A DNA stretch of 64,000 nucleotides from Bdellovibrio bacteriovorus W (lineage in GTDB: Bacteria > Bdellovibrionota > Bdellovibrionia > Bdellovibrionales > Bdellovibrionaceae), in assembly GCA_000525675.1 (NCBI GenBank), contig CP002190.1, positions 434,001 through 498,000 on the forward strand. Reading direction: 5' to 3'. Under the pieces are notes generated by a model. That model did not search any database. It was given only the letters and a program-made list of their open reading frames with translations, and was not told where the DNA came from. Below are positions 1 through 64,000 of this stretch, piece by piece. Position numbers and translations under genes: made by a program. The first letter of the stretch is position 1. Every line of letters begins with the position of its first letter.

Positions 1-245
1 CTTTTGATATTATCATGGAACTAAATAATACCCTCGATCACAAAGTGGGTGGTGATGTAGCGATCCAGCTTGAACAGCTTTATATGTTCATGATGGAGCA
101 ATACACAAAGTCAAATATCTCTGGAGATCCAGAGCCATTGAAATCAAATCTTAAGCTTTTAGAAACTCTTTATGATGGCTGGGTTCAGGCCGTTGAAAAA
201 ATCAAAAGAGATGCTGAAGGCACAACAGAAAAAAAAGTGGGCTAG
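1..245 (+). CDS. fliS: FliS, flagellin export chaperone (C-terminal part)
   Basis: The reading frame is open from the window edge, so the N-terminus lies outside. The visible 80 residues match the FliS C-terminal half: a helix with the family-like FDIIMELNNTLD stretch, then a G-G-D-(V/I)-A turn and a QLEQLYMFM helix. FliS binds the flagellin C-terminus in the cytosol and keeps it unfolded for type III export. The gene is followed 20 bp later by a small helical protein and then surface-glycosylation genes, which fits the end of a flagellar fliD-fliS operon. The first ATG inside the window (15) is internal, not the real start. Confidence 0.8.
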   Translation, partial: FDIIMELNNTLDHKVGGDVAIQLEQLYMFMMEQYTKSNISGDPEPLKSNLKLLETLYDGWVQAVEKIKRDAEGTTEKKVG

Positions 246-264
246 TCGAATCATGGAGGGGAAC

Positions 265-693
265 ATGAGCAGAATTAACACCTTGTTAAACGAAAAGAAT
301 CATTATCTCGAAAAGTTCTATGCCTTAAATGAAGTTGAATTGGTCAACTTTGCTCAAGGGAATTTCGATAATATTGAAACTTTCTATCAGAATCGCGAAG
401 GTATTCTTGAAGTACTTCAATATATTGATGCTGAGATCGACAAAGCTCATAATGATGAGGCGTCTCTTTCAGAAGAAATGTCTGCCCAAGATAAAAAAGA
501 AGCGCACGAATCTTTAAGAATTAAAGATGAATATGTGGCGCGAATTATTGAGCAAGATATTCAAGTTCTTTCATGTATTGAGTCTGCAAAGAACTCAATT
601 ATTCGTGAACTTCAAGAAGTTCGTAGCGGACGTAAGGCTGTAAGAGGCTATAAGTCTAATACGTTCCAACATCTAGTGAACGAAGAAGTCTAG
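265..693 (+). CDS. small helical protein, FliT/FlgN-like flagellar chaperone candidate
   Basis: A 142-residue, all-helical, charged protein without signal peptide or membrane segment. The start at 265 is chosen because GGAGGGG lies at 254-260 with good spacing; an upstream in-frame ATG at 172 would overlap fliS by over 70 bp and has no ribosome site. The position directly after fliS is where FliT or FlgN-type secretion chaperones usually sit, and the length and amphipathic helices fit, but no family signature is visible. The role in flagellar export is inferred from position. Confidence 0.6.
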   Translation: MSRINTLLNEKNHYLEKFYALNEVELVNFAQGNFDNIETFYQNREGILEVLQYIDAEIDKAHNDEASLSEEMSAQDKKEAHESLRIKDEYVARIIEQDIQVLSCIESAKNSIIRELQEVRSGRKAVRGYKSNTFQHLVNEEV

Positions 694-720
694 GAAAAAT
701 ATTCCTGACAAAACACTGAC

Positions 721-762
721 GGCAAGTTTGGAGAAAGAGCCAAACTCTTGGCTGAACTTGCC
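721..762 (+). promoter_or_regulatory. structured leader with two competing hairpins before the TPR gene
   Basis: In the 145-bp gap before the TPR gene, GGCAAGTT (721-728) pairs with AACTTGCC (755-762), enclosing a second stem GCCAA (739-743)/TTGGC (748-752). A mutually exclusive stem AGTTTGG (725-731)/CCAAACT (740-746) uses parts of both. No T-run follows, so it is not an ordinary intrinsic terminator. It may be a leader switch or a processing site; function is unknown. Confidence 0.4.
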
Positions 763-838
763 CCAAATCAAAACTAAGCACAACTGAGCTTTTGGCATCC
801 GAGTTGCTCTCTAGAATATTCGCGAGGGAGAAAAATCG

Positions 839-1882
839 ATGTTAGAAAGCCAGTTATTGCAAAAGTCCAGCGATCATTACTTTGATCCTATCGAACAGAA
901 TTCTGAAAAGAATTCGTCAAATATTTATTTTGATGTAGAGACTGCTGTGTCTTCGTTCGAAGGCGAAGTTGAAACTCAAGAGTTTCAAGTAGTAGATTCT
1001 AAAACTCAAAAGTACCTAGCAAATGCACAAGTTCTTATTAAGCATAAAGAGTATGACCTTGCCCTTAATATCTTAAGACAAGCAAGCACACGCGACTCGA
1101 AGAATCCTTCAGTCCTAAAGATGCTTGGAAATTGTCTAGAGAGAAAAGGCAATTTCAAAGAGGCGATGTTTGCCCGTAAAGCCCTTGTAAAATATGACTA
1201 CGGTTTTGAGAGTCTCTATTTACAAGCGACTTGTCTTTATAAGCTTGGCCAAGACGAAATGGCCTTGGAAAAATACTACGAAGCTCTTTCTGTTCTAAAA
1301 GAAGAGGACACTCAACTTTTCGAAGCCTATAAAAATATGGGAAATATCTTTGTTCGCCAAGGCGACTTTGAAGGTGCTGAGGAGTTCTATAACAAAGCTT
1401 ATACCATGAACTCCCAATCAGATATTTTGTTGGTAAACTTAGGAACGCTTCAAGTTCAAAGAAATGACTTTGAAAAATCACTTTACTGCTTCCGAAAAGC
1501 CGTAGAAGTAAATTCTTTAAATGACAAAGCTTGGGTTGGATTGGCTATGGTACATAACCAACTAGGCGATTCAGATCTAGCATGGGCTAACTTACAAAGT
1601 GCTATCGATATCAATCCTGGCAATAGAACAGCAGTTCATCTTCTGGCGAATTGGTCTTTACGTGATAAGAAAATTAAAGCTGGGATCTTAGCACTTCAGC
1701 AGTATTTAGCTTCTGTAGAAAGTGATGAGGACATGTCCTTAGTTCTTATCAATCTACTTTGCTCTGACGGTCAAATTGAATGGGCTCTTATGGAGATGGA
1801 AAGAGTTCTACTGTGGAATCCAGAGCATCAAGAAGTAAAAGCATTAAAGAAACGTCTTAATAATACTGTGGGAGCCGCTTAG
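839..1882 (+). CDS. TPR-repeat protein of the flagellar/glycosylation cluster
   Basis: A 347-residue cytosolic protein. The first 55 residues are low-complexity and acidic; from about residue 58 there are consecutive 34-residue tetratricopeptide repeats with the usual A/G-Y-A spacing (for example the block around 165-300: GNIFVRQGDFEGAEEFYNKA-type units). TPR solenoids mediate protein-protein contacts. GGGAG upstream (824-828) supports the ATG at 839. The gene is 4 bp before a Maf-like protein and upstream of two GT9 genes, so a scaffold for flagellin or surface glycosylation is a reasonable inference. A specific partner cannot be named. Confidence 0.75.
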   Translation: MLESQLLQKSSDHYFDPIEQNSEKNSSNIYFDVETAVSSFEGEVETQEFQVVDSKTQKYLANAQVLIKHKEYDLALNILRQASTRDSKNPSVLKMLGNCLERKGNFKEAMFARKALVKYDYGFESLYLQATCLYKLGQDEMALEKYYEALSVLKEEDTQLFEAYKNMGNIFVRQGDFEGAEEFYNKAYTMNSQSDILLVNLGTLQVQRNDFEKSLYCFRKAVEVNSLNDKAWVGLAMVHNQLGDSDLAWANLQSAIDINPGNRTAVHLLANWSLRDKKIKAGILALQQYLASVESDEDMSLVLINLLCSDGQIEWALMEMERVLLWNPEHQEVKALKKRLNNTVGAA

Positions 1883-1886
1883 TTTT

Positions 1887-2462
1887 ATGGGAACAATTGT
1901 ATTTTCTGAAAACCGTCATGCATTTATGATCCCCTACGAAGATGGAGAAGCGCTTTGTAATCCTTCAACGCCGCAAGAAGAAGGCGCGAAATGGGTTTAC
2001 AGCTTAGGTCGTTTGCCAACGGACCACGTTGTAGTTCTCGGTTTGGGTGCTGGTCATCACATCGCGGCACTAAAAGATATTTATCCTCATTTGCAAATCA
2101 CAGTGATTGAAAGACGCGACAACTTACTTCAGATGTTCCGCAATCAATATCCAGAGCTATGGAATGAGATTGAAGTTGTTTGCCTAGACAGTGTTTCATC
2201 AGTGACAGCGCAGGCCTTTTATCAACGCATCGTCGAAGAGCATTCCTATGTAATCTCCTTTAGAGAGAGCTGGGGTGTGCATTGCGGTTTTTACACTGAG
2301 CTTTTCGCAGCGGCAACAGGTAGAAGCGTGATCTCCTTAAACTATCATTTTCGGGAGATCGGTATGAACTTGAAGTCTCGTTATAATCCGCACCCATTGA
2401 ACTTCTCTGTGTCACCAGAGGTGAGTGGCTTTGAAATTTCTCAAATCGAAGAAGCAGGATAG
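1887..2462 (+). CDS. Maf-like Rossmann-fold protein (SAM-methyltransferase-like)
   Basis: A 191-residue protein with a Rossmann nucleotide-binding core: VVVLGLGAGHHIAAL (about residues 49-63) is a glycine-rich motif I, followed by an acidic strand end ITVIERRDNL about 25 residues later, where an S-adenosylmethionine or NAD-type enzyme binds the ribose. This arrangement resembles the N-terminal part of motility accessory factors (Maf, DUF115), which act in flagellin glycosylation, but the characteristic DUF115 C-terminal domain is missing. It lies 4 bp after the TPR gene and 15 bp before a glycosyltransferase. Methyltransferase activity is not proven by the sequence. Confidence 0.55.
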   Translation: MGTIVFSENRHAFMIPYEDGEALCNPSTPQEEGAKWVYSLGRLPTDHVVVLGLGAGHHIAALKDIYPHLQITVIERRDNLLQMFRNQYPELWNEIEVVCLDSVSSVTAQAFYQRIVEEHSYVISFRESWGVHCGFYTELFAAATGRSVISLNYHFREIGMNLKSRYNPHPLNFSVSPEVSGFEISQIEEAG

Positions 2463-2477
2463 GGAGCACAAGTCTTC

Positions 2478-3899
2478 GTGAAAGTCTTAGCAGTGTCTTT
2501 ATTGAGAATAGGCGATGTTCTGCAGCAGTTACCTCTGCTGCAAGGGCTTTATCGTAAACATGATAATGCTGAAGTTCACCTATTGCTTAATCAGCAGTGC
2601 GAAGGCATTTTGCCACTTTTAGAGGGCATGTTTGAGAACGTCGTCTTCTTTGATCGAGATACTTATTTAAAAAGTGTCTCCGCCGCGAGTTCTTTAGCTG
2701 AGAGAGTCAGTGCAGTACAGAACTCAATGCCACACCTTCCAAAATTTGATATTATTTATAACTTCTCTCATACGCGACTGAGCGTTGATGTGATATCTGG
2801 ATTGTCAGCTTCTGAAGTCGTTGGAATTCATAGAAATTCAGAAGGAAGTATTGATCTTAAAAGCAACCGATGGCTTCAGTACTATAACGAATGTTTTTCA
2901 GGGAATCACAAAAGTTTCTTTCACGGAAATGAAATTCTAGGAAATGCTTTTGAGATACAGGCAAAGAGATCCGAAGTCCTCTACCGATCCTCAAATTCAA
3001 TACTTATACAGTGTTTTACCAGCGACAGAAAGAAGAACTGGCCGCTGGCTAAGTTTAAAGATCTTAAAGAGGAAATCCAAAGGAACTATCCTGAGAGCCA
3101 AATTAGGATTCTATGCGCTCCAATAGAAAAAGAAGAACTTCTAAGATATTTCTCTGAAAGGGAAATCATAAGCTGTAGCTTCTTAGAGGCGTATGTGCTT
3201 TTGCAAGAAGCAAGAGTTCTTATCAGTGTGGATACAAGTATCAAGCACCTAGGCGTTTTAGCGGGAACGCCTGTCGTGGAAATCAATTTGGGTGGAAGTG
3301 ATGTTATTAAAACAGGAGCCTATGCAAATGATACTTGGAGTGTGCAGGCGCAGGTTGCTTGTTATCCTTGTGTTCACTCACAGGGATGTAGTCAGATGAC
3401 TCAAATTTGTGCCGAGGACATTTCCATTAAGAAGGTCTATGAACTCGTGCAAATGAGTTTGCAAAAGAGATCCTTACCGCAGTCAGAATCAGTGTTCCAT
3501 TTGGTTTGGAAAGCTTATCTTTCTCAAACATCTCTTAGCAAAAATCGGGAATCAAGATTCAACGATGCAAAGCGAATCGCAGATCTTGCAAACAGGATTC
3601 AGGATTTTGAAGATTCTTTGGTTATTGTGAAAAACAGAGTGCAATCTCGCGGTACGGGTGTTTCGACAGAAACTTTGATGCCAAGTCTGCTCTTGCTTCG
3701 AGAAGCTCTTGTTCAAGATCATGGAAACTACTTGGGTTCCTTAAAGGCCGTGTTTTCAGATCGGTATGTGGATGCAGAAGATCTATTCTCAAAAATTTTT
3801 AAAGAACTCGCTAAGGCAAAAGAACTAGTGAGTTTACATTTATCTTTATTCAATGAATTGGACCAGAACGGTTCTAGGGAGGCGCACGATGCACCATGA
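2478..3899 (+). CDS. glycosyltransferase family 9 (heptosyltransferase-like) protein A
   Basis: A 473-residue protein starting at a GTG. The N-terminus (MKVLAVSLLRIGDVLQQLPLL) is the hallmark GT9 start, where R-x-G-D-x-(I/L) sits in the first Rossmann loop. The second Rossmann domain holds the sugar-nucleotide site with SVDTSIKHLGVLAGTPVVEI (about 253-272), matching the family's D-T/S-x-x-x-H-x-A-A-x-L-G-x-P block. A Cys-rich stretch (ACYPCVHSQGCSQMTQIC) follows, then about 130 extra helical residues beyond the usual 330-350. It probably transfers heptose or a related sugar to a surface acceptor; with its twin at 4037 it may glycosylate flagellin or the sheath. Confidence 0.8.
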   Translation: MKVLAVSLLRIGDVLQQLPLLQGLYRKHDNAEVHLLLNQQCEGILPLLEGMFENVVFFDRDTYLKSVSAASSLAERVSAVQNSMPHLPKFDIIYNFSHTRLSVDVISGLSASEVVGIHRNSEGSIDLKSNRWLQYYNECFSGNHKSFFHGNEILGNAFEIQAKRSEVLYRSSNSILIQCFTSDRKKNWPLAKFKDLKEEIQRNYPESQIRILCAPIEKEELLRYFSEREIISCSFLEAYVLLQEARVLISVDTSIKHLGVLAGTPVVEINLGGSDVIKTGAYANDTWSVQAQVACYPCVHSQGCSQMTQICAEDISIKKVYELVQMSLQKRSLPQSESVFHLVWKAYLSQTSLSKNRESRFNDAKRIADLANRIQDFEDSLVIVKNRVQSRGTGVSTETLMPSLLLLREALVQDHGNYLGSLKAVFSDRYVDAEDLFSKIFKELAKAKELVSLHLSLFNELDQNGSREAHDAP

Positions 3900-4065
3900 G
3901 TTGGAAGAAAAACTCAATCAGGCCTTGAAGATGCTTCAGCAGGCAGAAGAGAGTATTCGCGAAAATAATATTTCTTACAGTGTAGAGATGGAAGATTTGA
4001 TGATCCTCAAAGAACTAGTGAAGGAGCAGACTCGTCATGAGAATTCTAGTCATACAACTCGCTAG
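3889..4065 (+). CDS. small coiled-coil protein between the two GT9 genes
   Basis: A 58-residue, highly charged single-helix protein (heptad-like LEEKLNQALKMLQQAEESI at the N-terminus). The ATG at 3889 is preceded by GGGAGG; an earlier ATG at 3853 lies well inside the upstream gene. It overlaps the end of the first glycosyltransferase by 11 bp and the start of the second by 29 bp, so the three are translationally coupled. No family is recognised; an adaptor for the glycosyltransferases is a guess. Confidence 0.55.
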   Translation: MHHELEEKLNQALKMLQQAEESIRENNISYSVEMEDLMILKELVKEQTRHENSSHTTR

Positions 4066-5497
4066 ATTGGGTGATATCTATATGACTTGGCCGGTGATGA
4101 GAGCTTTAAAAAGGACTCATCCTCAGGCTGAAATTCATCTTCTGACTCGCAGCCGTTTTCAGGCGGCAGTAGAAGGACTTCAAGAAGTGGATCACCATCA
4201 TCAGCTCAATGTGGCAGGACTGCTAGAGCCACTTTTGATGGAAGAAAATTTGGAAGCTTCTCTAGGTCTTTTGCAAAAAAAGATTCACACGTTAAGAGGT
4301 TATAAGTTTGATAAAATTATCAACCTTAGTTTCTCGCCAGTATCAAGCTATCTAACAAATGCGCTGACGACAGAAGGTGCTGAAGTTAGAGGCTATTCAC
4401 GCCATCCAGACGGAACACTTCACATCTGTGACGAGAACTCAGGCTATTTCTACTCTCAGGTAGGAGTCGCAAGTGCCAATCGCGTTCATATCACAGATCT
4501 ATTCGCTGCCATTGCGGATGTAGATTACACAGTTGAAGATTGGAGAGGGCCGCAGCTTGAAGTGGGCTCCGCCCATGTTCTTCCGGAAAAATATGCGGTC
4601 CTCCATGTGGGAGCAAGCGAAGGACATAAAGCGCCATCTGTAGAAGAATTGTCAGAAGCTATTAGAGCCTACGCAGGTATTCGTCCAGATGGAGCTGTTG
4701 TTTTAGTGGGTGCTGAAAACGAAGAGACGATCGCTGCTGGCGTTCAAGAAAATGTTTCCAAAGGGAATATTTTAAATCTTGTGGGTAAGACGAAGCTTGT
4801 TGAGACATTTGCTCTTTTGCAAGATGCAGAAGTTCTCATTGGAGGCGACAGTGCTCCACTGCATATGGCGGCGCTGACAGATACTTGCACTCTGAATTTA
4901 AACAAAGGGCAGGTGAACTTTTACGAGACCGGACCTAAGGCGGGGAATGCGGGAGTCTTGCTCCTTGAGAAAGCTCAAAACTTAAGAGCAGATCTTGAGG
5001 CTTCTCTTCGCTACCTTTTAGAAGGGGTAGAGACAAAGCCTGACGCCCTAGTGACGCGAAGTTATGAGAGCATCGAGAGTTTTGCTGCCGTTGAAAAGCA
5101 AAGTTTTGAGTGGGGTTTATTGAAGGCCATTTACTTAAGGCAGCCTTTCCCGGTGATTGATTCCATGGAAGTTCTAAAAGGGGCCATGGAATTGGCTAAC
5201 ATCAACGCTTTTGCGATTGAGCAGATTCAATTGATTCCAGAGCAAGGTTTGCAATTAATTGGACCTTTGTTGGATAGCGCGGAAGATGTAATTCAAAAAA
5301 TTAGCCGATTGGTGCCAGAATTGAGTCCAATGATTAATTGGTACAATGCGGAGAAGGTTCGTATTGGCCCAGGGTCGACCGAGGATATTTGCGCAGCGAC
5401 TTTGCACGTTCATCTTAGAATGGCCCATCTTTTAGAGGCCTATGTCCCCAATGAGACTCTAATGCAGAGAGAGGAAGTCTTAGATGGAACGTTATAA
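4037..5497 (+). CDS. glycosyltransferase family 9 (heptosyltransferase-like) protein B
   Basis: A 486-residue protein, second GT9 of the cluster. MRILVIQLARLGDIYMTWPVM is the family N-terminus, and the donor-site block VLIGGDSAPLHMAALTDT appears at about residues 273-290. As in protein A there is a C-terminal helical extension of about 140 residues with no recognised domain. AAGGAG at 4021-4026 supports the start. The shared extension in both GT9 proteins suggests they work as a pair or dock on a common partner such as the TPR protein. The acceptor is unknown. Confidence 0.8.
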   Translation: MRILVIQLARLGDIYMTWPVMRALKRTHPQAEIHLLTRSRFQAAVEGLQEVDHHHQLNVAGLLEPLLMEENLEASLGLLQKKIHTLRGYKFDKIINLSFSPVSSYLTNALTTEGAEVRGYSRHPDGTLHICDENSGYFYSQVGVASANRVHITDLFAAIADVDYTVEDWRGPQLEVGSAHVLPEKYAVLHVGASEGHKAPSVEELSEAIRAYAGIRPDGAVVLVGAENEETIAAGVQENVSKGNILNLVGKTKLVETFALLQDAEVLIGGDSAPLHMAALTDTCTLNLNKGQVNFYETGPKAGNAGVLLLEKAQNLRADLEASLRYLLEGVETKPDALVTRSYESIESFAAVEKQSFEWGLLKAIYLRQPFPVIDSMEVLKGAMELANINAFAIEQIQLIPEQGLQLIGPLLDSAEDVIQKISRLVPELSPMINWYNAEKVRIGPGSTEDICAATLHVHLRMAHLLEAYVPNETLMQREEVLDGTL

Positions 5498-6164
5498 AGT
5501 CTCCGGTTCAGATTTACGCGATTTTTATCAAGAGGATATCCAATTAGAAAAAGTATTTGGAGATATCGAGCGCGATTTGCGCTCTGAAAATCGGGTTGTA
5601 TGCCAGTACATCGTGAATGGATTTGAGTTGAATCAGGAAGATGAGGGGCACTTTTCTCAATATCATTTAAGTGATGTTGAGACATTGGAGTATCTCTCTG
5701 AAAATAGCCACGACCTTTTAGACGGGGTGATTCGTGGCTGGATTGAAGCTTTGCCTGAATTGATTCAATTTTCAGAGGCAATTGCTAGGCGGATGCGTAT
5801 TGAGGGAATTAAGCCTTTGGCGCAAGTGACGCGTGAGCTGGTTCAGAATTGTGAAACTTTGGTTCAAAGTATCTATACAATTCGTTCAGCGCTAGGAACT
5901 CAGATTCAAAAGGACCCTATCGCTTGGTCTAAGTCTGAAGAAGAAAGTAAGCGCGCCATTTTAGAGGCTATTGTTGCTCTAGATAAGCAGGATTTTGTTC
6001 AATTAGCGGATGTCATAGAGTATGATTTAAGTCACTCTCTGCAAACGTGGAGAGAGCATCTGACGGAACTGGAGAATGCGCTTCATGGAGAACAGCACGT
6101 CACAAAGCGTGGCCGCAACGAATTTAGATCCCATTCTATGGGTAGGAAACGTATCGCAAATTAG
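5484..6164 (+). CDS. conserved-looking helical protein of unknown function
   Basis: A 226-residue soluble acidic helical protein, start supported by GAGGAAG just upstream. It overlaps the GT9 gene by 14 bp and the following kinase gene by about 80 bp. No motif is recognised. Position at the end of the glycosylation block and tight coupling to a sensor kinase suggest a role in the same flagellar/surface pathway, but nothing in the sequence says which. Confidence 0.7.
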   Translation: MERYKVSGSDLRDFYQEDIQLEKVFGDIERDLRSENRVVCQYIVNGFELNQEDEGHFSQYHLSDVETLEYLSENSHDLLDGVIRGWIEALPELIQFSEAIARRMRIEGIKPLAQVTRELVQNCETLVQSIYTIRSALGTQIQKDPIAWSKSEEESKRAILEAIVALDKQDFVQLADVIEYDLSHSLQTWREHLTELENALHGEQHVTKRGRNEFRSHSMGRKRIAN

Positions 6165-8121
6165 ATTGCCGCAGTTCTTTCCATTTCAAAAAAATGAAGT
6201 TGAAATCGTTTTAAGAGCTTCCGTAGAGGAAGCTCTTTATTTATTAAAGCGCCAAAAGTTTTCTGTCATCTTGGCTCAAGATTTAGATGAAAATGAATCC
6301 TTAGAGTTCTTAGTCCAAGCACGTCTTTATCAACCCTTGGCGCCGCGAATTATGATCTCCGAAGATTTGACGGAAGCTGATGTGCGCGAGGGAATCAATC
6401 AAGCTCAAGTTTTTCGCTTTATGCGTTGGCCTCTGAGTGAAAGAGAGATTTGGGCACATCTTGAATCGGCCCTTGAGAAGCATTCTTCTTTTATGTCGCG
6501 CTCACTTTTGATGAGAGAATCTGCACATCAGAACAAGCAACTTGAAGCTTTGACCAACTCACTTGAGGGAATGGTTGAAGAACGTACGCAATATATCGAG
6601 ATCTCCCATAAAGAAGAAAGTGATAAGCTCAATCGCGAAAGACAGCTTTTAAGATTTATTAAAGACCTTTCATCGCAAACTTCTTTTGAAGAGATACTAG
6701 GGATTTTAAGAAAGGAACTTAGAAAGTTCCACAAGATGGGAGACCCCATCTTGGTTTATCGCCTGGGCCCGAGTAAAACGATCTTTATGAACTTTCACAT
6801 GGGGTATTTTGCTCAGTCGGAAGCGGCTGCCTACTATCCTTTTCCAGCTTCTGCCGAGACTCCCGAGGCAGAATTGATACGTTATTTTGCAAATCATTTT
6901 GGACGCCCGTTTATTAAAGCCTATGTCACTCCTTTAGAGCTACGCCTAACAAGTCACTTTGTGGGAGGGCATGTAGAGGCCTTGATCTGTGTGGAGAACT
7001 CTTTAAACGACAAAGAAATCGGACCGTTCATGGAGTTCATGCAAGACCGCCTTGGGCCTATGAGTATGGCATTGGATCGAGTGCTTTTGGAAAATCAATT
7101 ATCGATGTTTTCTTATCGTTGGGAGAAAACGTTTGATGGGATGCGCGATCCTATTGCCATTATGGATTTAGATTATGAAGTGGTTCGCGCAAATAGAAAA
7201 TTTAGCGATAAGTTTATTCAAAAAAAATGTTACCAAAGCTTTGCTGGCAAAGATGCGCCTTGTGAAGGTTGTCCCATTGGGGAAGCTTTTGAAAACGGTG
7301 TGACTACATCTGGTCAAATTGAAGTGGATGGGCGTATTTACCTTGTTCATAGTTATCCGGTACTTCATGGGCAGGGAAGTCGTCCAACGAATGTTGTGAA
7401 TCAATATGTGGATATCACACAATCTCGAGAACTTTACCTACGGATGTTGCAAAGTGAAAAGATGGGAGCCATCGGTCTACTTGCTGGAAATATTGCTCAC
7501 GAGCTGAATAATCCTTTAACAGGGTTGCGTTCTTTGACTCAGGTTCTATTGCAGGAAGTTGAGGATGGAACCAATCTCTATGCCGATTTGATTGAAATTG
7601 AAAAGGCAACGGGGCGATCGCAAAGAATTATCAAAAACCTTTTAGATTTCTCTAAGGGTGAAGATCAGCCCGCAGAAGTCGTTTCTGTAAACAGTGTGGT
7701 AGATCGCACTTTGCCAATGCTCAAATCGGCTCTTAGAATTCATCGCCTCTCTGTAGAACTGGATGAGAATCTTCCATCAGTGTTTATCGAGCCGCATCTT
7801 TTGCAGCAAGTTTTGTTCAATCTGATTAACAACTCTTGCCAGGCGATGAAAAACCCTGGGACTGTCAGTATTCAAAGCTATCTTAAAGATGGATGGATCA
7901 CTCTGGCTGTGGAAGATACTGGGCCAGGCATACCTGCTGAAGTGAAGAAGCGAGTTTTTGATCCCTTCTTCACGACAAAAAAAGAAGGACAGGGAACAGG
8001 TCTTGGGTTAAGTATGTCGAAATCTGTCATTGAGAAGTTTGGTGGCCATATAGAAATTCTTGATGTGGAGCCTCAAGGTTGTCGTTTTGAGATCCGCTTG
8101 CCGCAAATGAAGGGAATCTAG
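6085..8121 (+). CDS. hybrid-type sensor histidine kinase with pseudo-receiver, GAF-like and PAS domains
   Basis: A roughly 678-residue cytosolic kinase with no membrane span. Order: N-terminal receiver-like domain (about 10-130) in which the usual phospho-Asp position (FSVILAQDLDE) appears to be Gln, so probably not phosphorylated; coiled coil; GAF-like region (about 190-335); PAS domain with a Cys motif (CYQSFAGKDAPCEGCP) that could sense redox or metal; HisKA with H in IAHELNNPLTGL; HATPase with N box NLINNSCQAM and G boxes DTGPGIP and GTGLGLSMS. ATG at 6085 is preferred to 6076 because GGAG at 6071-6074 is 10 bp away. A response regulator follows at 4 bp. Confidence 0.85.
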   Translation: MENSTSQSVAATNLDPILWVGNVSQIRLPQFFPFQKNEVEIVLRASVEEALYLLKRQKFSVILAQDLDENESLEFLVQARLYQPLAPRIMISEDLTEADVREGINQAQVFRFMRWPLSEREIWAHLESALEKHSSFMSRSLLMRESAHQNKQLEALTNSLEGMVEERTQYIEISHKEESDKLNRERQLLRFIKDLSSQTSFEEILGILRKELRKFHKMGDPILVYRLGPSKTIFMNFHMGYFAQSEAAAYYPFPASAETPEAELIRYFANHFGRPFIKAYVTPLELRLTSHFVGGHVEALICVENSLNDKEIGPFMEFMQDRLGPMSMALDRVLLENQLSMFSYRWEKTFDGMRDPIAIMDLDYEVVRANRKFSDKFIQKKCYQSFAGKDAPCEGCPIGEAFENGVTTSGQIEVDGRIYLVHSYPVLHGQGSRPTNVVNQYVDITQSRELYLRMLQSEKMGAIGLLAGNIAHELNNPLTGLRSLTQVLLQEVEDGTNLYADLIEIEKATGRSQRIIKNLLDFSKGEDQPAEVVSVNSVVDRTLPMLKSALRIHRLSVELDENLPSVFIEPHLLQQVLFNLINNSCQAMKNPGTVSIQSYLKDGWITLAVEDTGPGIPAEVKKRVFDPFFTTKKEGQGTGLGLSMSKSVIEKFGGHIEILDVEPQGCRFEIRLPQMKGI

Positions 8122-8125
8122 AGTT

Positions 8126-8479
8126 TTGAAAGTTTTAGTTGTAGATGATGAAGTTTTAGTTCGCCGCTCATTAATACGTGCCCTTGCTCGTAAGGGCTAT
8201 GAAGTTATTGAGGCTGTCGATGGGGCAGAAGGTGTTGAGCTATGGCGAACTCATTCTCCAGATGTGGTTTTCTTAGACGTTCTCATGCCTCGCTTGACCG
8301 GACCAGAGGTTCTGCGTGAGATGGGTGAGGGAAATAAATCCAAAGTAATTTTAATGTCAGCCTTTACTGGTGAGCATAATATGCAAACAGCCCAAGAAAT
8401 GGGAGCAAGCTTATTTGTATCTAAACCCTTTGAGGACATTTTCAGTGTGGTGGGCTTAGTTGAGGAACTTTTTGTATGA
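8126..8479 (+). CDS. single-domain response regulator (CheY-like)
   Basis: A 117-residue receiver domain with TTG start. Acidic pair D7-D8, phospho-acceptor D51 in VVFLDVLMP, conserved S/T in ILMSAF and K in VSKPF are all present. There is no output domain, so it acts by protein contact (phosphorelay or motor-type target). It starts 4 bp after the kinase gene and is its likely partner. It overlaps rsmD by 4 bp (ATGA). Confidence 0.9.
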   Translation: MKVLVVDDEVLVRRSLIRALARKGYEVIEAVDGAEGVELWRTHSPDVVFLDVLMPRLTGPEVLREMGEGNKSKVILMSAFTGEHNMQTAQEMGASLFVSKPFEDIFSVVGLVEELFV

Positions 8480-9051
8480 GAATTATCGCTGGCAAATATC
8501 GTGGCCATAATCTTGTTTCATTTAAGGCAGATCATATTCGTCCAACAACGGATCGAGTGAAAGAGACTCTTTTTAATAAAATTCAATTCGATATTCCTGG
8601 CGCAAGAGTCGTCGACCTTTTCTGTGGAACTGGGAATTTGGGCATTGAATCTCTTTCGCGCGATGCTGCGTTTTGTACCTTTGTAGAAAAAAATCCCAAG
8701 TCCTTAACTATCACTCGTCAAAACCTTGAGAAGCTCAAAGTACCCACAGATCAATATAAGATTATTGCTATGGATGTTATTGGCTTTTTAAAAACTTACG
8801 AAGGTGAGCCCTTTGATATTGTGATTGCTGACCCCCCGTTTACTGAAAAAATGGCCCACGCAGTTGTTGAGGCGGCCAGCGAGAGTGCATGTTTCGGAAA
8901 ACACACCTTGATGGCAATCGAATCCGAAAAAAAAGAGCGTATGGACGAGCGCTATGGAGTACTCGTCCGCTTTGATCAAAAACACTACGGTGATAAGTAC
9001 TTAAATTTTTTCTGCCACGAGGCAGCTTTAGCAGGAGATGCTGATGAGTAA
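8476..9051 (+). CDS. rsmD: 16S rRNA (guanine-966 N2)-methyltransferase RsmD
   Basis: A 191-residue SAM-dependent methyltransferase. MRIIAGKYRG and RPTTDRVKETLFN are family-specific N-terminal motifs; VVDLFCGTGNLGIESLSR is the SAM-binding motif I; ADPPF (about 117-121) is the catalytic (D/N)PP(Y/F) motif for amino-group methylation. RsmD acts on assembled 30S particles. The neighbouring coaD downstream is the common bacterial arrangement. Confidence 0.92.
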   Translation: MRIIAGKYRGHNLVSFKADHIRPTTDRVKETLFNKIQFDIPGARVVDLFCGTGNLGIESLSRDAAFCTFVEKNPKSLTITRQNLEKLKVPTDQYKIIAMDVIGFLKTYEGEPFDIVIADPPFTEKMAHAVVEAASESACFGKHTLMAIESEKKERMDERYGVLVRFDQKHYGDKYLNFFCHEAALAGDADE

Positions 9052-9529
9052 AGTCGCTGTTTATCCTGGAAGTTTTGACCCGATCACATCGGGGCATATA
9101 GATATCATCAAAAGAATTTCGGGACTCTATGACAAGGTGATCGTTTTGGTTGCGCAAAGCTCCCAAAAGCAATCCATGTTCACAGCACAGGAACGTAAAG
9201 TTTTGATTGAGAATGCTCTTTCGTTTTTGCCAAACATCGAAGTGGATATCTTTGAGGGATTAACGGTTGAGTATATGAAGAGCCGCAAGGCCCAGGTCAT
9301 TATTCGTGGCTTAAGAGCAGTGGTCGACTTTGAGTATGAAATGACGATGGCAAATATGAACCGAAAGATTGCCCCTGAGATTGAAACGCTTCTCGTCTTT
9401 GCGAGCCCTGAGTTTTACTATGTCTCTTCGCGAGGTGTGAAGGAGCTTGCAATCAATGGAGCTTCATTGCAGGATCTTGTGCCAGACTGTGTAGAGAAAG
9501 CTCTACAAGATAAGTTAAAAAGGGGCTGA
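9044..9529 (+). CDS. coaD: phosphopantetheine adenylyltransferase CoaD
   Basis: A 161-residue nucleotidyltransferase making dephospho-CoA from 4'-phosphopantetheine and ATP, the penultimate step of CoA synthesis. The HxGH-type motif appears as YPGSFDPITSGH, RGLRAVVDFEYE is the central substrate loop, and YVSSRGVKEL corresponds to the ISSTxxR motif. ATG at 9044 is preferred over 9038 because AGGAG at 9033-9037 is 6 bp away. It overlaps the rsmD end by 8 bp. Confidence 0.93.
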   Translation: MSKVAVYPGSFDPITSGHIDIIKRISGLYDKVIVLVAQSSQKQSMFTAQERKVLIENALSFLPNIEVDIFEGLTVEYMKSRKAQVIIRGLRAVVDFEYEMTMANMNRKIAPEIETLLVFASPEFYYVSSRGVKELAINGASLQDLVPDCVEKALQDKLKRG

Positions 9530-9530
9530 C

Positions 9531-10733
9531 GTGGTTAAGCTTTCTAAACGTGCTCAAAATTTGAAAACATCTCCGACGCTTTTCTTGGTAGCTAAGGCGA
9601 AAGAATTAGCGGCTCAAGGGCACGATGTTATTTCTCTAACAGTTGGTGAGCCTGATTGGCCGACATTTACTTCCGCATCTCAAGCTGGCATCGAGGCTAT
9701 TGAGAAGGGTATGACCAAATACTCTCCAGCCTCTGGAACCGTTGAGCTAAGAAAGACCATTGCTAAAAAGCTTTCGAGAGAAATAGGCATTGAATACTCT
9801 GAAAAAGAAATCACGGTCGCGTCAGGCGCGAAGTTTGTCTTGTTTGCAGCCTTGCAAGTATTGATGAACGAAGGTGATGAGATTATTATTCCCGCACCTT
9901 ATTGGGTGAGCTATCCGACGATGGCAGAGTTGGCAGGAGCCAAACCTGTATTGGTGGAATGCGGTGAAGAAGTTAACTTTAAAATCACAGCTTCAATGTT
10001 AGAAAAGGCCATCAATGAAAAGACGAAGGCCTTCCTTATCTGTTCTCCGAGTAATCCTACGGGGATTCAGTACTCTGAGCAGGAGTTGCAAGAGCTTGCT
10101 GAAGTTCTAAAGAAGCATCCAGACATCGTGATCATTTCTGATGATATCTACAACCGCCTTACTTTCAGTGGCGATAAGGTAGCTCCTCATATTTTGAAGG
10201 TGGCACCTGAGTTGAGAGATCGCGCCGTGCTTATTAATGGCGGCTCTAAAACATATTCTATGACTGGTTGGAGAATTGGCTGGGGGTCAGGTCCTCAGAA
10301 CTTGATCACAGCAATGGCCGATTATCAAAGTCAGTCCACGGGTTCACCTTCAACAATCGCACAGTATGCTTTACAAAAATCTATTGAACAGAGCGAAACC
10401 GATATTGAAGAAGTTGTAAAGAAGCTTATTCGTCGCAAAGACTTAGCGGTTCAAGGTCTTCAGGAAATCTCCTCTTTCCGAGTGATTGAGCCAGACGGAG
10501 CTTTTTACCTGTGGGTGGATATTAAGAGCTGCCTAGGTAAAACACTCAACGGACGAAAGCTTGAGAGCTCGCGTGATTTCTGTGATGTGTTGTTGAATAC
10601 TTACTTTGTATCAACGGTGCCTGGAATCGAAAGTGGAGTGGAAGGCTTCATGAGATTGAGTTTTGCCGTTTCTGAAGAGGATATGCAACGGGCTATCGGT
10701 CGAATGAAGGAAATGGTTTCTGTTTTGAAGTAA
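9531..10733 (+). CDS. PLP-dependent aspartate-type aminotransferase (class I, subgroup I-gamma)
   Basis: A 400-residue fold-type I aminotransferase with GTG start. SLTVGEPDWPT near the N-terminus, SPSNPTG (the Asn contacting PLP), SDDIYNRL (Asp contacting the pyridine N) and GGSKTYSMTGWRIGW (Schiff-base Lys) are all present; the C-terminal MRLSFAVS carries the carboxylate-binding Arg. Thermophile-type AspAT enzymes transfer the amino group between aspartate and 2-oxoglutarate, and some also make prephenate-derived products. Substrate is therefore likely aspartate but not certain. It follows coaD by 1 bp and ends at a strong terminator. Confidence 0.88.
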   Translation: MVKLSKRAQNLKTSPTLFLVAKAKELAAQGHDVISLTVGEPDWPTFTSASQAGIEAIEKGMTKYSPASGTVELRKTIAKKLSREIGIEYSEKEITVASGAKFVLFAALQVLMNEGDEIIIPAPYWVSYPTMAELAGAKPVLVECGEEVNFKITASMLEKAINEKTKAFLICSPSNPTGIQYSEQELQELAEVLKKHPDIVIISDDIYNRLTFSGDKVAPHILKVAPELRDRAVLINGGSKTYSMTGWRIGWGSGPQNLITAMADYQSQSTGSPSTIAQYALQKSIEQSETDIEEVVKKLIRRKDLAVQGLQEISSFRVIEPDGAFYLWVDIKSCLGKTLNGRKLESSRDFCDVLLNTYFVSTVPGIESGVEGFMRLSFAVSEEDMQRAIGRMKEMVSVLK

Positions 10734-10746
10734 GAAAAAAAACAAA

Positions 10747-10777
10747 AAAAAGCCGGTGATGAACCGGCTTTTTTTTA
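10747..10777. terminator. bidirectional intrinsic terminator
   Basis: AGCCGGT (10751-10757) pairs with ACCGGCT (10763-10769), flanked by an A-run on the left and a T-run on the right. It serves the aminotransferase operon on + and the vWA lipoprotein gene on -. Confidence 0.9.
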
Positions 10778-10796
10778 TTTAAGAAAATTTATTCTT

Positions 10797-12023
10797 TTAG
10801 AAGAGACCTTTAAAGAAATTCCAGATCTTTGCAAAGAATCCGATTTCTTGAACTTCCACCACTGAACTTGGCAGGCGAGAGTTGTCATCACACTGATAAC
10901 GAACTTCAACTGTAGACCCGACAGGGACCGGAGAGCTAAATACAACGTTCATACCTTGAACCGATGACTGGATAGAGCCCGCATTTGGAGTGATCGTTAC
11001 AGAGATATTTCCCTGATAAGGAACGCACTCTAAAGCAACAGAACTCAATGAGTCGATAATGCGATCGTAAAAGAGGTTGAGGTTCTGAGAGTAATCCTTA
11101 TCACAGATACTTCCAATTCCACCACCCGTCAGTTGTGAAAGCTCAGCGTACTTTACGCCGTAGTGGCTGATCGCGCCTTCTTTATCTTGTTCTGTTTTAC
11201 ATGCCGTATCTCCAGGCTTCACGATAATAGAATTCACAGTGAAGCGCTTTTGATCGCCAAAGATTTCTTTAAAGTAGTCGACAAAAACTTGAGGCTGATC
11301 TTCGCGCTCTAAAGGCTTTAGCTCCCCTTGATAGTAAACTTGCGCAGGGTCTCCACCGACACTTCTTTCGTCTTCGTCAGAGATAATGATGTAGGCAACC
11401 GCAGAATCCGCTCTGTAGCAGCCACTGTTATTAGCAGGATATCTTAAGTCCCCATTGTAAACGTGATGGTAGGCTGCTTTGATCGCGCGCTCGTCATCGG
11501 AATTTTGGTATCCAGCGCCTATGAAGTCGATAGTATTACTGAAGACTTCACTCAGGTGAGAGGACGATACAGAGTCTTTCTTGAGAACTCCACCAAGGCT
11601 GTACGAGGTGCCAGCAGGTTTTTGCCAACGGAAAGAAGCTCCCCAATAATGTACAATCTTGTTGTCATCGCCGAGGAAGGGCAGAGCTCGCGTTGGTGTC
11701 ACACACATCTGCCAGTCAATATTGGAAGACTGAAGTTTAGAAACAAAGTTAGAGAGGCGACTGGCTAGCTTTTGGTTATCCGGTAACATCGAGTTAGAGT
11801 CGTCAATAATTAGAACAACATCTAATTTCGTAGCTTTAGCTGCAACCGTGTTTCTAAAAGTGACATCTCTAAGATTTGGAATAGACGTCGGAGGTACATC
11901 TGTTGGATCTACAGGTTTGCTTCCCTCTGAGTTTGCTGAAAATTGTACAGGGCCACAGCCAATCAAAAGCGAACTTGTCACTAGGGCGGCAAGAGCCGGG
12001 AACCACAGCTTTTTCAAATACAT
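10797..12023 (-). CDS. von Willebrand factor A-domain lipoprotein
   Basis: A 408-residue exported protein. A signal peptide ends in the lipobox LLIG-C23, so it is lipid-anchored. LDVVLIIDDSNSM (about 67-79) supplies the MIDAS D-x-S-x-S metal site, and IIISDEDERS later gives further metal ligands, typical of vWA domains that bind proteins through Mg2+. The C-terminal part is a beta-rich domain of about 100 residues. GAGGTG just upstream of 12023 supports the start. Surface adhesion or envelope scaffolding is the family expectation; the partner is unknown. Confidence 0.82.
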   Translation of the reverse strand: MYLKKLWFPALAALVTSSLLIGCGPVQFSANSEGSKPVDPTDVPPTSIPNLRDVTFRNTVAAKATKLDVVLIIDDSNSMLPDNQKLASRLSNFVSKLQSSNIDWQMCVTPTRALPFLGDDNKIVHYWGASFRWQKPAGTSYSLGGVLKKDSVSSSHLSEVFSNTIDFIGAGYQNSDDERAIKAAYHHVYNGDLRYPANNSGCYRADSAVAYIIISDEDERSVGGDPAQVYYQGELKPLEREDQPQVFVDYFKEIFGDQKRFTVNSIIVKPGDTACKTEQDKEGAISHYGVKYAELSQLTGGGIGSICDKDYSQNLNLFYDRIIDSLSSVALECVPYQGNISVTITPNAGSIQSSVQGMNVVFSSPVPVGSTVEVRYQCDDNSRLPSSVVEVQEIGFFAKIWNFFKGLF

Positions 12024-12182
12024 GAAACACCTCTCTATTTGTATATTAGCATAAGGAAAACCGCCTACAAACGAGATCCCCTTTCATTAGGGTCCTGAAA
12101 TCAAATTCCCGACCAATGTCCCATTGTTAGACGGACCTTGGCCGGAGTAAACTGAAGCTAACTCTGGCAGGGAGGCTCAAGA

Positions 12183-13094
12183 GTGAGTTTTTGGGTATTA
12201 TTGCAAGTTCTATTTAATCTAGTGGTTTTGTCAGGTGTCGTAGGCATGTGGATTCGCATGAGCCGTCCTCCGAAAGATGATCCGCGTTTAAGCAAAGGTC
12301 TACAGCTTCTGCAAAGCAAAATTGCGGTTTTAGAAGATCTTTCTGATCGTACAGAGACGCAAGTAAAGCAGCTGACAGCTCTTTTGGAGTCTAAGGTGAA
12401 AGACATCCAAATTAAGATTCAAAATTCTGATAAGCAGCTTTTAAAAATTGAAAGCAGCATGAAGAAAAGCTTAGAGGTTGCGAAGATTTTCCAAGATCGC
12501 ATCCCGCATAATGAAATCGTAGAAAGACAAAGTACGATTAAATATGTAAAGGCAGCTCGTCTTGCACATCAAGGACTGAGTGTTGAAGAAATTGCTGAGC
12601 AAGTTGATTTGGCATTGGGTGAGATTGAGTTCATCGCTAAAGTGAATCGCGACAAGCTGATGTTCTGCGAAGACTCTTTGCCTGAGTGGATTAACGATGA
12701 GATCTCTGAGGATGATATCAAGCAGAGTGATCTGAGCGATGTGGATGACATTTCTTTTATGCCGCCATTGCAAAAGGAATCACCAATCGACTTTGAACAG
12801 GTTTTTGAAATTCCAAAGGCCGATGATCAAGCTCTAAAAAAGTTGGGTGAGGCCTTTAAGGCCGCTTGTCAGGAAGTCAAAGAGCAAGAGGAAGTAGCTG
12901 ATAAGGCTGCGCAAAACGTTTCTGCTCTATTTAATATGACTCAGAATATTGCGCAAAACTTCCTAAGCGAGAAGGCTCCAGGCTCGGCGGCTCCCACGGC
13001 GCTTGGAGCTAACAAGCAACCGAAGAAGATGATGGACAACGTTGTTCGCCCGGTGGAGTTTCGTCGGATCGATATGACGAATGATCTGGATTAA
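12183..13094 (+). CDS. membrane-anchored coiled-coil protein with DUF2802-like motif
   Basis: A 303-residue protein with GTG start behind GGAGG. One N-terminal membrane helix (about residues 4-24), then a long coiled coil (about 40-115), then a small helical motif with an HTH-like look (AARLAHQGLSVEEIAEQVDLALGEIEFI, split across about 122-150) as in DUF2802/Trp-repressor-like envelope proteins, and an acidic disordered tail. DUF2802 genes often sit beside flagellar or motility genes, which hints at envelope or motility work. No enzymatic residues are seen. Confidence 0.65.
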   Translation: MSFWVLLQVLFNLVVLSGVVGMWIRMSRPPKDDPRLSKGLQLLQSKIAVLEDLSDRTETQVKQLTALLESKVKDIQIKIQNSDKQLLKIESSMKKSLEVAKIFQDRIPHNEIVERQSTIKYVKAARLAHQGLSVEEIAEQVDLALGEIEFIAKVNRDKLMFCEDSLPEWINDEISEDDIKQSDLSDVDDISFMPPLQKESPIDFEQVFEIPKADDQALKKLGEAFKAACQEVKEQEEVADKAAQNVSALFNMTQNIAQNFLSEKAPGSAAPTALGANKQPKKMMDNVVRPVEFRRIDMTNDLD

Positions 13095-13106
13095 GGAGTC
13101 AGGGGC

Positions 13107-13325
13107 ATGAGGAAGCTGCAAAGGGGTGAAATCGTTTGGGCCATCGTTGAAGAGGTTCACTCTAGCACCGAAATGCTTTGCAGCTTTGAGGGGAAGTTAC
13201 TCTTATTAAGTAACCAATCCCGCCGAGTGTTTAAGCCCGGAGATCGAGTGAAGCTCCAAGTCCGCGCTGTTGAACCTTTAAGTTTTCAAATATTTAGTGA
13301 TCTAAGATTTGAACGTCTTGGATAA
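13107..13325 (+). CDS. small beta-rich protein, S1/OB-like
   Basis: A 72-residue protein 12 bp after the coiled-coil gene, sharing its terminator, so probably in the same transcript. Alternating hydrophobic strands and a GDRVKLQV turn suggest a small beta barrel similar to OB or PilZ-size folds, but no c-di-GMP motif (RxxxR) is present. Function unknown. Confidence 0.6.
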   Translation: MRKLQRGEIVWAIVEEVHSSTEMLCSFEGKLLLLSNQSRRVFKPGDRVKLQVRAVEPLSFQIFSDLRFERLG

Positions 13326-13328
13326 AAA

Positions 13329-13359
13329 AAAAGCTCCCCGATGGGAGCTTCTTTTATTT
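13329..13359. terminator. bidirectional terminator
   Basis: AAGCTCCC (13331-13338) pairs with GGGAGCTT (13343-13350) over a 4-nt loop, with A-rich DNA before it and CTTTTATTTT after. It lies between convergent genes. Confidence 0.85.
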
Positions 13360-13860
13360 TGAACTTTCTTTGATAAAGAGAGTCAGATAGTGGCGAACCA
13401 TGTATTCAAGTTTGATAGGTAGGTCTTGGTAAGTCCAAACCAACTCACCGAAGGCTCCCCACTTTGCTTCCACAATATGCTCATCCATTACATTCGTCGC
13501 TGTTTGCTCTGTAGAGCCTGGTGCAGGAATGTAGTTGGTGCCAATAAAGTTAAAGCGCACGCTGATTTGTCCCGGAGCTTTTAATGAAAAGATCATTTTA
13601 AAGCCATTACGGAAGAGCATGAAATCAGCATGAGTTTTTGCGATTCCATAAATCTTAATTCGTCCAAGAGCAGAAGGTTTTAATTCATTAAAAGAAGTTG
13701 AAGCATCAACGAATTCAGTTTTAAGTTCTAAAAGAAATTGAATTGTTTCGTTGATAAGAATTTTCTCAGCATCGAACCCAAAACTCATATCAATGAGTCC
13801 TGATTCTTCCATCTGCTGTTCAGCCTTCACAAGTTCTTTAATCCAGCTGACTTTTTCCAT
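13354..13860 (-). CDS. hypothetical soluble protein
   Basis: A 168-residue protein without signal peptide or membrane helix. The start at 13860 is preferred because CTGGAGG stands 4 bp upstream; an upstream in-frame start at 13902 lacks this. The middle part alternates strands (FMLFRNGFKMIFSLKAPGQISVRFNFI) and the N-terminus is helical. No family is recognised. Confidence 0.6.
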   Translation of the reverse strand: MEKVSWIKELVKAEQQMEESGLIDMSFGFDAEKILINETIQFLLELKTEFVDASTSFNELKPSALGRIKIYGIAKTHADFMLFRNGFKMIFSLKAPGQISVRFNFIGTNYIPAPGSTEQTATNVMDEHIVEAKWGAFGELVWTYQDLPIKLEYMVRHYLTLFIKESSK

Positions 13861-14171
13861 GGGCCCTCCAGGTGACACCGTGATGCGGCTTCCAGCCGCC
13901 ATTTGTCTCTAATATTCATAATTTAGACGCTCTGTCTCTTTGTCAAGAATACGTGCCTTGGCTCGGCGCGATAGATCCTTATGGCGCCTCCCAGTTGGGG
14001 ATCTGGGAGGCAAGGAATAAGAAGGGGAACTCGATATTTAGAGTCTCTCAGAGCCCCTTGCGGTTAATCAAAAAACGCGATGAAGGTGTATTTTAAAAGT
14101 GATGCTGAAGAAGGGTTCAGTGGGAGGGGAGCCCCCCAAAAAGAGATAAAGGCCCCGTGGGGGCCTTTATT
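13861..14171. other. 310-bp gene-free region with a perfect 9-bp stem
   Basis: No plausible ORF. GCCTCCCAG (13986-13994) pairs with CTGGGAGGC (14003-14011) over an 8-nt loop, without a T-run, so it is a structured RNA or binding-site candidate rather than a classic terminator. The right end holds the terminator of the next gene. No match to RNase P, SRP, 6S or tmRNA cores was seen. Confidence 0.5.
14148..14170. terminator. terminator of the metalloprotease-propeller gene
   Basis: AAAGGCCCC (14148-14156) pairs with GGGGCCTTT (14160-14168) with a 3-nt loop; on the minus strand it directly follows the stop codon at 14172. Confidence 0.8.
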
Positions 14172-17132
14172 TTAAAATCCAGAAATTTGTAATGTGGTGG
14201 CAATGGAGCCTTCGGGGCCATGGGGGGCGCTGAGGGCTGAGTAGTAGCCCACAATGAAAGTGGCTGGGATGACGTAACCAAGCGTGGTGTCGACTTTAAA
14301 TTCCACGCCAGCACTCCAATAGATCTTCTTCAGGTCGGTGCGCTCTGCAAAGACATAGTTTTTATCAAAGTCATTGATGAAAACTCCGTCGGCAGCAGCA
14401 CCGTCAACGACGACAGCTCCGGCAAAACGGCGCAAATAAAGGGGGTCTGTTCCGGAGCCGCTGTAAATGTTTTTAATTGGAAAGCGATACTCAGTAGAGA
14501 GCGTTGCTAGATTCCTTCCGTAGATCTGCCCACGGCGATAGCCTCTCAAAATATACTGAGGCAAAGGGCTGTCAGGAATGAAAACCACGGGCTCTGTGGA
14601 TGCTCCATAAATTGAAAGAATCTTTTCAGGAGTATAGAGGATATTCGTTCGCAGCAGAACCGCATGTCGAGAGGGCAGCCACCTGGATAGGTAGATTTGC
14701 CCACCCCCCATAAATTGAGAGTGGCTAAGGTAGTCGTTAATTTCTAAATAGTGAGTTGCTCCAAGATAGAAACTTCCCCCACCTTCAGGGGAGATCTGGT
14801 TTCCAGCCTTTGAATAGTTCGCAAAACTGAACATGGCCGTCGGCCCCGTGCGCTTAGATTCAAGTCCATGCTGAGACCTCTCTAAGTACTGCCAACCAGC
14901 TTGCAGGCTTGCGTATCGAGAAAGGGCAAAAACATCTGGAAGGGCGACAAGGCTTGCTCCAAGATCTTTAAATTCATTGGATACAGTTCCTAGGTATGAA
15001 TTTCTTTGAAAACCTAAAAAAGCAAAAGGCAAGGACGTGGCTTGATTGAGATAGCTCATCTCAACGCTGCCACGATCTTGAGCTGTATCCCAAGTTCCTG
15101 CAAGGGTGTAAGAGTGTTTTTTAAGAGGATCAAAGCCGGATGTCTGCGCTGATAAAATAAATCCAGTGTCTGAAGACGTTCCCGCAATAAAGGGGATCCA
15201 ATATCGTGGAAACAGGTACGAACCCGGAGCATAGTCCTCTACGGAAGACTGCGCGAGAGCCTCATCGGCTTTCTTTTGACGATCTTGGATAAGCGCGCTG
15301 TTGTCTTTATAGCGACTGCCAAGAAGAGAACTTACTTTAGGAAGTGAATTTGATTTATTCCAATTCTCTGGCAAAACTGCAGCGATGCGATTGCCATTTG
15401 CAGTGAGGTTAGAAAAATAGATTTCTTTTTTTAGTGGATCAATGTCCCCAGCAAATGCTGCAGTCATAACATGAGTCAGCGGACGGGCAGAGGTGAGTTC
15501 CTCGTCGGCAAGGTATAAGTTCGGCACGCCATTTTTTGACGAGGCAAATAAAACACCATCATTCGTAAGTCGAGCAAAGCGGCTGTTTGGGAATTCAGTC
15601 AGTACAGCTCTGAGGTCATTGGTAGACTTTTCAAGAATAACAAGGCCTTCATTGCCTTGAGTATCGCGGCGAGAAAAAATAATTTGCTCGTCATTTAAGT
15701 ATGATGGATAGCTCACTCGTTCTTGTAAGGGGGCCTCAAAAAGAATTTTTTCCTCTCTAAAATCTTCACCCGAAAGCTCTGCAAGAGCTGTTTTCCCACC
15801 AGAGAGTTTAATAAAGACGATGCGATCACCGCGAGGAGAAACACTAGGCTCTCTTCCGCGCAGACCACGAGTGAGGCGCTCTAGTTTTTTTGCTGAAAGA
15901 TCGTAGAGATAAAGATCTGAATAGCGTTCGATACGATTGGTGACGTCAATTTTATCGTATACAACCTTGTCGGATTGAGGGAACCAACTGACCCTCTGAA
16001 TGCTTCCACCGAGTGAAGGTTCAGAAGTTAAAGGCTCAAGGGCCTCATTCAGATTATCAATGGTTTTGATGTGGCGAGATTCGTAAAAACTAGAGCCATC
16101 TTCAGGGCGATCAATCAATTTGATAGAGCGTGAGCCAGAGTCTGTCTCTACAATAAAGGCCATGTGTTTGCCATTAGGAGAAATTGCCGGCGCTGTCATC
16201 GTGACGACGTCGTGATTAGAAACGAGCATCGGTGTGAACGGCTCTTGGCTTAAAGTGGAGATCTGTTTTTTCGTAATATCTTCAAGATTATTAAGCATCT
16301 GCAGGTAGAAGCTTTCATAGTCTTCGCCAACAGCCTCTTTAAAAGGGGCTTCAATAAAGTACGGAACTCTTTGTCCTTGGCGCTCATTGAGATTGCTTAC
16401 AATGTGAACGTCGTCTTTTTCAAGGAGGTAGCTCCAGAAAAGAGAGCCAAAAATATAGGGACGCATACCACGAGGCCATGAAGGGGCATACTCATTGGCT
16501 TGCGCAATCGTGAACGAGGAAAGTCTGTTTTCGTTCACAAAACTACGGATCATAGCATCTTGGTAGGTAGAGCGCAGGCGTCCATGGGTGCCGGTGCGAG
16601 TCTCTAGCTCAACTGCAAGACCTTCCTTCCACCAGTTTGGTAAAAGAATATTGGGTGCGATGACAGTTCCAAAAACCGAACGTAGGGGAACCATAATCCC
16701 ATTGGCAGGTTCAAAATTAAGAATATGGGCATACTCGTGAACGAGAAGCTCAAAGGCCCAATCTCCAGTATCGGAGAGGCTATCTTCGGGGCCGGGGAGA
16801 ACTGGATAAGCCATGATGTGAGGGTAAGGAAGGCGAGTGGCGTATCCATTGGTGATATCTGTTTTATCGTTTATTACTACGATGGTTTTCTTGGGAAAAC
16901 TTTTGAAATACGGTTGCAGCGCAAAGTAGGCTTCTTCGAGTTTGTGAGCATAAAGTCGACCTAGGTCCTGCTGCTTGGCATTATGAATCACTTCAAAGTG
17001 AGGAGTGTGCAAAGTCTTCCACCGAAGGTGGGCGGGGACTTCCAGTTGCGCATGAACCACGGAGTTAATGAGAGATGCGAAAACAAAAACGACGAAGTAA
17101 ACAATTTGAATTTGCATAATTAGTCTTAGCAT
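14172..17132 (-). CDS. exported MA-type metalloprotease with TolB-like propeller and outer-membrane barrel
   Basis: A protein of about 986 residues with a signal peptide ending ...VVHA. An M1/MA-type zinc site reads LLVHEYAHILNF, with the third ligand in NWWKEGLAVELE about 45 residues later. The middle 300-odd residues hold TolB/WD40-like blades (for example APAISPNGKHMAFI and REPSVSPRGDRIVFI). The last 350 residues are amphipathic strands ending in ISGF, with the terminal Phe typical of outer-membrane barrels. In-frame starts at 17150 (TTG), 17132 and 17117 exist; 17132 gives a charged signal n-region. A surface protease facing prey or the periplasm is inferred. Confidence 0.78.
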   Translation of the reverse strand: MLRLIMQIQIVYFVVFVFASLINSVVHAQLEVPAHLRWKTLHTPHFEVIHNAKQQDLGRLYAHKLEEAYFALQPYFKSFPKKTIVVINDKTDITNGYATRLPYPHIMAYPVLPGPEDSLSDTGDWAFELLVHEYAHILNFEPANGIMVPLRSVFGTVIAPNILLPNWWKEGLAVELETRTGTHGRLRSTYQDAMIRSFVNENRLSSFTIAQANEYAPSWPRGMRPYIFGSLFWSYLLEKDDVHIVSNLNERQGQRVPYFIEAPFKEAVGEDYESFYLQMLNNLEDITKKQISTLSQEPFTPMLVSNHDVVTMTAPAISPNGKHMAFIVETDSGSRSIKLIDRPEDGSSFYESRHIKTIDNLNEALEPLTSEPSLGGSIQRVSWFPQSDKVVYDKIDVTNRIERYSDLYLYDLSAKKLERLTRGLRGREPSVSPRGDRIVFIKLSGGKTALAELSGEDFREEKILFEAPLQERVSYPSYLNDEQIIFSRRDTQGNEGLVILEKSTNDLRAVLTEFPNSRFARLTNDGVLFASSKNGVPNLYLADEELTSARPLTHVMTAAFAGDIDPLKKEIYFSNLTANGNRIAAVLPENWNKSNSLPKVSSLLGSRYKDNSALIQDRQKKADEALAQSSVEDYAPGSYLFPRYWIPFIAGTSSDTGFILSAQTSGFDPLKKHSYTLAGTWDTAQDRGSVEMSYLNQATSLPFAFLGFQRNSYLGTVSNEFKDLGASLVALPDVFALSRYASLQAGWQYLERSQHGLESKRTGPTAMFSFANYSKAGNQISPEGGGSFYLGATHYLEINDYLSHSQFMGGGQIYLSRWLPSRHAVLLRTNILYTPEKILSIYGASTEPVVFIPDSPLPQYILRGYRRGQIYGRNLATLSTEYRFPIKNIYSGSGTDPLYLRRFAGAVVVDGAAADGVFINDFDKNYVFAERTDLKKIYWSAGVEFKVDTTLGYVIPATFIVGYYSALSAPHGPEGSIATTLQISGF

Positions 17133-17238
17133 AGAGCAACACAACTGCAATTACGAAATCAAAGGTTTGACAATGAGCCGCTATAAATTAAAGTTTTTAG
17201 GTGCCAAAATAATTTTAGGGAACTTCAAGGAGGACATC

Positions 17239-17739
17239 ATGTTTCGTAAATTAGCATTGGGCTTAGTAGCTTGCGCAATGATCGTTGGTTGTAAAGGAAA
17301 ACAAAAACAATCGGACCAATCTTTTGAATCATATCCAGGTGGATCTGCTTCTATTGATTCGACTCCTTTGAGCTTTGATCCAATGGGTTCTGATTCTGGC
17401 CGCATTGAAGGTCTAGTTACTGTTCACTTCGGTTATGATAAGTCTAGCCTTGATTCTGGAGCTAGAAGAGATATCGCAACGAATGTAGAATGGATGAAGG
17501 CAAATCCAGCTGTTCGCGTACAAATTGAAGGACACTGTGATGCTCGTGGTACAATCGAGTACAACGTTGCTCTGGGTGAGAGACGTGCGAATGCTGTTAA
17601 AGCTTACATGATCAGCCTTGGTATCCCAAGCGATCGTCTAAGTGTTATCAGCTACGGAAAAGAAAAACCAGTTGAGATGGGTGATAACGAATCTGCATTT
17701 GCGCGCAACCGTCGTGCGAACTTCGTCCCAGCTCAGTAA
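17239..17739 (+). CDS. pal: peptidoglycan-associated lipoprotein Pal
   Basis: A 166-residue lipoprotein: signal peptide with lipobox IVG-C18, a short linker, and an OmpA-like peptidoglycan-binding domain (about 60-166) with VHFGYDKSSL and the hallmark EGHCDARGTIEYNVALGERRA that binds meso-diaminopimelate. ATG at 17239 is fixed by AAGGAGG at 17228-17233 region; the in-frame ATG at 17167 is upstream leader. Pal ties the outer membrane to the wall with Tol proteins. Two further small lipoproteins follow in the same operon. Confidence 0.92.
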   Translation: MFRKLALGLVACAMIVGCKGKQKQSDQSFESYPGGSASIDSTPLSFDPMGSDSGRIEGLVTVHFGYDKSSLDSGARRDIATNVEWMKANPAVRVQIEGHCDARGTIEYNVALGERRANAVKAYMISLGIPSDRLSVISYGKEKPVEMGDNESAFARNRRANFVPAQ

Positions 17740-17758
17740 TTAACAAAAAGGGTTCGGA

Positions 17759-18067
17759 GTGAAACTAAAAAAACTTTTCATCGTAGCAATTCTATTTTCG
17801 GTGATCGGTTGTCAGACAGTTCCAGCCCCCATTGAGGATTATTCTTTAGCTCGAGCCGCATTAAGTGCGGCTCGTTCTGTTCAAGCCGCCCGTCATTCGC
17901 CAGGTCACTGGCATCAAGCCGAAGAGGCGTACCGCAAAGGTAAAATCTATTTTGAGGATCGCGATTATGCGAAAGCCCGCGAGCAATTTATTAAAGCTCG
18001 CCACGCTGCTGAGAGAGCTGAAAACTCGGCACGATTGATTCGTCAAAGAACTGGAGATATTCTATGA
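17759..18067 (+). CDS. DUF4398-type small lipoprotein
   Basis: A 102-residue lipoprotein with GTG start and lipobox VIG-C18. The rest is helical with SLARAALSAARSVQA and an AEEAYRKGKIYFEDRDYAKAREQFIKA-like TPR half, as in the DUF4398 family found next to pal in delta-proteobacteria-like genomes. It overlaps the next gene by 4 bp. A Tol-Pal or envelope role is inferred from neighbours. Confidence 0.75.
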   Translation: MKLKKLFIVAILFSVIGCQTVPAPIEDYSLARAALSAARSVQAARHSPGHWHQAEEAYRKGKIYFEDRDYAKAREQFIKARHAAERAENSARLIRQRTGDIL

Positions 18068-18750
18068 AGTTTCTACTTCCACTAATAGCATTGAGTTTTG
18101 TACTTACAGGTTGTCTTAAAACTCGTAACGATGTTCGTGAGAACGAGCAAAGAACGGTGATGCAGCAACAGGTGGTAACTCTTCAGAAAACCAATGCCGA
18201 CGCGGCTTCTCGCTTAGGCGATGTGGACGAGCAAATTCGTTATCTCAATGGACGAGTTGAAGTTTTAGAAAATCGCTTAGCACAATCTAATAACGGTGTT
18301 GAACACGCATTCAAAGCATCTCAGGAACAAAACCGTGATCTAAGTCAGAAAGTTATCCTTTTGCAGGAAGCTTTGACGAAGATGGAAAAGGACGTATTTG
18401 CGCTGAATTCAGAAATTCAGTCCTTAAAAGCGCAAAAGGCCGCTGCCGCTCAGGCCGAGGCTGCCGCAGCTAAGCAACAATCTAAAAAGAACGGCTATGA
18501 GCTGGGCGAAGAGCATTTCAATAAAAAAGACTGGAAACAGGCGATTCTTAGCTACCAAAAATACCGCGATTCAAATGCGAAAGGTCCTAAGTTTGCTGAC
18601 GCCACTTACAAAATCGGTGTGAGTTTTCAAGAATTAGGCATGAAAGACGAAGCAAAGACCTTTTATGACGAGGTTGTGAGCAAATTTCCGAAGTCAGAAG
18701 AAGCAAGACGTGCTAAGATCCGCTTGAAAGGTTTAAGCGGTAAAAAATAG
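18064..18750 (+). CDS. CpoB/YbgF-like Tol-Pal coordinator lipoprotein
   Basis: A 228-residue protein: lipobox LTG-C17, a long coiled coil (about 30-135) that trimerises YbgF-type proteins, an Ala/Gln linker, then TPR repeats (about 145-225: GEEHFNKKDWKQAILSYQKY and KIGVSFQELGMKDEAKTFY). CpoB links Tol-Pal to septal wall synthesis in E. coli. E. coli CpoB is periplasmic and not lipidated, so the Cys anchor is a difference. Third gene of the pal operon. Confidence 0.8.
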   Translation: MKFLLPLIALSFVLTGCLKTRNDVRENEQRTVMQQQVVTLQKTNADAASRLGDVDEQIRYLNGRVEVLENRLAQSNNGVEHAFKASQEQNRDLSQKVILLQEALTKMEKDVFALNSEIQSLKAQKAAAAQAEAAAAKQQSKKNGYELGEEHFNKKDWKQAILSYQKYRDSNAKGPKFADATYKIGVSFQELGMKDEAKTFYDEVVSKFPKSEEARRAKIRLKGLSGKK

Positions 18751-18757
18751 TTGAGCA

Positions 18758-19798
18758 GTGGCAATTAATAAAGTTTTAGCGATTGAAACGAGTTGTGATG
18801 ATACTTCGGTAGCAGTGGTGGATAAAGAGGGATGGGTGCACTCAGTGGTGGCCGCCTCTCAGGATCTAGAGCACGAGCTATACGGTGGAATCGTCCCAGA
18901 AATCGCGGCCCGCAATCACTCCTTAGCCTTAATTCCTCTTATTGAGGAAGCCCTCTCTAAAGCTCAGTGTACATGGAAAGATATCGACGGCATCGCGGTC
19001 ACCAATCGACCGGGGCTTGTCGGTGCCCTTATCGTGGGTTTAGTGACAGCTAAGGCCTTATCTCAGGCAAAAGGGATTCCTTTTTTAGGTGTTAATCACC
19101 TTGAAGGTCATCTACTAGCTCCTTTTTTAAAAGATTCTCAATACGCACCTCCTGAAGATTTTGGTTACCCTTATGTGGGCCTTGCAATCAGCGGGGGGCA
19201 TACAAGCCTTTATCAAATCAAGGGACTTGGTGATTATAAAGTTCTTGGGACAACCAAGGACGACGCTGCAGGGGAGTGTTTCGATAAGTTTGCAAAAATG
19301 GCAGGCTTAGGATTCCCTGGTGGAGTTCGAGTGGATAAGTTAGCAAAAACAGGGGACCCGACGAAGTTTGATTTCCCTCGCAGTATGCTGAACGATAGCT
19401 CTTTTGATATGAGTTTTTCAGGCTTGAAATCTTCTGGTCAGCGCATGATTGAAACTCTGGGGCCTGAAAAGGTTCAAGAAAATCTTCCAGATCTTTGCGC
19501 TTCTTTTCAAGAGGCCATTGTTGATGTTCTATTAGCAAAACTTGCTCGTGCAGCCAAAGTCTATCGCTCTAAAAGAGTGATTCTAACGGGTGGTGTAAGC
19601 GCAAACTCTCGCCTGCGTGCGCGCGCTGAAGAGTGGGCTGCAAAAAAAGGCCTTACTCTCGTAGTTCCTCCCATTCGTTATTGCACGGATAATGCGGCGA
19701 TGATCGGTTATGCAGGAATCTTAAGAATGAATGCTGGAGAATTTTCTGAAATGGAACTAGGACCTTCACCGCAAGCATTAGCATCGGATTTTAAATGA
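18758..19798 (+). CDS. tsaD: tRNA N6-threonylcarbamoyladenosine transferase TsaD
   Basis: A 346-residue ASKHA-fold protein with GTG start. VLAIETSCDDTSVAVV is the N-terminal motif, NHLEGHLLAPF contains the metal-binding HxxxH, and GGVSAN plus CTDNAAMIG are C-terminal signatures. It transfers threonylcarbamoyl to A37 of ANN-decoding tRNAs, with TsaB/TsaE elsewhere in the genome. The stop overlaps the rsmA start by 4 bp. Confidence 0.95.
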   Translation: MAINKVLAIETSCDDTSVAVVDKEGWVHSVVAASQDLEHELYGGIVPEIAARNHSLALIPLIEEALSKAQCTWKDIDGIAVTNRPGLVGALIVGLVTAKALSQAKGIPFLGVNHLEGHLLAPFLKDSQYAPPEDFGYPYVGLAISGGHTSLYQIKGLGDYKVLGTTKDDAAGECFDKFAKMAGLGFPGGVRVDKLAKTGDPTKFDFPRSMLNDSSFDMSFSGLKSSGQRMIETLGPEKVQENLPDLCASFQEAIVDVLLAKLARAAKVYRSKRVILTGGVSANSRLRARAEEWAAKKGLTLVVPPIRYCTDNAAMIGYAGILRMNAGEFSEMELGPSPQALASDFK

Positions 19799-20622
19799 GT
19801 ACAGCTAGACAAAGACTTGCCGTATCCCTTGAGGAGTTAGGCATTCTTGCTAAGAAATCCCTTGGTCAGAATTTTCTTATCAGTGACACCGTCATTGAGA
19901 GAATTATCAATCAGGTCAAAGAATATAAACCAGAAGCTTTAATTGAAGTGGGCCCGGGGCCAGGGGCTTTGACCTACTTCTTGCAGCAGATGAATCTACC
20001 TTTGCACATTGTTGAGTTGGATCGTGTGATCGCGGAATATTGGAGAGAAAAAGGTCTTACAATCACGGAAGGGGATGCCCTTAGGTTGGATTGGAAGACA
20101 TTGATTCCGTCTCACCAGCGCACGGTTTTTGTTAGCAATCTTCCGTACCAAATCTCTTCTTCGATTGTCATAGATCGATCGATGGACACGGAAGGTGTCG
20201 CTGCCATGGTTTTGATGTTTCAAAAAGAAGTGGCGCAAAGAATTCGGGCTCAGGCTAAAACAGAGTTCTATGGATTCTTAAGTGTTATCGCGCAAAGCTT
20301 TTGGGACATTCATACAGTTTCTGATGCGGGCCCTCGTGATTTTGATCCACCTCCAAAGGTGGCAAGCCGCGTGCTAGGATTTACGGCAAAAGATAAGGGA
20401 ATCAGTCAGCGAAAAGACTTCTTAACCTTTGTGAAGGCTGCTTTTGCACAAAGACGTAAACTCTTGAAAAAGAATTTATCTAGTCTTTATTCTCAAAAGG
20501 GAGTAACTGAAGAGCAGCTCATCGGCTGGCTGATTGAGATGGGACTTAAAGAAACAGCCAGAGCTGAAGAGCTCAGCCCAGAGCAGTTTTTAGTTTTGTA
20601 CAAGAAATTTGGATATCAATAA
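19795..20622 (+). CDS. rsmA: 16S rRNA dimethyladenosine transferase RsmA (KsgA)
   Basis: A 275-residue methyltransferase. SLGQNFLIS is the typical N-terminus, EVGPGPGALT is SAM motif I, and NLPYQISS is the catalytic NLPY motif; a helical C-terminal domain with the FAQRRKLLKKNL signature binds 16S helix 45. It dimethylates A1518/A1519 late in 30S assembly. It shares its last base with the smpB start codon. Confidence 0.95.
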   Translation: MSTARQRLAVSLEELGILAKKSLGQNFLISDTVIERIINQVKEYKPEALIEVGPGPGALTYFLQQMNLPLHIVELDRVIAEYWREKGLTITEGDALRLDWKTLIPSHQRTVFVSNLPYQISSSIVIDRSMDTEGVAAMVLMFQKEVAQRIRAQAKTEFYGFLSVIAQSFWDIHTVSDAGPRDFDPPPKVASRVLGFTAKDKGISQRKDFLTFVKAAFAQRRKLLKKNLSSLYSQKGVTEEQLIGWLIEMGLKETARAEELSPEQFLVLYKKFGYQ

Positions 20623-21074
20623 TGAGTATTTTGATCGTTCAAGATAACAAAAAAGCGAGATTCGACTTCACGATCGTTGAGACCTTCGAAGCAGGGCTGC
20701 AACTGATGGGGAGTGAAGTGAAATCGTTGCGCAATAAAGATGTGCAACTGAAGGATTCTTATATCACTTTTAAGAATAACGAAGCTTTTTTGCAGAACGC
20801 TCATATCGCTGAATACAAGGCTTCTAGCTATAATAATCACGCTCCAGAGCGTTTACGTAAACTTCTTTTGAATCGCAAAGAATTAGATAAAATTTTCGGT
20901 GCGATGAGAGAGAAGGGTTACACTTGCGTGCCGTTAAAAATTTATTTTAAAAATGGGCGAGCCAAATTAGAAATTGCTTTGGCGAAGGGTAAGAAAACCC
21001 ACGATAAGCGTGAGGCGATTAAGAAGCGCGACGTTTCTGATCAAATTCGCTCAAGCTTACGACGTTCTCGCTAG
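20622..21074 (+). CDS. smpB: SsrA-binding protein SmpB
   Basis: A 150-residue tmRNA partner for ribosome rescue. KARFDFTIVETFEAGLQLMGSEVKSLR, the YITFKNNEAFLQNAHIAEY block and the basic C-terminal tail with KKTHDKREAIKKRD are family hallmarks. The ATG overlaps the rsmA stop. The last 56 bp, encoding the functionally important C-terminal tail, also encode the end of a convergent gene on the other strand. No ssrA gene was found in this window. Confidence 0.95.
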   Translation: MSILIVQDNKKARFDFTIVETFEAGLQLMGSEVKSLRNKDVQLKDSYITFKNNEAFLQNAHIAEYKASSYNNHAPERLRKLLLNRKELDKIFGAMREKGYTCVPLKIYFKNGRAKLEIALAKGKKTHDKREAIKKRDVSDQIRSSLRRSR

Positions 21075-21678
21075 TCATAAGCTCTTCTTGTATACCTAAA
21101 GAGTTCTGTTTGTCAGTGAGTAACTGCTTCCAGATAGCATAGGACTCTCGGTCCATAGAGTTGATATCGATTTTCTTTAACAACTCAACTTCTTTAAAGC
21201 TGCGCTCTTGCAAGCTTTTATAAAGATATTCATAGGTAAGACTGAGTTCTTTAAAGTCTTCAGCTTCATCTAAGTAAAAATCATCAACATTGAGTTTTCC
21301 CGCAGAGACTTGGAACATATGTTTTTCGATGGCGACTATCGGAGTCAGAAGCTGCTTTGTGACTCGAAGACTTAGGTAAAGGACAAGGCCACAAATTGTC
21401 GAAAAGCCCAAGACAAAGAACGCCTTCAGCCACATCAATTCGCGTTCAAGGTGTTCGACTAATTGCGGTTGAGTATCGAAAGCAAGATTTCTAAAAAGAT
21501 CATAGTTCTGAGAAATAAAGAAATAGCTAGGTGCAAAGAAGAAAAAGCATCCGCCAGCAATAGCGGTTAGGAAATACCAACAATACTTATACTGAAAATT
21601 TCTATTCAATATAAAGCGCGATGGTGCTCGCTGTGTATGTGATATTTGGGGTTCGATGACTCTTCTTCCGTAAAACAT
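21019..21678 (-). CDS. two-span membrane protein with HAMP-like domain
   Basis: A 219-residue protein with two membrane helices (about 30-53 and 82-107), an extracytoplasmic loop of about 30 residues between them, and a HAMP-like segment after the second helix (LLTPIVAIEKHMFQVSAGKLNVDDF), then a coiled coil. There is no kinase or methyl-accepting module, so it may be a signal-coupling remnant or partner of a separate protein. Its 3' end overlaps smpB by 56 bp. Confidence 0.7.
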   Translation of the reverse strand: MFYGRRVIEPQISHTQRAPSRFILNRNFQYKYCWYFLTAIAGGCFFFFAPSYFFISQNYDLFRNLAFDTQPQLVEHLERELMWLKAFFVLGFSTICGLVLYLSLRVTKQLLTPIVAIEKHMFQVSAGKLNVDDFYLDEAEDFKELSLTYEYLYKSLQERSFKEVELLKKIDINSMDRESYAIWKQLLTDKQNSLGIQEELMTSENVVSLSEFDQKRRAS

Positions 21679-21752
21679 ACTTCTTGTATCGGCAGAGCTC
21701 TCAGAATAATGAGTCTAAACTTCTCAATCAGAGACAAACTAGACTAGTCGAT

Positions 21753-22430
21753 TTACCAGCTTTTGAAATACCTTTTATGAATTTCCATTGTGATTGCAAA
21801 AAGCTTGTTTTCAGTGATGGCATCTAGGGGAGTGAACTCAATTCCAAATGTTTGGATAAACTGATTTCCCTCATCGACCTTAATATGGCGAACTAGACCT
21901 TGAACAGCAAAGGGTGTTTTATTGTCGATTTGTAGATTGCCGATGACAGCATCTCCTACTTTCATCAGGGGATTTTTTAGCTGATAAACTACGCGGCATC
22001 CCTGGCTACTGAGGTCGGCAAGTTTACCGGCAATTTTTTGAGGAGCCCCGTTCACTTCGGCGATATCGTAAGTCGCAGCAAATCCTGATGGAATTTTCAC
22101 TCGGTAGTTCTGTCTTCTTTGCAGATGCCAAAGCTCTGCGGGAATTCCGATGCGCAATTTTCCTTCATGCAGAGCCGCCTTAGCTTTGAAGTAATACTTT
22201 TCTCCACCGATAAAAAAGTATCCCAGATACTCTTCTTGGGGACTTAAGGGGCTGCCTTGAAATTGGCATTCAAGGATTTGTAGAGAGGAAAGATAAAGAG
22301 CTGCCTTCACTTTGCAGAGACTATCAGCATGGCCTTTACAGATAATCTCTGCCTTGGCCTGCGCTAAGTCTTGCCACAACTTTATTTTTTCTTCAGGTCT
22401 GCTGACGAGGCTGAAGATGTCCTTATCCAT
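21753..22430 (-). CDS. PilZ-domain c-di-GMP receptor
   Basis: A 225-residue cytosolic protein. An N-terminal YcgR-like beta domain (about 1-105) precedes a PilZ domain with the c-di-GMP motifs RRQNYRV (RxxxR) and DLSSQGC (D/N-x-S-x-x-G). YcgR-type proteins adjust flagellar or pilus motors when c-di-GMP rises; predators in this group use many PilZ proteins in the attack/growth switch. Its start lies inside the end of the RlmM-like gene upstream (49-bp overlap). Confidence 0.88.
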   Translation of the reverse strand: MDKDIFSLVSRPEEKIKLWQDLAQAKAEIICKGHADSLCKVKAALYLSSLQILECQFQGSPLSPQEEYLGYFFIGGEKYYFKAKAALHEGKLRIGIPAELWHLQRRQNYRVKIPSGFAATYDIAEVNGAPQKIAGKLADLSSQGCRVVYQLKNPLMKVGDAVIGNLQIDNKTPFAVQGLVRHIKVDEGNQFIQTFGIEFTPLDAITENKLFAITMEIHKRYFKSW

Positions 22431-23305
22431 AAGGTGACCTCATGTTTATTGTGGTGAAGGTGGATAATTTTAGCATTATCGAGTTCTTTGAACTTTGCAA
22501 GAGATTCGAAGTCTGTCTTGCCTTGGAATTTGATAGTGCATACAAAATTCTCACACAGGCCGGACTCTTGCCACTGCCGAATCAGAGTATAAAGTTTTTC
22601 TGGATAGCAGATGATATCAGAGAAGAACCAATCAATTTTTCCAATGTCTTCGGGTTTGATCGTAAAGGCGTTAGTTTGAATAAATTCAATTCTGGGCAAA
22701 CGAGCTATATGTTCTGCCAGTGGAGCACGGTCAATACTGACAACGTTGCAGCCAATAGACTGAAGAACCCATGTCCACCCCCCAGGGCAACTTCCAAAAT
22801 CGACGACGCGTTCGCCTTTTTTGGGTTTTATGCCATAGACTGTGAAAAACTCCCAAAGCTTTAGGTAGGCTCGAGAAGGAGGAGTCTTTTTATCCTCATT
22901 AAACTGCACTTCACCCAAAGGAAAAACGGAATTTGTTCGCGGAGCTGCTAAAAGCGTATTGCGATCAATTAAGCACCAAGCTCCAAGCTCTGTCTGTGGA
23001 AGAGGAGCTAAGAAATCTATGACTTTCGATTTCAGTTTTGGAAGTTGGTCTTGGATCAGTTGAGCACGGCGATGATTCTCAAGGGGGTAGTTACACCAGA
23101 TCTTGCCTTGGTTTTTTAAGAAACGCGATGCTTCGCCAATGGATTCAAATTTAAAGATTTCAACATCGTACCAAATACATTGAGCCCAGATAGACTCCTG
23201 CAAAGGACCATTTGTAAGAACTAGGTTGCCGTGAACTGCTTCAACATTTTGAAGTTCTTGAAGCAGTTCCGGTAGAAATTTTTCAGGTGCAAGATAAGCA
23301 AACAT
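22382..23305 (-). CDS. RlmM-like 23S rRNA 2'-O-ribose methyltransferase
   Basis: A 307-residue protein. The C-terminal FtsJ-type domain has VVDFGSCPGGWTWVLQ (SAM motif I), VVSIDRAPL (acidic strand 2), DWFFSDI (catalytic Asp strand) and FVCTIKFQG (catalytic Lys), consistent with a K-D-K-E methyltransferase. The N-terminal half resembles the THUMP-type RNA-binding region of RlmM (C2498 of 23S rRNA) but is short. RlmM is the best guess. Confidence 0.78.
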   Translation of the reverse strand: MFAYLAPEKFLPELLQELQNVEAVHGNLVLTNGPLQESIWAQCIWYDVEIFKFESIGEASRFLKNQGKIWCNYPLENHRRAQLIQDQLPKLKSKVIDFLAPLPQTELGAWCLIDRNTLLAAPRTNSVFPLGEVQFNEDKKTPPSRAYLKLWEFFTVYGIKPKKGERVVDFGSCPGGWTWVLQSIGCNVVSIDRAPLAEHIARLPRIEFIQTNAFTIKPEDIGKIDWFFSDIICYPEKLYTLIRQWQESGLCENFVCTIKFQGKTDFESLAKFKELDNAKIIHLHHNKHEVTLWIRTSSASSADLKKK

Positions 23306-23322
23306 TTAAGCGCAATATAAAT

Positions 23323-23625
23323 CTATGCGGCCTTTGTTGCAACAGCGGGATTTAGAAGCCCACGTTGTTGCCAAGTTTGCATGCAGTCGTTCCAAAACTT
23401 TTCACGGATTTTGATTTCCGCAGGTCCCATTTTTACTTTGGGAAAGTCTTGAGCTGTGAAGTGGGTACCGAACTGTTCCTCAGAGCAACCTCTGACAACT
23501 TTAAGCATGAGGTTGAAATGTGCTTCTGTCATGGGCTTGTTATCGACAAGCATTTTGCGCAAACCTGCCTCAGGGGTATGAAGAAGAAAGCTGTAAAGAC
23601 CGGCTGTATCGTACTGTTGACTCAT
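23323..23625 (-). CDS. hypothetical small helical protein
   Basis: A 100-residue soluble helical protein just upstream of the RlmM-like gene on the same strand (17 bp). Tyr, Trp and two Cys occur but no recognised binding motif. The layout recalls truncated globin-sized folds (PMTEAHFNLMLKVV), yet the required heme residues cannot be assigned. Function unknown. Confidence 0.6.
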   Translation of the reverse strand: MSQQYDTAGLYSFLLHTPEAGLRKMLVDNKPMTEAHFNLMLKVVRGCSEEQFGTHFTAQDFPKVKMGPAEIKIREKFWNDCMQTWQQRGLLNPAVATKAA

Positions 23626-23815
23626 TTTGAGACTCCTTGTTTTTAACGATGACCCTTTTATTATCGGCTATTTTCTATTCTCCTTAATAACGTGTGTGTG
23701 AACGCTTATGGCTTTCAGCGAGATTCTTGCCAGAAAATAATTTTTTTGAAAAAAGTGCGTCTAGGTTACGTCTAGTTCTCGTTAAGGTCCTTTTTCTGTC
23801 TCCGATGCGAATGGC

Positions 23816-25063
23816 ATGGAAACAAAAAACGGAACACAAAAAATTTTAGCAGCCTTGTTGTTCTTAGCAATGCAAGGGACCGCCTTAGAGTCGTTTGCAA
23901 TGTCTAAGAAGAAGCCGGCACCAGCTCCGACTCAGCCCGCTCCGAAACCTACACCGCCGCCCGTGTCGACGCCGACGCCGACACCTCCTGCGCCTGCTCC
24001 TGAGCCAACACCGCCGCGCGATCCAGCAGGTGTGGTGGATCCGGTGATACCAAATGGTTATAACGTCTTTAGAGAAGTCTCTTACCCTGTGGGTTCGACT
24101 GTGGATAACTACTATAAAAGTTATCGCGAGCTCATTCCGCAAAGAAACGCGCAAGAAGCTTATAAGACAGATCTCTGTGATCCAGAGTTAGATCGTAATG
24201 ATCGCTTTGCTGATAGGGTGGCTTATGCTGTTGAAGTAAAAATGCAACCGTCTCGCGCCCAGTTAGGTTATGTGGCGTCTTATTTTAATTTAAATAAAGA
24301 TGTAAATACCTATATGCCAAACAGCTTGATCTCGCATCCTCTGTGCAATGTTACGGCAAGCACTTTAAATACGACGTTGAATGGAAAAAAAGTTCCCTCA
24401 GCAGATGTTATTCGTAAGGTGAACTTGTTTGCTGATACTATGAATGAGTACCGCAGGCAGGCCTTAGCGGGACAAGCTGAGGGCTACGTTAAGGCATCAA
24501 AGCTTTGGTCAAAGTATATGATGTGTCTGAGTTACGGAGAGTCTTTAACGACAGCCGATACAACGAAGTCCAACTCTGTGGCTGCCAAGTATGCTCCATC
24601 TGGATATAGAAAACCAGCCGGAGTGAAGTTTTATGAAGATCCGCTTCAGCCGCAAGCCTCGAAGTTGAATATTGGTCTTTTCCAGTTCACGCCTGATGCG
24701 GGCGGAAATATCCAAGCATGTATCAGAGAGTGGAATCTTTTATATCCGAGCTGTAAGATCTCTCAAACTGCTTCAGCAGCGGAGATGATTCGTGTAGTAG
24801 GAAGTTCTCTACAAACGTTCAATGCGTTTTGCGGAGCTGCAAAGGTAACAGGCATGTTCGCTGTGCAAGTCAATGCAACGAGTGCAACGAACACGCATCC
24901 ATACAATGTGAATTCAAGTGGAAGTCTGAAAGCTCCAGCGCAAAGATGTGTGACCCCACACATGGCGACAGGGAAGACATATAATCACTTTGGGCCATTC
25001 CAGAATAGCACTGGAGAGAATCTCAATCAGGTTCTTACTTGTGTCTTTAATGGTGATTACTAG
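23816..25063 (+). CDS. exported proline-rich protein with transglycosylase-like motifs
   Basis: A 415-residue protein: signal peptide (cleavage near residue 28), a Pro/Ala/Thr linker (about 33-70) that could span the wall, then a globular domain with several Cys. MCLSYGESLTT (E242) followed by LNIGLFQFTPDAGG (287-) resembles the lysozyme/SLT layout of catalytic E-S and G-L-M-Q. This is a motif-level resemblance, not a family assignment. If right, it would cleave peptidoglycan during prey entry or exit. Confidence 0.6.
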   Translation: METKNGTQKILAALLFLAMQGTALESFAMSKKKPAPAPTQPAPKPTPPPVSTPTPTPPAPAPEPTPPRDPAGVVDPVIPNGYNVFREVSYPVGSTVDNYYKSYRELIPQRNAQEAYKTDLCDPELDRNDRFADRVAYAVEVKMQPSRAQLGYVASYFNLNKDVNTYMPNSLISHPLCNVTASTLNTTLNGKKVPSADVIRKVNLFADTMNEYRRQALAGQAEGYVKASKLWSKYMMCLSYGESLTTADTTKSNSVAAKYAPSGYRKPAGVKFYEDPLQPQASKLNIGLFQFTPDAGGNIQACIREWNLLYPSCKISQTASAAEMIRVVGSSLQTFNAFCGAAKVTGMFAVQVNATSATNTHPYNVNSSGSLKAPAQRCVTPHMATGKTYNHFGPFQNSTGENLNQVLTCVFNGDY

Positions 25064-25130
25064 TTAATTTTTGCATATGAGAAGTGTGTTTTCTAAGAAC
25101 GTTTAAGAATAAAACCACTTTAGAGAAAAT

Positions 25131-25163
25131 AAAAAAGCGAGCTCAATGAGCTCGCTTTTTTAT
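25131..25163. terminator. bidirectional terminator
   Basis: GCGAGCTC (25137-25144) pairs with GAGCTCGC (25148-25155) over AAT, with A6 before and T6 after, between convergent genes. Confidence 0.9.
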
Positions 25164-25184
25164 TTATGGATGTGCCAGTTAAAA

Positions 25185-25577
25185 CTATTCGATTGAGAAA
25201 AGTTTAACTTTTACATTAGGCTGTTTTTCTAAAGCTTTTTGCAAACAAGTTCTTGCTTGTGCAAAGTTAGACGTTGCAGCTCTTTGCGAGAACGTGATGA
25301 GTAAAGTGCCGTTTAAAGCGTCACCTGCTACAGAGCACTCTTCATTCATAAGACGGATCGCAGTGCCTTTAGAGAACTGAACTTCAGTGTCAGCAGCGTA
25401 ACGGAAGGCACAGCTAAAGAAAGAGCGTTCGCCAGTTGTGTCTTCAACTTTTTCTAGGCACTTTTCGTAGATCCCAGAAACTTCTCTTTCAATAGCAACA
25501 ACGTTGCCTAGTTTTGTGTCAGCAGCGAATGCTGAAAGACCGATCAAAGTTGCAATAGCAAATACCAGTGATTTCAT
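25185..25577 (-). CDS. exported hypothetical protein
   Basis: A 130-residue protein with a clear signal peptide (MKSLVFAIATLIGLSAFA) and four Cys in the mature part that could form two disulphides. AGAGGGGG stands before the start. Periplasmic or secreted; no family recognised. Confidence 0.7.
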   Translation of the reverse strand: MKSLVFAIATLIGLSAFAADTKLGNVVAIEREVSGIYEKCLEKVEDTTGERSFFSCAFRYAADTEVQFSKGTAIRLMNEECSVAGDALNGTLLITFSQRAATSNFAQARTCLQKALEKQPNVKVKLFSIE

Positions 25578-25832
25578 CGAAAACCCCCTCTTGAGTTAAT
25601 CCCCCTTAGCCTTTCACTAAAAGGAGGAGCAAAGAAGCTCTTTGGCGGCGTGTCTTAAAAAAAACTCCCTATTTCTGGGTTCTTAGCTATCTAGCAGGAA
25701 TTACAAGGGGTTTTAAGGACTTTAGGGGTCTTTTTTAGGTGTTTTTTGCAAAACGACAATATTGTCACAACCTTGTCTTTATTTTTGACGACGCAAGTTG
25801 TAGAAAGCTTTCAACTTTTCAAAGGGGGAAGC

Positions 25833-26738
25833 GTGAAAAGGTTATTGAGTATAGTTGCCGTGGGAATGTTGGCAACTCAAGCCTGGGCCCAAGAAAGCTC
25901 GACAACTCAGTCCACATCAAAAATGGGCAAGGTGTTAGAAAATAAAAAATTCTCTGAAGATCGAGATATCACTGACATTAAACTTCGCGCAGAATCCGGC
26001 TCTCTTTCTCGCTACTCTTTAAAATTCTCTCTTTCTTATTACGGCCCTCCAGTAGGGGACATCACCAACGACCGTCAGCCCAATCCAGATGGTTCCATTG
26101 GAAATAACGACACAGCAATTACAGGCTCTATCAGTGGACGCTATCGTATCGATTCTAAATCCGCCATTGGTGTGGGAACTGGAATGAGTTCTTTAACTCC
26201 TTTTCATGGATCGAAAAGAACGGATATCAAAACGCCGTTCATCAGCTATGACCGAAATGCTCGTCTGCAAACAGTGCAAATGCGGAACTCTTACAGCGCA
26301 TCCTTCACAACTGTTCAAGAATACTTAGATGTCGGGCAGGTAGGAACTGTAGGTTATAACAATAACCTCGTTTATAACTTAGGAAATTCTGGTTTTGCAG
26401 TAGGTTTGGAATCAAGCTTTTCAGGATTCGTTTACAATCGTGATTATGAAAAATCAGATCGCTCTGCGGGACGTTACTACTTAGGCTTCTACCCACAAGT
26501 TAAGTACAACCTGACAGATAAAATAGATATTTATTCTTCACTAGCAGTGAGCTTTACGAATCCACGCGCTCGCGAAGATGTGTGGACTCTGCACAACCGC
26601 ACACTTAGTGGAAGATTGGGTTCTGGGTTTGCTCTGACTCGTGATGTGTATATCTCAGGGTTCTTGAATTACTATCCAACGCAATTGAAAGCAGATTCGA
26701 CAACGATCTCTCTTTCTACGGTCTTCTCGATTTTATAA
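25833..26738 (+). CDS. outer-membrane beta-barrel-like exported protein
   Basis: A 301-residue protein starting at GTG 25833 behind AAGGGGG; the earlier in-frame ATG at 25746 would put a long non-signal stretch first. A signal peptide (VKRLLSIVAVGMLATQAWA) precedes many alternating-hydrophobicity strands rich in Tyr, Gly and Asn (for example SLKFSLSYYG and RYYLGFYPQVKYNL), as in transmembrane barrels. Substrate and family unknown. Confidence 0.75.
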   Translation: MKRLLSIVAVGMLATQAWAQESSTTQSTSKMGKVLENKKFSEDRDITDIKLRAESGSLSRYSLKFSLSYYGPPVGDITNDRQPNPDGSIGNNDTAITGSISGRYRIDSKSAIGVGTGMSSLTPFHGSKRTDIKTPFISYDRNARLQTVQMRNSYSASFTTVQEYLDVGQVGTVGYNNNLVYNLGNSGFAVGLESSFSGFVYNRDYEKSDRSAGRYYLGFYPQVKYNLTDKIDIYSSLAVSFTNPRAREDVWTLHNRTLSGRLGSGFALTRDVYISGFLNYYPTQLKADSTTISLSTVFSIL

Positions 26739-26770
26739 TCTAAAAATAAATTCGATGCTTCAAAAACGAA

Positions 26771-26803
26771 AAAACCAGAATCCCTCATGATTCTGGTTTT
26801 TGT
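26771..26803. terminator. terminator after the barrel gene
   Basis: A perfect 12-bp stem, AAAACCAGAATC (26771-26782) with GATTCTGGTTTT (26789-26800), and a 6-nt loop; usable from both strands. Confidence 0.9.
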
Positions 26804-26837
26804 TCGTTAATCTTCAGCTAATTTTGGAAGATCTTCG

Positions 26838-26927
26838 CTAAGGTGGGCCGGTACCCCAGTGGAGAGTCAATTCACGGAGCTCTCGTCTCCAAATGCATTC
26901 TAGACGTACTTTTTTAAAATTCGCCAT
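26838..26927 (-). CDS. possible 29-residue basic small protein
   Basis: In the 340-bp gap a short ORF (MANFKKVRLECIWRRELREL...) has AAAGGAG at good spacing before its ATG and ends upstream of a terminator that also works on this strand. It is basic (many K/R) with Trp and Cys. Sequence alone cannot prove translation. The rest of the gap holds no other feature. Confidence 0.35.
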   Translation of the reverse strand: MANFKKVRLECIWRRELRELTLHWGTGPP

Positions 26928-27080
26928 CTAGGCTCCTTTCATCAACATGCTTAATTCATTTATCGGCTGGACTTAGGAATAGTTGAGGACAAAATTTCAA
27001 ATTATTAAAAAAATAGAAGAACGTTTCAGGGCGCGACAAAAACTGTTTCAAAACAAAATAGAATCTCTCCCAGTGGCTGA

Positions 27081-28952
27081 TTATTGAGGAGGGAAATCAG
27101 GTTTTGGTAGGGTCCATGCAAGGGCATCTTCGTCGAAAAATTTCGATGAGTAGAGATTCGTAAGATCCCAAGAACTTAAATTTTGATCGAAAGAGTAAGC
27201 CGAATGAAACATGTAATCCATACTTTGAACATTTCTTGTCATCCACTTTTCAAGAGGTTGATTGAAAGTCAGTGCATTGAAAAACATAAACTTCATCTCT
27301 TCGACATTGGATGTGTTCCAGTTATTAAGTGGCTGATTAAAAGAATAGGAGAGGAAGAACATGGATTGCATGTTTTTTACACTGGCTGTGTTCCAACCTG
27401 CAAGCGGCTGGTTGAAAGAGACGGCTTGGTAAAACATTGCACTCATATCGCTAACGTTTGCGACATTCCAATTTTCAAGGGGTTGATTGAAAGATGTGGC
27501 TGTGTCGAACATTGAAGACATGAATCGAACCTGAGAAGTATCCCAGTTGCTCAGCGGCTGGTTAAACGCATAGGCTTGTCGAAACATATCTCTCATGTTT
27601 TTTATATTGGAAGTATCCCAGTGACCTATAGGCGCATTAAATATGTGGGCGTTATTAAACATTCCCTCTAAGCTATCGACGTGACTCAAGTTGGGAGCAT
27701 CTAGGGCAGACATCTGTAAGTTTTCACAACCAGAAAACATGTGATCGACGGAGGCCCATTGGTTGGAACCCCAGTTTATGATATCTACAATTTTTAACTT
27801 ATGTGCAGAGCTACCGAAATCTAAGATCGGGAAAGAGCCTTGCAGGGTTATTAGGTATTTTCCTGGTTGGGTGTATAAGTGAGTTTTACTTGATGAGTTC
27901 CAAGCAGAGACTGTTTGAGGCGGACTGCCATCCCCCCAAATCACTTTAAAACTATAAGGAGTGCCTGATTTTAAAGGTAAAGTGATTGAAGTGTTCGGGG
28001 CATCAATTTGCCAAAATGAGACAAAAGCATCAGTAGGGTAACTGATTAAAGCGGGCCCATTCGGTACATCAGGCGATGTTGAGAGCCCTACAGGACGAGG
28101 CTTTCTCCAGACACTTGCCCCCTCATCAAAGTCATCGGCAAATTCCAGAGAACTCAGATCCCAGGAACTCAAATCTTGGTCGAACGCAAAGGCCGCCATG
28201 AACATACGTTCCATGTCATTCACGTTTGAAGTATTCCACTCTTTAAGGGGCTGATTGAATTTAAAGGTTGCGAGGAACATGTTGCCCATGTCTGTGACGT
28301 TTGCAGTATCCCAGTGACCAATAGGACTATTAAAAAGGGAAGCCATCGCAAACATAGAGTTTAAACTTTGAACGTTGCTCAAGTCAGGTTTGTCTTTTGC
28401 GGATATCTTTAGATAAACACAACCTTCGAACATAGATTCCATAGAGGACCACTCATTAGTGCCCCATTGTTTCACGTCTAAAATTTTTAAACGATCACCG
28501 GAGTTCTCGAAGGCCAATCTCGGAAAGCTTCCTAGAAGTTTGATCTCATAAATTCCTGGGTGGGTATAAGTGTGAGTTTTCTCCGGTGCTAAGGCAGATT
28601 TGATTTCATCTTTTTTTCCATCCCCCCAATCGACAATAAAGTCGTATTGTTCACCGAGGATGAGAGGGAGTGTGATTTGGCTATCGCCAGAAGAGTTTGG
28701 AGAAAGCTTCTGCGTATTGAAAGTAGCGATAAAAAGATTTGGGTCTTCACCTCTTTGCTCCAAGACTCTTGAAAGATGACTTAGATCCAAGTTTAAGGAG
28801 CAACCCGTGAGTGTGAATAGAAATAGAAAAAAAGACAACATCATGGACAGAGAATGAAATATAGAAAATCTCTGATGCTTCGTTTGTATGAGCAAGGTAT
28901 TGCTAACGCTATTAAGGCTGAAAGGGGTATTGAAATTTTGAAGTCGTTTCAC
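27081..28952 (-). CDS. BspA-like (DUF285) repeat lipoprotein with two PKD-like domains
   Basis: A surface lipoprotein of about 623 residues. The lipobox is LTG-C. Two modules follow, each a PKD-like beta domain (DWGDGKKDEI and IWGDGSPPQT, each with a THTYTHPGIYEI-type strand) and a run of 24-26-residue BspA-like repeats with the FNQPLxxWNTSNVxxMxxMF pattern; module 1 has about four and module 2 about seven. Such repeats bind host proteins in Listeria, Treponema and Mycoplasma. GTG 28952 has GGAGG, but the long N-terminus before the hydrophobic stretch is odd; a TTG nearer may be real. Confidence 0.8.
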   Translation of the reverse strand: MKRLQNFNTPFSLNSVSNTLLIQTKHQRFSIFHSLSMMLSFFLFLFTLTGCSLNLDLSHLSRVLEQRGEDPNLFIATFNTQKLSPNSSGDSQITLPLILGEQYDFIVDWGDGKKDEIKSALAPEKTHTYTHPGIYEIKLLGSFPRLAFENSGDRLKILDVKQWGTNEWSSMESMFEGCVYLKISAKDKPDLSNVQSLNSMFAMASLFNSPIGHWDTANVTDMGNMFLATFKFNQPLKEWNTSNVNDMERMFMAAFAFDQDLSSWDLSSLEFADDFDEGASVWRKPRPVGLSTSPDVPNGPALISYPTDAFVSFWQIDAPNTSITLPLKSGTPYSFKVIWGDGSPPQTVSAWNSSSKTHLYTQPGKYLITLQGSFPILDFGSSAHKLKIVDIINWGSNQWASVDHMFSGCENLQMSALDAPNLSHVDSLEGMFNNAHIFNAPIGHWDTSNIKNMRDMFRQAYAFNQPLSNWDTSQVRFMSSMFDTATSFNQPLENWNVANVSDMSAMFYQAVSFNQPLAGWNTASVKNMQSMFFLSYSFNQPLNNWNTSNVEEMKFMFFNALTFNQPLEKWMTRNVQSMDYMFHSAYSFDQNLSSWDLTNLYSSKFFDEDALAWTLPKPDFPPQ

Positions 28953-29207
28953 ACTACCTCCAATACGTTCATACACGTTCTACATCGGTCACTGTTTACA
29001 ATAAGTTAAGAAATTCTCGAAAATGAGAGATAAAAATTCGCTATTAGAGCATAAATATTCGGATTCAAAGTGAGCACGTCACAAGCAGAGACTTTGTGAT
29101 GACCTTAAGTTCGCCTACAGGCCGGCGCAGCTTTTGAGCGCGGCAAAGACTCAAAAAGAGAAACTCAAAAAACCAGAGGCGGGCCTGGTGTGGAGGCAAT
29201 GATTAAA

Positions 29208-29783
29208 TCATCGGGATAATCGAGTTAATAGATTCTCGGTGATTAAATATGAAAGTCCCCAGAGTGGAATTTTAAAACCTAAATCGATTGCTGGATAGTC
29301 GTTGAAAACAGCTTTTCGTGCGGGGTCGAGAAGATCTGTAAGAGGAATCCAGCGAAAGTCTGCGACTTCGGTTTCGTCCAATAGCAAATTGACGTGATCG
29401 ACTTTAAGAAAGACGTGGGCGCGAATATAGAAATCTAAAAGATGGCCTGACTTTCTTCCTTGAATATCATCAAGCCTTGCCAGTTCCTCACTATGGAATA
29501 ATTCGATACCCGTTTCTTCAAGAGTTTCGCGAATAGCAGCATCTAAATTGGTCGTATCAGTGGCTTCGCGAACTCCTCCGGGGAATGCAACATGCCCTGA
29601 CCAAGGATCATAGGGGTTCTCTGCTCTTTGGATGTAGCCAAGCTCAAGTTCTTCGGAATTTTTTTGAGGGCGTAAGATCAAGGCAACGCTCGCGCTTCTT
29701 TGGATATCTACTGATAGATCCAAAGAAGTCTGGTGGTTTAGTCTGTTTGTCAGATACGAGCGTAGGTCTGTCATTAAAGTCAT
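29208..29783 (-). CDS. Nudix hydrolase, CoA-pyrophosphatase-like
   Basis: A 191-residue protein with the Nudix box GGVREATDTTNLDAAIRETLEETGI (Gx5Ex7REUxEExGU, with one extra residue in the spacer), and an upstream block (NPYDPWSGHVAFPGG) typical of the NudL/CoAse subfamily that hydrolyses CoA or other nucleoside diphosphate derivatives. Substrate not fixed. Starts at 29783 and 29774 are both possible. Confidence 0.82.
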   Translation of the reverse strand: MTLMTDLRSYLTNRLNHQTSLDLSVDIQRSASVALILRPQKNSEELELGYIQRAENPYDPWSGHVAFPGGVREATDTTNLDAAIRETLEETGIELFHSEELARLDDIQGRKSGHLLDFYIRAHVFLKVDHVNLLLDETEVADFRWIPLTDLLDPARKAVFNDYPAIDLGFKIPLWGLSYLITENLLTRLSR

Positions 29784-29832
29784 TTTATCATAACCAAATA
29801 AAAGGACACTTTATATTTACGGATGAATGCGC

Positions 29833-31029
29833 TTACGTTTTTACTCGAGTCATGATGATAAATCCTAAGAAGCAAACGGCAGCTGCAAAATAATAGGGAG
29901 CCCCTGGCATAGAGATCGCGGAGGCGTCACTCGAAAAATATGCGAAGAGCTTGGTGGTGATCAGCGGATTGGCAATGGCAGATAGGGACGCCAGGCTGAC
30001 TAAGCTGCCTTGCAGCTCCCCTTGCTGTTCGGGAGGTGTTTTGTTCGTAATCACAGATTGAAGGGCAGGCCCTTCAACCCAAAATATCGCTGTTAGGACA
30101 ATCAAAGCATAGAACATCCAACCCTGAGAAGCTGCACCAAATAACATAAAACAAACTCCGTATCCGAGGCTGGCATAAAAGACAGTTTTAATTTCTCCCA
30201 GCCAATCAACCACATACTTTGTCAGCACGCCTTGCGAAATGGCAGACAGAATTCCAACTAATGCTAAAGAGTAGCCGACCTCAGCGGTACTCCAACCGAA
30301 GCGTTTTTCTGTATAAAGCACCCAAATAGATCCGTGAGTTTGGCCTGCCATTTGGAAACAAAAATAAACCAGTAGGAGTGCGACCAATCCCTCAATGCGA
30401 AATACTTTTTGCAATGAATGAAGTGGATTGAGTTGTTTGAGTTCCACAGGGCGACGGCGCTCTTTGGGGTGAGACTCTGGAAGTATGAACAACCCAAATA
30501 GGAAATTAAGAAGATTTAAAACTGCGGCAAATAGAAAAGGATAGTGAGTATCATAGTGACCAAGGATTCCTCCGAGGGCGGGGCCTATGATAAATCCTAA
30601 GCCAAATGCAGCGCCAACCAAACCAAAGTTCTTGGAGCGATTCGAATCATCACTGACGTCGGCAATATAGGCCATGGCGACGGTAATGTTAGCTCCTGTT
30701 AATCCAGCAATAACTCTTCCAATAAATAATATTGTTAAGGATGGAGCATAGGCCATAAGAACGTAATCGGCGGCAGCGACAATCAACGAGACGAGAAGAA
30801 CAGGTCTCCTGCCAAAGCGATCTGATAAAGAGCCAATAATTGGGGAGGCCGCAAACTGCATGAGCGCATAAATGGAAATGAAATAACCGAAGAGCGTAGA
30901 GATCTGAACTTCGTCTTCAGTAAATCTGCGCATAATGTCTGGCAGGGACGGCATGACAAGCCCAAGGCCGATCATATCTAAGGTGACCGTAATAAGAATA
31001 AAGAACATGGCCGCTTTACGAGTTTTCAT
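29833..31029 (-). CDS. MFS drug/metabolite efflux transporter, TetA-like
   Basis: About 398 residues with twelve predicted helices. MFFILITVTLDMIGLGLVMPSLPDI is the TetA/DHA1 first helix with the D-x-x-G-x-G motif, and GSLSDRFGRRPVLLVSL is the MFS motif A. Starts further upstream (31065 and 31125) exist; 31029 (MKTRKAAMFF) best fits the family's N-terminus. Substrate unknown: tetracycline or bicyclomycin families share this sequence. Confidence 0.8.
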   Translation of the reverse strand: MKTRKAAMFFILITVTLDMIGLGLVMPSLPDIMRRFTEDEVQISTLFGYFISIYALMQFAASPIIGSLSDRFGRRPVLLVSLIVAAADYVLMAYAPSLTILFIGRVIAGLTGANITVAMAYIADVSDDSNRSKNFGLVGAAFGLGFIIGPALGGILGHYDTHYPFLFAAVLNLLNFLFGLFILPESHPKERRRPVELKQLNPLHSLQKVFRIEGLVALLLVYFCFQMAGQTHGSIWVLYTEKRFGWSTAEVGYSLALVGILSAISQGVLTKYVVDWLGEIKTVFYASLGYGVCFMLFGAASQGWMFYALIVLTAIFWVEGPALQSVITNKTPPEQQGELQGSLVSLASLSAIANPLITTKLFAYFSSDASAISMPGAPYYFAAAVCFLGFIIMTRVKT

Positions 31030-31137
31030 CCGAGGCAAGATATTCGCACTGTGATTGGATGTCATGAAAAGATTTAAAAAAGTTTTAACCGCTACAGCTT
31101 TGACCTTCGTCTTATATAGTAACAAAGGAGGGCAAGG

Positions 31138-31377
31138 ATGCGCTTCTTCATAGTGGCGATTTGCTTAATAGGATCACAGGCCATGGGGGCCGTGGAGGGA
31201 TTTAACGAAATGATTGCTGAATCAAATATTCAGCAAAAACGGATGCGAAGAAAACTTCTTCAATCAATTCAAGGGACGCAGCCAGCGATTATGTTTGCTA
31301 ATAAGGTAGAAAAAATCGAGGCAAGCGAAGGGAAAAAGGAATTTCCAGTCGTTTTAGTCCAAAATCAAGGGAGGTAG
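31138..31377 (+). CDS. small exported protein
   Basis: A 79-residue protein with strong AAAGGAGGG spacing before the ATG and a signal peptide (MRFFIVAICLIGSQAMGA). The mature part is charged and helical, ending in LVQNQGR. It is divergent from the MFS gene (promoter region shared). No family recognised. Confidence 0.65.
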   Translation: MRFFIVAICLIGSQAMGAVEGFNEMIAESNIQQKRMRRKLLQSIQGTQPAIMFANKVEKIEASEGKKEFPVVLVQNQGR

Positions 31378-31412
31378 GAAGCTTGTTAGGAATAAACTTA
31401 AAACCAATATAT

Positions 31413-31478
31413 TGCATTTAACCCGAACTTTAGGAGATTTGAGATGTTAAATCCCAGAAAAGTTCGGGTTCTAATGCA
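31413..31478 (+). promoter_or_regulatory. long RNA hairpin in the leader of the Met/Cys enzyme gene
   Basis: TGCATT-TA-ACCCGAACTTT (31413-31431) pairs almost completely with AAAGTTCGGGT-TCT-AATGCA (31459-31478); inside, GGAGATTT (31433-31440) pairs with AAATCCC (31449-31455) with one bulge. The structure ends 66 bp before the start codon. There is no immediate T-run. It does not show SAM-I riboswitch cores. An attenuator, a new riboswitch or a small-RNA site are the options. Confidence 0.5.
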
Positions 31479-31544
31479 TTGAACCTATTAATTCCTTTTG
31501 TTTCTTAATATCTTTGTGCTTCGTTGTTCATACGAAGGAAAAAC

Positions 31545-32885
31545 ATGAAAAAGAACACAAAGAGCACAAAAAAAACCAGCGTGAAAACCAAATCGAATGG
31601 TTCAGCAAAATCTCCTGTTAAAAAGTCAGCGACCATGTCGAAAAGAACTCAAGCCATTCACGGAGAGTTTCAATCTGGATCATGGGAGTTTTCCCACCAC
31701 TTAATTCCGCCAATGACATCTTCAACAACGTTTCGTCTTGAATCTCTAGACAGAGGCGCACAGGGCTTTAGCACCTTTGGTGAAACTAAAGAGTCTCAGC
31801 CAATTTGGATCTATGACCGCCTTGAGGAGCCGACAACAAATATGTTGGAGTCTCAACTAGCGCAAATGGAGAAAGGCGAATGTGCTGTTGCCTTTGGAAG
31901 CGGTATGGGAGCAATATCGGCGACCTTGATGTCTTTGCTAGGCAGTGGAACTAAAGTTGTCGCACATAAGACTCTTTATGGTTGTACGTATAGTTTGATT
32001 ACAACTTGGCTTCCTAAATTTGGAATTAAAAACAGCCTTATTGATGTGAATGACTTTAAAACTTTGAAGGTAGAACTTAAAGACCCTACAACAAGAGTCG
32101 TTTACTTTGAAACAGTATCCAATCCAATTTTAGAAGTCGCCGACCTTGAGGGGATTGTTAAGCTTGTTAAAGAAGCTAATAAGACTCGTTCGAACGAAGA
32201 AAAAGTTTACGTCGTTGTCGATAATACTTTTGCAACCCCGTGGGCACTTCGTCCTTTAGAGTGGGGTATTGACTTTGTTATACAAAGTTTAACAAAAAAT
32301 ATCTCTGGTTTTGGAACTGAGATGGGTGGAGCTGTGATTGCTCCTAAGAAATTTGAAAGCCTTTTGCGGGTTGCTCGTAAAGACTTCGGTGCTATTATTC
32401 ACCCATACTCTGCATGGCATATTTTAGTTTATGGGATCTCAACGCAAGCTCTGCGCTTTGAACAGCAGCAATCTACGGCATGGGCTGTAGCAAAGTATCT
32501 AGAAAAGCATCCAAAGGTAGAAAGTGTTTCTTACCCAGGATTAAAATCTCATCCGCAAGCACGTTTGGCAAAAAAATATTTGAAATCACCGGAAGGTAAG
32601 TTTGCACCAGGAACTATGATTTCATTTGTTCTTAAAGGGAACATGAATAAATGCCAAAAGTTTGTAGACGATATTGCTGCAAATTCTTATTCCATCACTT
32701 TAGCGGTGAGTTTGGGCTTAACAAAGACATTGATCGAAGTTCCGGGATATATGACTCATTCTGCGATTCCGAACGAAAAACGCAAAGAGAGTAACATTGA
32801 TCCACGTGCGATTCGTTTAAGTTTAGGACTGGAAAGCGAAAAAGATATTATTGCTGATATCGAAGCGGCACTTCGCAGAGTATAA
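31545..32885 (+). CDS. trans-sulfuration PLP enzyme (methionine gamma-lyase/cystathionine family)
   Basis: About 446 residues; ATG at 31545 follows AAGGA, whereas the TTG at 31524 does not. After about 40 Lys/Ser-rich residues the fold-type I enzyme begins: FGSGMGAISATL (phosphate-binding), DNTFATPWALRPLEWG (Asp to PLP nitrogen), SLTKNISGFGTEMGG (Schiff-base Lys). Members split cystathionine, O-acetylhomoserine or methionine; the exact reaction is unassigned. The Lys-rich tail is unusual for the family. A regulatory hairpin lies in its leader. Confidence 0.85.
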   Translation: MKKNTKSTKKTSVKTKSNGSAKSPVKKSATMSKRTQAIHGEFQSGSWEFSHHLIPPMTSSTTFRLESLDRGAQGFSTFGETKESQPIWIYDRLEEPTTNMLESQLAQMEKGECAVAFGSGMGAISATLMSLLGSGTKVVAHKTLYGCTYSLITTWLPKFGIKNSLIDVNDFKTLKVELKDPTTRVVYFETVSNPILEVADLEGIVKLVKEANKTRSNEEKVYVVVDNTFATPWALRPLEWGIDFVIQSLTKNISGFGTEMGGAVIAPKKFESLLRVARKDFGAIIHPYSAWHILVYGISTQALRFEQQQSTAWAVAKYLEKHPKVESVSYPGLKSHPQARLAKKYLKSPEGKFAPGTMISFVLKGNMNKCQKFVDDIAANSYSITLAVSLGLTKTLIEVPGYMTHSAIPNEKRKESNIDPRAIRLSLGLESEKDIIADIEAALRRV

Positions 32886-32894
32886 TCACTACTT

Positions 32895-33810
32895 ATGAAG
32901 AATGCTTTCCATCAGCTTATCGAAGAAACGTCTCAGATTGTTCTAGATAAAGAATCTGAGATTCGCCTTGCAGTGACTTGTCTGCTTGCAGGGGGACACT
33001 TGCTCATCGAAGATCTGCCTGGGGTAGGCAAGACCACCCTAGTGCATGTTTTAGGAAAGCTGACGGGACTGTCGACAAAAAGAATTCAATTTACGATTGA
33101 TCTGATGCCTGCTGATGTATTAGGTGGGCAAGTTTTCAATACTCAAGAGCAAAAGTTTTTCTTTCATAAGGGTCCGTTATTTTCTCAGCTAGTAATGGCG
33201 GATGAACTCAATCGCGCAAGCCCTCGTACGCAAAGTGCTTTACTTCAAGCTATGGAAGAGGGCGAAGTATCTATCGACGGTGAAACTTGGTCATTGCCTG
33301 AACCTTTCTATGTGATTGCAACGCAAAATCCTCATCAACAAACTGGCACTTTCGCTTTGCCTGAAAGTCAGCTTGATCGCTTCTTAATGAGCCTCGAATT
33401 GCAATACGCTTCAAAAGAAACAGAAGTACGCCTGTTTCAAGGTTTAGATCCTCGGGAAAAAAATTAAAGAATTGAAGTCTCTTTTTAAAGAGGACGAAAT
33501 TCTAAAAGCCCTTCAGATTGTGCAAAACGTAAAAGTGTCTAAGGCTGTGGCTGATTATGTGGGTAACTTGCTAGAGAGATCGCGCGAGTCTGATTTTCAG
33601 GGCCAAGTTTTATCGACACGCGCGGGACTAGCACTCATTAAAGCTGCCAAGGCATGGGCATTTCTAGAGGGGCGTGATTATCTTCGACCAGAGGATGTGC
33701 AGTCGGTTTTAATCGCAGTTCTCGGGCATCGATTAGGAGGAAACCATGGCATCAAAAAAGGCCGCGAGTGGGCCCTGGTTTTACAACAGAGCACTCGGGT
33801 TCCTGCTTAA
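32895..33810 (+). pseudogene. MoxR-family AAA+ ATPase split by a +1 frameshift
   Basis: The first ORF (32895-33467) has Walker A (EDLPGVGKTTL), Walker B (VMADELNRA), sensor ATQNP and ends at ...FQGLDPREKN-stop. The second frame continues from the A7 run with IKELKSLFKEDEILKAL and the C-terminal helical bundle (LSTRAGLALIKAAKAWAF) to 33810. Deleting one A at 33457-33463 joins the two exactly in family register. MoxR ATPases are chaperones for neighbouring DUF58 and transglutaminase proteins. This may be a real inactivation, an assembly error, or slippage on the A run. Confidence 0.8.
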
Positions 33811-34687
33811 TCAGAGTCGAACCTATATCCTACCGACAGCTTTTGGTTGGTCCTTTGCCGCTGTTGTTTTAGTTCTATTTGTGATGGCCATCGGGTTTGC
33901 CAATAACCTTATTTATCTTTTAACGTTCTTATTAGTTTCAATCTCCATCACTGCAATGGTTTTAGCGAATCAAAATATTGCCCAATTAAGAATTGCCAAA
34001 GTTCGATTCCCAGAAAGCTTTGCTGAAGAACCATCTGACATTCAAGTGATCTTAGAGTCTCAGAATCCCGCAAGGCCCCTTTGGGAGCTTGAGTTTCGTG
34101 TGAATGGTAAAGATATTCCTATCGAGAAGAAGGCCTTGGTCAATGGTTCCTTAGAAGTTTTGCTGTCTTGGATTCCTCAACAAAGAGGCTGGCAAAAAAT
34201 TCCAAAGATCTCTGTTAAGAGTCGTTATCCGTTTGGACTTTTTAGGGCATGGCAACGGTATCGTGCCCAAGAAGAAACACTTGTCTTTGCTGCACGGAAG
34301 GGATCTGCTAACTGGCCATTGGGGAATAGCGGAGAATCCGACCCATCCAGTGTTGGGGTGTTTAAAGAGCATCGCGAATATCAGTCTTCGGATTCCTGGC
34401 GACGTATTGATTGGAAAGTAAGTGCCCGGCGCCATGAGGTTTTTATAAAAACCTACGAGGAAGATGAAGATCGTATTTTGAACTTCCAATGGACGCAAAC
34501 CCGAGGTTTACAAGGGACAGAAGAAAGAATTTCTCAACTCGCTCTATGGATCGACTTGGCCTATCGGCGCGAGATTCAATATTCGTTATTCGTGGGTGTG
34601 CACAAGATTCCCGTAGGATCTGGTCGAGAGCATTACTTGAAATGTCAGACACTGCTGGCGACGATTGAAGAAAGCGATTTGCAATGA
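33746..34687 (+). CDS. DUF58 membrane protein (MoxR partner)
   Basis: A 313-residue protein with two closely spaced membrane helices (about 35-80) and the DUF58 domain, including HREYQSSDSWRRIDWKVSARR, the family's R-x-Y-x-x-x-D-x-x-x-R-x-I-D-W-x-x-S-A-R block. TAGGAGG lies before the ATG. It overlaps the 3' end of moxR by 65 bp. DUF58 is a MoxR substrate/partner in aerotolerance and envelope complexes; the vWA domain typical of some homologues is absent here. Confidence 0.85.
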   Translation: MASKKAASGPWFYNRALGFLLNQSRTYILPTAFGWSFAAVVLVLFVMAIGFANNLIYLLTFLLVSISITAMVLANQNIAQLRIAKVRFPESFAEEPSDIQVILESQNPARPLWELEFRVNGKDIPIEKKALVNGSLEVLLSWIPQQRGWQKIPKISVKSRYPFGLFRAWQRYRAQEETLVFAARKGSANWPLGNSGESDPSSVGVFKEHREYQSSDSWRRIDWKVSARRHEVFIKTYEEDEDRILNFQWTQTRGLQGTEERISQLALWIDLAYRREIQYSLFVGVHKIPVGSGREHYLKCQTLLATIEESDLQ

Positions 34688-36636
34688 GGTTTTTTGAAAA
34701 AAGACTTTTTTCAATTTCGTTTTTACTTTCGATGGCTATGGTGTCCTTTGAAGTTTCGCCGATTATTGTGCTTTTTAGTTTTGCTATTTTAGTATGGAAG
34801 TGGGGAAGCGAGACTTTTTCTTGGAAGCCTCTGTCACGTAAACTCTCTAATTTTTTGAGTGTTGTTTTGTTAGCGACAGTCTGGCTGCATTTCAAAACTC
34901 TGGTGGGGCAAGAGCCTGCATTTAGTTTTCTTCTGGGGTTGGCGGCTTTGCGAGTTTCGGACTACCGCTCTGAGAGAGATCATAAGTTCATTGTTTTGCT
35001 GGGGTTGATATTAATAGCGGCCAGGGCTTTATTTAGTTTGGATATCTATTGGTTGATTCCTTCTGGCATTGCGCTGTTTGGATTGCTGTACTCTCTTTTG
35101 CCTGAAAAACTTCCTCATAGATTCTCTGTTCTATTTAAAGTTTTAATTTTATCGGTGCCTGTAACCACGTTGCTATTTTTAGTTTTCCCCCGTGTTGTGA
35201 TGCCGTGGGCGATATCCAGAGGGCAGGACTTGGGGCATATCGGTTTTAGTGATGATATGAATCCTGGAAGTGTAGCCGAGATAGCAGCCAATTCTCAAGT
35301 TGCGTTTCGCGCAAAGCTTTCTGAACTTCCCTTTAAGCGCACACAAGATCTTTATTGGAGAGGCGTTGTTCTTCAGCAATCCGATGGGTTGTCATGGAAG
35401 CAAGGGGTGTCTCATCGCGAAGATACTCCACCGGTGATGCGCACGAAAGAATTCTTTTATGATATTGCACTTGAAGCCACGGGACAGAATTATCTCTTTG
35501 CTCTAGATGGCACACGAATTCTTGAAATGGAGTTCCCCGGCGCTACAAGTTGGGCAGGAGGTATTTTTAAATCCAGAAGAGCTTTGCAAAAGACAACCTT
35601 CTATCGCGGATACTGGGAGCCATCTTCTCAGGAAAGTGCAGAAGATATTTTAGGTGCTTTGCAGGTTCCGGAACTTTCAGAACGAACACGAAACTGGGTC
35701 TTAGAGGTTTCCGCAAACTCTAAAGATCCAGAGGCTCGCCTAAGAAAGATTCAAGAACTTTTTATGGAGAACGGATTTGCCTATAGTCTTAAACCAGGCT
35801 TCTATACGGCAAATGGGTTGGATGATTTTTTATTCAATCGCAAAGTTGGATTCTGTGAACACTTTGCAGGTGCTTACGCCACTCTTGCTCGCGCCCTTGG
35901 TATCCCGGCCCGCGTGGTGATCGGCTATCAGGGAGGATTCTATAATCCCCTCGGGGACTTTTGGAAGATTGGGCAAAAAGATGCCCATGCTTGGGTGGAA
36001 GTGGCCATCAATAATTCTTGGCAAAGAATTGATCCGACGGCTTGGGTGGCACCTTTAAGATTTATCATTGGAGCCGAAGCTTTCTTCAGTCTTTCAGAAG
36101 AAGATCAAAGAGTTTTTGCGCGGAACCTAGAATACAGACCGACTGCAAAGATAAATTTTTTATGGTGGCAAGAGATTGAGTTTTTCTTTGAAGATCTGAA
36201 CTATCGCTGGAATTACTTTCTATTAGACTTTGACCGTCAGGCGCAAAAAGAATTTTTACAGTCATTGACTGCAAACTGGGAAATGCTTGGCGTTTCAGTA
36301 GCGCTTCTTTTGGCGGCGATGGTTTTTTTATTGCGTAATCTCTTATCGGGGCAGAGGCGGAAAAAGACAGAAGCCGAAAAGCTTTTGGCGCTTATCGAGG
36401 CGTATGGAGAGTTGGCAGGTCGCTCGAGATTATCTTTTGAGACACCGCTTTGCTATCTGGATACTCTCAAAGATAAATCTATTTTAAGTGAAAATCTTCT
36501 AGAACAAACAAAAGATGCCTATGAAAAAAATCTTTATCAGGAAAACTATGACGCTAGAGAGATCCAGCAACTCTTGGAGCGCTGGCATTTTGAATATAAA
36601 AAGAAAAAGAAACTTTTAAGAGCGAACAAAGCTTAA
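34684..36636 (+). CDS. TgpA-type transmembrane transglutaminase
   Basis: A 650-residue protein with about six N-terminal membrane helices (DUF3488-like, about 1-170), an extracytoplasmic transglutaminase-like core and a further membrane helix near residue 540, then a cytosolic tail (DUF4129-like). The catalytic triad is visible: GFCEHFAGAYATLAR (Cys), KDAHAWVEV (His), RIDPTAW (Asp). It overlaps the DUF58 gene by 4 bp. TgpA of Pseudomonas is essential; the physiological substrate is unknown. Its end overlaps the convergent fic gene by 21 bp. Confidence 0.88.
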   Translation: MRFFEKRLFSISFLLSMAMVSFEVSPIIVLFSFAILVWKWGSETFSWKPLSRKLSNFLSVVLLATVWLHFKTLVGQEPAFSFLLGLAALRVSDYRSERDHKFIVLLGLILIAARALFSLDIYWLIPSGIALFGLLYSLLPEKLPHRFSVLFKVLILSVPVTTLLFLVFPRVVMPWAISRGQDLGHIGFSDDMNPGSVAEIAANSQVAFRAKLSELPFKRTQDLYWRGVVLQQSDGLSWKQGVSHREDTPPVMRTKEFFYDIALEATGQNYLFALDGTRILEMEFPGATSWAGGIFKSRRALQKTTFYRGYWEPSSQESAEDILGALQVPELSERTRNWVLEVSANSKDPEARLRKIQELFMENGFAYSLKPGFYTANGLDDFLFNRKVGFCEHFAGAYATLARALGIPARVVIGYQGGFYNPLGDFWKIGQKDAHAWVEVAINNSWQRIDPTAWVAPLRFIIGAEAFFSLSEEDQRVFARNLEYRPTAKINFLWWQEIEFFFEDLNYRWNYFLLDFDRQAQKEFLQSLTANWEMLGVSVALLLAAMVFLLRNLLSGQRRKKTEAEKLLALIEAYGELAGRSRLSFETPLCYLDTLKDKSILSENLLEQTKDAYEKNLYQENYDAREIQQLLERWHFEYKKKKKLLRANKA

Positions 36637-37218
36637 AAGCTCTTCAAACTTTCTAGCATCGGCTAGCTGTAAAGAGCGGATGTATCTCTTTCTGGCATCT
36701 CCCTGTTCGCTCAGGGTGCCCGACTTCATGTGGGCACCCCATGAAAATCTAGGATGATCTAGATTCGATAATAACACATCAGACATCACGCGGGCCCAAC
36801 GACCGTTTCCATTCGGGAAGGGGTGTATGAAAACAAGTCGGTGGTGCAGGCGAGCTGCGATCTCATCCATAGGGTAGGTTTCGTAAGTAATCCAATAGCG
36901 AACATCGCCAATGAGTTTGTTCATCTCAGTGGGAATCTTAAACCATTCAACGCCGATAGATTTATCAGACGTCCGATAGGTTCCCGCCCACTTCCAAACA
37001 TGGCCGAACATTTTTTTGTGAAGAGTGCGCATGAAGCGCTCTGTGAGAAAGTGTTTACGTTTTTGGGCGAAGGCCCACTTTTCACCTTCGATAATATTTG
37101 CTTGTTCGGCGGCGTTGAGTTCACTTTGCGTAGAAATATAAGTAAGTAAAAGCCCCGCGGATTCGTTGGCATTGAGAGGTGTGGCTCCAGGAGGGTATTC
37201 TAATTTAAACTCTCTCAT
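36616..37218 (-). CDS. Fic-domain AMP transferase, mobile mystery protein B
   Basis: A 200-residue Fic/DOC protein with the core motif HPFPNGNGRWAR (HPFx[D/N]GNGRxxR), where His is catalytic and the second Gly-Asn-Gly-Arg binds ATP phosphates. An N-terminal NIIEG stretch (about residues 41-45) matches the auto-inhibitory [S/T]xxxE[G/N] helix of class II Fic proteins only loosely. Its start overlaps the HTH gene by 4 bp, forming the mobile mystery A/B pair (TIGR02612/02613), spread by horizontal transfer. It would AMPylate a host protein. Confidence 0.85.
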   Translation of the reverse strand: MREFKLEYPPGATPLNANESAGLLLTYISTQSELNAAEQANIIEGEKWAFAQKRKHFLTERFMRTLHKKMFGHVWKWAGTYRTSDKSIGVEWFKIPTEMNKLIGDVRYWITYETYPMDEIAARLHHRLVFIHPFPNGNGRWARVMSDVLLSNLDHPRFSWGAHMKSGTLSEQGDARKRYIRSLQLADARKFEELLSFVRS

Positions 37219-37688
37219 TTTCTCCCCCAGAGGCGTGAATCCATTTTCGTTTTAATTTCCTGAGCAAGCTCTTCTAGGTGAAGATGGGTTTCGGCCTCGC
37301 CCGCAACCTGTTGTTCAAGCTCCATGGAGTGAAGTGTTGTTCTTAGGATTTCTGCCGCAGCTCTGCGCGCTTGCTTCTCTACGAGTTCTTCCAAAGTTCC
37401 TTCTGGGACGACGGCATAAATCAGTCGGCAGTTCATGGCTTTGGCCGCTCGGTCCAAAGACTCTAACGTTACAGTTTGGGCGACCTCTCGTTGTTCTAAG
37501 TACGTAACTCCGGATTGGTGTATTCCCATGCGCTCAGCCAATTGAGAAGTCGTCATCCCTAGAGATTCGCGAATAGCCTTCACCCAACCACTGCGCGGGT
37601 TGAGCAAGCTCATGGCGTCTTGGAAGACGCTGAGCTTTTCATCCAGGCTCTTTCTTTGAGTTTTAATGAGGGCTTTGCTTCGCTTCAT
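37215..37688 (-). CDS. HTH regulator, mobile mystery protein A
   Basis: A 157-residue protein with an XRE-type helix-turn-helix (about 42-96: ESLGMTTSQLAERMGIHQSGVTYLEQRE), a longer charged tail and an N-terminal Lys-rich arm. It begins just 4 bp from an array of operator palindromes and is translationally coupled to Fic, so autorepression and toxin control are likely. Whether it binds the Fic protein directly, as an antitoxin, is not known. Confidence 0.85.
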   Translation of the reverse strand: MKRSKALIKTQRKSLDEKLSVFQDAMSLLNPRSGWVKAIRESLGMTTSQLAERMGIHQSGVTYLEQREVAQTVTLESLDRAAKAMNCRLIYAVVPEGTLEELVEKQARRAAAEILRTTLHSMELEQQVAGEAETHLHLEELAQEIKTKMDSRLWGRK

Positions 37689-37692
37689 AATT

Positions 37693-37774
37693 ACCTACTA
37701 TAATAGATTATAATATGAATTTATGATCTATTTCAATAGATTATATAATGATATTCTGATCTATTATAATAGAT
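37693..37774. promoter_or_regulatory. three 16-bp operator palindromes in a strict 33-bp phase
   Basis: Copy 3, ATCTATTATAATAGAT (37759-37774), is a perfect palindrome. Copy 2 (37726-37741) has the same 7-bp arms with a TC centre, and copy 1 (37693-37708) differs at two positions. Their left edges are spaced 33 and 33 bp, so all sit on the same face of the helix. The array lies 4 bp upstream of the HTH start codon. It is most likely the autoregulatory operator. Confidence 0.75.
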
Positions 37775-37940
37775 ATTAAATATGAGATTTCTAGGTATAT
37801 TCTAATAAAAACGAGTGTTTAATGACTTTAGTGGTGAAAACGAAGCTTTGAAGGTCTTATGCAAAGACTCAACACGGGGCAATTTCATTGGCAAACATCG
37901 ATAAGTTCAGTACTGCTAAGGCCTTCTAAAGGAGTTTCCC

Positions 37941-38396
37941 ATGCGTACTGCCTTGCTGGTTCTGATTTTAGGTTGGGGGCTTTCTGCCCAAGCCGTGTCG
38001 TGGAAAGTTTTTGATGCCTGTCACGATGAGCCCGTGCATTCGGGGCAGCACTCTGCTGACTTGGACAAGTCTGTTGGCGAACTTTCTGTAGAGATTTTTA
38101 ATCTTCACAAAATTTCTTATGTTGGCGCGGCTGAAGGATTTAATTCCATCCTCAATACTCCAATCGGGCTTGATAGCATCGAAGTCGTTTCCGACGTCGA
38201 GATGCGTGTTTATGGCTGGTGCTATTCCGTAAATGGAAAGCAGCCGGACTCTATGGCGCACAAAATATTCCTGACTCATCCTACAGATGAAATTGTTTGG
38301 TTCTATGCGTACTCCACAAATTTATACAACGAATGGATGAACTACTGCCGTCCTGCCAATGAAATCAAGGCTGAGCAGTTTTGCTCAAAACCTTAA
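37941..38396 (+). CDS. exported hypothetical protein
   Basis: A 151-residue protein with signal peptide (cleavage after ...SAQA), RBS AAAGGAG and four mature Cys. Followed 12 bp later by a secreted protease, so a co-transcribed partner or inhibitor is possible. Family not recognised. Confidence 0.7.
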   Translation: MRTALLVLILGWGLSAQAVSWKVFDACHDEPVHSGQHSADLDKSVGELSVEIFNLHKISYVGAAEGFNSILNTPIGLDSIEVVSDVEMRVYGWCYSVNGKQPDSMAHKIFLTHPTDEIVWFYAYSTNLYNEWMNYCRPANEIKAEQFCSKP

Positions 38397-38408
38397 GGAG
38401 AACTTGAG

Positions 38409-39257
38409 ATGAAAAAACTTCTTTCGATCACTCTAGGTCTTTTACTAACTTCTTCGTTTGCACAGGCTTTATCTAATAGCGAGATAGCAGATGGAGCTGA
38501 TTATGAATCCGTTGTCTTCTTCATGGCACCTTCATTTGATAAAAACGGTCAAGAAGATGCGCATGGTCTTTGCGTTGGAAATTTGGTCTCAGCAAGAGTT
38601 CTTATCACCGCGGCTCATTGCGTGTTTATGGCCGAAGTCAGTGGCGTGCGCGAGATTGATTTACAAGTCGGTGAGTATCGATATGTCACGCGCCCAACTG
38701 GTGAGAGAGTTCGTGTGGGATATGTTCCTGTTCTTCGCCAAAAAGTGAAGGGACGTATTTATGTTCCTGAAACTTTAAGACTGAAAATGGAGCGCCAAAA
38801 ATTTAGAACTTCTATTGGCCCGTCTGAAGATATTGCGGTGATGGTTTTTGATCACGAACTATCTTTAAAAGAAAACTTCCAATTCACTCCGGTGGTTTCT
38901 CGCGCAGAGTACAAAGAAATCATCCCGCAGATTGTTCGTTACTCGCCAACAGTGATTACAATTAACTTTATTGAAGAGATGTCGACCAATACAAAAAGAA
39001 TGGCTGTGCTTGATTCTTTAAAAAGAAATATGAGCGATCACTTGGAGTCAAAATCGCGCTCTCGCGTGCAGCCAGGCGATAGTGGTTCTCCGTTGTTTGT
39101 TAAAATTGGCAATCGCTACAAACAAATCGGCATTACTAAGGGCCGCGCCGAAACTATTTTTTCAAACTGGGATGTCTTTGCTCTTTTAGGAGAGCGCCTT
39201 TGCCAAGTGGCCCAGCAAGTCCCACACACAACCGATCGCATGGTTCTTTGTCCTTAG
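38409..39257 (+). CDS. secreted trypsin-like serine protease
   Basis: A 282-residue S1-family protease with signal peptide (cleavage after ...FAQA). H70 in ITAAHC, Asp in SEDIAVMVF and Ser in QPGDSGSPLF form the triad; Cys65/Cys71 region is consistent with the His-loop disulphide. Specificity is not assignable. RBS AAGGAG. Predators secrete many such enzymes during prey digestion. Confidence 0.88.
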   Translation: MKKLLSITLGLLLTSSFAQALSNSEIADGADYESVVFFMAPSFDKNGQEDAHGLCVGNLVSARVLITAAHCVFMAEVSGVREIDLQVGEYRYVTRPTGERVRVGYVPVLRQKVKGRIYVPETLRLKMERQKFRTSIGPSEDIAVMVFDHELSLKENFQFTPVVSRAEYKEIIPQIVRYSPTVITINFIEEMSTNTKRMAVLDSLKRNMSDHLESKSRSRVQPGDSGSPLFVKIGNRYKQIGITKGRAETIFSNWDVFALLGERLCQVAQQVPHTTDRMVLCP

Positions 39258-39284
39258 AAAAAAATAAGATCCTAGTTTTAAATG

Positions 39285-39308
39285 AAGCGACGCAAGTCGC
39301 TTTTTTTA
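39285..39308. terminator. terminator between convergent genes
   Basis: AAGCGAC (39285-39291) and GTCGCTT (39296-39302) with a GNRA-type GCAA loop, followed by T7. Confidence 0.88.
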
Positions 39309-39980
39309 TTTCCCAACACTTCCAGGGACGCCATCAAACATCAGACCCAGCGTGAAGTAAGAACCTGAAAGATCTAGAGTCTCAAGGTTATTGCTGATGT
39401 TACCAGTGCGCTTAAAGCTTGAAACTTTATTCATCGCATAGCCACTTTCAAAAACGAGATAGAAGTATTTAAAGCCAATGCCTGCCGAAACCCCCGCCGC
39501 CGCGTAAGGAGAGCCAAACCATCCCTCAGGTCCTTTGCTTGAGAGTTCTCCACTTTGTGCGGCTGTTTTCATTCTAAAAGTAGTATTACTTCCTCCGACC
39601 CCGGCAAAGGCATCCATGCGAAAGATATCCGTTTTAAGAAACGGAACTCGGGCAATAAGCAGAACCGTGTCCTGATCGACTCTTGAGTTGAAGTCCGTGC
39701 TAGCATTGGCAGGATTCTCTTCAGAGGATGCGAGGATTTTTGTATATCGAGCGCCCACATCCAAATATTTAAAAAGAGGGTAGGTAATTTCTAAACCCAA
39801 TTGAGATGTATTCTTTAATTTATCCAGCCCTTGCGCTTCCAAAGTTTCATTGGTGTTGCTCGGTTCCGCTGCGACCATTCCCAGAAACAAGCGAACCTGC
39901 ACGGGGATGTCTTTAGCAAAGACTGCAGATGGATAAATTAGAAATGAAACGAACGAGAAAAAGTACAAACGATAATTCAT
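39306..39980 (-). CDS. exported outer-membrane beta-barrel protein
   Basis: A 224-residue protein with signal peptide (...SAVFA) and alternating strands (YLDVGARYTKI, AAGVSAGIGFKYFYLVFESGY). Terminal residues are not aromatic, but strand pattern and length fit an 8-strand Omp. The ATG at 39980 (not TTG 39983) has GAGG upstream. Specific function unknown. Confidence 0.72.
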   Translation of the reverse strand: MNYRLYFFSFVSFLIYPSAVFAKDIPVQVRLFLGMVAAEPSNTNETLEAQGLDKLKNTSQLGLEITYPLFKYLDVGARYTKILASSEENPANASTDFNSRVDQDTVLLIARVPFLKTDIFRMDAFAGVGGSNTTFRMKTAAQSGELSSKGPEGWFGSPYAAAGVSAGIGFKYFYLVFESGYAMNKVSSFKRTGNISNNLETLDLSGSYFTLGLMFDGVPGSVGK

Positions 39981-39983
39981 CAA

Positions 39984-40159
39984 AACCTCAACAGGGCTTC
40001 AGTGTATTTCGTGGGCAACGGCCTCTCAAGTCCAGTCACTCTCGAAGACATATTGTGAGACGCAATTTTTTGCGATCGTGTATTTTGAGTCAAGAATGTG
40101 AATGTGAGTAGTTGATCGTTTGTTTAAAATTGTAGAAGTGGGGTAAGTGTGGACGTCGA
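39984..40159. other. chromosomal flank left of the integrated element
   Basis: No credible gene. It holds the promoter region of the barrel gene and ends at the left attachment repeat. Confidence 0.4.
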
Positions 40160-40212
40160 ATTTTAGACATAAAAAAAGCCGACTCTATGGTCAGCTTTTT
40201 TATTTGGTGCCC
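40160..40212. repeat. left attachment repeat (attL)
   Basis: The first 41 bp (40160-40200) are identical to 51062-51102; three differing bases (TAT against AGA) are followed by nine identical bases (TTGGTGCCC). The repeat includes a terminator-like stem and the last eight nucleotides of the tRNA-Leu acceptor, without the rest of the tRNA. Confidence 0.85.
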
Positions 40213-40875
40213 GTTAATCGACGAATATCGAAAAGCTATCATCGAAATAAGTCAGAGATAAACGTCGATCTCGCTAAATGATTGCAGGAGACGGGATGGA
40301 AAAATACCTTATTAGTAACTCAGCATTATTAGTTCCGGTGCTAGTGATTTAGAGCTATATCTTGTCATATCTAGTGGGAAAAATATTGCGGCGCGCTGTT
40401 TTGGGGCGCGGAGAATTTCGTCATCATTTTTTGTAAACTTACTTAAGATCAGTGAGTGGATTTTTTAAAAAAGAGCATTTTCGTTAGTCCCAAATAGTAC
40501 CAATTAGTCACAGAACGTCCCAATTAGTCCCAACTTATCCACATTTTTAAGAGATAAATTTAAAATTTTCTAAAAATATTAAACGTCTTTAAACCCATGA
40601 TTGGTATAGGTTTAAAGATGTTGTGATGTCTTTTTGGAATACTGCTGCTCATCATTTAGGCAAAACAATTTAACGGTTGAAGAGTATTTTGAAATACATA
40701 GAATCTTTGGTCGGAAGGTGAGTAGAAAAAGAAAAGGAGGCTGTACAGACAGGCTGACGCAACCCCCCTCCCAAATGCTTAACTCAAAAGTACTCAAGGG
40801 TGGCGAATGCATTCAAGTTATTTTTTAAATTAGTGAGCTAAGACAGCCCGCATGAACCATACCCAGGAGGAATAT
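40213..40875. other. 660-bp gene-poor left end of the element
   Basis: Holds the origin-like repeats (below), an 18-codon ORF (40296-40352) with GGAG upstream that may be a leader peptide, and a 64-codon ORF (40634-40828, TTG start) judged doubtful. In the circular form the first 49 bp would supply the end of the serine recombinase gene (stop at 40259-40261). Confidence 0.5.
40485..40590. repeat. origin-like locus: five 10-bp repeats, DnaA box, AT-rich stretch
   Basis: Units begin at 40485, 40495, 40505, 40515 (degenerate) and 40525 with consensus TAGTCCCAAT, an exact 10-bp phase that puts them on one helix face. TTATCCACA (40535-40543) is a perfect DnaA-box consensus. A/T-only DNA follows for about 40 bp. 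Iterons, DnaA box and melting region in this order are typical of oriV in iteron plasmids. Confidence 0.65.
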
Positions 40876-41394
40876 ATGGGTTCCGTTAAAAATCTTTTAG
40901 TCCATCAGGCAGCTGAAGGATTAATTGTTGAAATGAAAAAAAAGAATCGTCTTCAACGCAGAGAAGGTACGAAAAGAGACATCGAATACTTTACGATTAG
41001 TAAAATCTTTGATGAGGATAACAGTATTGTAATTCGCGCGATGATGAGTGGTCCTAACTTTAAAGATATGAGATTTGAAGTTATAAAATCCGATGTCGGT
41101 ATCGAATTAATTTTAATTGCGGGAGGAGGAAGAGGGTTGTCTCAAGCAATTGAAATCGTCGAAACAGAGGTGGGTCTTCTCTATAAGGCAGTGCTTAGTC
41201 GTCCAGCTCCTGGTACGCCAATTAACAAAGACAATTGGGATGGGTACTACATGGAAAGTCGAAATGCCGGACCTAAGAGATTGTTAGACTTAGAGAGAGC
41301 GATTGCTTCGGGCATTGTTTCTGCGGATTTCGCAAAACAAGCATCTGAATGGGGATTCTCCATATATGAGACATTCCCAAAAGAAAAAATCTAG
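40876..41394 (+). CDS. unknown element protein
   Basis: A 172-residue soluble protein; ATG at 40876 has AGGAGG at the right spacing while the ATG at 40852 does not. A charged N-terminal helix is followed by a mixed alpha/beta core (MRFEVIKSDVGIELILIAGGGRG). No family recognised; convergent with the regulator genes to the right. Confidence 0.65.
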   Translation: MGSVKNLLVHQAAEGLIVEMKKKNRLQRREGTKRDIEYFTISKIFDEDNSIVIRAMMSGPNFKDMRFEVIKSDVGIELILIAGGGRGLSQAIEIVETEVGLLYKAVLSRPAPGTPINKDNWDGYYMESRNAGPKRLLDLERAIASGIVSADFAKQASEWGFSIYETFPKEKI

Positions 41395-41401
41395 AGAAAG
41401 A

Positions 41402-41421
41402 GGGGGGGAGTTCTTCCCCCG
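41402..41421. terminator. G/C hairpin between convergent genes
   Basis: A G7 run (41402-41408) pairs with C5 (41416-41420). The T-run is weak, so termination is plausible but not certain. Confidence 0.4.
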
Positions 41422-41422
41422 C

Positions 41423-41647
41423 TCAAATCGTATTTGTCCAAAAGTCTTTCTTTTCTTTACTTACTGGCTTCATAATAGCGAGAGTTTCTTTACAATCGTT
41501 ACATTCAGCCATAAGTCCTCGGTATCCACTCACAGCCACCGGCACAGATGTAATGATCCTTCTTTTGCAAGACGAACATTGTAATTCTTTGGGAGTGAGG
41601 GCATAGGCTTTGCACCAGTCTTCTAGGTCTGCGATAGGTAGAATCAT
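41423..41647 (-). CDS. small zinc-ribbon protein
   Basis: A 74-residue protein with CSSCKRRI and, 21 residues later, ECNDCKE, forming a four-Cys zinc ribbon. It overlaps the upstream RHH gene by 4 bp. Probably a DNA/RNA- or protein-binding accessory to the RHH regulator. Confidence 0.7.
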   Translation of the reverse strand: MILPIADLEDWCKAYALTPKELQCSSCKRRIITSVPVAVSGYRGLMAECNDCKETLAIMKPVSKEKKDFWTNTI

Positions 41648-41844
41648 TTTTTAACTTCTCCCTTTTCGATTATTGAAATCATGGCCATCTCTAAAAGAGC
41701 CGTTTTAGGAAGTCCCATCTCTTTGGCTTTTTTATCAAAGCCCTTAATCAGTTTTTCTGGAAATCTAAAAGCAGTCATTCTTCGAGAGCCCTTTAGTAAA
41801 TCATGCGACTTGAATTCAGGAACTTTGAATATAATTGTTTTCAT
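41644..41844 (-). CDS. ribbon-helix-helix regulator (CopG-like)
   Basis: A 66-residue protein: strand RRMTAFRFPEKLIKGFDKKAKEMGLPKTALLEMAMISI is the RHH layout (strand, helix A, turn, helix B). ATG at 41844 is taken rather than 41898 because a perfect palindrome ATGTATATACAT (41846-41857) begins right upstream of it, probably its own operator. CopG-type proteins control plasmid replication or maintenance. Confidence 0.7.
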   Translation of the reverse strand: MKTIIFKVPEFKSHDLLKGSRRMTAFRFPEKLIKGFDKKAKEMGLPKTALLEMAMISIIEKGEVKK

Positions 41845-41845
41845 T

Positions 41846-41857
41846 ATGTATATACAT
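41846..41857. promoter_or_regulatory. operator palindrome before the RHH gene
   Basis: ATGTATATACAT is a perfect 12-bp palindrome 1 bp from the start codon; RHH proteins typically autorepress through such sites. Confidence 0.5.
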
Positions 41858-42009
41858 TGTATAGACATAACAAATTTGGCAAGTGTTATCTTGGGCAAAG
41901 GTCCTGCGTAAAAATGTGAATATAAAAATATTTAATGATGTTATTCGGACTGCTTTCTAAGAGTTATCACGCGAGAGTAACTGTTTTCAGTGCTCGATAA
42001 CCTGAACGG

Positions 42010-42027
42010 TGCATGAACTTCCATGCA
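42010..42027. promoter_or_regulatory. palindrome upstream of the XRE gene
   Basis: TGCATG-N6-CATGCA lies in the leader of the HTH gene. Candidate binding site; alternatively GTTATC/GATAAC (41963-41968, 41996-42001) pairs in the same leader. Confidence 0.3.
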
Positions 42028-42094
42028 GGACCAGAACTCACTGCTTGCATCGCTAACTTTAGAACATAAAAATGTGTTTGCAGGTTGGTGAAGC

Positions 42095-42466
42095 GTGAGA
42101 AAGAAAAATAATAAAAAAGAAATTTACAATGAAGAAGAACAAGAACACTGGGGGATACGTCTTCAAGATGTTCTCTCTGAAAAGAATATCAGCCGTCGTC
42201 AACTAGCGAAGACAATAAACGTAGCACCTTCTGTAATCGACTCTTGGGTAAAGGGAGCGACTCCTAATGACCTCAAGGCAGTGAAGCGACTCGCTGATTA
42301 TATGGACTGTTCTTTTTCGTGGCTGTTGACTGGGGAGGACGAGGCAGGCTCTGGCACAACCGTAGCTGAGATGTTTCAGGTAGTACCTTACTTTGATGGA
42401 TATGCGCGTATTCGTATTGATCGACTCATCCCGAGAAAGAGTAAGGGAGCTGGTGAAAGTAAATAA
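42095..42466 (+). CDS. XRE-family HTH regulator
   Basis: A 123-residue protein with GTG start. The helix-turn-helix is RLQDVLSEKNISRRQLAKTINVAPSVIDSWVKGATP (about 23-58), the cro/CI-type domain, with a short tail rather than a protease domain, so not a LexA/CI-type cleavable repressor. A candidate element control switch. Confidence 0.75.
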   Translation: MRKKNNKKEIYNEEEQEHWGIRLQDVLSEKNISRRQLAKTINVAPSVIDSWVKGATPNDLKAVKRLADYMDCSFSWLLTGEDEAGSGTTVAEMFQVVPYFDGYARIRIDRLIPRKSKGAGESK

Positions 42467-42504
42467 TTAGATATATGAAGATACAAGTCTAGGAAAGGGT
42501 ATGT

Positions 42505-42915
42505 ATGGTATTTAATATTTTTAATATTTTTTTTATTTTGTTTTTAGTTGGAGGTTGTACAAACAAGAAAAGTGCTAATACAACCAAAAAAAGAATGAGT
42601 TGCGGAACTTTGAGTACTGCTGATTGTGATAGAATATATGAGTGGTTTGTCGAATATCATTCATATCCAGAGCGGATCACTGGAGTTTGGACTACCTACA
42701 ATAATACAGATGCTAAAGGTGAGAATGTTGCGTTCAGAGAGTTTAAGGGATATTGCAAAGATGCATCCTGGCCCGCAAGTGTATGCCAGAGTAAAGTGAC
42801 AGAGTTTTTAAAGAATTACGAGGCTCAGCTTAAAGTCGAAAACGACGAGGAAGAGGCAAGGCAAAAGCGCGAGGCGGATAAATCGGCAGAGCGAGACAGA
42901 CTGTTGGGATATTGA
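42505..42915 (+). CDS. small lipoprotein of the element
   Basis: A 136-residue protein with lipobox LVGG-C18 (VFNIFNIFFILFLVGGC) and a basic, acidic-tailed soluble domain with four Cys. Follows AGGAAAGG upstream. Unknown function; may modify the surface of the host cell. Confidence 0.7.
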   Translation: MVFNIFNIFFILFLVGGCTNKKSANTTKKRMSCGTLSTADCDRIYEWFVEYHSYPERITGVWTTYNNTDAKGENVAFREFKGYCKDASWPASVCQSKVTEFLKNYEAQLKVENDEEEARQKREADKSAERDRLLGY

Positions 42916-42973
42916 TCTTTCTTAATGTGTTGAGTAAATAATTATATTTCCCGTTAATATGATTGAGGAATTT

Positions 42974-43426
42974 ATGTCTGTATTCTCGTTGATTTTTTCA
43001 ATAGCTTTTCTTGTGGGATATTTTAGTTGTTGGTCATATTTTTTTAAGATGAGCTCTGCGCGCCTTCCTCAATCAATGTGGGCTATAGTTGGAGTTGTCG
43101 TCCCGTTCATTGGCGCATTTCTGGGATGGTATTATATATTAGCTGGTCCTCGTGAAATCGTTGAGCCGACAATTTTGTTCGCAGAACTGACTCGTGCGCA
43201 AATGGTAGACTATGTAGATGAGAAATCTACTGCATCGGTCATTGCAAGTAATAGCGAGTGGTTGAAGAAAAATTGGCATGTCTTGAATGATGTCGAGAAG
43301 CAAGAATGGGTAAAGTCTCGCTGGTCTTCTTTGGTTGAGTTTCTGCCAGAAGTAAAAGATTCTCCGTCATTTATAAATGCTCTTATGAAAGCCGATAAGA
43401 ACTATACCAGAAAAACATCTTCTTAA
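42974..43426 (+). CDS. two-helix membrane protein of the element
   Basis: About 150 residues; two membrane helices near 4-24 and 37-59 separated by a short loop, then a soluble helical tail. ATG 42974 has GAGGA; ATG 42959 is the other option. Not recognised. Confidence 0.65.
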   Translation: MSVFSLIFSIAFLVGYFSCWSYFFKMSSARLPQSMWAIVGVVVPFIGAFLGWYYILAGPREIVEPTILFAELTRAQMVDYVDEKSTASVIASNSEWLKKNWHVLNDVEKQEWVKSRWSSLVEFLPEVKDSPSFINALMKADKNYTRKTSS

Positions 43427-43609
43427 GATTTATACATAGTTATCTGGGCAGAAATATTTTTATAGAAACAAACTGATACGCTAGCCTTCTAACTGCCAAT
43501 AATTAATAGATAGTTTATTCACACAGTTTTGAGCATTGCTTAGAGTTTTATGCACAGGATTTAAGTCTTACTTCCTTAGGCCGATGAAGTTATTGATGTG
43601 GAGGATTCT

Positions 43610-44644
43610 ATGAAAAAGACATCTGTGACTTTGGCAGCAGTAATGGCTCTGCTTTTACAAGGTTGTTTCGACGGAAGTGGTGGATCGGTTGGTTACTTAA
43701 GACCACCGACGAGTGGTGTAGGTGATGGTGGGAGTACACAGCCCCCTACTGATACACAGCCGCCAGAACAACAACCACCAGATAACACGCAAACAGATTT
43801 CGTAGCAGTAGCTTGGGTTTACGGTAACGATTTTTCCGACTGGGATAACACACCACCGGAAGAAATTAAACATTTAGGATTCTCGAACACTGGCACAGTT
43901 ATGCGCTTTAGTGGTCCGTTGGGGTCAACACTATACACAGAGTCAGGTCGTATTTGTAAGAATTTAACCTCAACAAGTTCACTGTATTCTGATGGATATT
44001 GCACGTTCGACCCACTTCCGAAAGATCCGATCCATGCTTCACTGCACATAGAAGTAGATGGAGAAACACTTTACGTTAGAGCTACTATTAACGGTAAAGA
44101 GTTAGTGAAGAACATAGGTAAGATGTATTTCACTAATAGAACGACCTATGAGATTTCATCAGTTAACCCAGGTCTCAATGAATTAGAGCACGGAGTTAAT
44201 ACTCCAGGACCATTTGATAAATTTGGACGTTATATAAGTTTTAAGGCAACGAACGTAGTTACATCGCAGATGGTTTTTAGAACCATTGCACACGTTAATG
44301 AGGGAACTTGTTTTAGTGACGGTGTAGTTGAGAAGATAGAAGACTTAAGAGAGAACGATAGTTGGGCGCAGTATGGGTTCAAGTATGTTACTGTCAACGT
44401 CTCTGATTTATCTTACAGGGGGTTCGCGTGTACCTTACTTACACCACCTTTTTATTATGCGGCGGGAGTTGAACAGAACTCATTATATTTTGAGCATCAC
44501 GTTCGACTTTTAGATAGCCTTATCCCAAGTTTCGGAAAATCAGAAATTTCAAATAGAGTTCCTATGGGTGATGTTAACTTTATTAAAGAATATGCGTTAG
44601 CAACAGATCATGGGTGGGGCGTAATGGTTACCTACGTTAAATAG
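43610..44644 (+). CDS. Pro/Thr-linker lipoprotein of the element
   Basis: A 344-residue lipoprotein with lipobox LLQG-C19, GGAGG before ATG 43610, a Gly/Pro/Gln/Thr linker (about 25-65), then a beta-rich domain with scattered Cys. Could be a surface-exposed cargo protein. No family recognised. Confidence 0.7.
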   Translation: MKKTSVTLAAVMALLLQGCFDGSGGSVGYLRPPTSGVGDGGSTQPPTDTQPPEQQPPDNTQTDFVAVAWVYGNDFSDWDNTPPEEIKHLGFSNTGTVMRFSGPLGSTLYTESGRICKNLTSTSSLYSDGYCTFDPLPKDPIHASLHIEVDGETLYVRATINGKELVKNIGKMYFTNRTTYEISSVNPGLNELEHGVNTPGPFDKFGRYISFKATNVVTSQMVFRTIAHVNEGTCFSDGVVEKIEDLRENDSWAQYGFKYVTVNVSDLSYRGFACTLLTPPFYYAAGVEQNSLYFEHHVRLLDSLIPSFGKSEISNRVPMGDVNFIKEYALATDHGWGVMVTYVK

Positions 44645-44658
44645 AGCAGAAAATAATA

Positions 44659-44703
44659 GGGGCCACAGAGAGCGAACGTGAATCAGCCCTCGCTATGGCC
44701 CAA
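44659..44703. terminator. possible hairpin between convergent genes
   Basis: GGGGCCACAGAGAGCGA pairs imperfectly with TCGCTATGGCCC across 14 nt; no T-run on the plus strand, so termination is uncertain. Confidence 0.3.
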
Positions 44704-44706
44704 CGC

Positions 44707-45096
44707 TTATAAAGCTGGGGCCAACTTTATAAGGCCCTTTAAAAGCCAAGGTATTGGATATTTCGGATCATGCAGGACAAGAAGGCGACCATTGAGTATA
44801 TAAGCTACCTTCAATCGCGCTGAATCTCCTTTTTTGTTGGTCACGGAAACGATTTCATCAGATTTTACTTTGAACGATTTCAGCGTTGTTGTTACTGCTA
44901 GTATAACTTGAGATGTCACAATAGGACGCTTTGTATATTCATTGAGTGGTACTAAAAGTAGTCCGCCCTCAGAAATACTTTGCACCATAAAATCAGTCAT
45001 GATGCCACTTTGGGTAGAAACACTGACACGCTCTCCTTCAGAGATATGTCGAAAAGTGAGAGGGTCTTCCCACTGTACTTTAGCTAAAGATTTCAT
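44707..45096 (-). CDS. small protein with PilZ-like strand pattern
   Basis: A 129-residue protein. The central MVQSISEGGLLLVPL resembles the PilZ D-x-S-x-x-G strand-turn, but the RxxxR c-di-GMP motif and the D are missing, so binding is doubtful. It lies 16 bp downstream of the tyrosine recombinase gene. Confidence 0.5.
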   Translation of the reverse strand: MKSLAKVQWEDPLTFRHISEGERVSVSTQSGIMTDFMVQSISEGGLLLVPLNEYTKRPIVTSQVILAVTTTLKSFKVKSDEIVSVTNKKGDSARLKVAYILNGRLLVLHDPKYPIPWLLKGLIKLAPAL

Positions 45097-45112
45097 GATT
45101 AACCTTTCGTTA

Positions 45113-45874
45113 TTAGAAATTATCTAGTGCCTTAATGGCTTCGTCTTTGACTCCAGCAAGTGATAGATGCGTATAAATCTGTTGAGCATTTGAGTTGGGA
45201 GAGTGCCCGCATAAAACGGCACGCTGATCTTCAGAAAGTCCTGCCTCTGCTAGCTTGGTAGCAAATAGATGACGAAGAAGATGTGGGTTTATTTTAACGC
45301 CGGATTTTTCGCTATAGACCTTTGCAATCTGCTGAATCCGTCGAGATGAGAACTTAGTTCTGTTAACTGATTCAAAAAGGTATCTATTGTTACGGCCGGA
45401 TAAATATAGTTTCAAACTTTCTTTCAGGTGATTCCCAAAAACAATGACTCGATCTTTTCCTCCTTTTCCTTCTTTGATAAAGGCTGTGTTGTTAGAGAAA
45501 TCAATTCGAGCAACCTCTAGTGAGCAGAGTTCTGATACTCGCAGTCCAGTTCCTAAAAGAACTTGAAAGAGGAGCTTGTGGGGCGGATCACTGATAGTGG
45601 AAAAGAATCTTTCAAGGTCCGCGTTGGTTGGTAGCTCGATCAGTTTATTCTTATAGCTTGGGGCCTCGATGCGACATCGGGTTCTCACGTCCCGGAAGAT
45701 CCGCTTGAGTTGTTCGTAAGAGAGTTTGTGGCGGTTTACTTCGCGAGCAATAAGTTTTACTAACTGCTCATTCGCATTTTGGATATAGGGCCTTTGTTTC
45801 GTAGATGGCTTTGAGTGTGCGAAACTGGGGTTATTGGTTCTCGTTAAAATAGGTTTGTCTGCATTTGATGACAT
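45113..45874 (-). CDS. tyrosine recombinase (Xer/phage-integrase-like)
   Basis: About 253 residues from ATG 45874 (GGGAG 4 bp before); the ORF opens further upstream (46045) but no ribosome site is seen there. Catalytic residues: R in GTGLRVSEL, K in EGKGGKDRV, H-x-x-R in HLLRHLFAT, H in LCGHS and the nucleophile Y in IYTHLS. The N-terminal SAM-like DNA-binding domain is short. Might act as a dimer resolvase or as the integrase; see the palindrome upstream. Confidence 0.85.
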   Translation of the reverse strand: MSSNADKPILTRTNNPSFAHSKPSTKQRPYIQNANEQLVKLIAREVNRHKLSYEQLKRIFRDVRTRCRIEAPSYKNKLIELPTNADLERFFSTISDPPHKLLFQVLLGTGLRVSELCSLEVARIDFSNNTAFIKEGKGGKDRVIVFGNHLKESLKLYLSGRNNRYLFESVNRTKFSSRRIQQIAKVYSEKSGVKINPHLLRHLFATKLAEAGLSEDQRAVLCGHSPNSNAQQIYTHLSLAGVKDEAIKALDNF

Positions 45875-46021
45875 GAAATCTCCCATTAAGTAATGGCCGC
45901 TTCGCACTTTGTGTAATTCTGCGAAGCGACCTAAACTAGATAAGTTTTTAAATTTGATAAGTGGAGATAAGCAGGCTTTTGTGCGTTGAACTTGGTTGGA
46001 CAACAACCAGCTTTTATAAGT

Positions 46022-46040
46022 CGTTACCAATTTGGTAACG
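46022..46040. promoter_or_regulatory. 19-bp palindrome in the divergent region
   Basis: CGTTACCAA-T-TTGGTAACG is a perfect inverted repeat with a 1-nt centre. A second inverted pair, TTTTACATG (46077-46085)/CATGTAAAA (46116-46124), follows. They sit between the recombinase and the 46214 gene on opposite strands. A repressor operator is more likely than a recombination core, whose arms are usually 11-13 bp. Confidence 0.45.
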
Positions 46041-46213
46041 GTCATTCATCACGCGAACACACTTTATTGTATCGTTTTTTACATGGTGTTTCAACTATTT
46101 TAAAAGTCAAAAAGTCATGTAAAATCAGTATGTTAAGTTGTTGTTTGTAACGCATTTGCTTCGTTGGTTATTCAGTCACGCGATACCCTTGAACTCGTAC
46201 AAATGGAGACCGC

Positions 46214-46819
46214 ATGAGTCGGAAAATAACTAACAAAAGCTCTCAGAAAGAAGCTGAAATCCTGCTTCAAAAAATACAGTTATCCTACAAGAAGACTCTG
46301 AAGTCTTTAATCGAAGTCGGAGGCTACATTGGTCGCTTACGACAAATCTTAACGAGGCCGCAGTTTCAAAAGTCTCTCAAGAGTATTGGGATGAGTGAGA
46401 TACAGGCATCAAGACTTATCAACTTGCATATCCGCTTTAAAGACCACCAAACCGATACGGTCTTAAAAAGTAAGGTGTCTGTTTTATATTTATTAGCGAG
46501 CAGTAAAGCTAATCAGTCAGAGTTTAATCGCCTTGTTGAGGGCCGCTCAGTTGCGATAGAGGGGCAGCGCAAAACTTTACCGAACCTGACAGTAAAAGAG
46601 GCCGTGAGACTGGCAAAACCAGTTTTACGAGCGAAGAGACGGTACGCGGAGGTGTCTATTGATCGCGCCTACATAACAAAGTTGATGGAGGTGGTGGACA
46701 GCACGCAAAGTATATTGGAGCTTCATCAGCGTAATAAATTGAAGAATGGGCCATTCATTAAACTTCAACTAAAAGAGACTATGAGCTGTCTTAAGCAAGC
46801 AGTGGTGCAGTTGCGATGA
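46214..46819 (+). CDS. plasmid/phage-type protein, DUF3102-like
   Basis: A 201-residue basic helical protein. SLIEVGGYIGRLRQIL, followed by SIGMSEIQASRLINLHIRF and VSVLYLLASS, is close to the pattern of DUF3102/ParB-like accessory proteins (a helix, then an HTH-like part). Resemblance only. It overlaps the JAB gene by 4 bp. Confidence 0.55.
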   Translation: MSRKITNKSSQKEAEILLQKIQLSYKKTLKSLIEVGGYIGRLRQILTRPQFQKSLKSIGMSEIQASRLINLHIRFKDHQTDTVLKSKVSVLYLLASSKANQSEFNRLVEGRSVAIEGQRKTLPNLTVKEAVRLAKPVLRAKRRYAEVSIDRAYITKLMEVVDSTQSILELHQRNKLKNGPFIKLQLKETMSCLKQAVVQLR

Positions 46820-47223
46820 CGACTCTTGAAATCAGCAGAAAGTGTTACGATCAAATATTAGCGTGGTCTTTGTCCTATGCTGAAATTGGATTCATCTGCG
46901 CGGGCAGGGAACGCAAGATAACCCACGTCTTTCGTGTACCAAACGTCGCCGACGATACAAGGAACCGTTACAAGTGGGACCAACGCATAAAGAGAGATGC
47001 CATGAGGGAGATTGAAGCTCTGGGCTTAAAGGTGATCGCTGAGGGGCACTCGCATCCAAGCCCTAGGCATGAAGAGCGGCCGTCCCAAGCTGATCTAGAA
47101 TACTTTAGCTTGGGACGGCCTCATATAATTGCTTTTCCTTGTCGAGAAAATATAAGGGGTTGGTTTTTGGGAGGCAATATTCGACAAACCTTGAGGTATG
47201 CTATATCGTTAGTAGTCACTTAA
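46816..47223 (+). CDS. JAB/MPN (JAMM) metalloprotease-like protein
   Basis: A 135-residue protein with the complete JAMM signature: E23 (AEIGFICAG), H78-x-H80 in EGHSHP, and S90-x-x-D93 in PSQAD. Prokaryotic JAB enzymes remove C-terminal extensions or ubiquitin-like tags, or work in nucleic-acid systems (RadC-like). No E1, E2 or ubiquitin-like gene is seen next to it. Coupled to the upstream DUF3102-like gene; 15-bp overlap with the convergent rep gene. Confidence 0.82.
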   Translation: MTTLEISRKCYDQILAWSLSYAEIGFICAGRERKITHVFRVPNVADDTRNRYKWDQRIKRDAMREIEALGLKVIAEGHSHPSPRHEERPSQADLEYFSLGRPHIIAFPCRENIRGWFLGGNIRQTLRYAISLVVT

Positions 47224-48198
47224 AAAGTGAAGGTCATCTTCTGTATTGAACCATTTTTTTGCCCACTGATTAAACCTCTTTCTTAAAGCGTAAGACAGGC
47301 TAGCTTTGCCTGAGTTGATTGTCAGTGGAACTAGGAATTTGCCTATATTGCGATGGAAATTTCTGTGCTTGTTATGTAAGATCCTTGCATTTTGAAAACC
47401 TAAGGCCAGGACATCTTCTTGAAATGTGTTAAACGCAAGAAGATCATTTACACTTTGAGCAGTTGTTTTTTGTAAGTCATAGAATTCTATTCTTTTAAAA
47501 AGTTTGCTTGAATCAATCCATCGTAAGTTGTTCAAAGTTGAAAGATTGAGCGATTTTATTGAAGCTCCCTTTAGTTGAAACTCAAATCGAGTTAAATCTT
47601 CTATTTGTAATTTTTCTTTAGAGGAAGGCTTTCTATATGATGAAAGATTCATACTTCTACTGTTGGTGCGAACCCCCGAAATTCTTCCTTTTTCAAAGTC
47701 TACTTTTCCTTGCATATAAGCGGAGGTACGGCGTTTCCACTTAGCATGTGTGCAGTAGTGGATTAGGGCCGGAGTAATTACTTCTTCGGGACTAGTGAAA
47801 GCAATGTCGAGTCTTGTAACTTTGTGTTGCTCTGAAAGAATCTCTTTCCCAGTAATAGATGAAAGAAAGTCAACATAGGAAGCAAAGCATGGAAAGTCCT
47901 TAGGGTTTAAAGTAATAGAATATTGATAAGAAGAATTGAAACGTGGCCCATCAAATATGGTAAACTCGTGGCCTTGCCATTTAAGGCGATAGCCATCTTG
48001 ATAGGCTCCATTTCTTACTAGATAAAGAACTTCCGCTTCTTTGGTTACAATGGTTTTCTTTATAGTTTTCACTAGTGTCGATTGATAATCAAAATTAACA
48101 ATCGCATTCAATTTTTTGATGTTTTCGAGTTCTTCATAATTCGGGATTTGACGTTTAATACGTGGTGATACATGCATTGTATTGTTGATTGAGTTCAT
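47209..48198 (-). CDS. Rep_trans-like replication initiation protein
   Basis: A 329-residue protein. VTRLDIAFTSPEEV matches the R-x-D-x-A motif and DLTRFEFQLKG the later acidic motif of rolling-circle Rep_trans/RstA-like initiators; a Tyr-rich stretch lies between (NLSSYRKPSSKEK). A catalytic Tyr is not fixed. AAGGAG precedes the start. The family nicks plasmid or ssDNA-phage origins; with the iteron locus 6 kb away either may be the replication system. Confidence 0.55.
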   Translation of the reverse strand: MNSINNTMHVSPRIKRQIPNYEELENIKKLNAIVNFDYQSTLVKTIKKTIVTKEAEVLYLVRNGAYQDGYRLKWQGHEFTIFDGPRFNSSYQYSITLNPKDFPCFASYVDFLSSITGKEILSEQHKVTRLDIAFTSPEEVITPALIHYCTHAKWKRRTSAYMQGKVDFEKGRISGVRTNSRSMNLSSYRKPSSKEKLQIEDLTRFEFQLKGASIKSLNLSTLNNLRWIDSSKLFKRIEFYDLQKTTAQSVNDLLAFNTFQEDVLALGFQNARILHNKHRNFHRNIGKFLVPLTINSGKASLSYALRKRFNQWAKKWFNTEDDLHFLSDY

Positions 48199-48201
48199 AA
48201 T

Positions 48202-48444
48202 TTACTCCTTAGATGATTTACGATTTTTAATTTTTTTAAGAATTCTGATATAGAAACGGCCTTCGATTGCCATTGGGTGAATAACAAATTTTTGTACGCC
48301 TCGTTTTGAGACCATTATATCTGATTTGCATGACCCAAAAGGAAAATACACTCTGTATTCTTTCTTATTGTTGTTTTGGTTAATTTCTTCACGGCAATCT
48401 GTGACATCGACTTTTGCTATAAACGTTATTTTGTTATAATTCAT
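48202..48444 (-). CDS. small protein coupled to rep
   Basis: An 80-residue basic protein; its stop codon lies in the rep ribosome-binding site. Strand-rich (NKITFIAKVDV, KEYRVYFPFG) and Lys-rich at the C-terminus, like ssDNA-binding or copy-control proteins of RCR elements. Not recognised. Confidence 0.6.
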   Translation of the reverse strand: MNYNKITFIAKVDVTDCREEINQNNNKKEYRVYFPFGSCKSDIMVSKRGVQKFVIHPMAIEGRFYIRILKKIKNRKSSKE

Positions 48445-48478
48445 AAACACACCTTTCTTTTATAGTTCGTGGAGAGTT

Positions 48479-48505
48479 GAAGGTGCCTAGGTTTTGTTAG
48501 CATTT
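48479..48505. repeat. left arm of a bipartite inverted repeat
   Basis: GAAGGTGCC-N8-GTTAGCATTT. The reverse complement recurs at 49353-49379 with the same 9 and 10 bp and a different 8-bp centre. A third TTAGCA copy lies near each arm. Confidence 0.5.
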
Positions 48506-48568
48506 AAATAGGGTTTTAATTGCTAATATAACAATTTTTTTCTGCTGTGTTTCATGTGGAGGGCTATC

Positions 48569-49336
48569 ATGACGAAAGAGGCAGCTAAAGAATGGCTAGA
48601 AAGCATACAATGTCGCATCCGAGAAGAGATCGAAGTTGTAAAGAAAGAGCACAGAGTGAGGAGTCAGCGCGAAGCTGCGCTTATAATTTTCCGAAATTGC
48701 AATATAGAAAGTGATGGTTACAAAGCAGGGTTGTTGTCTGGAACTGTTGCTAATAGAAGCTCGAAGAGGAGGGCTATCCCAAGTAAGTATATAAAGAAGA
48801 TAAAGTTCGGAACGATTTCTAGTTTGTTCAAAGAATTTAATGTTGCTTTAGCTGAGTTGAACAGCCCAACTCCTGAGAGTGAGATGTGGCGTGATTACAT
48901 AGAAATTGCCGCTTTCATGGACTCAACAATGGAGGAGTATTTAGATGATTATAAAGGTGATATGACTTTAGCTATGGTGGCAGTATTATATGGGGCATAT
49001 GATGCTTGCCGATCTTTTTTAAATAACCTCGAAAACTCTCATGAGGTGACACTATCTAAGGAGAATGCGGAGAAGTTTAAGGACGCTTTAGAAAAACAAT
49101 GGAAAGGACTGATTTCAATAAAGGGGGAAAATACTCCTAGGTTTTACGTTAGGGAGAGTTTAGCAAAGAAAGCGATTTTGAAGATATATGAGAGTATTGA
49201 TGTTCGCTCTGCTTATGAAGAATTGTTTTGGAACGAATCTAGCCTTTATGTCTATTGGGATTGCCAATATCGAGGGAGGAGTCTCCTTGTTGGACACTCT
49301 TTACGCCAAGGCGAGTTGAAAATCTCGTTTAGTTAG
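48569..49336 (+). CDS. unknown cargo protein flanked by inverted repeats
   Basis: A 255-residue soluble helical protein, ATG 48569 behind GGAGGG. Acidic patches and Trp/Tyr-rich C-terminal part; no motif recognised. It is the only gene between the bipartite inverted repeats and sits in the cargo position between rep and recombinase, where defence or stress genes often lie. Function unknown. Confidence 0.65.
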   Translation: MTKEAAKEWLESIQCRIREEIEVVKKEHRVRSQREAALIIFRNCNIESDGYKAGLLSGTVANRSSKRRAIPSKYIKKIKFGTISSLFKEFNVALAELNSPTPESEMWRDYIEIAAFMDSTMEEYLDDYKGDMTLAMVAVLYGAYDACRSFLNNLENSHEVTLSKENAEKFKDALEKQWKGLISIKGENTPRFYVRESLAKKAILKIYESIDVRSAYEELFWNESSLYVYWDCQYRGRSLLVGHSLRQGELKISFS

Positions 49337-49352
49337 CAAATCTTTTTTAGAG

Positions 49353-49379
49353 AAATGCTAACTTTTCTCCGGCACCTTC
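49353..49379. repeat. right arm of the bipartite inverted repeat
   Basis: AAATGCTAAC-N8-GGCACCTTC. Also GTTAGCA (49332-49338) with TGCTAAC (49356-49362) forms a hairpin that could end the upstream gene. Confidence 0.5.
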
Positions 49380-49386
49380 ATCTGCT

Positions 49387-49566
49387 GTGAAGAACTGCAA
49401 GAATGACCAATCTAATTTGAATAGTTATGATGACTCAGTGATGGAGCTAGAATCCATCACTGAAGTCTTTGCTATTTTATTAAAGTGGGATCAAGAGCTT
49501 GCAGGAGCTTCTAGTAGCAAAAGTGAAAAGTCCAAAAAGGATGAGGAGAAAAGAGATGAAGGGTAA
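49387..49566 (+). CDS. small acidic protein upstream of the serine recombinase
   Basis: A 59-codon ORF with GTG start, C-terminal KSEKSKKDEEKRDEG. Its stop overlaps the recombinase start (GATGAAGGGTAA), as expected for a coupled pair. Small proteins before such recombinases are common, but no ribosome site is seen, so it is a candidate only. Confidence 0.4.
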   Translation: MKNCKNDQSNLNSYDDSVMELESITEVFAILLKWDQELAGASSSKSEKSKKDEEKRDEG

Positions 49567-51253
49567 AGCTTTTATTTTATGTCGAATTTCTGATGTTAAG
49601 CAGGAAGACGGTTACTCACTGGATGCACAAGAGAAGTTTGGGCGTGAGTACTGCAAGAAGGAAGACCTTGAGCTTATTAAAATCTTTAAGTTTATTGAGT
49701 CAGCTAGTAAAATTGGTAAAAGAACTAGGTACGATGAGATGTATCGGGAACTTAAGTCTCTGATGAGAACTTCAAAGGAGGCGGTTCATCTTGTTGTTGA
49801 AAAGCCTGATCGCCTGACACGCAATCTTACCAATAAAGAACAGATGGAAGAGCATGTGATGAAAGGTCATCTGATAATCCATTATTATAAAGATCGTAGG
49901 ATTTTTGATAAGTTTTCTACTCCAGCAGACATCTTTACCGAAGACATGATGGCTACGGTAAGTAAGTACATGGCTAAGAATACCGCTCGCGAGACGATGA
50001 AAGGAATGACAGAAAAAGCAAATCAAGGCTGGTTTCCAGGGCATGCGCCTCTTGGGTATATGAACGTTAGAGATGGGTTAGAGAACAAGCATGGAAGAAA
50101 AGAAGCTTTCATTGCGATCAATCCTGAAGAAAAAGACGGCGTATTAAGAATGTTCGAGTTGAGGGCTCAAGCAAGGCTCTCCTATCAAGCAATTAAGGAT
50201 ACACTCATTGAAGAGCGACGGTTCCCACCTAGTAAGCTAAAGTACCTTCATAAAAGTACAATTGAGAAAACGCTAAAGAATCCATTCTATGGTGGGAGTT
50301 TTAAGTTTAAGGATGTGATTTACCAAGGGAAACATGAATGTTTTGTTCCGGCGAGATGGATTCGTGCTGTTGCGGAAATGGAGGGAGCTGGTGCAAAAAA
50401 GCGACCTATGGGAGTTTTTAGTAATTTTTTAACCTGTGGAAATTCAAAGTGCGGATGCGCAATTCTATATGACCCGAAAAAGAAAACGAATAAAAAGACA
50501 GGCGCCTTCAGGGAGTATAAGTACTATCATTGCTCTGATGGTCGTGGGGTTCATCGTGCTGCGGAAGAGAAGCAGGTCAATGTTTCTGAGGAAATTCTGT
50601 GGGATCAATTTGCGCGTCCAATGCGTGACATTCATATTTCTGAAGCTCTGGCAGACGCAATATCAAAGGCATTGAGAAAGGCTAATGACAAGGCGGTGGC
50701 TGCGCATATGCAGGTAATGGAACAGTATCGTCAAAAAATATTAGTTACAGAGCAAGAAGAGGATGACTTGGTAGAACTCTTAATGAGTGGCGTGATTGAT
50801 AAGGAACTCTTTAGAAGAAAAACTGAAAAAACTAAAGAGGAGCGCAGAAGGTATGAAGCTCTATTAGAAAAAGGACAAGAGGCTATCACGAACGTTTTCT
50901 ATGTAAATTCAGAAAAGATTCTCGAACTTTCTAAGAATGCAGAAACACTGTGGAAATCAAGAAGTGAGCAAGAACGGTTGGATTTCTTGAAACGAGTACT
51001 CTCGAACCAAATGTTAGAAGGCTCAAATCTAATATACGAATTAAAGAAACCATTTTCAGCGATTTTAGACATAAAAAAAGCCGACTCTATGGTCAGCTTT
51101 TTAGATTGGTGCCCCGGGAGGGACTTGAACCCCCACGCTTGCGCACTAGATCCTAAGTCTAGCGTGTCTGCCAATTTCACCACCGGGGCAACACCGTTTT
51201 TCAGAAGACTATTGATAGCGCAAAAATGCGCTATCATGCAAGCAAAATCTTAG
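49556..51253 (+). CDS. large serine recombinase
   Basis: ATG 49556 (GAGGAG 7 bp before) gives about 565 residues; the ORF opens upstream without a site. Resolvase domain: catalytic S12 in CRISDV, DRLTRN; recombinase domain with PADIFTEDMMATVSKYMAKNTARETMKGM; zinc ribbon CGNSKCGCAI...YYHCS (about 318-348); coiled-coil tail. The last 64 codons are attR plus the antisense of tRNA-Leu (see findings), so the true C-terminus in the circular form is different. Probably the integrase, adjacent to its attachment site. Confidence 0.85.
   Translation: MKGKAFILCRISDVKQEDGYSLDAQEKFGREYCKKEDLELIKIFKFIESASKIGKRTRYDEMYRELKSLMRTSKEAVHLVVEKPDRLTRNLTNKEQMEEHVMKGHLIIHYYKDRRIFDKFSTPADIFTEDMMATVSKYMAKNTARETMKGMTEKANQGWFPGHAPLGYMNVRDGLENKHGRKEAFIAINPEEKDGVLRMFELRAQARLSYQAIKDTLIEERRFPPSKLKYLHKSTIEKTLKNPFYGGSFKFKDVIYQGKHECFVPARWIRAVAEMEGAGAKKRPMGVFSNFLTCGNSKCGCAILYDPKKKTNKKTGAFREYKYYHCSDGRGVHRAAEEKQVNVSEEILWDQFARPMRDIHISEALADAISKALRKANDKAVAAHMQVMEQYRQKILVTEQEEDDLVELLMSGVIDKELFRRKTEKTKEERRRYEALLEKGQEAITNVFYVNSEKILELSKNAETLWKSRSEQERLDFLKRVLSNQMLEGSNLIYELKKPFSAILDIKKADSMVSFLDWCPGRDLNPHACALDPKSSVSANFTTGATPFFRRLLIAQKCAIMQAKS
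51062..51114. repeat. right attachment repeat (attR)
   Basis: Partner of 40160-40212. It contains the tRNA-Leu terminator (GCTGAC/GTCGGC stem read on the minus strand) and the tRNA CCA end, and lies within the serine recombinase reading frame. Confidence 0.85.
51070..51102 (-). terminator. tRNA-Leu terminator
   Basis: On the minus strand GCTGAC...GTCGGC (one G-U pair) is followed by T7. A copy sits in attL, so the tRNA keeps a terminator whichever copy it is joined to. Confidence 0.75.
51107..51189 (-). tRNA. tRNA-Leu (anticodon UAG)
   Basis: On the minus strand GCCCCGG at the 5' end pairs with CCGGGGC before the encoded CCA. The anticodon loop CTTAGGA gives UAG (plus-strand CTA at 51153-51155), decoding CUA. 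An extra arm is present, as in class II leucine tRNAs. Length 83 nt. It is the integration target of the element. Confidence 0.95.
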
Positions 51254-51255
51254 AA

Positions 51256-51645
51256 TTATTTTTCTGTGATTAGCTTTTTGTACTCTGGAGCTCTCATTAA
51301 ATTTGCGAGTTCCTTTTCAGTATCCATTTCAATGCGAACTAACCAGCCATCATTTACTGGGTCGTCGTTAAGGATTGATGGATCGTCGTTTAATGCGTTG
51401 TTTACTTCGATAACAGTTCCAGAAACTGGAGCGTAAAGATCTACAACCGCTTTTACTGACTCAACAACACCAAAAGTTTGGCCTTGAGTTAGTTTTTGAC
51501 CTTCTTCTGGAAGCTCAACGTAAACAACTTCGCCCAATTGATCTTGAGCAAACTCAGTGATTCCAACAGTTACGATGTTCTCGTCAACTTGAGCCCATTC
51601 GTGTTCTTTTGTGTAGTAATAATCTTCAGGAATATGAAATGCCAT
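51256..51645 (-). CDS. gcvH: glycine cleavage system H protein
   Basis: A 129-residue lipoyl carrier. The lipoyl-Lys lies in GVVESVKAVVDLYAP, between two beta hairpins. It shuttles the aminomethyl group between GcvP, GcvT and the L protein. It follows gcvT by 10 bp in the same transcript and needs lipoylation by LipA/LplA-type enzymes elsewhere. Confidence 0.95.
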   Translation of the reverse strand: MAFHIPEDYYYTKEHEWAQVDENIVTVGITEFAQDQLGEVVYVELPEEGQKLTQGQTFGVVESVKAVVDLYAPVSGTVIEVNNALNDDPSILNDDPVNDGWLVRIEMDTEKELANLMRAPEYKKLITEK

Positions 51646-51655
51646 TTCGGGCTCC

Positions 51656-52738
51656 TTATTTAGTTATAAAGGGAGTTTTACAAACAATTGCTTTCACCTT
51701 ACGGCCGCGGATATCTAAGAAGAACTCCGTGCCTTCGTTCTTAAGCTCAACGTCGATATATGCAATACCGATCGGTTCGTCTAAAGAAGGTGAATGTGTA
51801 CCACTAGTTACCTTGCCGATTTCTTTGTTGTCAAAAGAAAATAGGCTGTAGCCTTGGCGAGGAATTCCCTTGTCGAGCATTTTGAAACCCACAAGAGCTT
51901 TTTGAAGACCTGCCTCTTTTTTAGACACGATTTTGTCTTTACCAATGAAGTCTTTTTTAGCAGGTTTGATAACCCACCCTAGGCCAGCTTCATAAGGGTT
52001 GGCATTATCATCGATTTCATGACCATAAAGTGGATACTTCATTTCCGTGCGAAGAGTGTCGCGTGCACCCAAGCCGATAGGCATTACCTGAAGATCTTGG
52101 CCTTTTTCCAAAAGCTCATTCCAAAGCGCCACAGTCCCTGCATTAGCGATGAAAACCTCACAACCTTTTTCACCTGTGTAGCCTGTCGTCGCGATCATGA
52201 TTTTGTGACCTTTAAAATCCCCCATAGAGATCGTAAAAGGCTTCATTGATTCTAGATCAACATTCAAAACACGTTTGCAAAGTTCGATGGCTTTAGGGCC
52301 TTGAATTGCGATCTGCCCCCAAGATGGGCTCTCGTCTACAATTTCAGCGCCTTTATTATTAGCAGTCATCCACGCAAAGTCTTTGTCAGAGTTTGAAGCA
52401 TTGGCGCAAACCAAGTACTCAGCGTCTTTTTTAAGGCAATAAACAATAACGTCGTCAACGACTCCGCCGTTTTCATTCGTTAGAAGAGTGTATTGCGCCT
52501 CTCCGTCGTTCAGCTTTGCAACGTCATTCGAAGTTAGCCACTCTAAAGTCGCTAAAGCTTGAGGGCCACGAACAAAGATCTCACCCATATGAGAGACATC
52601 AAAAAGTCCGACATTGTTTCTAACGTTATTGTGTTCTTCGCGAACGCCGATGTACTGAACGGGCATATTCCATCCAGCATAATCAACCATACGCGCACCT
52701 AGTTTTACGTGTGTTTCGGCTAAGGCAGTATTTTTCAT
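51656..52738 (-). CDS. gcvT: glycine cleavage aminomethyltransferase GcvT
   Basis: A 360-residue T protein that passes the aminomethyl carbon from GcvH to tetrahydrofolate. MPVQYIGVREEHNNVRNNVGLFDVSHMGE, GYTGEKGCEVFIAN (folate-binding region) and the C-terminal barrel are family signatures. A small hairpin covers the ribosome site (see below). Confidence 0.95.
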   Translation of the reverse strand: MKNTALAETHVKLGARMVDYAGWNMPVQYIGVREEHNNVRNNVGLFDVSHMGEIFVRGPQALATLEWLTSNDVAKLNDGEAQYTLLTNENGGVVDDVIVYCLKKDAEYLVCANASNSDKDFAWMTANNKGAEIVDESPSWGQIAIQGPKAIELCKRVLNVDLESMKPFTISMGDFKGHKIMIATTGYTGEKGCEVFIANAGTVALWNELLEKGQDLQVMPIGLGARDTLRTEMKYPLYGHEIDDNANPYEAGLGWVIKPAKKDFIGKDKIVSKKEAGLQKALVGFKMLDKGIPRQGYSLFSFDNKEIGKVTSGTHSPSLDEPIGIAYIDVELKNEGTEFFLDIRGRKVKAIVCKTPFITK

Positions 52739-52740
52739 GG

Positions 52741-52756
52741 CCCGAGTGTCCTCGGC
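52741..52756 (-). promoter_or_regulatory. hairpin overlapping the gcvT ribosome site
   Basis: On the minus strand CCGAG-GACA-CTCGG forms a stem just upstream of the ATG, and the GAGGA of the likely ribosome-binding site lies in its left arm. This could sequester translation. Glycine-riboswitch cores are not present. Confidence 0.4.
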
Positions 52757-53063
52757 AAAGTTCAGACAGTCAATGGCTTACGCGATGGGGGAGGGGCCTC
52801 AAAAGATATGAAAAGAGGCGCCTGGCCTAACAGGAGGCGGGAGCTTGAGAACCGGAGGGAGGGTTTTTAGAAAATATGAGAAAATTCGAGTTTAATGTTC
52901 TGAAAAGGCGGATTTATGTGGCCGCACGAAGCTTCTTTCTGGTGGCTGGTGGGGCTTTGCTGGCATTTGTCGTATGACGCAGAAGCTAGGGGATTATTAA
53001 ATATCTGTAAGGTAGTTAACAAGATATTGATTATTCATTGCCCTACCAATAATCCTTTAGCTT
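52757..53063. other. 300-bp intergenic region before the TIGR02147-like regulator
   Basis: No convincing gene. A 58-codon ORF near 52916 overlaps the next gene and has no ribosome site. The region should hold the promoters of gcvT (minus) and the regulator (plus); nothing more can be assigned. Confidence 0.4.
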
Positions 53064-53546
53064 ATGCAAAATATAAACGAAAACTCGGATTTTAGGCAGT
53101 TTCTAGAGGATGAATTGGCTCGTCGTAGCCAAAACTACCCCCGTTATTCTTTGCGTGCGTTTGCTCGCCACTTAGAAGTTGACTCGTCGTTTCTTTCGAA
53201 AATTCTAAATGGTAAGAGAACTGTCACGATGAGAACCATCCGCATGTTTGGAGAAAGATTAAATCTTGCTCCAGACGAGCTTTCACGTTTCACGGAAATC
53301 AGTCGTGAGAAGAAGATGAAGCGTAAACTTGAGCGTCTGCTTGAGAAAATGCCATCTGAAGAGCGTGAGCAATCAACGATTTCTTTACGTGTTGCTGAGG
53401 ATCGTCTTCCAGAAGCAAAAGAAAGAATCAAAGCATTTAGAAAAGAACTAGCAGAGCTTTTGGATGCGGGTGCCGCTCCAGATGGAAAAACATATCAGAT
53501 CTCTGTATCTCTTTTCCCGATGTCTGGATTCGACTTTAAGGAATAA
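53064..53546 (+). CDS. TIGR02147-like HTH regulator
   Basis: A 160-residue protein. SLRAFARHLEVDSSFLSKILNGKRTVT is the N-terminal HTH and a coiled-coil plus DUF4423-like short C-terminal strand domain follow, a layout known mainly from Fibrobacter and Bdellovibrio-type genomes. Targets unknown. Confidence 0.75.
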   Translation: MQNINENSDFRQFLEDELARRSQNYPRYSLRAFARHLEVDSSFLSKILNGKRTVTMRTIRMFGERLNLAPDELSRFTEISREKKMKRKLERLLEKMPSEEREQSTISLRVAEDRLPEAKERIKAFRKELAELLDAGAAPDGKTYQISVSLFPMSGFDFKE

Positions 53547-53574
53547 GAGATTTTAAGCATGTGCTTATTTTGCG

Positions 53575-53604
53575 AAAAGCCGAGTTAGGGACTCGGCTTT
53601 TTTG
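53575..53604. terminator. bidirectional terminator
   Basis: AAGCCGAGT and ACTCGGCTT with a TAGG-type loop (53577-53599) and T-run; between convergent genes. Confidence 0.85.
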
Positions 53605-53860
53605 TAAGCTTTTTCCAGTCGTTTAAAGTCATCAGGGTCACTGACTCAGAATTTTGATCGAAAACGATCTTAATATCGCCTTTGTCGATCTGTCTCTCGA
53701 CCTGTTCAAACTTTTTGTCGAAAGTAATTTCGGAAACTCCGTAATCTGTACCTTCCCGTAAGATAAACTCTTTGATGATATTCTCTAAAGCATCATCACT
53801 TAATAAATCCTTGGGCACCTCAATGGGAGGAAGTTCCTCCCTATCGTCGTAATTACTCAT
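53585..53860 (-). CDS. YheU/UPF0270 family protein
   Basis: A 91-residue protein with FILREGTDYGVSEITFDKKFEQVERQI, the UPF0270 (YheU) block, and a longer acidic N-terminus than the usual 72 residues. It overlaps the Rsm22-like gene by 8 bp, last of a four-gene operon. Function of the family is not established. Confidence 0.78.
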   Translation of the reverse strand: MSNYDDREELPPIEVPKDLLSDDALENIIKEFILREGTDYGVSEITFDKKFEQVERQIDKGDIKIVFDQNSESVTLMTLNDWKKLTKKPSP

Positions 53861-54860
53861 AAAGTGGAATTTCCTCTTCGATGCGAACTTCGTTAGAAAC
53901 CTTTTTTGATGAATCAGGAATTTGAATAAGTGTTCCGCGCAGGATGTCTTGAGAGATCTTGGTTTTGTGAAGCCACGCTAAGAACTCTCTTTCGGTTCCG
54001 CGGCAGATCATCTGACGATCCTTGCCTTTTTCTTTCATGCGGTCGCCAACAACACGAGTGGCCTTCACTAGCGCTGGAGGTGTCTTGCGCATGAGTAGAT
54101 AACTCATTGTCAGACTGCGATTTTTCATAGGAAGCTGTTCTTCCATTTTTAAGAACCAAGTCGGGGCATCAAATAAAACCCTGTCATGGCACCAGTCTGT
54201 TTTTGATTGATGCAGCAGTGGACACTTGTCTTCGTGAGTACAAGGCGCGTAGGGGTGGTAACCCTTAGTAATCAGCTTTTCGCGTAGCTCTAAAAGTTTA
54301 CGCCCATCTTGTTGGGTCGAAGGTTCTACCAGCATCAAAGCTTCACATTGCAATGCCCACTCGGGGATGTCCTTAAGCTCTGTTAAAGAGTAAGAAAAAA
54401 CGGCCATGGTTTTCTCAGGACGATCGAGGGCTTTCTCTGTAAAGCTTTGGTGCCAAGAACCTTTAAACTCAGGGAAGAAATCCGCAATGATCTTCTGTGG
54501 CTCTTTAGATCTTTCAATAAGATGAAACTGAAAGTTTTTAACGGCGGCCAGGTTGAGGGATGCCGTCGCTAGGCCTGCACCGAAATCGATGACATGTGTG
54601 ATGTCTTTGAAGAAATCTCTGCGAGCGGCTTCCTGAATGACTTTAGTCAGACGTACAGAGTTCAGTGGCAGGTAGTAACAGAGATAGGCGATTTGCGCCC
54701 ACTCTTTATTCCAAGGTGTTGCCTTGTCTGGGTTTTGAATAAAAAAATCGGAAAGCTCTAAAACTCTCTTAGCAAGATTCTTAGAATCCGATAACGACAG
54801 CGAATATGTTTTTAAAGCAGATTCAATTTGGGAATCAAAATATTCAGGATACTTTGTCAT
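53853..54860 (-). CDS. Rsm22-family small-subunit methyltransferase-like protein
   Basis: A 335-residue protein. HVIDFGAGLATASLNLA is the SAM-type motif; a Cys cluster CTHEDKCPLLHQ...WCH matches the Rsm22 zinc/iron-binding region. Mitochondrial Rsm22 assists small-subunit assembly. The third gene of the gcvP operon, 5 bp after the GT9 gene. Confidence 0.75.
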   Translation of the reverse strand: MTKYPEYFDSQIESALKTYSLSLSDSKNLAKRVLELSDFFIQNPDKATPWNKEWAQIAYLCYYLPLNSVRLTKVIQEAARRDFFKDITHVIDFGAGLATASLNLAAVKNFQFHLIERSKEPQKIIADFFPEFKGSWHQSFTEKALDRPEKTMAVFSYSLTELKDIPEWALQCEALMLVEPSTQQDGRKLLELREKLITKGYHPYAPCTHEDKCPLLHQSKTDWCHDRVLFDAPTWFLKMEEQLPMKNRSLTMSYLLMRKTPPALVKATRVVGDRMKEKGKDRQMICRGTEREFLAWLHKTKISQDILRGTLIQIPDSSKKVSNEVRIEEEIPLYE

Positions 54861-54865
54861 AAGCT

Positions 54866-55846
54866 TTAAGGACCTACTAACTTATTAAAAACTTCATCGA
54901 CACTGATTTCATTCATTAACTTTGAGACATCGCCATAGTGGTCTCGTTCTTTCGGGCAAAAGATCGTGACATCTTTTCCGCGAGCTGCCCACCTGCGGGG
55001 GTGCTGCACACGCAGCGGGGAATAAAGGCCCAGTACCTTTGTTCCAAGGGAGGCGGCCATATGGGCAACTCCAGTGCTTGGAACAACAACGGCTTTCGCA
55101 TTTTTTAATACGCTAAAAAGGCCAGAAGACTTTAGCTCGTTCTGTAGATTGATAAAGTTCTTTTGCCCTTTGAAGTGGGACTTAATCTCGGTCAGCCAAG
55201 GCTCGTCCGCTGGAGTTCCCGTCAGAACCACAGGATGTATTGGAAGAATCTTTGTGATCAGCTCAATGTATGAGGTGATCGGCCAATTCAGCGCCGATCC
55301 CGCCATACCAGGGTGAACCACCACATAGTCATTCTTGGTGAGGTGATGTTTTGATAAAACTTCCTCATCGCCTTGCGACTCGAGTAAAAGTGTTGGTACG
55401 TTCGTCGGAGCAGAAATTCCCAGAGCATGGCGCAAGAGATCCATGTTGTATTCACTCTCGTGCTGAGTTGCTAGGCTGCGCTTTTGACGAAGACCTCTAT
55501 TAAAAAACAAGAAGCTATGCCATTGAGATTTGACTCCGGCGCGCACAGAAATATTTTCTGCCCACAAAGCATAACTCACCCACCATGGAGCTTGAAAGCT
55601 CACGGCGATATCAGGGCGGTATTCTTTTAAAAACTGTCTGAGTTTTTTTAACGACTCTTTCCAATTATTTTTATCAAGCTCTAGGAAAGATCTTTTCGGA
55701 GAAGCATGTTCCGGCACGAAGGCTAGACCCTTGGCGATGGCCCAATGAACATCATGGTCTTTTAAAAAAGAAACCTGATCTACACACATGGTGCAGATCA
55801 GGTCGCCGATTTTATCTAAACGTATTAAGAGAATTTTTTTCTTCAT
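54866..55846 (-). CDS. glycosyltransferase family 9 (heptosyltransferase-like) protein C
   Basis: A 326-residue protein without the C-terminal extension of the two GT9s near 3-5 kb. MKKKILLIRLDKIGDLICTM is the GT9 start and VVPSTGVAHMAASLGTKVLGLY the donor-site block. Here close to typical LPS heptosyltransferase size. Located 8 bp after gcvP. Confidence 0.82.
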   Translation of the reverse strand: MKKKILLIRLDKIGDLICTMCVDQVSFLKDHDVHWAIAKGLAFVPEHASPKRSFLELDKNNWKESLKKLRQFLKEYRPDIAVSFQAPWWVSYALWAENISVRAGVKSQWHSFLFFNRGLRQKRSLATQHESEYNMDLLRHALGISAPTNVPTLLLESQGDEEVLSKHHLTKNDYVVVHPGMAGSALNWPITSYIELITKILPIHPVVLTGTPADEPWLTEIKSHFKGQKNFINLQNELKSSGLFSVLKNAKAVVVPSTGVAHMAASLGTKVLGLYSPLRVQHPRRWAARGKDVTIFCPKERDHYGDVSKLMNEISVDEVFNKLVGP

Positions 55847-55854
55847 CTATACGA

Positions 55855-58728
55855 TTATTGATATTCCTCAATCGGAGGGCAAGAGCAGACTAAGTTTCTG
55901 TCACCGTAGGCATTGTCAACACGACCAACTACGGGCCAGAACTTGTTCGAACGTAACCACTCTAGAGGATAAACTGCCACTTCGCGAGAATACGGATGAT
56001 TCCATTCAGGTTTCATCAGCATCTGCGCTGTGTGAGGCGAGTTCTTCAATGGATTGTTTTCTTTATCCATCGCGCCGATCTCAATAGCCGTGATTTCTTT
56101 GCGAATTTCGATCATTGAGTCGATGAAGCGATCCACTTCAGCTTTAGATTCAGACTCAGTAGGTTCAATCATCAGAGTGCCCGCAACAGGGAAACTCATT
56201 GTTGGCGCGTGGAATCCATAGTCCATCAAACGCTTCGCAATGTCAGTGACGTCGACGCCAGAGTCAGTTTTGATACCTCTGATATCCACGATGCACTCGT
56301 GCGCCACAAGGCCATTTTTACCTTTGTAAAGAACAGGGTAATGCGCTTCTAATTTCTTCGCGATGTAGTTTGCACTCAAGATACTCACAAGAGTTGCCTT
56401 ACGAAGACCTGCTTGCCCCATCATTGTGATGTAAGCCCAAGAGATCGGAAGGATACTAGCGCTTCCCCAAGGAGCTGAAGAAACTGCAGAGATGCCTTGT
56501 GCAGGACCAGCTTCAGGAACCAATGAGTGCGTTGGTAAGAACTCTTTTAAGTGAGCACCCACGCCAATTGGACCAACACCAGGGCCACCGCCACCATGAG
56601 GAATTGAGAATGTTTTATGAAGGTTCATGTGCGAAACGTCAGGACCGAATTTTCCTGGGCGGCACATGCCGACAAGAGCATTCATGTTTGCGCCATCCAT
56701 GTAAACCTGTCCACCATTTGAATGGATGATTTCACAGATGTTCACAATGCCTTCTTCAAACACACCGTGAGTGGAAGGGTAAGTGATCATAAGTGCTGCT
56801 AGTTTATCTTTGTGAAGTTCCGCTTTAGCTTTCAAGTCATCAACACAAACGTTGCCTTCATCGTCACAGTTCACAACGACAACTTTCATGTTCACCATGG
56901 CCGCTGAAGCTGGATTTGTTCCGTGGGCAGATGCTGGGATCAAACAAATGTCTCTGTGACCTTCGCCGCGAGATTCGTGATACTTCTTGATAACCAATAG
57001 TCCTGCATATTCACCTTGAGAACCTGCGTTTGGCTGCAAGCTCACAGCTGCAAAACCAGTGATGTCAGAAAGTTTGTTCTCAAGATCTTTAATCATTTCA
57101 ATCAAGCCGGCTGCTTGTGAAGTTGGCGCGAATGGATGAAGTTTACCGATTTCAGGCCATGATACGGGAACTAACTCAGAAGTTGCATTTAACTTCATCG
57201 TACAAGATCCAAGTGGAATCATTGAGTGAGTTAAAGACAAGTCTTTGTTTTGTAGGCTATGGATGTAGCGAAGCATCTCTGTTTCAGAGTGGTGAGAGTT
57301 AAACACCGGATGCATTAAATACGCTGATGTACGATTGAAGACTTCTGGCCATTGAACATCGTTCAAAGCTTGGTCAACTTCTAAAGCCGTGAAGCTTACT
57401 TTGTTGCCACCGTTGAAAGCCATCCAAATTGTTTCAACGTCTTCTAAAGAGGTTGTTTCATTCAATGAAATGCTGATGCGGTTGTCAGAAAACTTTCTGA
57501 AGTTCATTTCTAGCTTTTCAGCTTGAGCAATGATCGTCGCTGCTTTGTCTGTAGAAACAGTCAATGTGTCGAAGAAGTTTTTATTCTCAGGTGTAAAGCC
57601 AAGTTTTTTCAAACCTTCATTCATGATGCCAGTAAGGCGCTGAACACGAAGAGCGATTTTCTTAAGACCCGCTGGCCCATGATAAACTGCATACATTGAA
57701 GCCATGTTTGCAAGAAGAACCTGAGCTGTACAAATATTAGAAGTCGCTTTTTCACGACGGATATGTTGCTCACGTGTTTGAAGAGCAAGGCGCAAAGCCA
57801 TTTTACCTTGAGAATCTACACTCACGCCAACAAGGCGGCCGGGCATATTTCTTTTGAATGAATCTTTAGTAGCCATGAAAGCAGCGTGAGGGCCGCCGTA
57901 ACCAAGTGGAACGCCGAAACGTTGCGTGTTTCCAACTACGATATCTGCTCCCCATTCTCCTGGAGGAGTCAAAAGAGTCATTGCAAGTAAATCTACTGAA
58001 GCTGCCACAAGACCGCCTTGGTCTTTGTATTTTTTTGCAGCCGCCGCGTAGTCTTCGATATTTCCAGTTGTATCCGGGTATTGGAAGATCACACCAAATA
58101 CAGGTTTAGCAAAATCAAAAGTGAGAGGATCTGTGATGATCATCTCAAGTTTCAAAGCTTGAGAGCGTGTCTTTAAAACTTCTAAAACATGAGGATGAGC
58201 ATTGGGAGAAACTACGAAACTAGAAGCTTTGTTTTTGCTCAATGAGTAAGCCATGAACATCGCTTCTGCGGCTGCTGTGCCTTCATCGAGTAGAGAAGCA
58301 TTGGCAATTTCCATCGCAGTCAGTTCAGTAACCATCGTTTGGAAGTTCAAAAGAGCTTCCAAACGACCTTGAGAGATCTCAGCTTGGTAAGGAGTATAGG
58401 CTGTGTACCATGCCGGGTTTTCAAAGACGTTTCTTTGAATCACAGTCGGTGTGATTGTGTCGTGGTATCCCATGCCGATATAAGATTTGAAGACCTTATT
58501 TTTTTTCAGCATTGATTTTAAATGATTTAATAAATCAAATTCAGAGATTCCATTACCTACAACACTGTAGTCATGCTCTGAGCGAATTTCAGATGGAATA
58601 GCCTTATCAGCAAGTTGTTCAAGAGAGTTGAATCCAAGAACTTTTAACATCTCGTGAATGTCAGAATCCTTCGGACCGATATGGCGTGGAATAAATTCAT
58701 TTTTAGGGGATAAGTCTGCAAATTTCAT
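55855..58728 (-). CDS. gcvP: glycine dehydrogenase (decarboxylating) GcvP
   Basis: About 957 residues, single-chain P protein. [16 protein letters not shown] contains the PLP Lys. It decarboxylates glycine and loads GcvH. ATG 58728 has GAGG before it; GTG 58734 is less likely. It heads an operon with GT9, Rsm22-like and YheU genes, whereas gcvT-gcvH sit 3 kb away. Confidence 0.95.
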
Positions 58729-58816
58729 TAGCACCTCACTGCGGCCCAGAGACTAGCACAGCAGTGAGATCTAAGAAAGAGATGTGCGCAGCAGAGCACG
58801 CCCTAATGCGAGGCAG

Positions 58817-60004
58817 CTAGGCGTGGTTCAAAGCTAACTGGGCGCGGCGTCTCTGGCCTCGACGGAAAATTGTTGTAGCAAGCAGGCAGAAGAAAAGCCC
58901 CCCCATGCTGACGGCTGGCCATTGGCCCCAGCTCCATAGGAGCGAGCCCACATAAGAGCCCAAACTTCCTCCGACAAAATAGCAGAAGATATAAATCGAG
59001 CTCAGGCGCGAGCGGGCTTCTTCTGAAAGCTCGAACATACGAGTTTGGTTGGAGATGTGGGCGACTTGGATGCCCAAATCTAAGAGTAGAACACCAATGA
59101 CGATACCCCATACCCATTGGGTGGATGCCGCTAAAACAGCAAAAGCTGCCATTGAAAAATACAGTCCTAAACGGATGGTCGCAGCTGTGCCTTTTTTATC
59201 GGCGTAGCGCCCAGCAATAGGGGCGGCGGCAGCCCCTATCATACCTAGAACTCCGAAGAGACCGATGGTTTGAGCAGAGTATTGAAAAGGCTGCGCTTCA
59301 AGGAGGAACGTCAGGGTCGTCCAAAACATTGAGAACGAACCAAAAAGAATGGCTCCCATCAAAGCAGCCTCGCGAACTAGGCTGAACTCTTTTACAAGCT
59401 GAAGCGTGGATTTAATAAGCTGTTTATAGGTTCCAGTAAATTGCGACTCTGCAGTTGGTAGGGCCCAGTGAATGATAACAGCTAAAACAATGTTTACGCT
59501 TCCGGCAAAAAGATAAACTGTCTTCCAACCGAAGTGTTCAGTGATAAATCCAGCGAGGGTTCTCGCCATAAGAGACCCTAAAAGAATTCCAGCAAGCACG
59601 GTGCCGACGATCTTTCCGCGCTCTTGAGGACGCGCAAGGTTTGCAGAAAAAGGAATAAGTACCGTCGCTGAGACGTTAAAAAATCCCATTAAGAAGCTTA
59701 AAACACACAGCACAGTGACATTAGGGCTGTAGGCAATACTGAAAGCCAAAGCCCCCGAAACCGTCATGCAAACTTGCATGAGTCTACGGCGCTCCATCAT
59801 GTCTCCGAGTGGAACCAATAAAAGAATTCCGATCGCATAGCCAATCATTGTGAACGCAGGGACAAGCGAAACTTCTTTTTCAGAGACGCCAAACTCGCGA
59901 GCAAGAACACCAAGGAGAGGTTGATTGTAGTAGAGGTTCCCGATGATCAGAATACATGCAAGAACCATGAAGAAGACTTGAGATTTTGTAACGCCTTTGC
60001 CCAT
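58817..60004 (-). CDS. MFS transporter
   Basis: A 395-residue protein with twelve helices, MFS motif A-like GDMMERRRLM, and the YNQPLLGVLAREFGVSEKEVSLVPAFTMIGYAIG N-terminal half. Families of this type export drugs or metabolites. Substrate not assignable. Confidence 0.82.
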   Translation of the reverse strand: MGKGVTKSQVFFMVLACILIIGNLYYNQPLLGVLAREFGVSEKEVSLVPAFTMIGYAIGILLLVPLGDMMERRRLMQVCMTVSGALAFSIAYSPNVTVLCVLSFLMGFFNVSATVLIPFSANLARPQERGKIVGTVLAGILLGSLMARTLAGFITEHFGWKTVYLFAGSVNIVLAVIIHWALPTAESQFTGTYKQLIKSTLQLVKEFSLVREAALMGAILFGSFSMFWTTLTFLLEAQPFQYSAQTIGLFGVLGMIGAAAAPIAGRYADKKGTAATIRLGLYFSMAAFAVLAASTQWVWGIVIGVLLLDLGIQVAHISNQTRMFELSEEARSRLSSIYIFCYFVGGSLGSYVGSLLWSWGQWPAVSMGGLFFCLLATTIFRRGQRRRAQLALNHA

Positions 60005-60075
60005 AAGCTACTAGGTACTCGAATTGATGGGTGTGAGCAAGATGGAAAAGTTTATTTTTTCTAATATGAGAGAGT

Positions 60076-60762
60076 CTAATTCTTTAAGGACGTGCAGCTT
60101 TGAGTGATGGTTTTACGGCTAAGGCTGCCGCACTGTTTGCGCAGCTCTTTGATATCCTGCAAGCGGCTCCATAAAACTTGCGTGTGAGGATTTTTATAAA
60201 GATGTAACATTTCGCTCAAGCCCGCTTTTTGAATCTTAAGGGAAAGTCCGAGCTTATTGAAAACGTCATTGGAGGCCGAAGCACTCATGGCGTTCAAATC
60301 AACAATGGTCTCAAGCACGACAGGGGTAAGAAGCGTTTTTAGCAGAACCGTTTCTTCCATGCTTAAGCGGAACTTAGGATCGGCAAGAGCTTGAGATCCC
60401 CAATCGCGATAAAACTTCACAAGGTATTGAGTGCGCTCTTCGAGGTGCTTTTCAGATTCAAAATAAGATTCGTTACATAAGACTTCGCAAAGAGGAGGCT
60501 TTTTCTTTTTTGCCAAAGTCGTTTGTAAATTTTGAAACTCTTCAAAGTCACTTTTGTATTGAGCGCCAATAGACAGCAGCTCACGCAGATTATCTCCTAA
60601 GGGTGCCGTAGCAGCTTTGAGCTTCATTCCAGTTTCTGAAGTTGAGATGACCTCGGTGACTCCATAGGAAAGCACCAATAATAAAGCCGCCACCCCGCAG
60701 GCTAATCCTACAGAGAAGAAGACAGAGGCTTTTATTAGAAACCGAGAAACCTTTAAGAGCAT
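60076..60762 (-). CDS. membrane-anchored helical protein
   Basis: A 228-residue protein with one N-terminal membrane helix (about 12-38) and a soluble helical part with an internal Cys pair (PPLCEVLCNESY). No family recognised. Confidence 0.65.
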   Translation of the reverse strand: MLLKVSRFLIKASVFFSVGLACGVAALLLVLSYGVTEVISTSETGMKLKAATAPLGDNLRELLSIGAQYKSDFEEFQNLQTTLAKKKKPPLCEVLCNESYFESEKHLEERTQYLVKFYRDWGSQALADPKFRLSMEETVLLKTLLTPVVLETIVDLNAMSASASNDVFNKLGLSLKIQKAGLSEMLHLYKNPHTQVLWSRLQDIKELRKQCGSLSRKTITQSCTSLKN

Positions 60763-60886
60763 AGAGGGGTTCTAATCAGAACCCCCTCGAAGGGCAAGGA
60801 AAGCTTCCTTGAGAAATTAATTTTATGGTTAGAAATTGTAAAAAATAGATGATCGCAAGGAGGACAGTGTTTGAATTTGAATAAAA

Positions 60887-60917
60887 AAAAGCTCTCTGTT
60901 TTCAGAGAGCTTTAAAG
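60887..60917 (-). terminator. terminator of the histone-like gene
   Basis: GCTCTCTG (60891-60898) pairs with CAGAGAGC (60903-60910) over TTTT; the T-run is on the minus strand after it. Confidence 0.85.
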
Positions 60918-60919
60918 AT

Positions 60920-61438
60920 TTACTTCTTAGTAGCTTTTTTCTTAACAGCCTTCTTTTTCGTAGCAACGGGCTTAGCAGCCTTTGCGGTCACTTTTTTAGT
61001 CGCTACTTTTTTAGTTGCAGCCTTCTTCGTTGTAGAAGGAGCCTTGGCAGAAGCTTTTTTACCATTAGCTTTTGGAGCTGTCTTTTTGGCTTTCTTGAAA
61101 AGGGACTTTTCAAGTTGCTCCTTGTGAGAAACAGCTTTCTTTTTATAAGAGTTCAAATTCTTTTCGAGGTCAGCTGCTGACTTCTTAATTTTTTTAATTG
61201 TTGTATTCACTTCTTTATTCAGTTTTGCTTCTGAAACATTCAAAGCTTTAAGAATGTCCTGGTATGTCTTCCAAGCCATGTCGATCTTTTCTTCTTTTTG
61301 TTGATCGAACTTACCTTTCAGTTCAGTTTCTTTCTTTTTGATCTCTTGATTCAGTTTTTGGAAGTTTTCAAGAAGACTTTGGATGCCTTTTGTTTCGGAA
61401 AGATTTTCGATGAGTTTTTGAAACGTAGAAACAGCCAC
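60920..61438 (-). CDS. coiled-coil protein with histone-H1-like Lys/Ala tail
   Basis: About 172 residues from GTG 61438, which has AAAAAGGAG at good spacing. The first 110 residues are helical coiled coil (ETELKGKFDQQKEEKI...), the last 50 are K/A/T-rich repeats (TKKAATKKVATKKV, ATKKKAVKKKATKK), like bacterial H1/HU-tail proteins that bind DNA. Nucleoid packing, for example in attack-phase cells, is inferred. Confidence 0.75.
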   Translation of the reverse strand: MAVSTFQKLIENLSETKGIQSLLENFQKLNQEIKKKETELKGKFDQQKEEKIDMAWKTYQDILKALNVSEAKLNKEVNTTIKKIKKSAADLEKNLNSYKKKAVSHKEQLEKSLFKKAKKTAPKANGKKASAKAPSTTKKAATKKVATKKVTAKAAKPVATKKKAVKKKATKK

Positions 61439-61507
61439 GAGGAACTCCTTTTTTTTGATGATCTTAAAGATACTCGGCCTCTTGAATTTGCACAAGAGGC
61501 CCCTTCA

Positions 61508-61831
61508 TTATTTTGACTTAAAACTAACAGAGTCTAAGTAAACTTCTCTTTGTGCCGAGAACTGGCCAGGGAATTTATCAATTCCTTTTTCACGCAGAGG
61601 CATTGCGTACTCCTGGATGTACTTTTTTAGCGCGTCTTCGCTCTCTACTTGATAGTTGATGCGAATTTCTTTGCTAGAAGCCTCCATAGAGCCACCTTTA
61701 CGGAAACAAAGGTCCGCACTTAGAAAACCAGGGCAGGCCAAAACCTCAGCGATGTGTTCCGTTTTAAGCCACTCTAAGTACTGTTCATAAACTTCGTGGC
61801 GAACCATGATGTGAACGCTGTAAAGAACCAT
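61508..61831 (-). CDS. DUF4286-like small protein
   Basis: A 107-residue protein; MVLYSVHIMVRHEVYEQYLEWLKTEHIAEVL resembles the DUF4286 N-terminus, a ferredoxin-like small domain of unknown function. It lies 12 bp after the PmbA gene, so likely in the same transcript. Confidence 0.7.
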   Translation of the reverse strand: MVLYSVHIMVRHEVYEQYLEWLKTEHIAEVLACPGFLSADLCFRKGGSMEASSKEIRINYQVESEDALKKYIQEYAMPLREKGIDKFPGQFSAQREVYLDSVSFKSK

Positions 61832-61843
61832 TTTGTCTAACCC

Positions 61844-63184
61844 CTATAAAGTGAATTTGAAATCTTTGATTAACATACCTGGGTTTTTATTTCCACCGAA
61901 AGCGCGGCTTTCATAGGTCGAAACAGCAGGATTGATTTCTTGGAAATCAGTCACCGCCAGCAGGTTTCCACCAAGGCAATCAAACAGGCTCTCGTCAAAG
62001 CGCATATCTGCAATCGGAGCAACAATCTCGCCATTTTCTACCCAGAAACAAGCATAGCGAGTCATTCCCGTGATTCGAGCATTCGCTCTATCTGACCAGT
62101 TTAGGTAATGTAAGTTTGAAAGATAAAGGCCCGTGTCTAATTCCTTAAGAACGTCTTTTTCTTTTAAAGATCCTGGTAAGATTTCTAAAGAGCGAGGCGA
62201 TTCGCCAGGACTTGCCTGATTGCTTTGCACTCCATACTCTTTGGCTGAGCGAGAGCTAATAAGATAAGTCTTTAATTCGCCATCTTTAATCAACTCTTGG
62301 TATTCAGGTGCAAGTTCACCCAGGGAGTTGAAGCGATGAGTAAGTCCCATTTTGAAATTTTCAACAAGAGTGAATAACGGAGAAAGAGACTTCTCTTTGT
62401 CTGCTAGTTTTTGCAAAGAGCTAGTACCTTGTTTATAGCCATTGAAGCTAAATGAACCCCAATAAAACATCGAAGCCAATTCCGCTACAGCTCCCGGAGC
62501 TAAGTAAGTTCTATAGGCACCAGGCTCTAAAACTTTTTTAGGTCTTGCCATAAGGCTTAGAAGATTTTTGCTTTCAGAAAGTTTAGCTTTGAAAGAGTCA
62601 ACGTTCCATTCAGAACCGGCATAGACTCCTTTAACTGCTTTCTCTCCCATATAGATCGAATAATCCATAAAGAAGTTTTCAGCCGCAAACCAATGGCTTT
62701 GGCCCGCAGAGTTTTTATTAGCAGAAATTTGTGGCCCACCCGAGTAGAGGCCGGCAAAGTCTGTTCCTTCTGCGGCTTGAGTGATGGCTTCGATGATTGC
62801 TGATGGATCTAAAAGCTTCCCTAACAAAGTTGAATCGCTGGTGCCATTGTTAGTGATAGCGACTTGATAAGGATCTTCCGGTAAGAGGTCACATTCAAGG
62901 CGAGCACTTTCAAGCCAAGTCGTTGCACTTTTTAAATCTAATTCGTTATTGCCAGTCAGCGAGAACGAAAGGTTGGCAGTGCGCCCATTCTTTTGCAAAG
63001 TCAGACTTAATACACGTTGTTCAACAAAGGTATTCTGTCTGACGTGATTGTCGTTAAAGCGTACAAAGAGAGACTCTTCCGCCTGAAGATTAATGTTGGC
63101 CGCTTCGTTAGAAGCTAAGCTTTTAAGAATGTGGTCAGCGACTGTATTGAAGTTATTTTTCGTTTGTTCGATAAAGTTAGGCAC
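61844..63184 (-). CDS. pmbA: PmbA/TldE-like protease subunit
   Basis: About 446 residues from GTG 63184 (GGAGG 6 bp before), overlapping the tldD-like stop. Shares the TldD/E fold but has no HExxxH; E. coli TldE/PmbA likewise lacks the zinc site and supports TldD. The heterodimer cleaves unfolded peptides and matures peptide antibiotics such as microcin B17. Confidence 0.78.
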   Translation of the reverse strand: MPNFIEQTKNNFNTVADHILKSLASNEAANINLQAEESLFVRFNDNHVRQNTFVEQRVLSLTLQKNGRTANLSFSLTGNNELDLKSATTWLESARLECDLLPEDPYQVAITNNGTSDSTLLGKLLDPSAIIEAITQAAEGTDFAGLYSGGPQISANKNSAGQSHWFAAENFFMDYSIYMGEKAVKGVYAGSEWNVDSFKAKLSESKNLLSLMARPKKVLEPGAYRTYLAPGAVAELASMFYWGSFSFNGYKQGTSSLQKLADKEKSLSPLFTLVENFKMGLTHRFNSLGELAPEYQELIKDGELKTYLISSRSAKEYGVQSNQASPGESPRSLEILPGSLKEKDVLKELDTGLYLSNLHYLNWSDRANARITGMTRYACFWVENGEIVAPIADMRFDESLFDCLGGNLLAVTDFQEINPAVSTYESRAFGGNKNPGMLIKDFKFTL

Positions 63185-64000
63185 CGAAGACCTCCACGTT
63201 TTCAAATAGGCAGAATGGATTTGTATGGCCGACGCGAATAATTTGGTTTGGTTCACCCTTACCACAGTATGGAGAACCATAGGTTTCGCGAGCAGCGCTG
63301 ACAGCTTTGAGGCTTGACCAGAACGGCACAGTGATTCCGCGGTAGTTCGGATTTTTTAGTGTTTTAGTCAGTTTTCCATTTTCAATGAGTTTTGCGTACT
63401 CACAGCCAAATTGGAATTTATTGCGGTAGTCATCAATCGACCAAGATTTATTGGCCATCATAAAGACTCCGCGCTCTGTTTGCGCAATCATTTCTTCTAA
63501 AGAAGAAGTGCCAGGCTCTAGGTTGATATTGGCCATACGATCAATCGGTGCACGATTCCAAGAAGAAGATCTTGAGTTCGCAACCCCTGGAAGACCAAGG
63601 CGGGACTGAGACTCTAAGCCGCCTAAGCCGCGCAAAAGTTTTCCGTCCTTAATAAGATATTCTTTTTCAGCTTTAAGGCCAGAGTCATCAAAGGCATAAG
63701 AGGCCATCGCATCGCTGATGGAAGGATCGAATGTCACGTTCATCAGCTTAGAGCCGTACTGAAGAGAACCAAAGTCTTCAGGCTTAACAAAGCTCCAGCC
63801 GGCGTAATTTCTTTCGTCGCCAAGAATGCGATCGTACTCGAGTGGGTGACCGATGGACTCGTGCACCTGGAGGGTCATTTGATCTGGAGCCAGGATTAAA
63901 TCCATAGATGTATTCGGGCAGTTTTCTGCATCAAGGAGCTCAAGGGCTTCTTCGGCCACGCGTGTACATCTTGCTAAAATAGATTCACGGTTAAAAACTT
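63177..64000 (-). CDS. tldD: TldD-like zinc metalloprotease (N-terminus outside the window)
   Basis: The visible 260-odd residues include HESIGHPLE, the TldD HExxxH zinc motif, and GLPGVANSRSSSWNRAP. The frame is open to the window edge, so the true start lies beyond. It is the catalytic partner of the downstream PmbA-like protein. Confidence 0.82.
   Translation of the reverse strand, partial: VFNRESILARCTRVAEEALELLDAENCPNTSMDLILAPDQMTLQVHESIGHPLEYDRILGDERNYAGWSFVKPEDFGSLQYGSKLMNVTFDPSISDAMASYAFDDSGLKAEKEYLIKDGKLLRGLGGLESQSRLGLPGVANSRSSSWNRAPIDRMANINLEPGTSSLEEMIAQTERGVFMMANKSWSIDDYRNKFQFGCEYAKLIENGKLTKTLKNPNYRGITVPFWSSLKAVSAARETYGSPYCGKGEPNQIIRVGHTNPFCLFENVEVFGA

Follow-up and report, generated by a model that had tools for sequence, protein, structure and literature searches.

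The large serine integrase (LSR) gene of a mobile element in Bdellovibrio bacteriovorus W spans its own attachment site, attP: integration leaves the last ~17-18 codons of the gene at the far end of the element, and the gene takes a new tail from the antisense strand of its target tRNA. This much is read directly from the sequence. The element covers 10,902 bp, core to core, of the analyzed window (64,000 nucleotides of contig CP002190.1, positions 434,001 to 498,000), and its best reading, which we consider likely, is an integrated rolling-circle-plasmid-like element at tRNA-Leu(UAG) (Table 1). The first-pass annotation, made without database searches, had proposed a plasmid-like element integrated at this tRNA, with a 53-bp direct repeat (50/53), two recombinases, and a Rep-like gene, and these points held. 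Its limits (40160-51114) held in part and are corrected here to 40205-51106, and its reading of the repeat as the recombination site failed.

Table 1. Features of the integrated element and its attachment sites, in window coordinates
Feature	Position	Strand	Remarks
Integrated element	40205..51106	.	TGGTGCCC present twice in window, at 40205 and 51107; attP arm at left end
attL, chromosome side: displaced tRNA terminator + core	40160..40212	.	Terminator read as last codons of older LSR gene, ILDIKKADSMVSF
Severed LSR gene 3' end: 18 codons WCPLIDEYRKAIIEISQR + stop	40205..40261	+	Tail conserved in 16/19 candidate ends
TCGAAA, proposed attP zinc-domain motif	40228..40233	+	5 bp further from core than in tRNA; geometry as in PMC3783163
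Five degenerate 10-bp direct repeats (TTAGTCCCAA)	40484..40533	+	Iteron- or Rep/RDF-site-like by appearance only
Two small proteins	41423..41898	-	Weak zinc-ribbon and ribbon-helix-helix matches, below cut-offs
Cro/CI-type HTH regulator	42095..42466	+	PF01381, phrog_4
Cargo: small lipoprotein-like and membrane proteins	42505-44644	+	Without strong family match
Cargo: 129-aa protein	44707-45096	-	Without strong family match
XerA-like tyrosine recombinase, probable accessory	45113..46045	-	PF00589, catalytic residues present
201-aa protein, no assigned function	46214..46819	+	58% identical copy in second G002 element
JAB/MPN-domain protein	46816..47223	+	PF14464
Putative rolling-circle replication initiator, Rep_trans-like	47209..48198	-	Foldseek matches to 4cwe, 4cij; low-confidence model
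82-aa protein adjoining Rep, no assigned function	48202..48450	-	
260-aa and 59-aa ORFs directly 5' of LSR, no assigned function	48554..49566	+	
Large serine integrase (LSR)	49556..51253	+	Native part to 51106, then 48 codons from tRNA antisense and beyond
TCGAAC at Ser-Asn codons of LSN motif	51002..51007	+	DNA-level conservation across LSR family
attR: element-side terminator + core TTGGTGCCC + tRNA 3' end	51062..51114	.	
Rho-independent terminator of tRNA	51075..51102	-	Inside LSR 3' coding sequence
tRNA-Leu(UAG), target gene	51107..51189	-	Single tRNA in window (ARAGORN); T-arm motif TTGAAC at 51125-51130 = proposed attB zinc-domain motif (offset analysis)

The integrase gene and its severed tail

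The LSR matches PF00239 (50.9 bits), PF07508 (23.9 bits, cut-off 21.1), and phrog_95, with Arg29 and Ser31 of the catalytic domain and Cys313, Cys318, and Cys345 of the zinc ribbon invariant, and it is similar in sequence to YokA (2.8e-22) and A118 (6.7e-13). Its reading frame opens at an ATG (49556) after GAGGAGA, overlapping the p59 ORF, and continues through the attachment site and the tRNA antisense to 51253. When the element ends are joined in silico, a conserved C-terminus, W...DEYRTxxI followed by a stop, is restored in 16/19 elements; the Trp lies beyond the end of the conserved LSR domain. Arg stands at codon 9 in 15/15 tabulated ends (16 of the 19 candidate ends) and is encoded by CGA, CGG, CGC, and AGA, codons 5 and 8 keep hydrophobic residues, and in 11/15 the stop falls 5-9 residues past codon 10 (p about 6e-6). 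The three candidate ends without the tail are those of G032a, G125, and G217b.

Seven of the 15 tabulated tails were retrieved by requiring TCGAAC where part of the tail is encoded, and the remaining ones were not. The tail motif also overlaps the proposed zinc-domain site, so that part of its conservation is at the DNA level. The tail also occurs unjoined in nature, in a tandem array (G095) and in two phage contigs (L251 and L253). The tails of integrated LSRs are 9-48 residues long, differ per tRNA, and share no motif beyond tRNA sequence. In every integrated LSR the frame stays open into the tRNA.

Core and geometry of the attachment site

The exact 41-bp part of the direct repeat formed by attL and attR is confined to these two sites; 0.00 occurrences are expected from shuffles. 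The shared core is nevertheless only the 9 bp TTGGTGCCC, the CCA end of the tRNA, at 40204-40212 and 51106-51114; the 41 bp to its left are a duplicated tRNA terminator, which by inference from its sequence resembles the scar of an old integrase. We rejected the 53-bp repeat as the recombination core because TTTTTTATTTGG in its left copy matches the empty site of another genome (G013) and TTTTTAGATTGG in its right copy does not, which places the exchange to the right of this sequence. We infer that crossover occurs within the core, ~5 bp inward of the T of TGG. A match at 40043-40222 was considered as an LSR remnant and rejected, as it is not LSR-like upstream of the repeat. The terminator hairpin on the tRNA strand lies within the LSR 3' coding region, and the tRNA therefore keeps a terminator after integration (element-side hairpin z = -2.6 in the window, -3.5 in G002, and -5.3 in G023).

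At the far end of the element, a TCGAAC motif lies 5 bp farther outward than the T-arm copy of the tRNA. For TGG of the core followed by TCGAAC (at least 5/6 matching), seven matches were obtained at offset 24 and at most one at any other offset tested, with the T-arm copies at offset 19. A 5-bp shift of the zinc-domain motif between attP and attB is known for an A118-family integrase (PMC3783163), and this family shows a matching shift. Other LSR clades show a mirrored GTTCG at -19; in this LSR clade no left attP arm was found that mirrors the right arm, and in other clades such an arm was found. The left flank of the window is not syntenic with relatives, in which the neighboring gene lies elsewhere; left-flank synteny was thus rejected as proof of the edge, and the left edge of the element rests on motif geometry alone.

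Targets across the family

Of 60 relatives of this LSR across the phylum, 49 lie directly against the 3' end of a tRNA or tmRNA, a count that excludes chance overlap, and 48/49 have in the LSR frame a Trp codon TGG that is antisense to CCA. Some relatives use tmRNA; the target in the window is tRNA-Leu. A tree of 38 LSRs contains 17 targets and needs about 24 target changes, indicating that the phase of the reading frame is kept through the switches. Among 27 other PF07508 LSRs, intended as a negative control, 20 also overlap tRNAs; the trait is therefore wider than this clade.

Which of the two recombinases integrates the element had been left open in the first-pass annotation, and the comparison with relatives points to the serine recombinase. 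That annotation would have been refuted if close relatives without the element lacked an intact tRNA-Leu, or if the genes were syntenic in all relatives; this does not apply, since the tRNA-Leu/gcvH pair is retained in each of the 23 other genomes of the genus, and none has an intact LSR there. Matching geometry with clean empty sites is provided by a related element in G002, whose site is empty in four genomes (G006, G007, G005, and G017). No LSR was found at the tRNA-Arg beside a related element in G002. The chromosomal content past the site differs between most genomes, which makes the site a hotspot.

Gene content of the element

Support for a pT181-type Rep fold in the Rep-like protein is partial. 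Pfam models gave no match (Rep_trans reached only E 0.51, in one relative), and Foldseek matches of the model to the rolling-circle initiators 4cwe (E 1.1e-5) and 4cij (E 6e-5) lie at E 1e-5 to 1e-4 and TM 0.33-0.52, with a model pLDDT of only 58. Rep homologues adjoin the LSR in four other genomes. The five degenerate repeats of Table 1 lie at 40484-40533, and the claim of regulators held, with an HTH regulator found and a JAB protein also present. The reported absence of phage and conjugation genes held for the scanned ORFs: no phage structural genes, conjugation genes, or relaxase were recognized among those of the element (Pfam, PHROGs, NCBIfam). Identity as a filamentous phage (phiRSM-like) was rejected, as no phage genes were recognized (Pfam, PHROGs). 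No directionality factor was identified.

Proposed mechanism

We propose that the LSR recombines attP with the 3' end of tRNA-Leu(UAG). Judging from motif geometry, its zinc domain would read the T-arm motif TCGAAC in attB and, in attP, a copy displaced outward by 5 bp, and reading a T-arm motif would allow one integrase family to use many tRNA/tmRNA genes. The predicted circle junction, TTGGTGCCC joined to GTTAATCGACGAATATCG, would read ...CAGCTTTTTAGATTGGTGCCCGTTAATCGACGAATATCG and restore the LSR, whose full-length form is predicted to end ...SMVSFLDWCPLIDEYRKAIIEISQR. By inference, full-length LSR would be made from the circle or from a tandem array, the tail-swapped LSR would be inactive or changed, making integration self-limiting, and excision would need full-length LSR from a second copy together with a directionality factor. 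We regard this explanation as a whole as likely, with the reservations that the circle is unobserved, that integrase activity is inferred, that the consequence of the swap for the LSR is likewise inferred and not shown, and that the LSR may not need its tail at all.

A bolder version, which we would not favor on balance although it falls only a little short, is that these are bacterial self-splitting serine integrases whose native C-terminal helix is needed for integration; insertion would inactivate the enzyme until the gene is made whole again by a second copy or a tandem array, and the universal T-arm sequence would make any tRNA a potential attB.

Alternative explanations

It remains possible that read-through of attP is accidental, with a conserved DNA attachment motif, a functionless tail peptide, and LSR activity unchanged by integration. 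In its favor, GACGAnTATCGAAC serves at once as DNA site and as the codons for DEYRT, the conserved domain stops short of the Trp, and the LSR promoter and catalytic part are intact after integration. Against it, the tail Arg is kept through different codons, the hydrophobic residues and stop position are conserved, and the frame has been held through about 24 target switches.

An active switch, in which the antisense tRNA tail makes the LSR a different working form, for instance one favoring excision or repression, seems unlikely. The open frame into the tRNA in all integrated LSRs and the analogous attP-in-gene switch that alters mycobacteriophage repressor C-termini (PMC9262239) speak for it, but the integrated tails differ in sequence and length with no shared motif beyond the tRNA.

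We consider it very unlikely that the XerA-like tyrosine recombinase integrates the element, with the LSR as a bystander. Tyrosine integrases classically target tRNA 3' ends (PMC4383910), and the catalytic residues are present; however, this gene sits mid-element, its homologues occur in only 4/33 other loci compared (one of them weak; tblastn), whereas these elements always have the LSR at the tRNA, and the attP geometry and 9-bp core fit a serine integrase. Origin of the repeat by homologous recombination or segmental duplication without a mobile element, for which the nonsyntenic left flank and the identical 41 bp might speak, is all but excluded by the attP arm with its offset-24 motif, the LSR at the tRNA, the gene content common to other LSR elements, and the clean empty sites of the sister element.

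Relation to known systems

The closest precedent is DsiB of Dehalococcoides (2011, PMC3146451), a CcrB-like LSR that, like the one here, has a 3' end overlapping the attachment site (attL) and running into the target RNA gene (tmRNA), and that forms tandem arrays. Its authors suggested that the LSR is possibly fully functional only in the circle or beside a neighboring island. DsiB differs in targeting ssrA only, with a T-loop crossover, a 20-bp repeat, and a partner, DsiA, in its operon, whereas the present family uses many tRNAs (tRNA-Leu in the window) with an 8-9-bp core, and no such second serine recombinase is found in the window element. Neither a conserved restored C-terminus nor the T-arm/5-bp-shift geometry is known to have been reported for DsiB.

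Archaeal suicidal integrases (SSV1/pTN3/pT26-2 type), described as exclusively archaeal (PMC8371274), also carry attP inside an integrase gene that is split on integration; they are tyrosine recombinases that lose a catalytic part, whereas the LSR here is bacterial and serine-type, and only its last ~17 codons are split off, the catalytic domain staying on the large fragment. A118/SPbeta-type LSRs are similar in domain order, sequence, and 5-bp zinc-domain shift but use unrelated chromosomal sites. The attP of such LSRs is not known to lie inside the gene. A serine recombinase at a tRNA 3' end is shared with phiRSM filamentous phages (core TGGCGGAGAGGGT) and Mycobacterium AICEs, but the former have a small serine recombinase (in the related phage phiRs551 it is 196 aa long) with attP between genes, and the latter are conjugative and use a single tRNA-Leu. 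In mycobacteriophage integration-dependent immunity (PMC9262239), attP likewise lies inside a gene and integration alters the C-terminus of a protein, but this protein is the repressor and not the integrase, which is a tyrosine integrase.

Significance

Published accounts state that tRNA genes are not known targets of serine integrases (PMC4383910) or are rarely used by them (PMC3218068). At the level of sequence, this LSR family contradicts both this view of tRNA targets and the view that gene-splitting integrases are confined to archaea. It offers a simple attB rule, a CCA end plus T-arm, and a set of integrases with predicted tRNA sites that is useful for genome engineering, and it opens to direct testing the 2011 suggestion that the DsiB gene is complete only in the circle. 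The split gene may also provide these elements with a built-in lock on direction.

The recombinase gene reads into its tRNA target

The window covers bases 434001-498000 of a single-contig, 3.0-Mb genome and holds one tRNA, tRNA-Leu(UAG). The reading frame of the large serine recombinase (LSR) is not closed within the element but crosses the attachment site and the antisense strand of this tRNA, giving the integrated enzyme the tail WCPGRDLNPHACALDPKSS... A first search found LSRs in 12 of 40 genomes, nearly all of those with sufficient flank entering a tRNA or tmRNA 3' end, and larger alignment-based searches yielded 60 LSR loci. We observe that such a 3' end adjoins the LSR in 49 of the 60 and that TGG, the antisense of CCA, is an in-frame Trp codon of the LSR in 48 of these 49, the lone exception being an LSR with an internal stop at tRNA-His. 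The targets include tRNA-Leu, Ser, Arg, Asp, Glu, Ala, Phe and Asn as well as tmRNA, with 24 target changes needed on a tree of 38 LSRs and 17 targets. Ghinet et al. (PMC3218068) gave one Mycobacterium group and phiRSM as serine-recombinase tRNA cases; the TIGER database may contain more. The same frame is found in homologues from Legionella adelaidensis (tRNA-Asn), Neochlamydia (tRNA-Tyr) and gut and IMG/VR contigs, with one exception in a different phase.

A second LSR remnant in the source genome enters tRNA-Ser(GGA) (G000:C1:239654-239932; L002/L078). Other PF07508 LSR clades of the same order overlap tRNA/tmRNA 3' ends in 20 of 27 cases, in other reading phases (L140-L169, L225-L244).

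Features of the integrated element and its target (window coordinates)
Feature	Position	Strand	Remark
Element	40205-51106		
Left repeat copy	40160-40212		53 bp
Right repeat copy	51062-51114		53 bp
Severed LSR 3' end	40205-40261		far end of element
17-bp inverted repeat	40582-40622		AACGTCTTTAAACCCAT / ATAGGTTTAAAGATGTT
329-aa protein	47209-48198	-	
LSR gene	49556-51253	+	native part to 51106
LSN motif, Ser-Asn codons	51002-51007		
tRNA-Leu(UAG)	51107-51189	-	
XerA-like tyrosine recombinase	between repeats		
HTH regulator	between repeats		
JAB protein	between repeats		
Small membrane and lipoprotein-like proteins	between repeats		

Integration exchanges the C-terminal codons

When the circle form was built in silico by joining the LSR sequence up to TGG to the far arm, divergent elements gave similar restored C-termini: WCPLIDEYRKAIIEISQR for the window, WRSRWDEYRTYCIDQITG, WCTQIDDLRTACIDYAI, WRREVRNLRTASIAWAA, WRTLVDDFRTACTIAL and others. 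Codon 9 of the tail is Arg in 16 of 19 candidate ends; all 15 tabulated tails have Leu, Phe or Tyr at codon 8, 13 have Thr at codon 10, and in 11 a stop follows 5-9 residues past codon 10 (binomial P ~ 6e-6, geometric null). No joining was needed in genome G095, where a tandem array at tRNA-Ser (L069, 132-13762) has a distal, full-length LSR ending in WRREVLNLRTEAIEWATA where two copies join, and a proximal copy, truncated to the last part only, that meets the tRNA. Two phage-like contigs of 40-43 kb with the same integrase type (L251 and L253) carry an unoccupied attP within the gene, with unjoined tails WWRLSSNVRTLKNG... and WWSNREVARTLLIP..., respectively. Since the restored tail occurs in joined and in three unjoined cases, the LSR gene spans attP, and integration substitutes antisense tRNA sequence for its last ~17 codons.

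A rival reading takes the tail to be a mere by-product of the DNA site. Bearing on it, seven of the 15 tabulated tails came from a pattern requiring the DNA motif, so that Arg there is partly due to selection; the other eight were not so chosen, and the Arg codons are CGA, CGG, CGC and AGA. We consider this reading possible but less likely than not.

Inferred crossover point and a probable terminator scar

The first-pass annotation had described a 53-bp direct repeat (50/53 identical) at tRNA-Leu(UAG), which was recovered, and had taken it for the recombination ends, which held only in part. In G002, which carries a 14.9-kb LSR element at tRNA-Glu, the terminator goes via TGGCGTTC into the element, whereas at the empty sites of four other genomes (G005, G006, G007 and G017) the native terminator runs straight into TGGCGTTCCC; the shared core therefore comprises the 8-9 nt beginning at the CCA end and, by the same reading, is TTGGTGCCC in the window. 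Within the left repeat copy, TTTTTTATTTGG equals the empty site of G013, and TTTTTAGATTGG of the right copy differs from it, so that strand exchange is placed rightward of the exact 41-bp part, which has no occurrence beyond the two copies. GC between the repeats is slightly below that of the flanks, and GC skew is elevated.

These 41 bp are the tRNA terminator, found as ATTTTGGACATAAAAAAAGCCGACTT... in many genomes of the genus. Because further LSR codons precede it in G019, G013, G003 and partly G010, it is probably the scar of an older LSR, now working as a terminator, although this is inferred from sequence alone. In the window, G002 and G023, hairpins at the 3' end of the LSR gene give more stable folds than shuffled sequences do. 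Across the tRNA-Leu(UAG)/gcvH locus (L085-L108), the terminator looks derived from an LSR in much of the genus, and the DNA beyond differs in most genomes.

Attachment-site geometry

With far-end, element-side arms aligned on TGG, seven elements have TCGAAC (counted at 5 of 6 or better) at offset 24, and no other offset tested gave more than one hit; the reverse strand of these arms showed none at offset 24. In the tRNA, the T-arm supplies this motif, at offset 19. Among 26 cases from further LSR clades in this order, 11 have a mirrored GTTCG at -19 of the left arm, which puts the centre at about +5.5 and the motif ends 24 (attP) and 19 (attB) from it. According to Rutherford et al. (PMC3783163), the zinc-domain motif recognised by serine integrases lies 5 bp nearer the centre in attB (positions 11-19) than in attP (16-24), and the inferred LSR geometry agrees closely with theirs.

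In 38 of 43 family LSR genes, TCG AAC encodes the Ser-Asn of the LSN motif, against ~6% predicted by codon usage; these codons, in most genes precisely 87 or 96 nt upstream of TGG, are conserved at the DNA level.

Other genes of the element

The first-pass annotation had also placed serine and tyrosine recombinases, a Rep-like protein and regulators between the repeats. Both recombinases and an HTH regulator were confirmed; the 329-aa Rep-like protein had no match in Pfam and other family scans, and the only significant structure matches of its low-confidence model (pLDDT 58) were the rolling-circle initiators 4cwe and 4cij, making a Rep of this kind a tentative prediction. Related proteins are encoded upstream of the LSR in G028, G052, G117 and the G082 element. 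G002 holds a second element that has HTH, p129 (a 129-aa protein), Xer, p201 (201 aa), JAB and Rep in common with the window; the cargo of other LSR elements is different.

A related element (L245, G002:C1:1246000-1265900) has Rep, HTH, two Xer copies, p201 and JAB, and no full LSR; a nearby tRNA-Arg is possibly coincidental. By eye, genes of the G061 element resemble a type I restriction-modification system. The near-perfect 17-bp inverted repeat, beside 10-bp repeats, could be an origin or regulator site.

Proposed function of the tail swap

We propose that integration strips the native tail from the LSR, that the integrated enzyme would be inactive or altered and insertion would thereby be self-limiting, and that full-length integrase would be made by the circle or a tandem array; these steps are inferences from sequence. 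McMurdie et al. (PMC3146451) proposed that DsiB, the LSR of Dehalococcoides ssrA islands, reaches full function only when in the circle or next to a neighbouring island. The LSR family of the window is different from DsiB and much broader, and its conserved tail is the first sequence support for this proposal in the literature searched.
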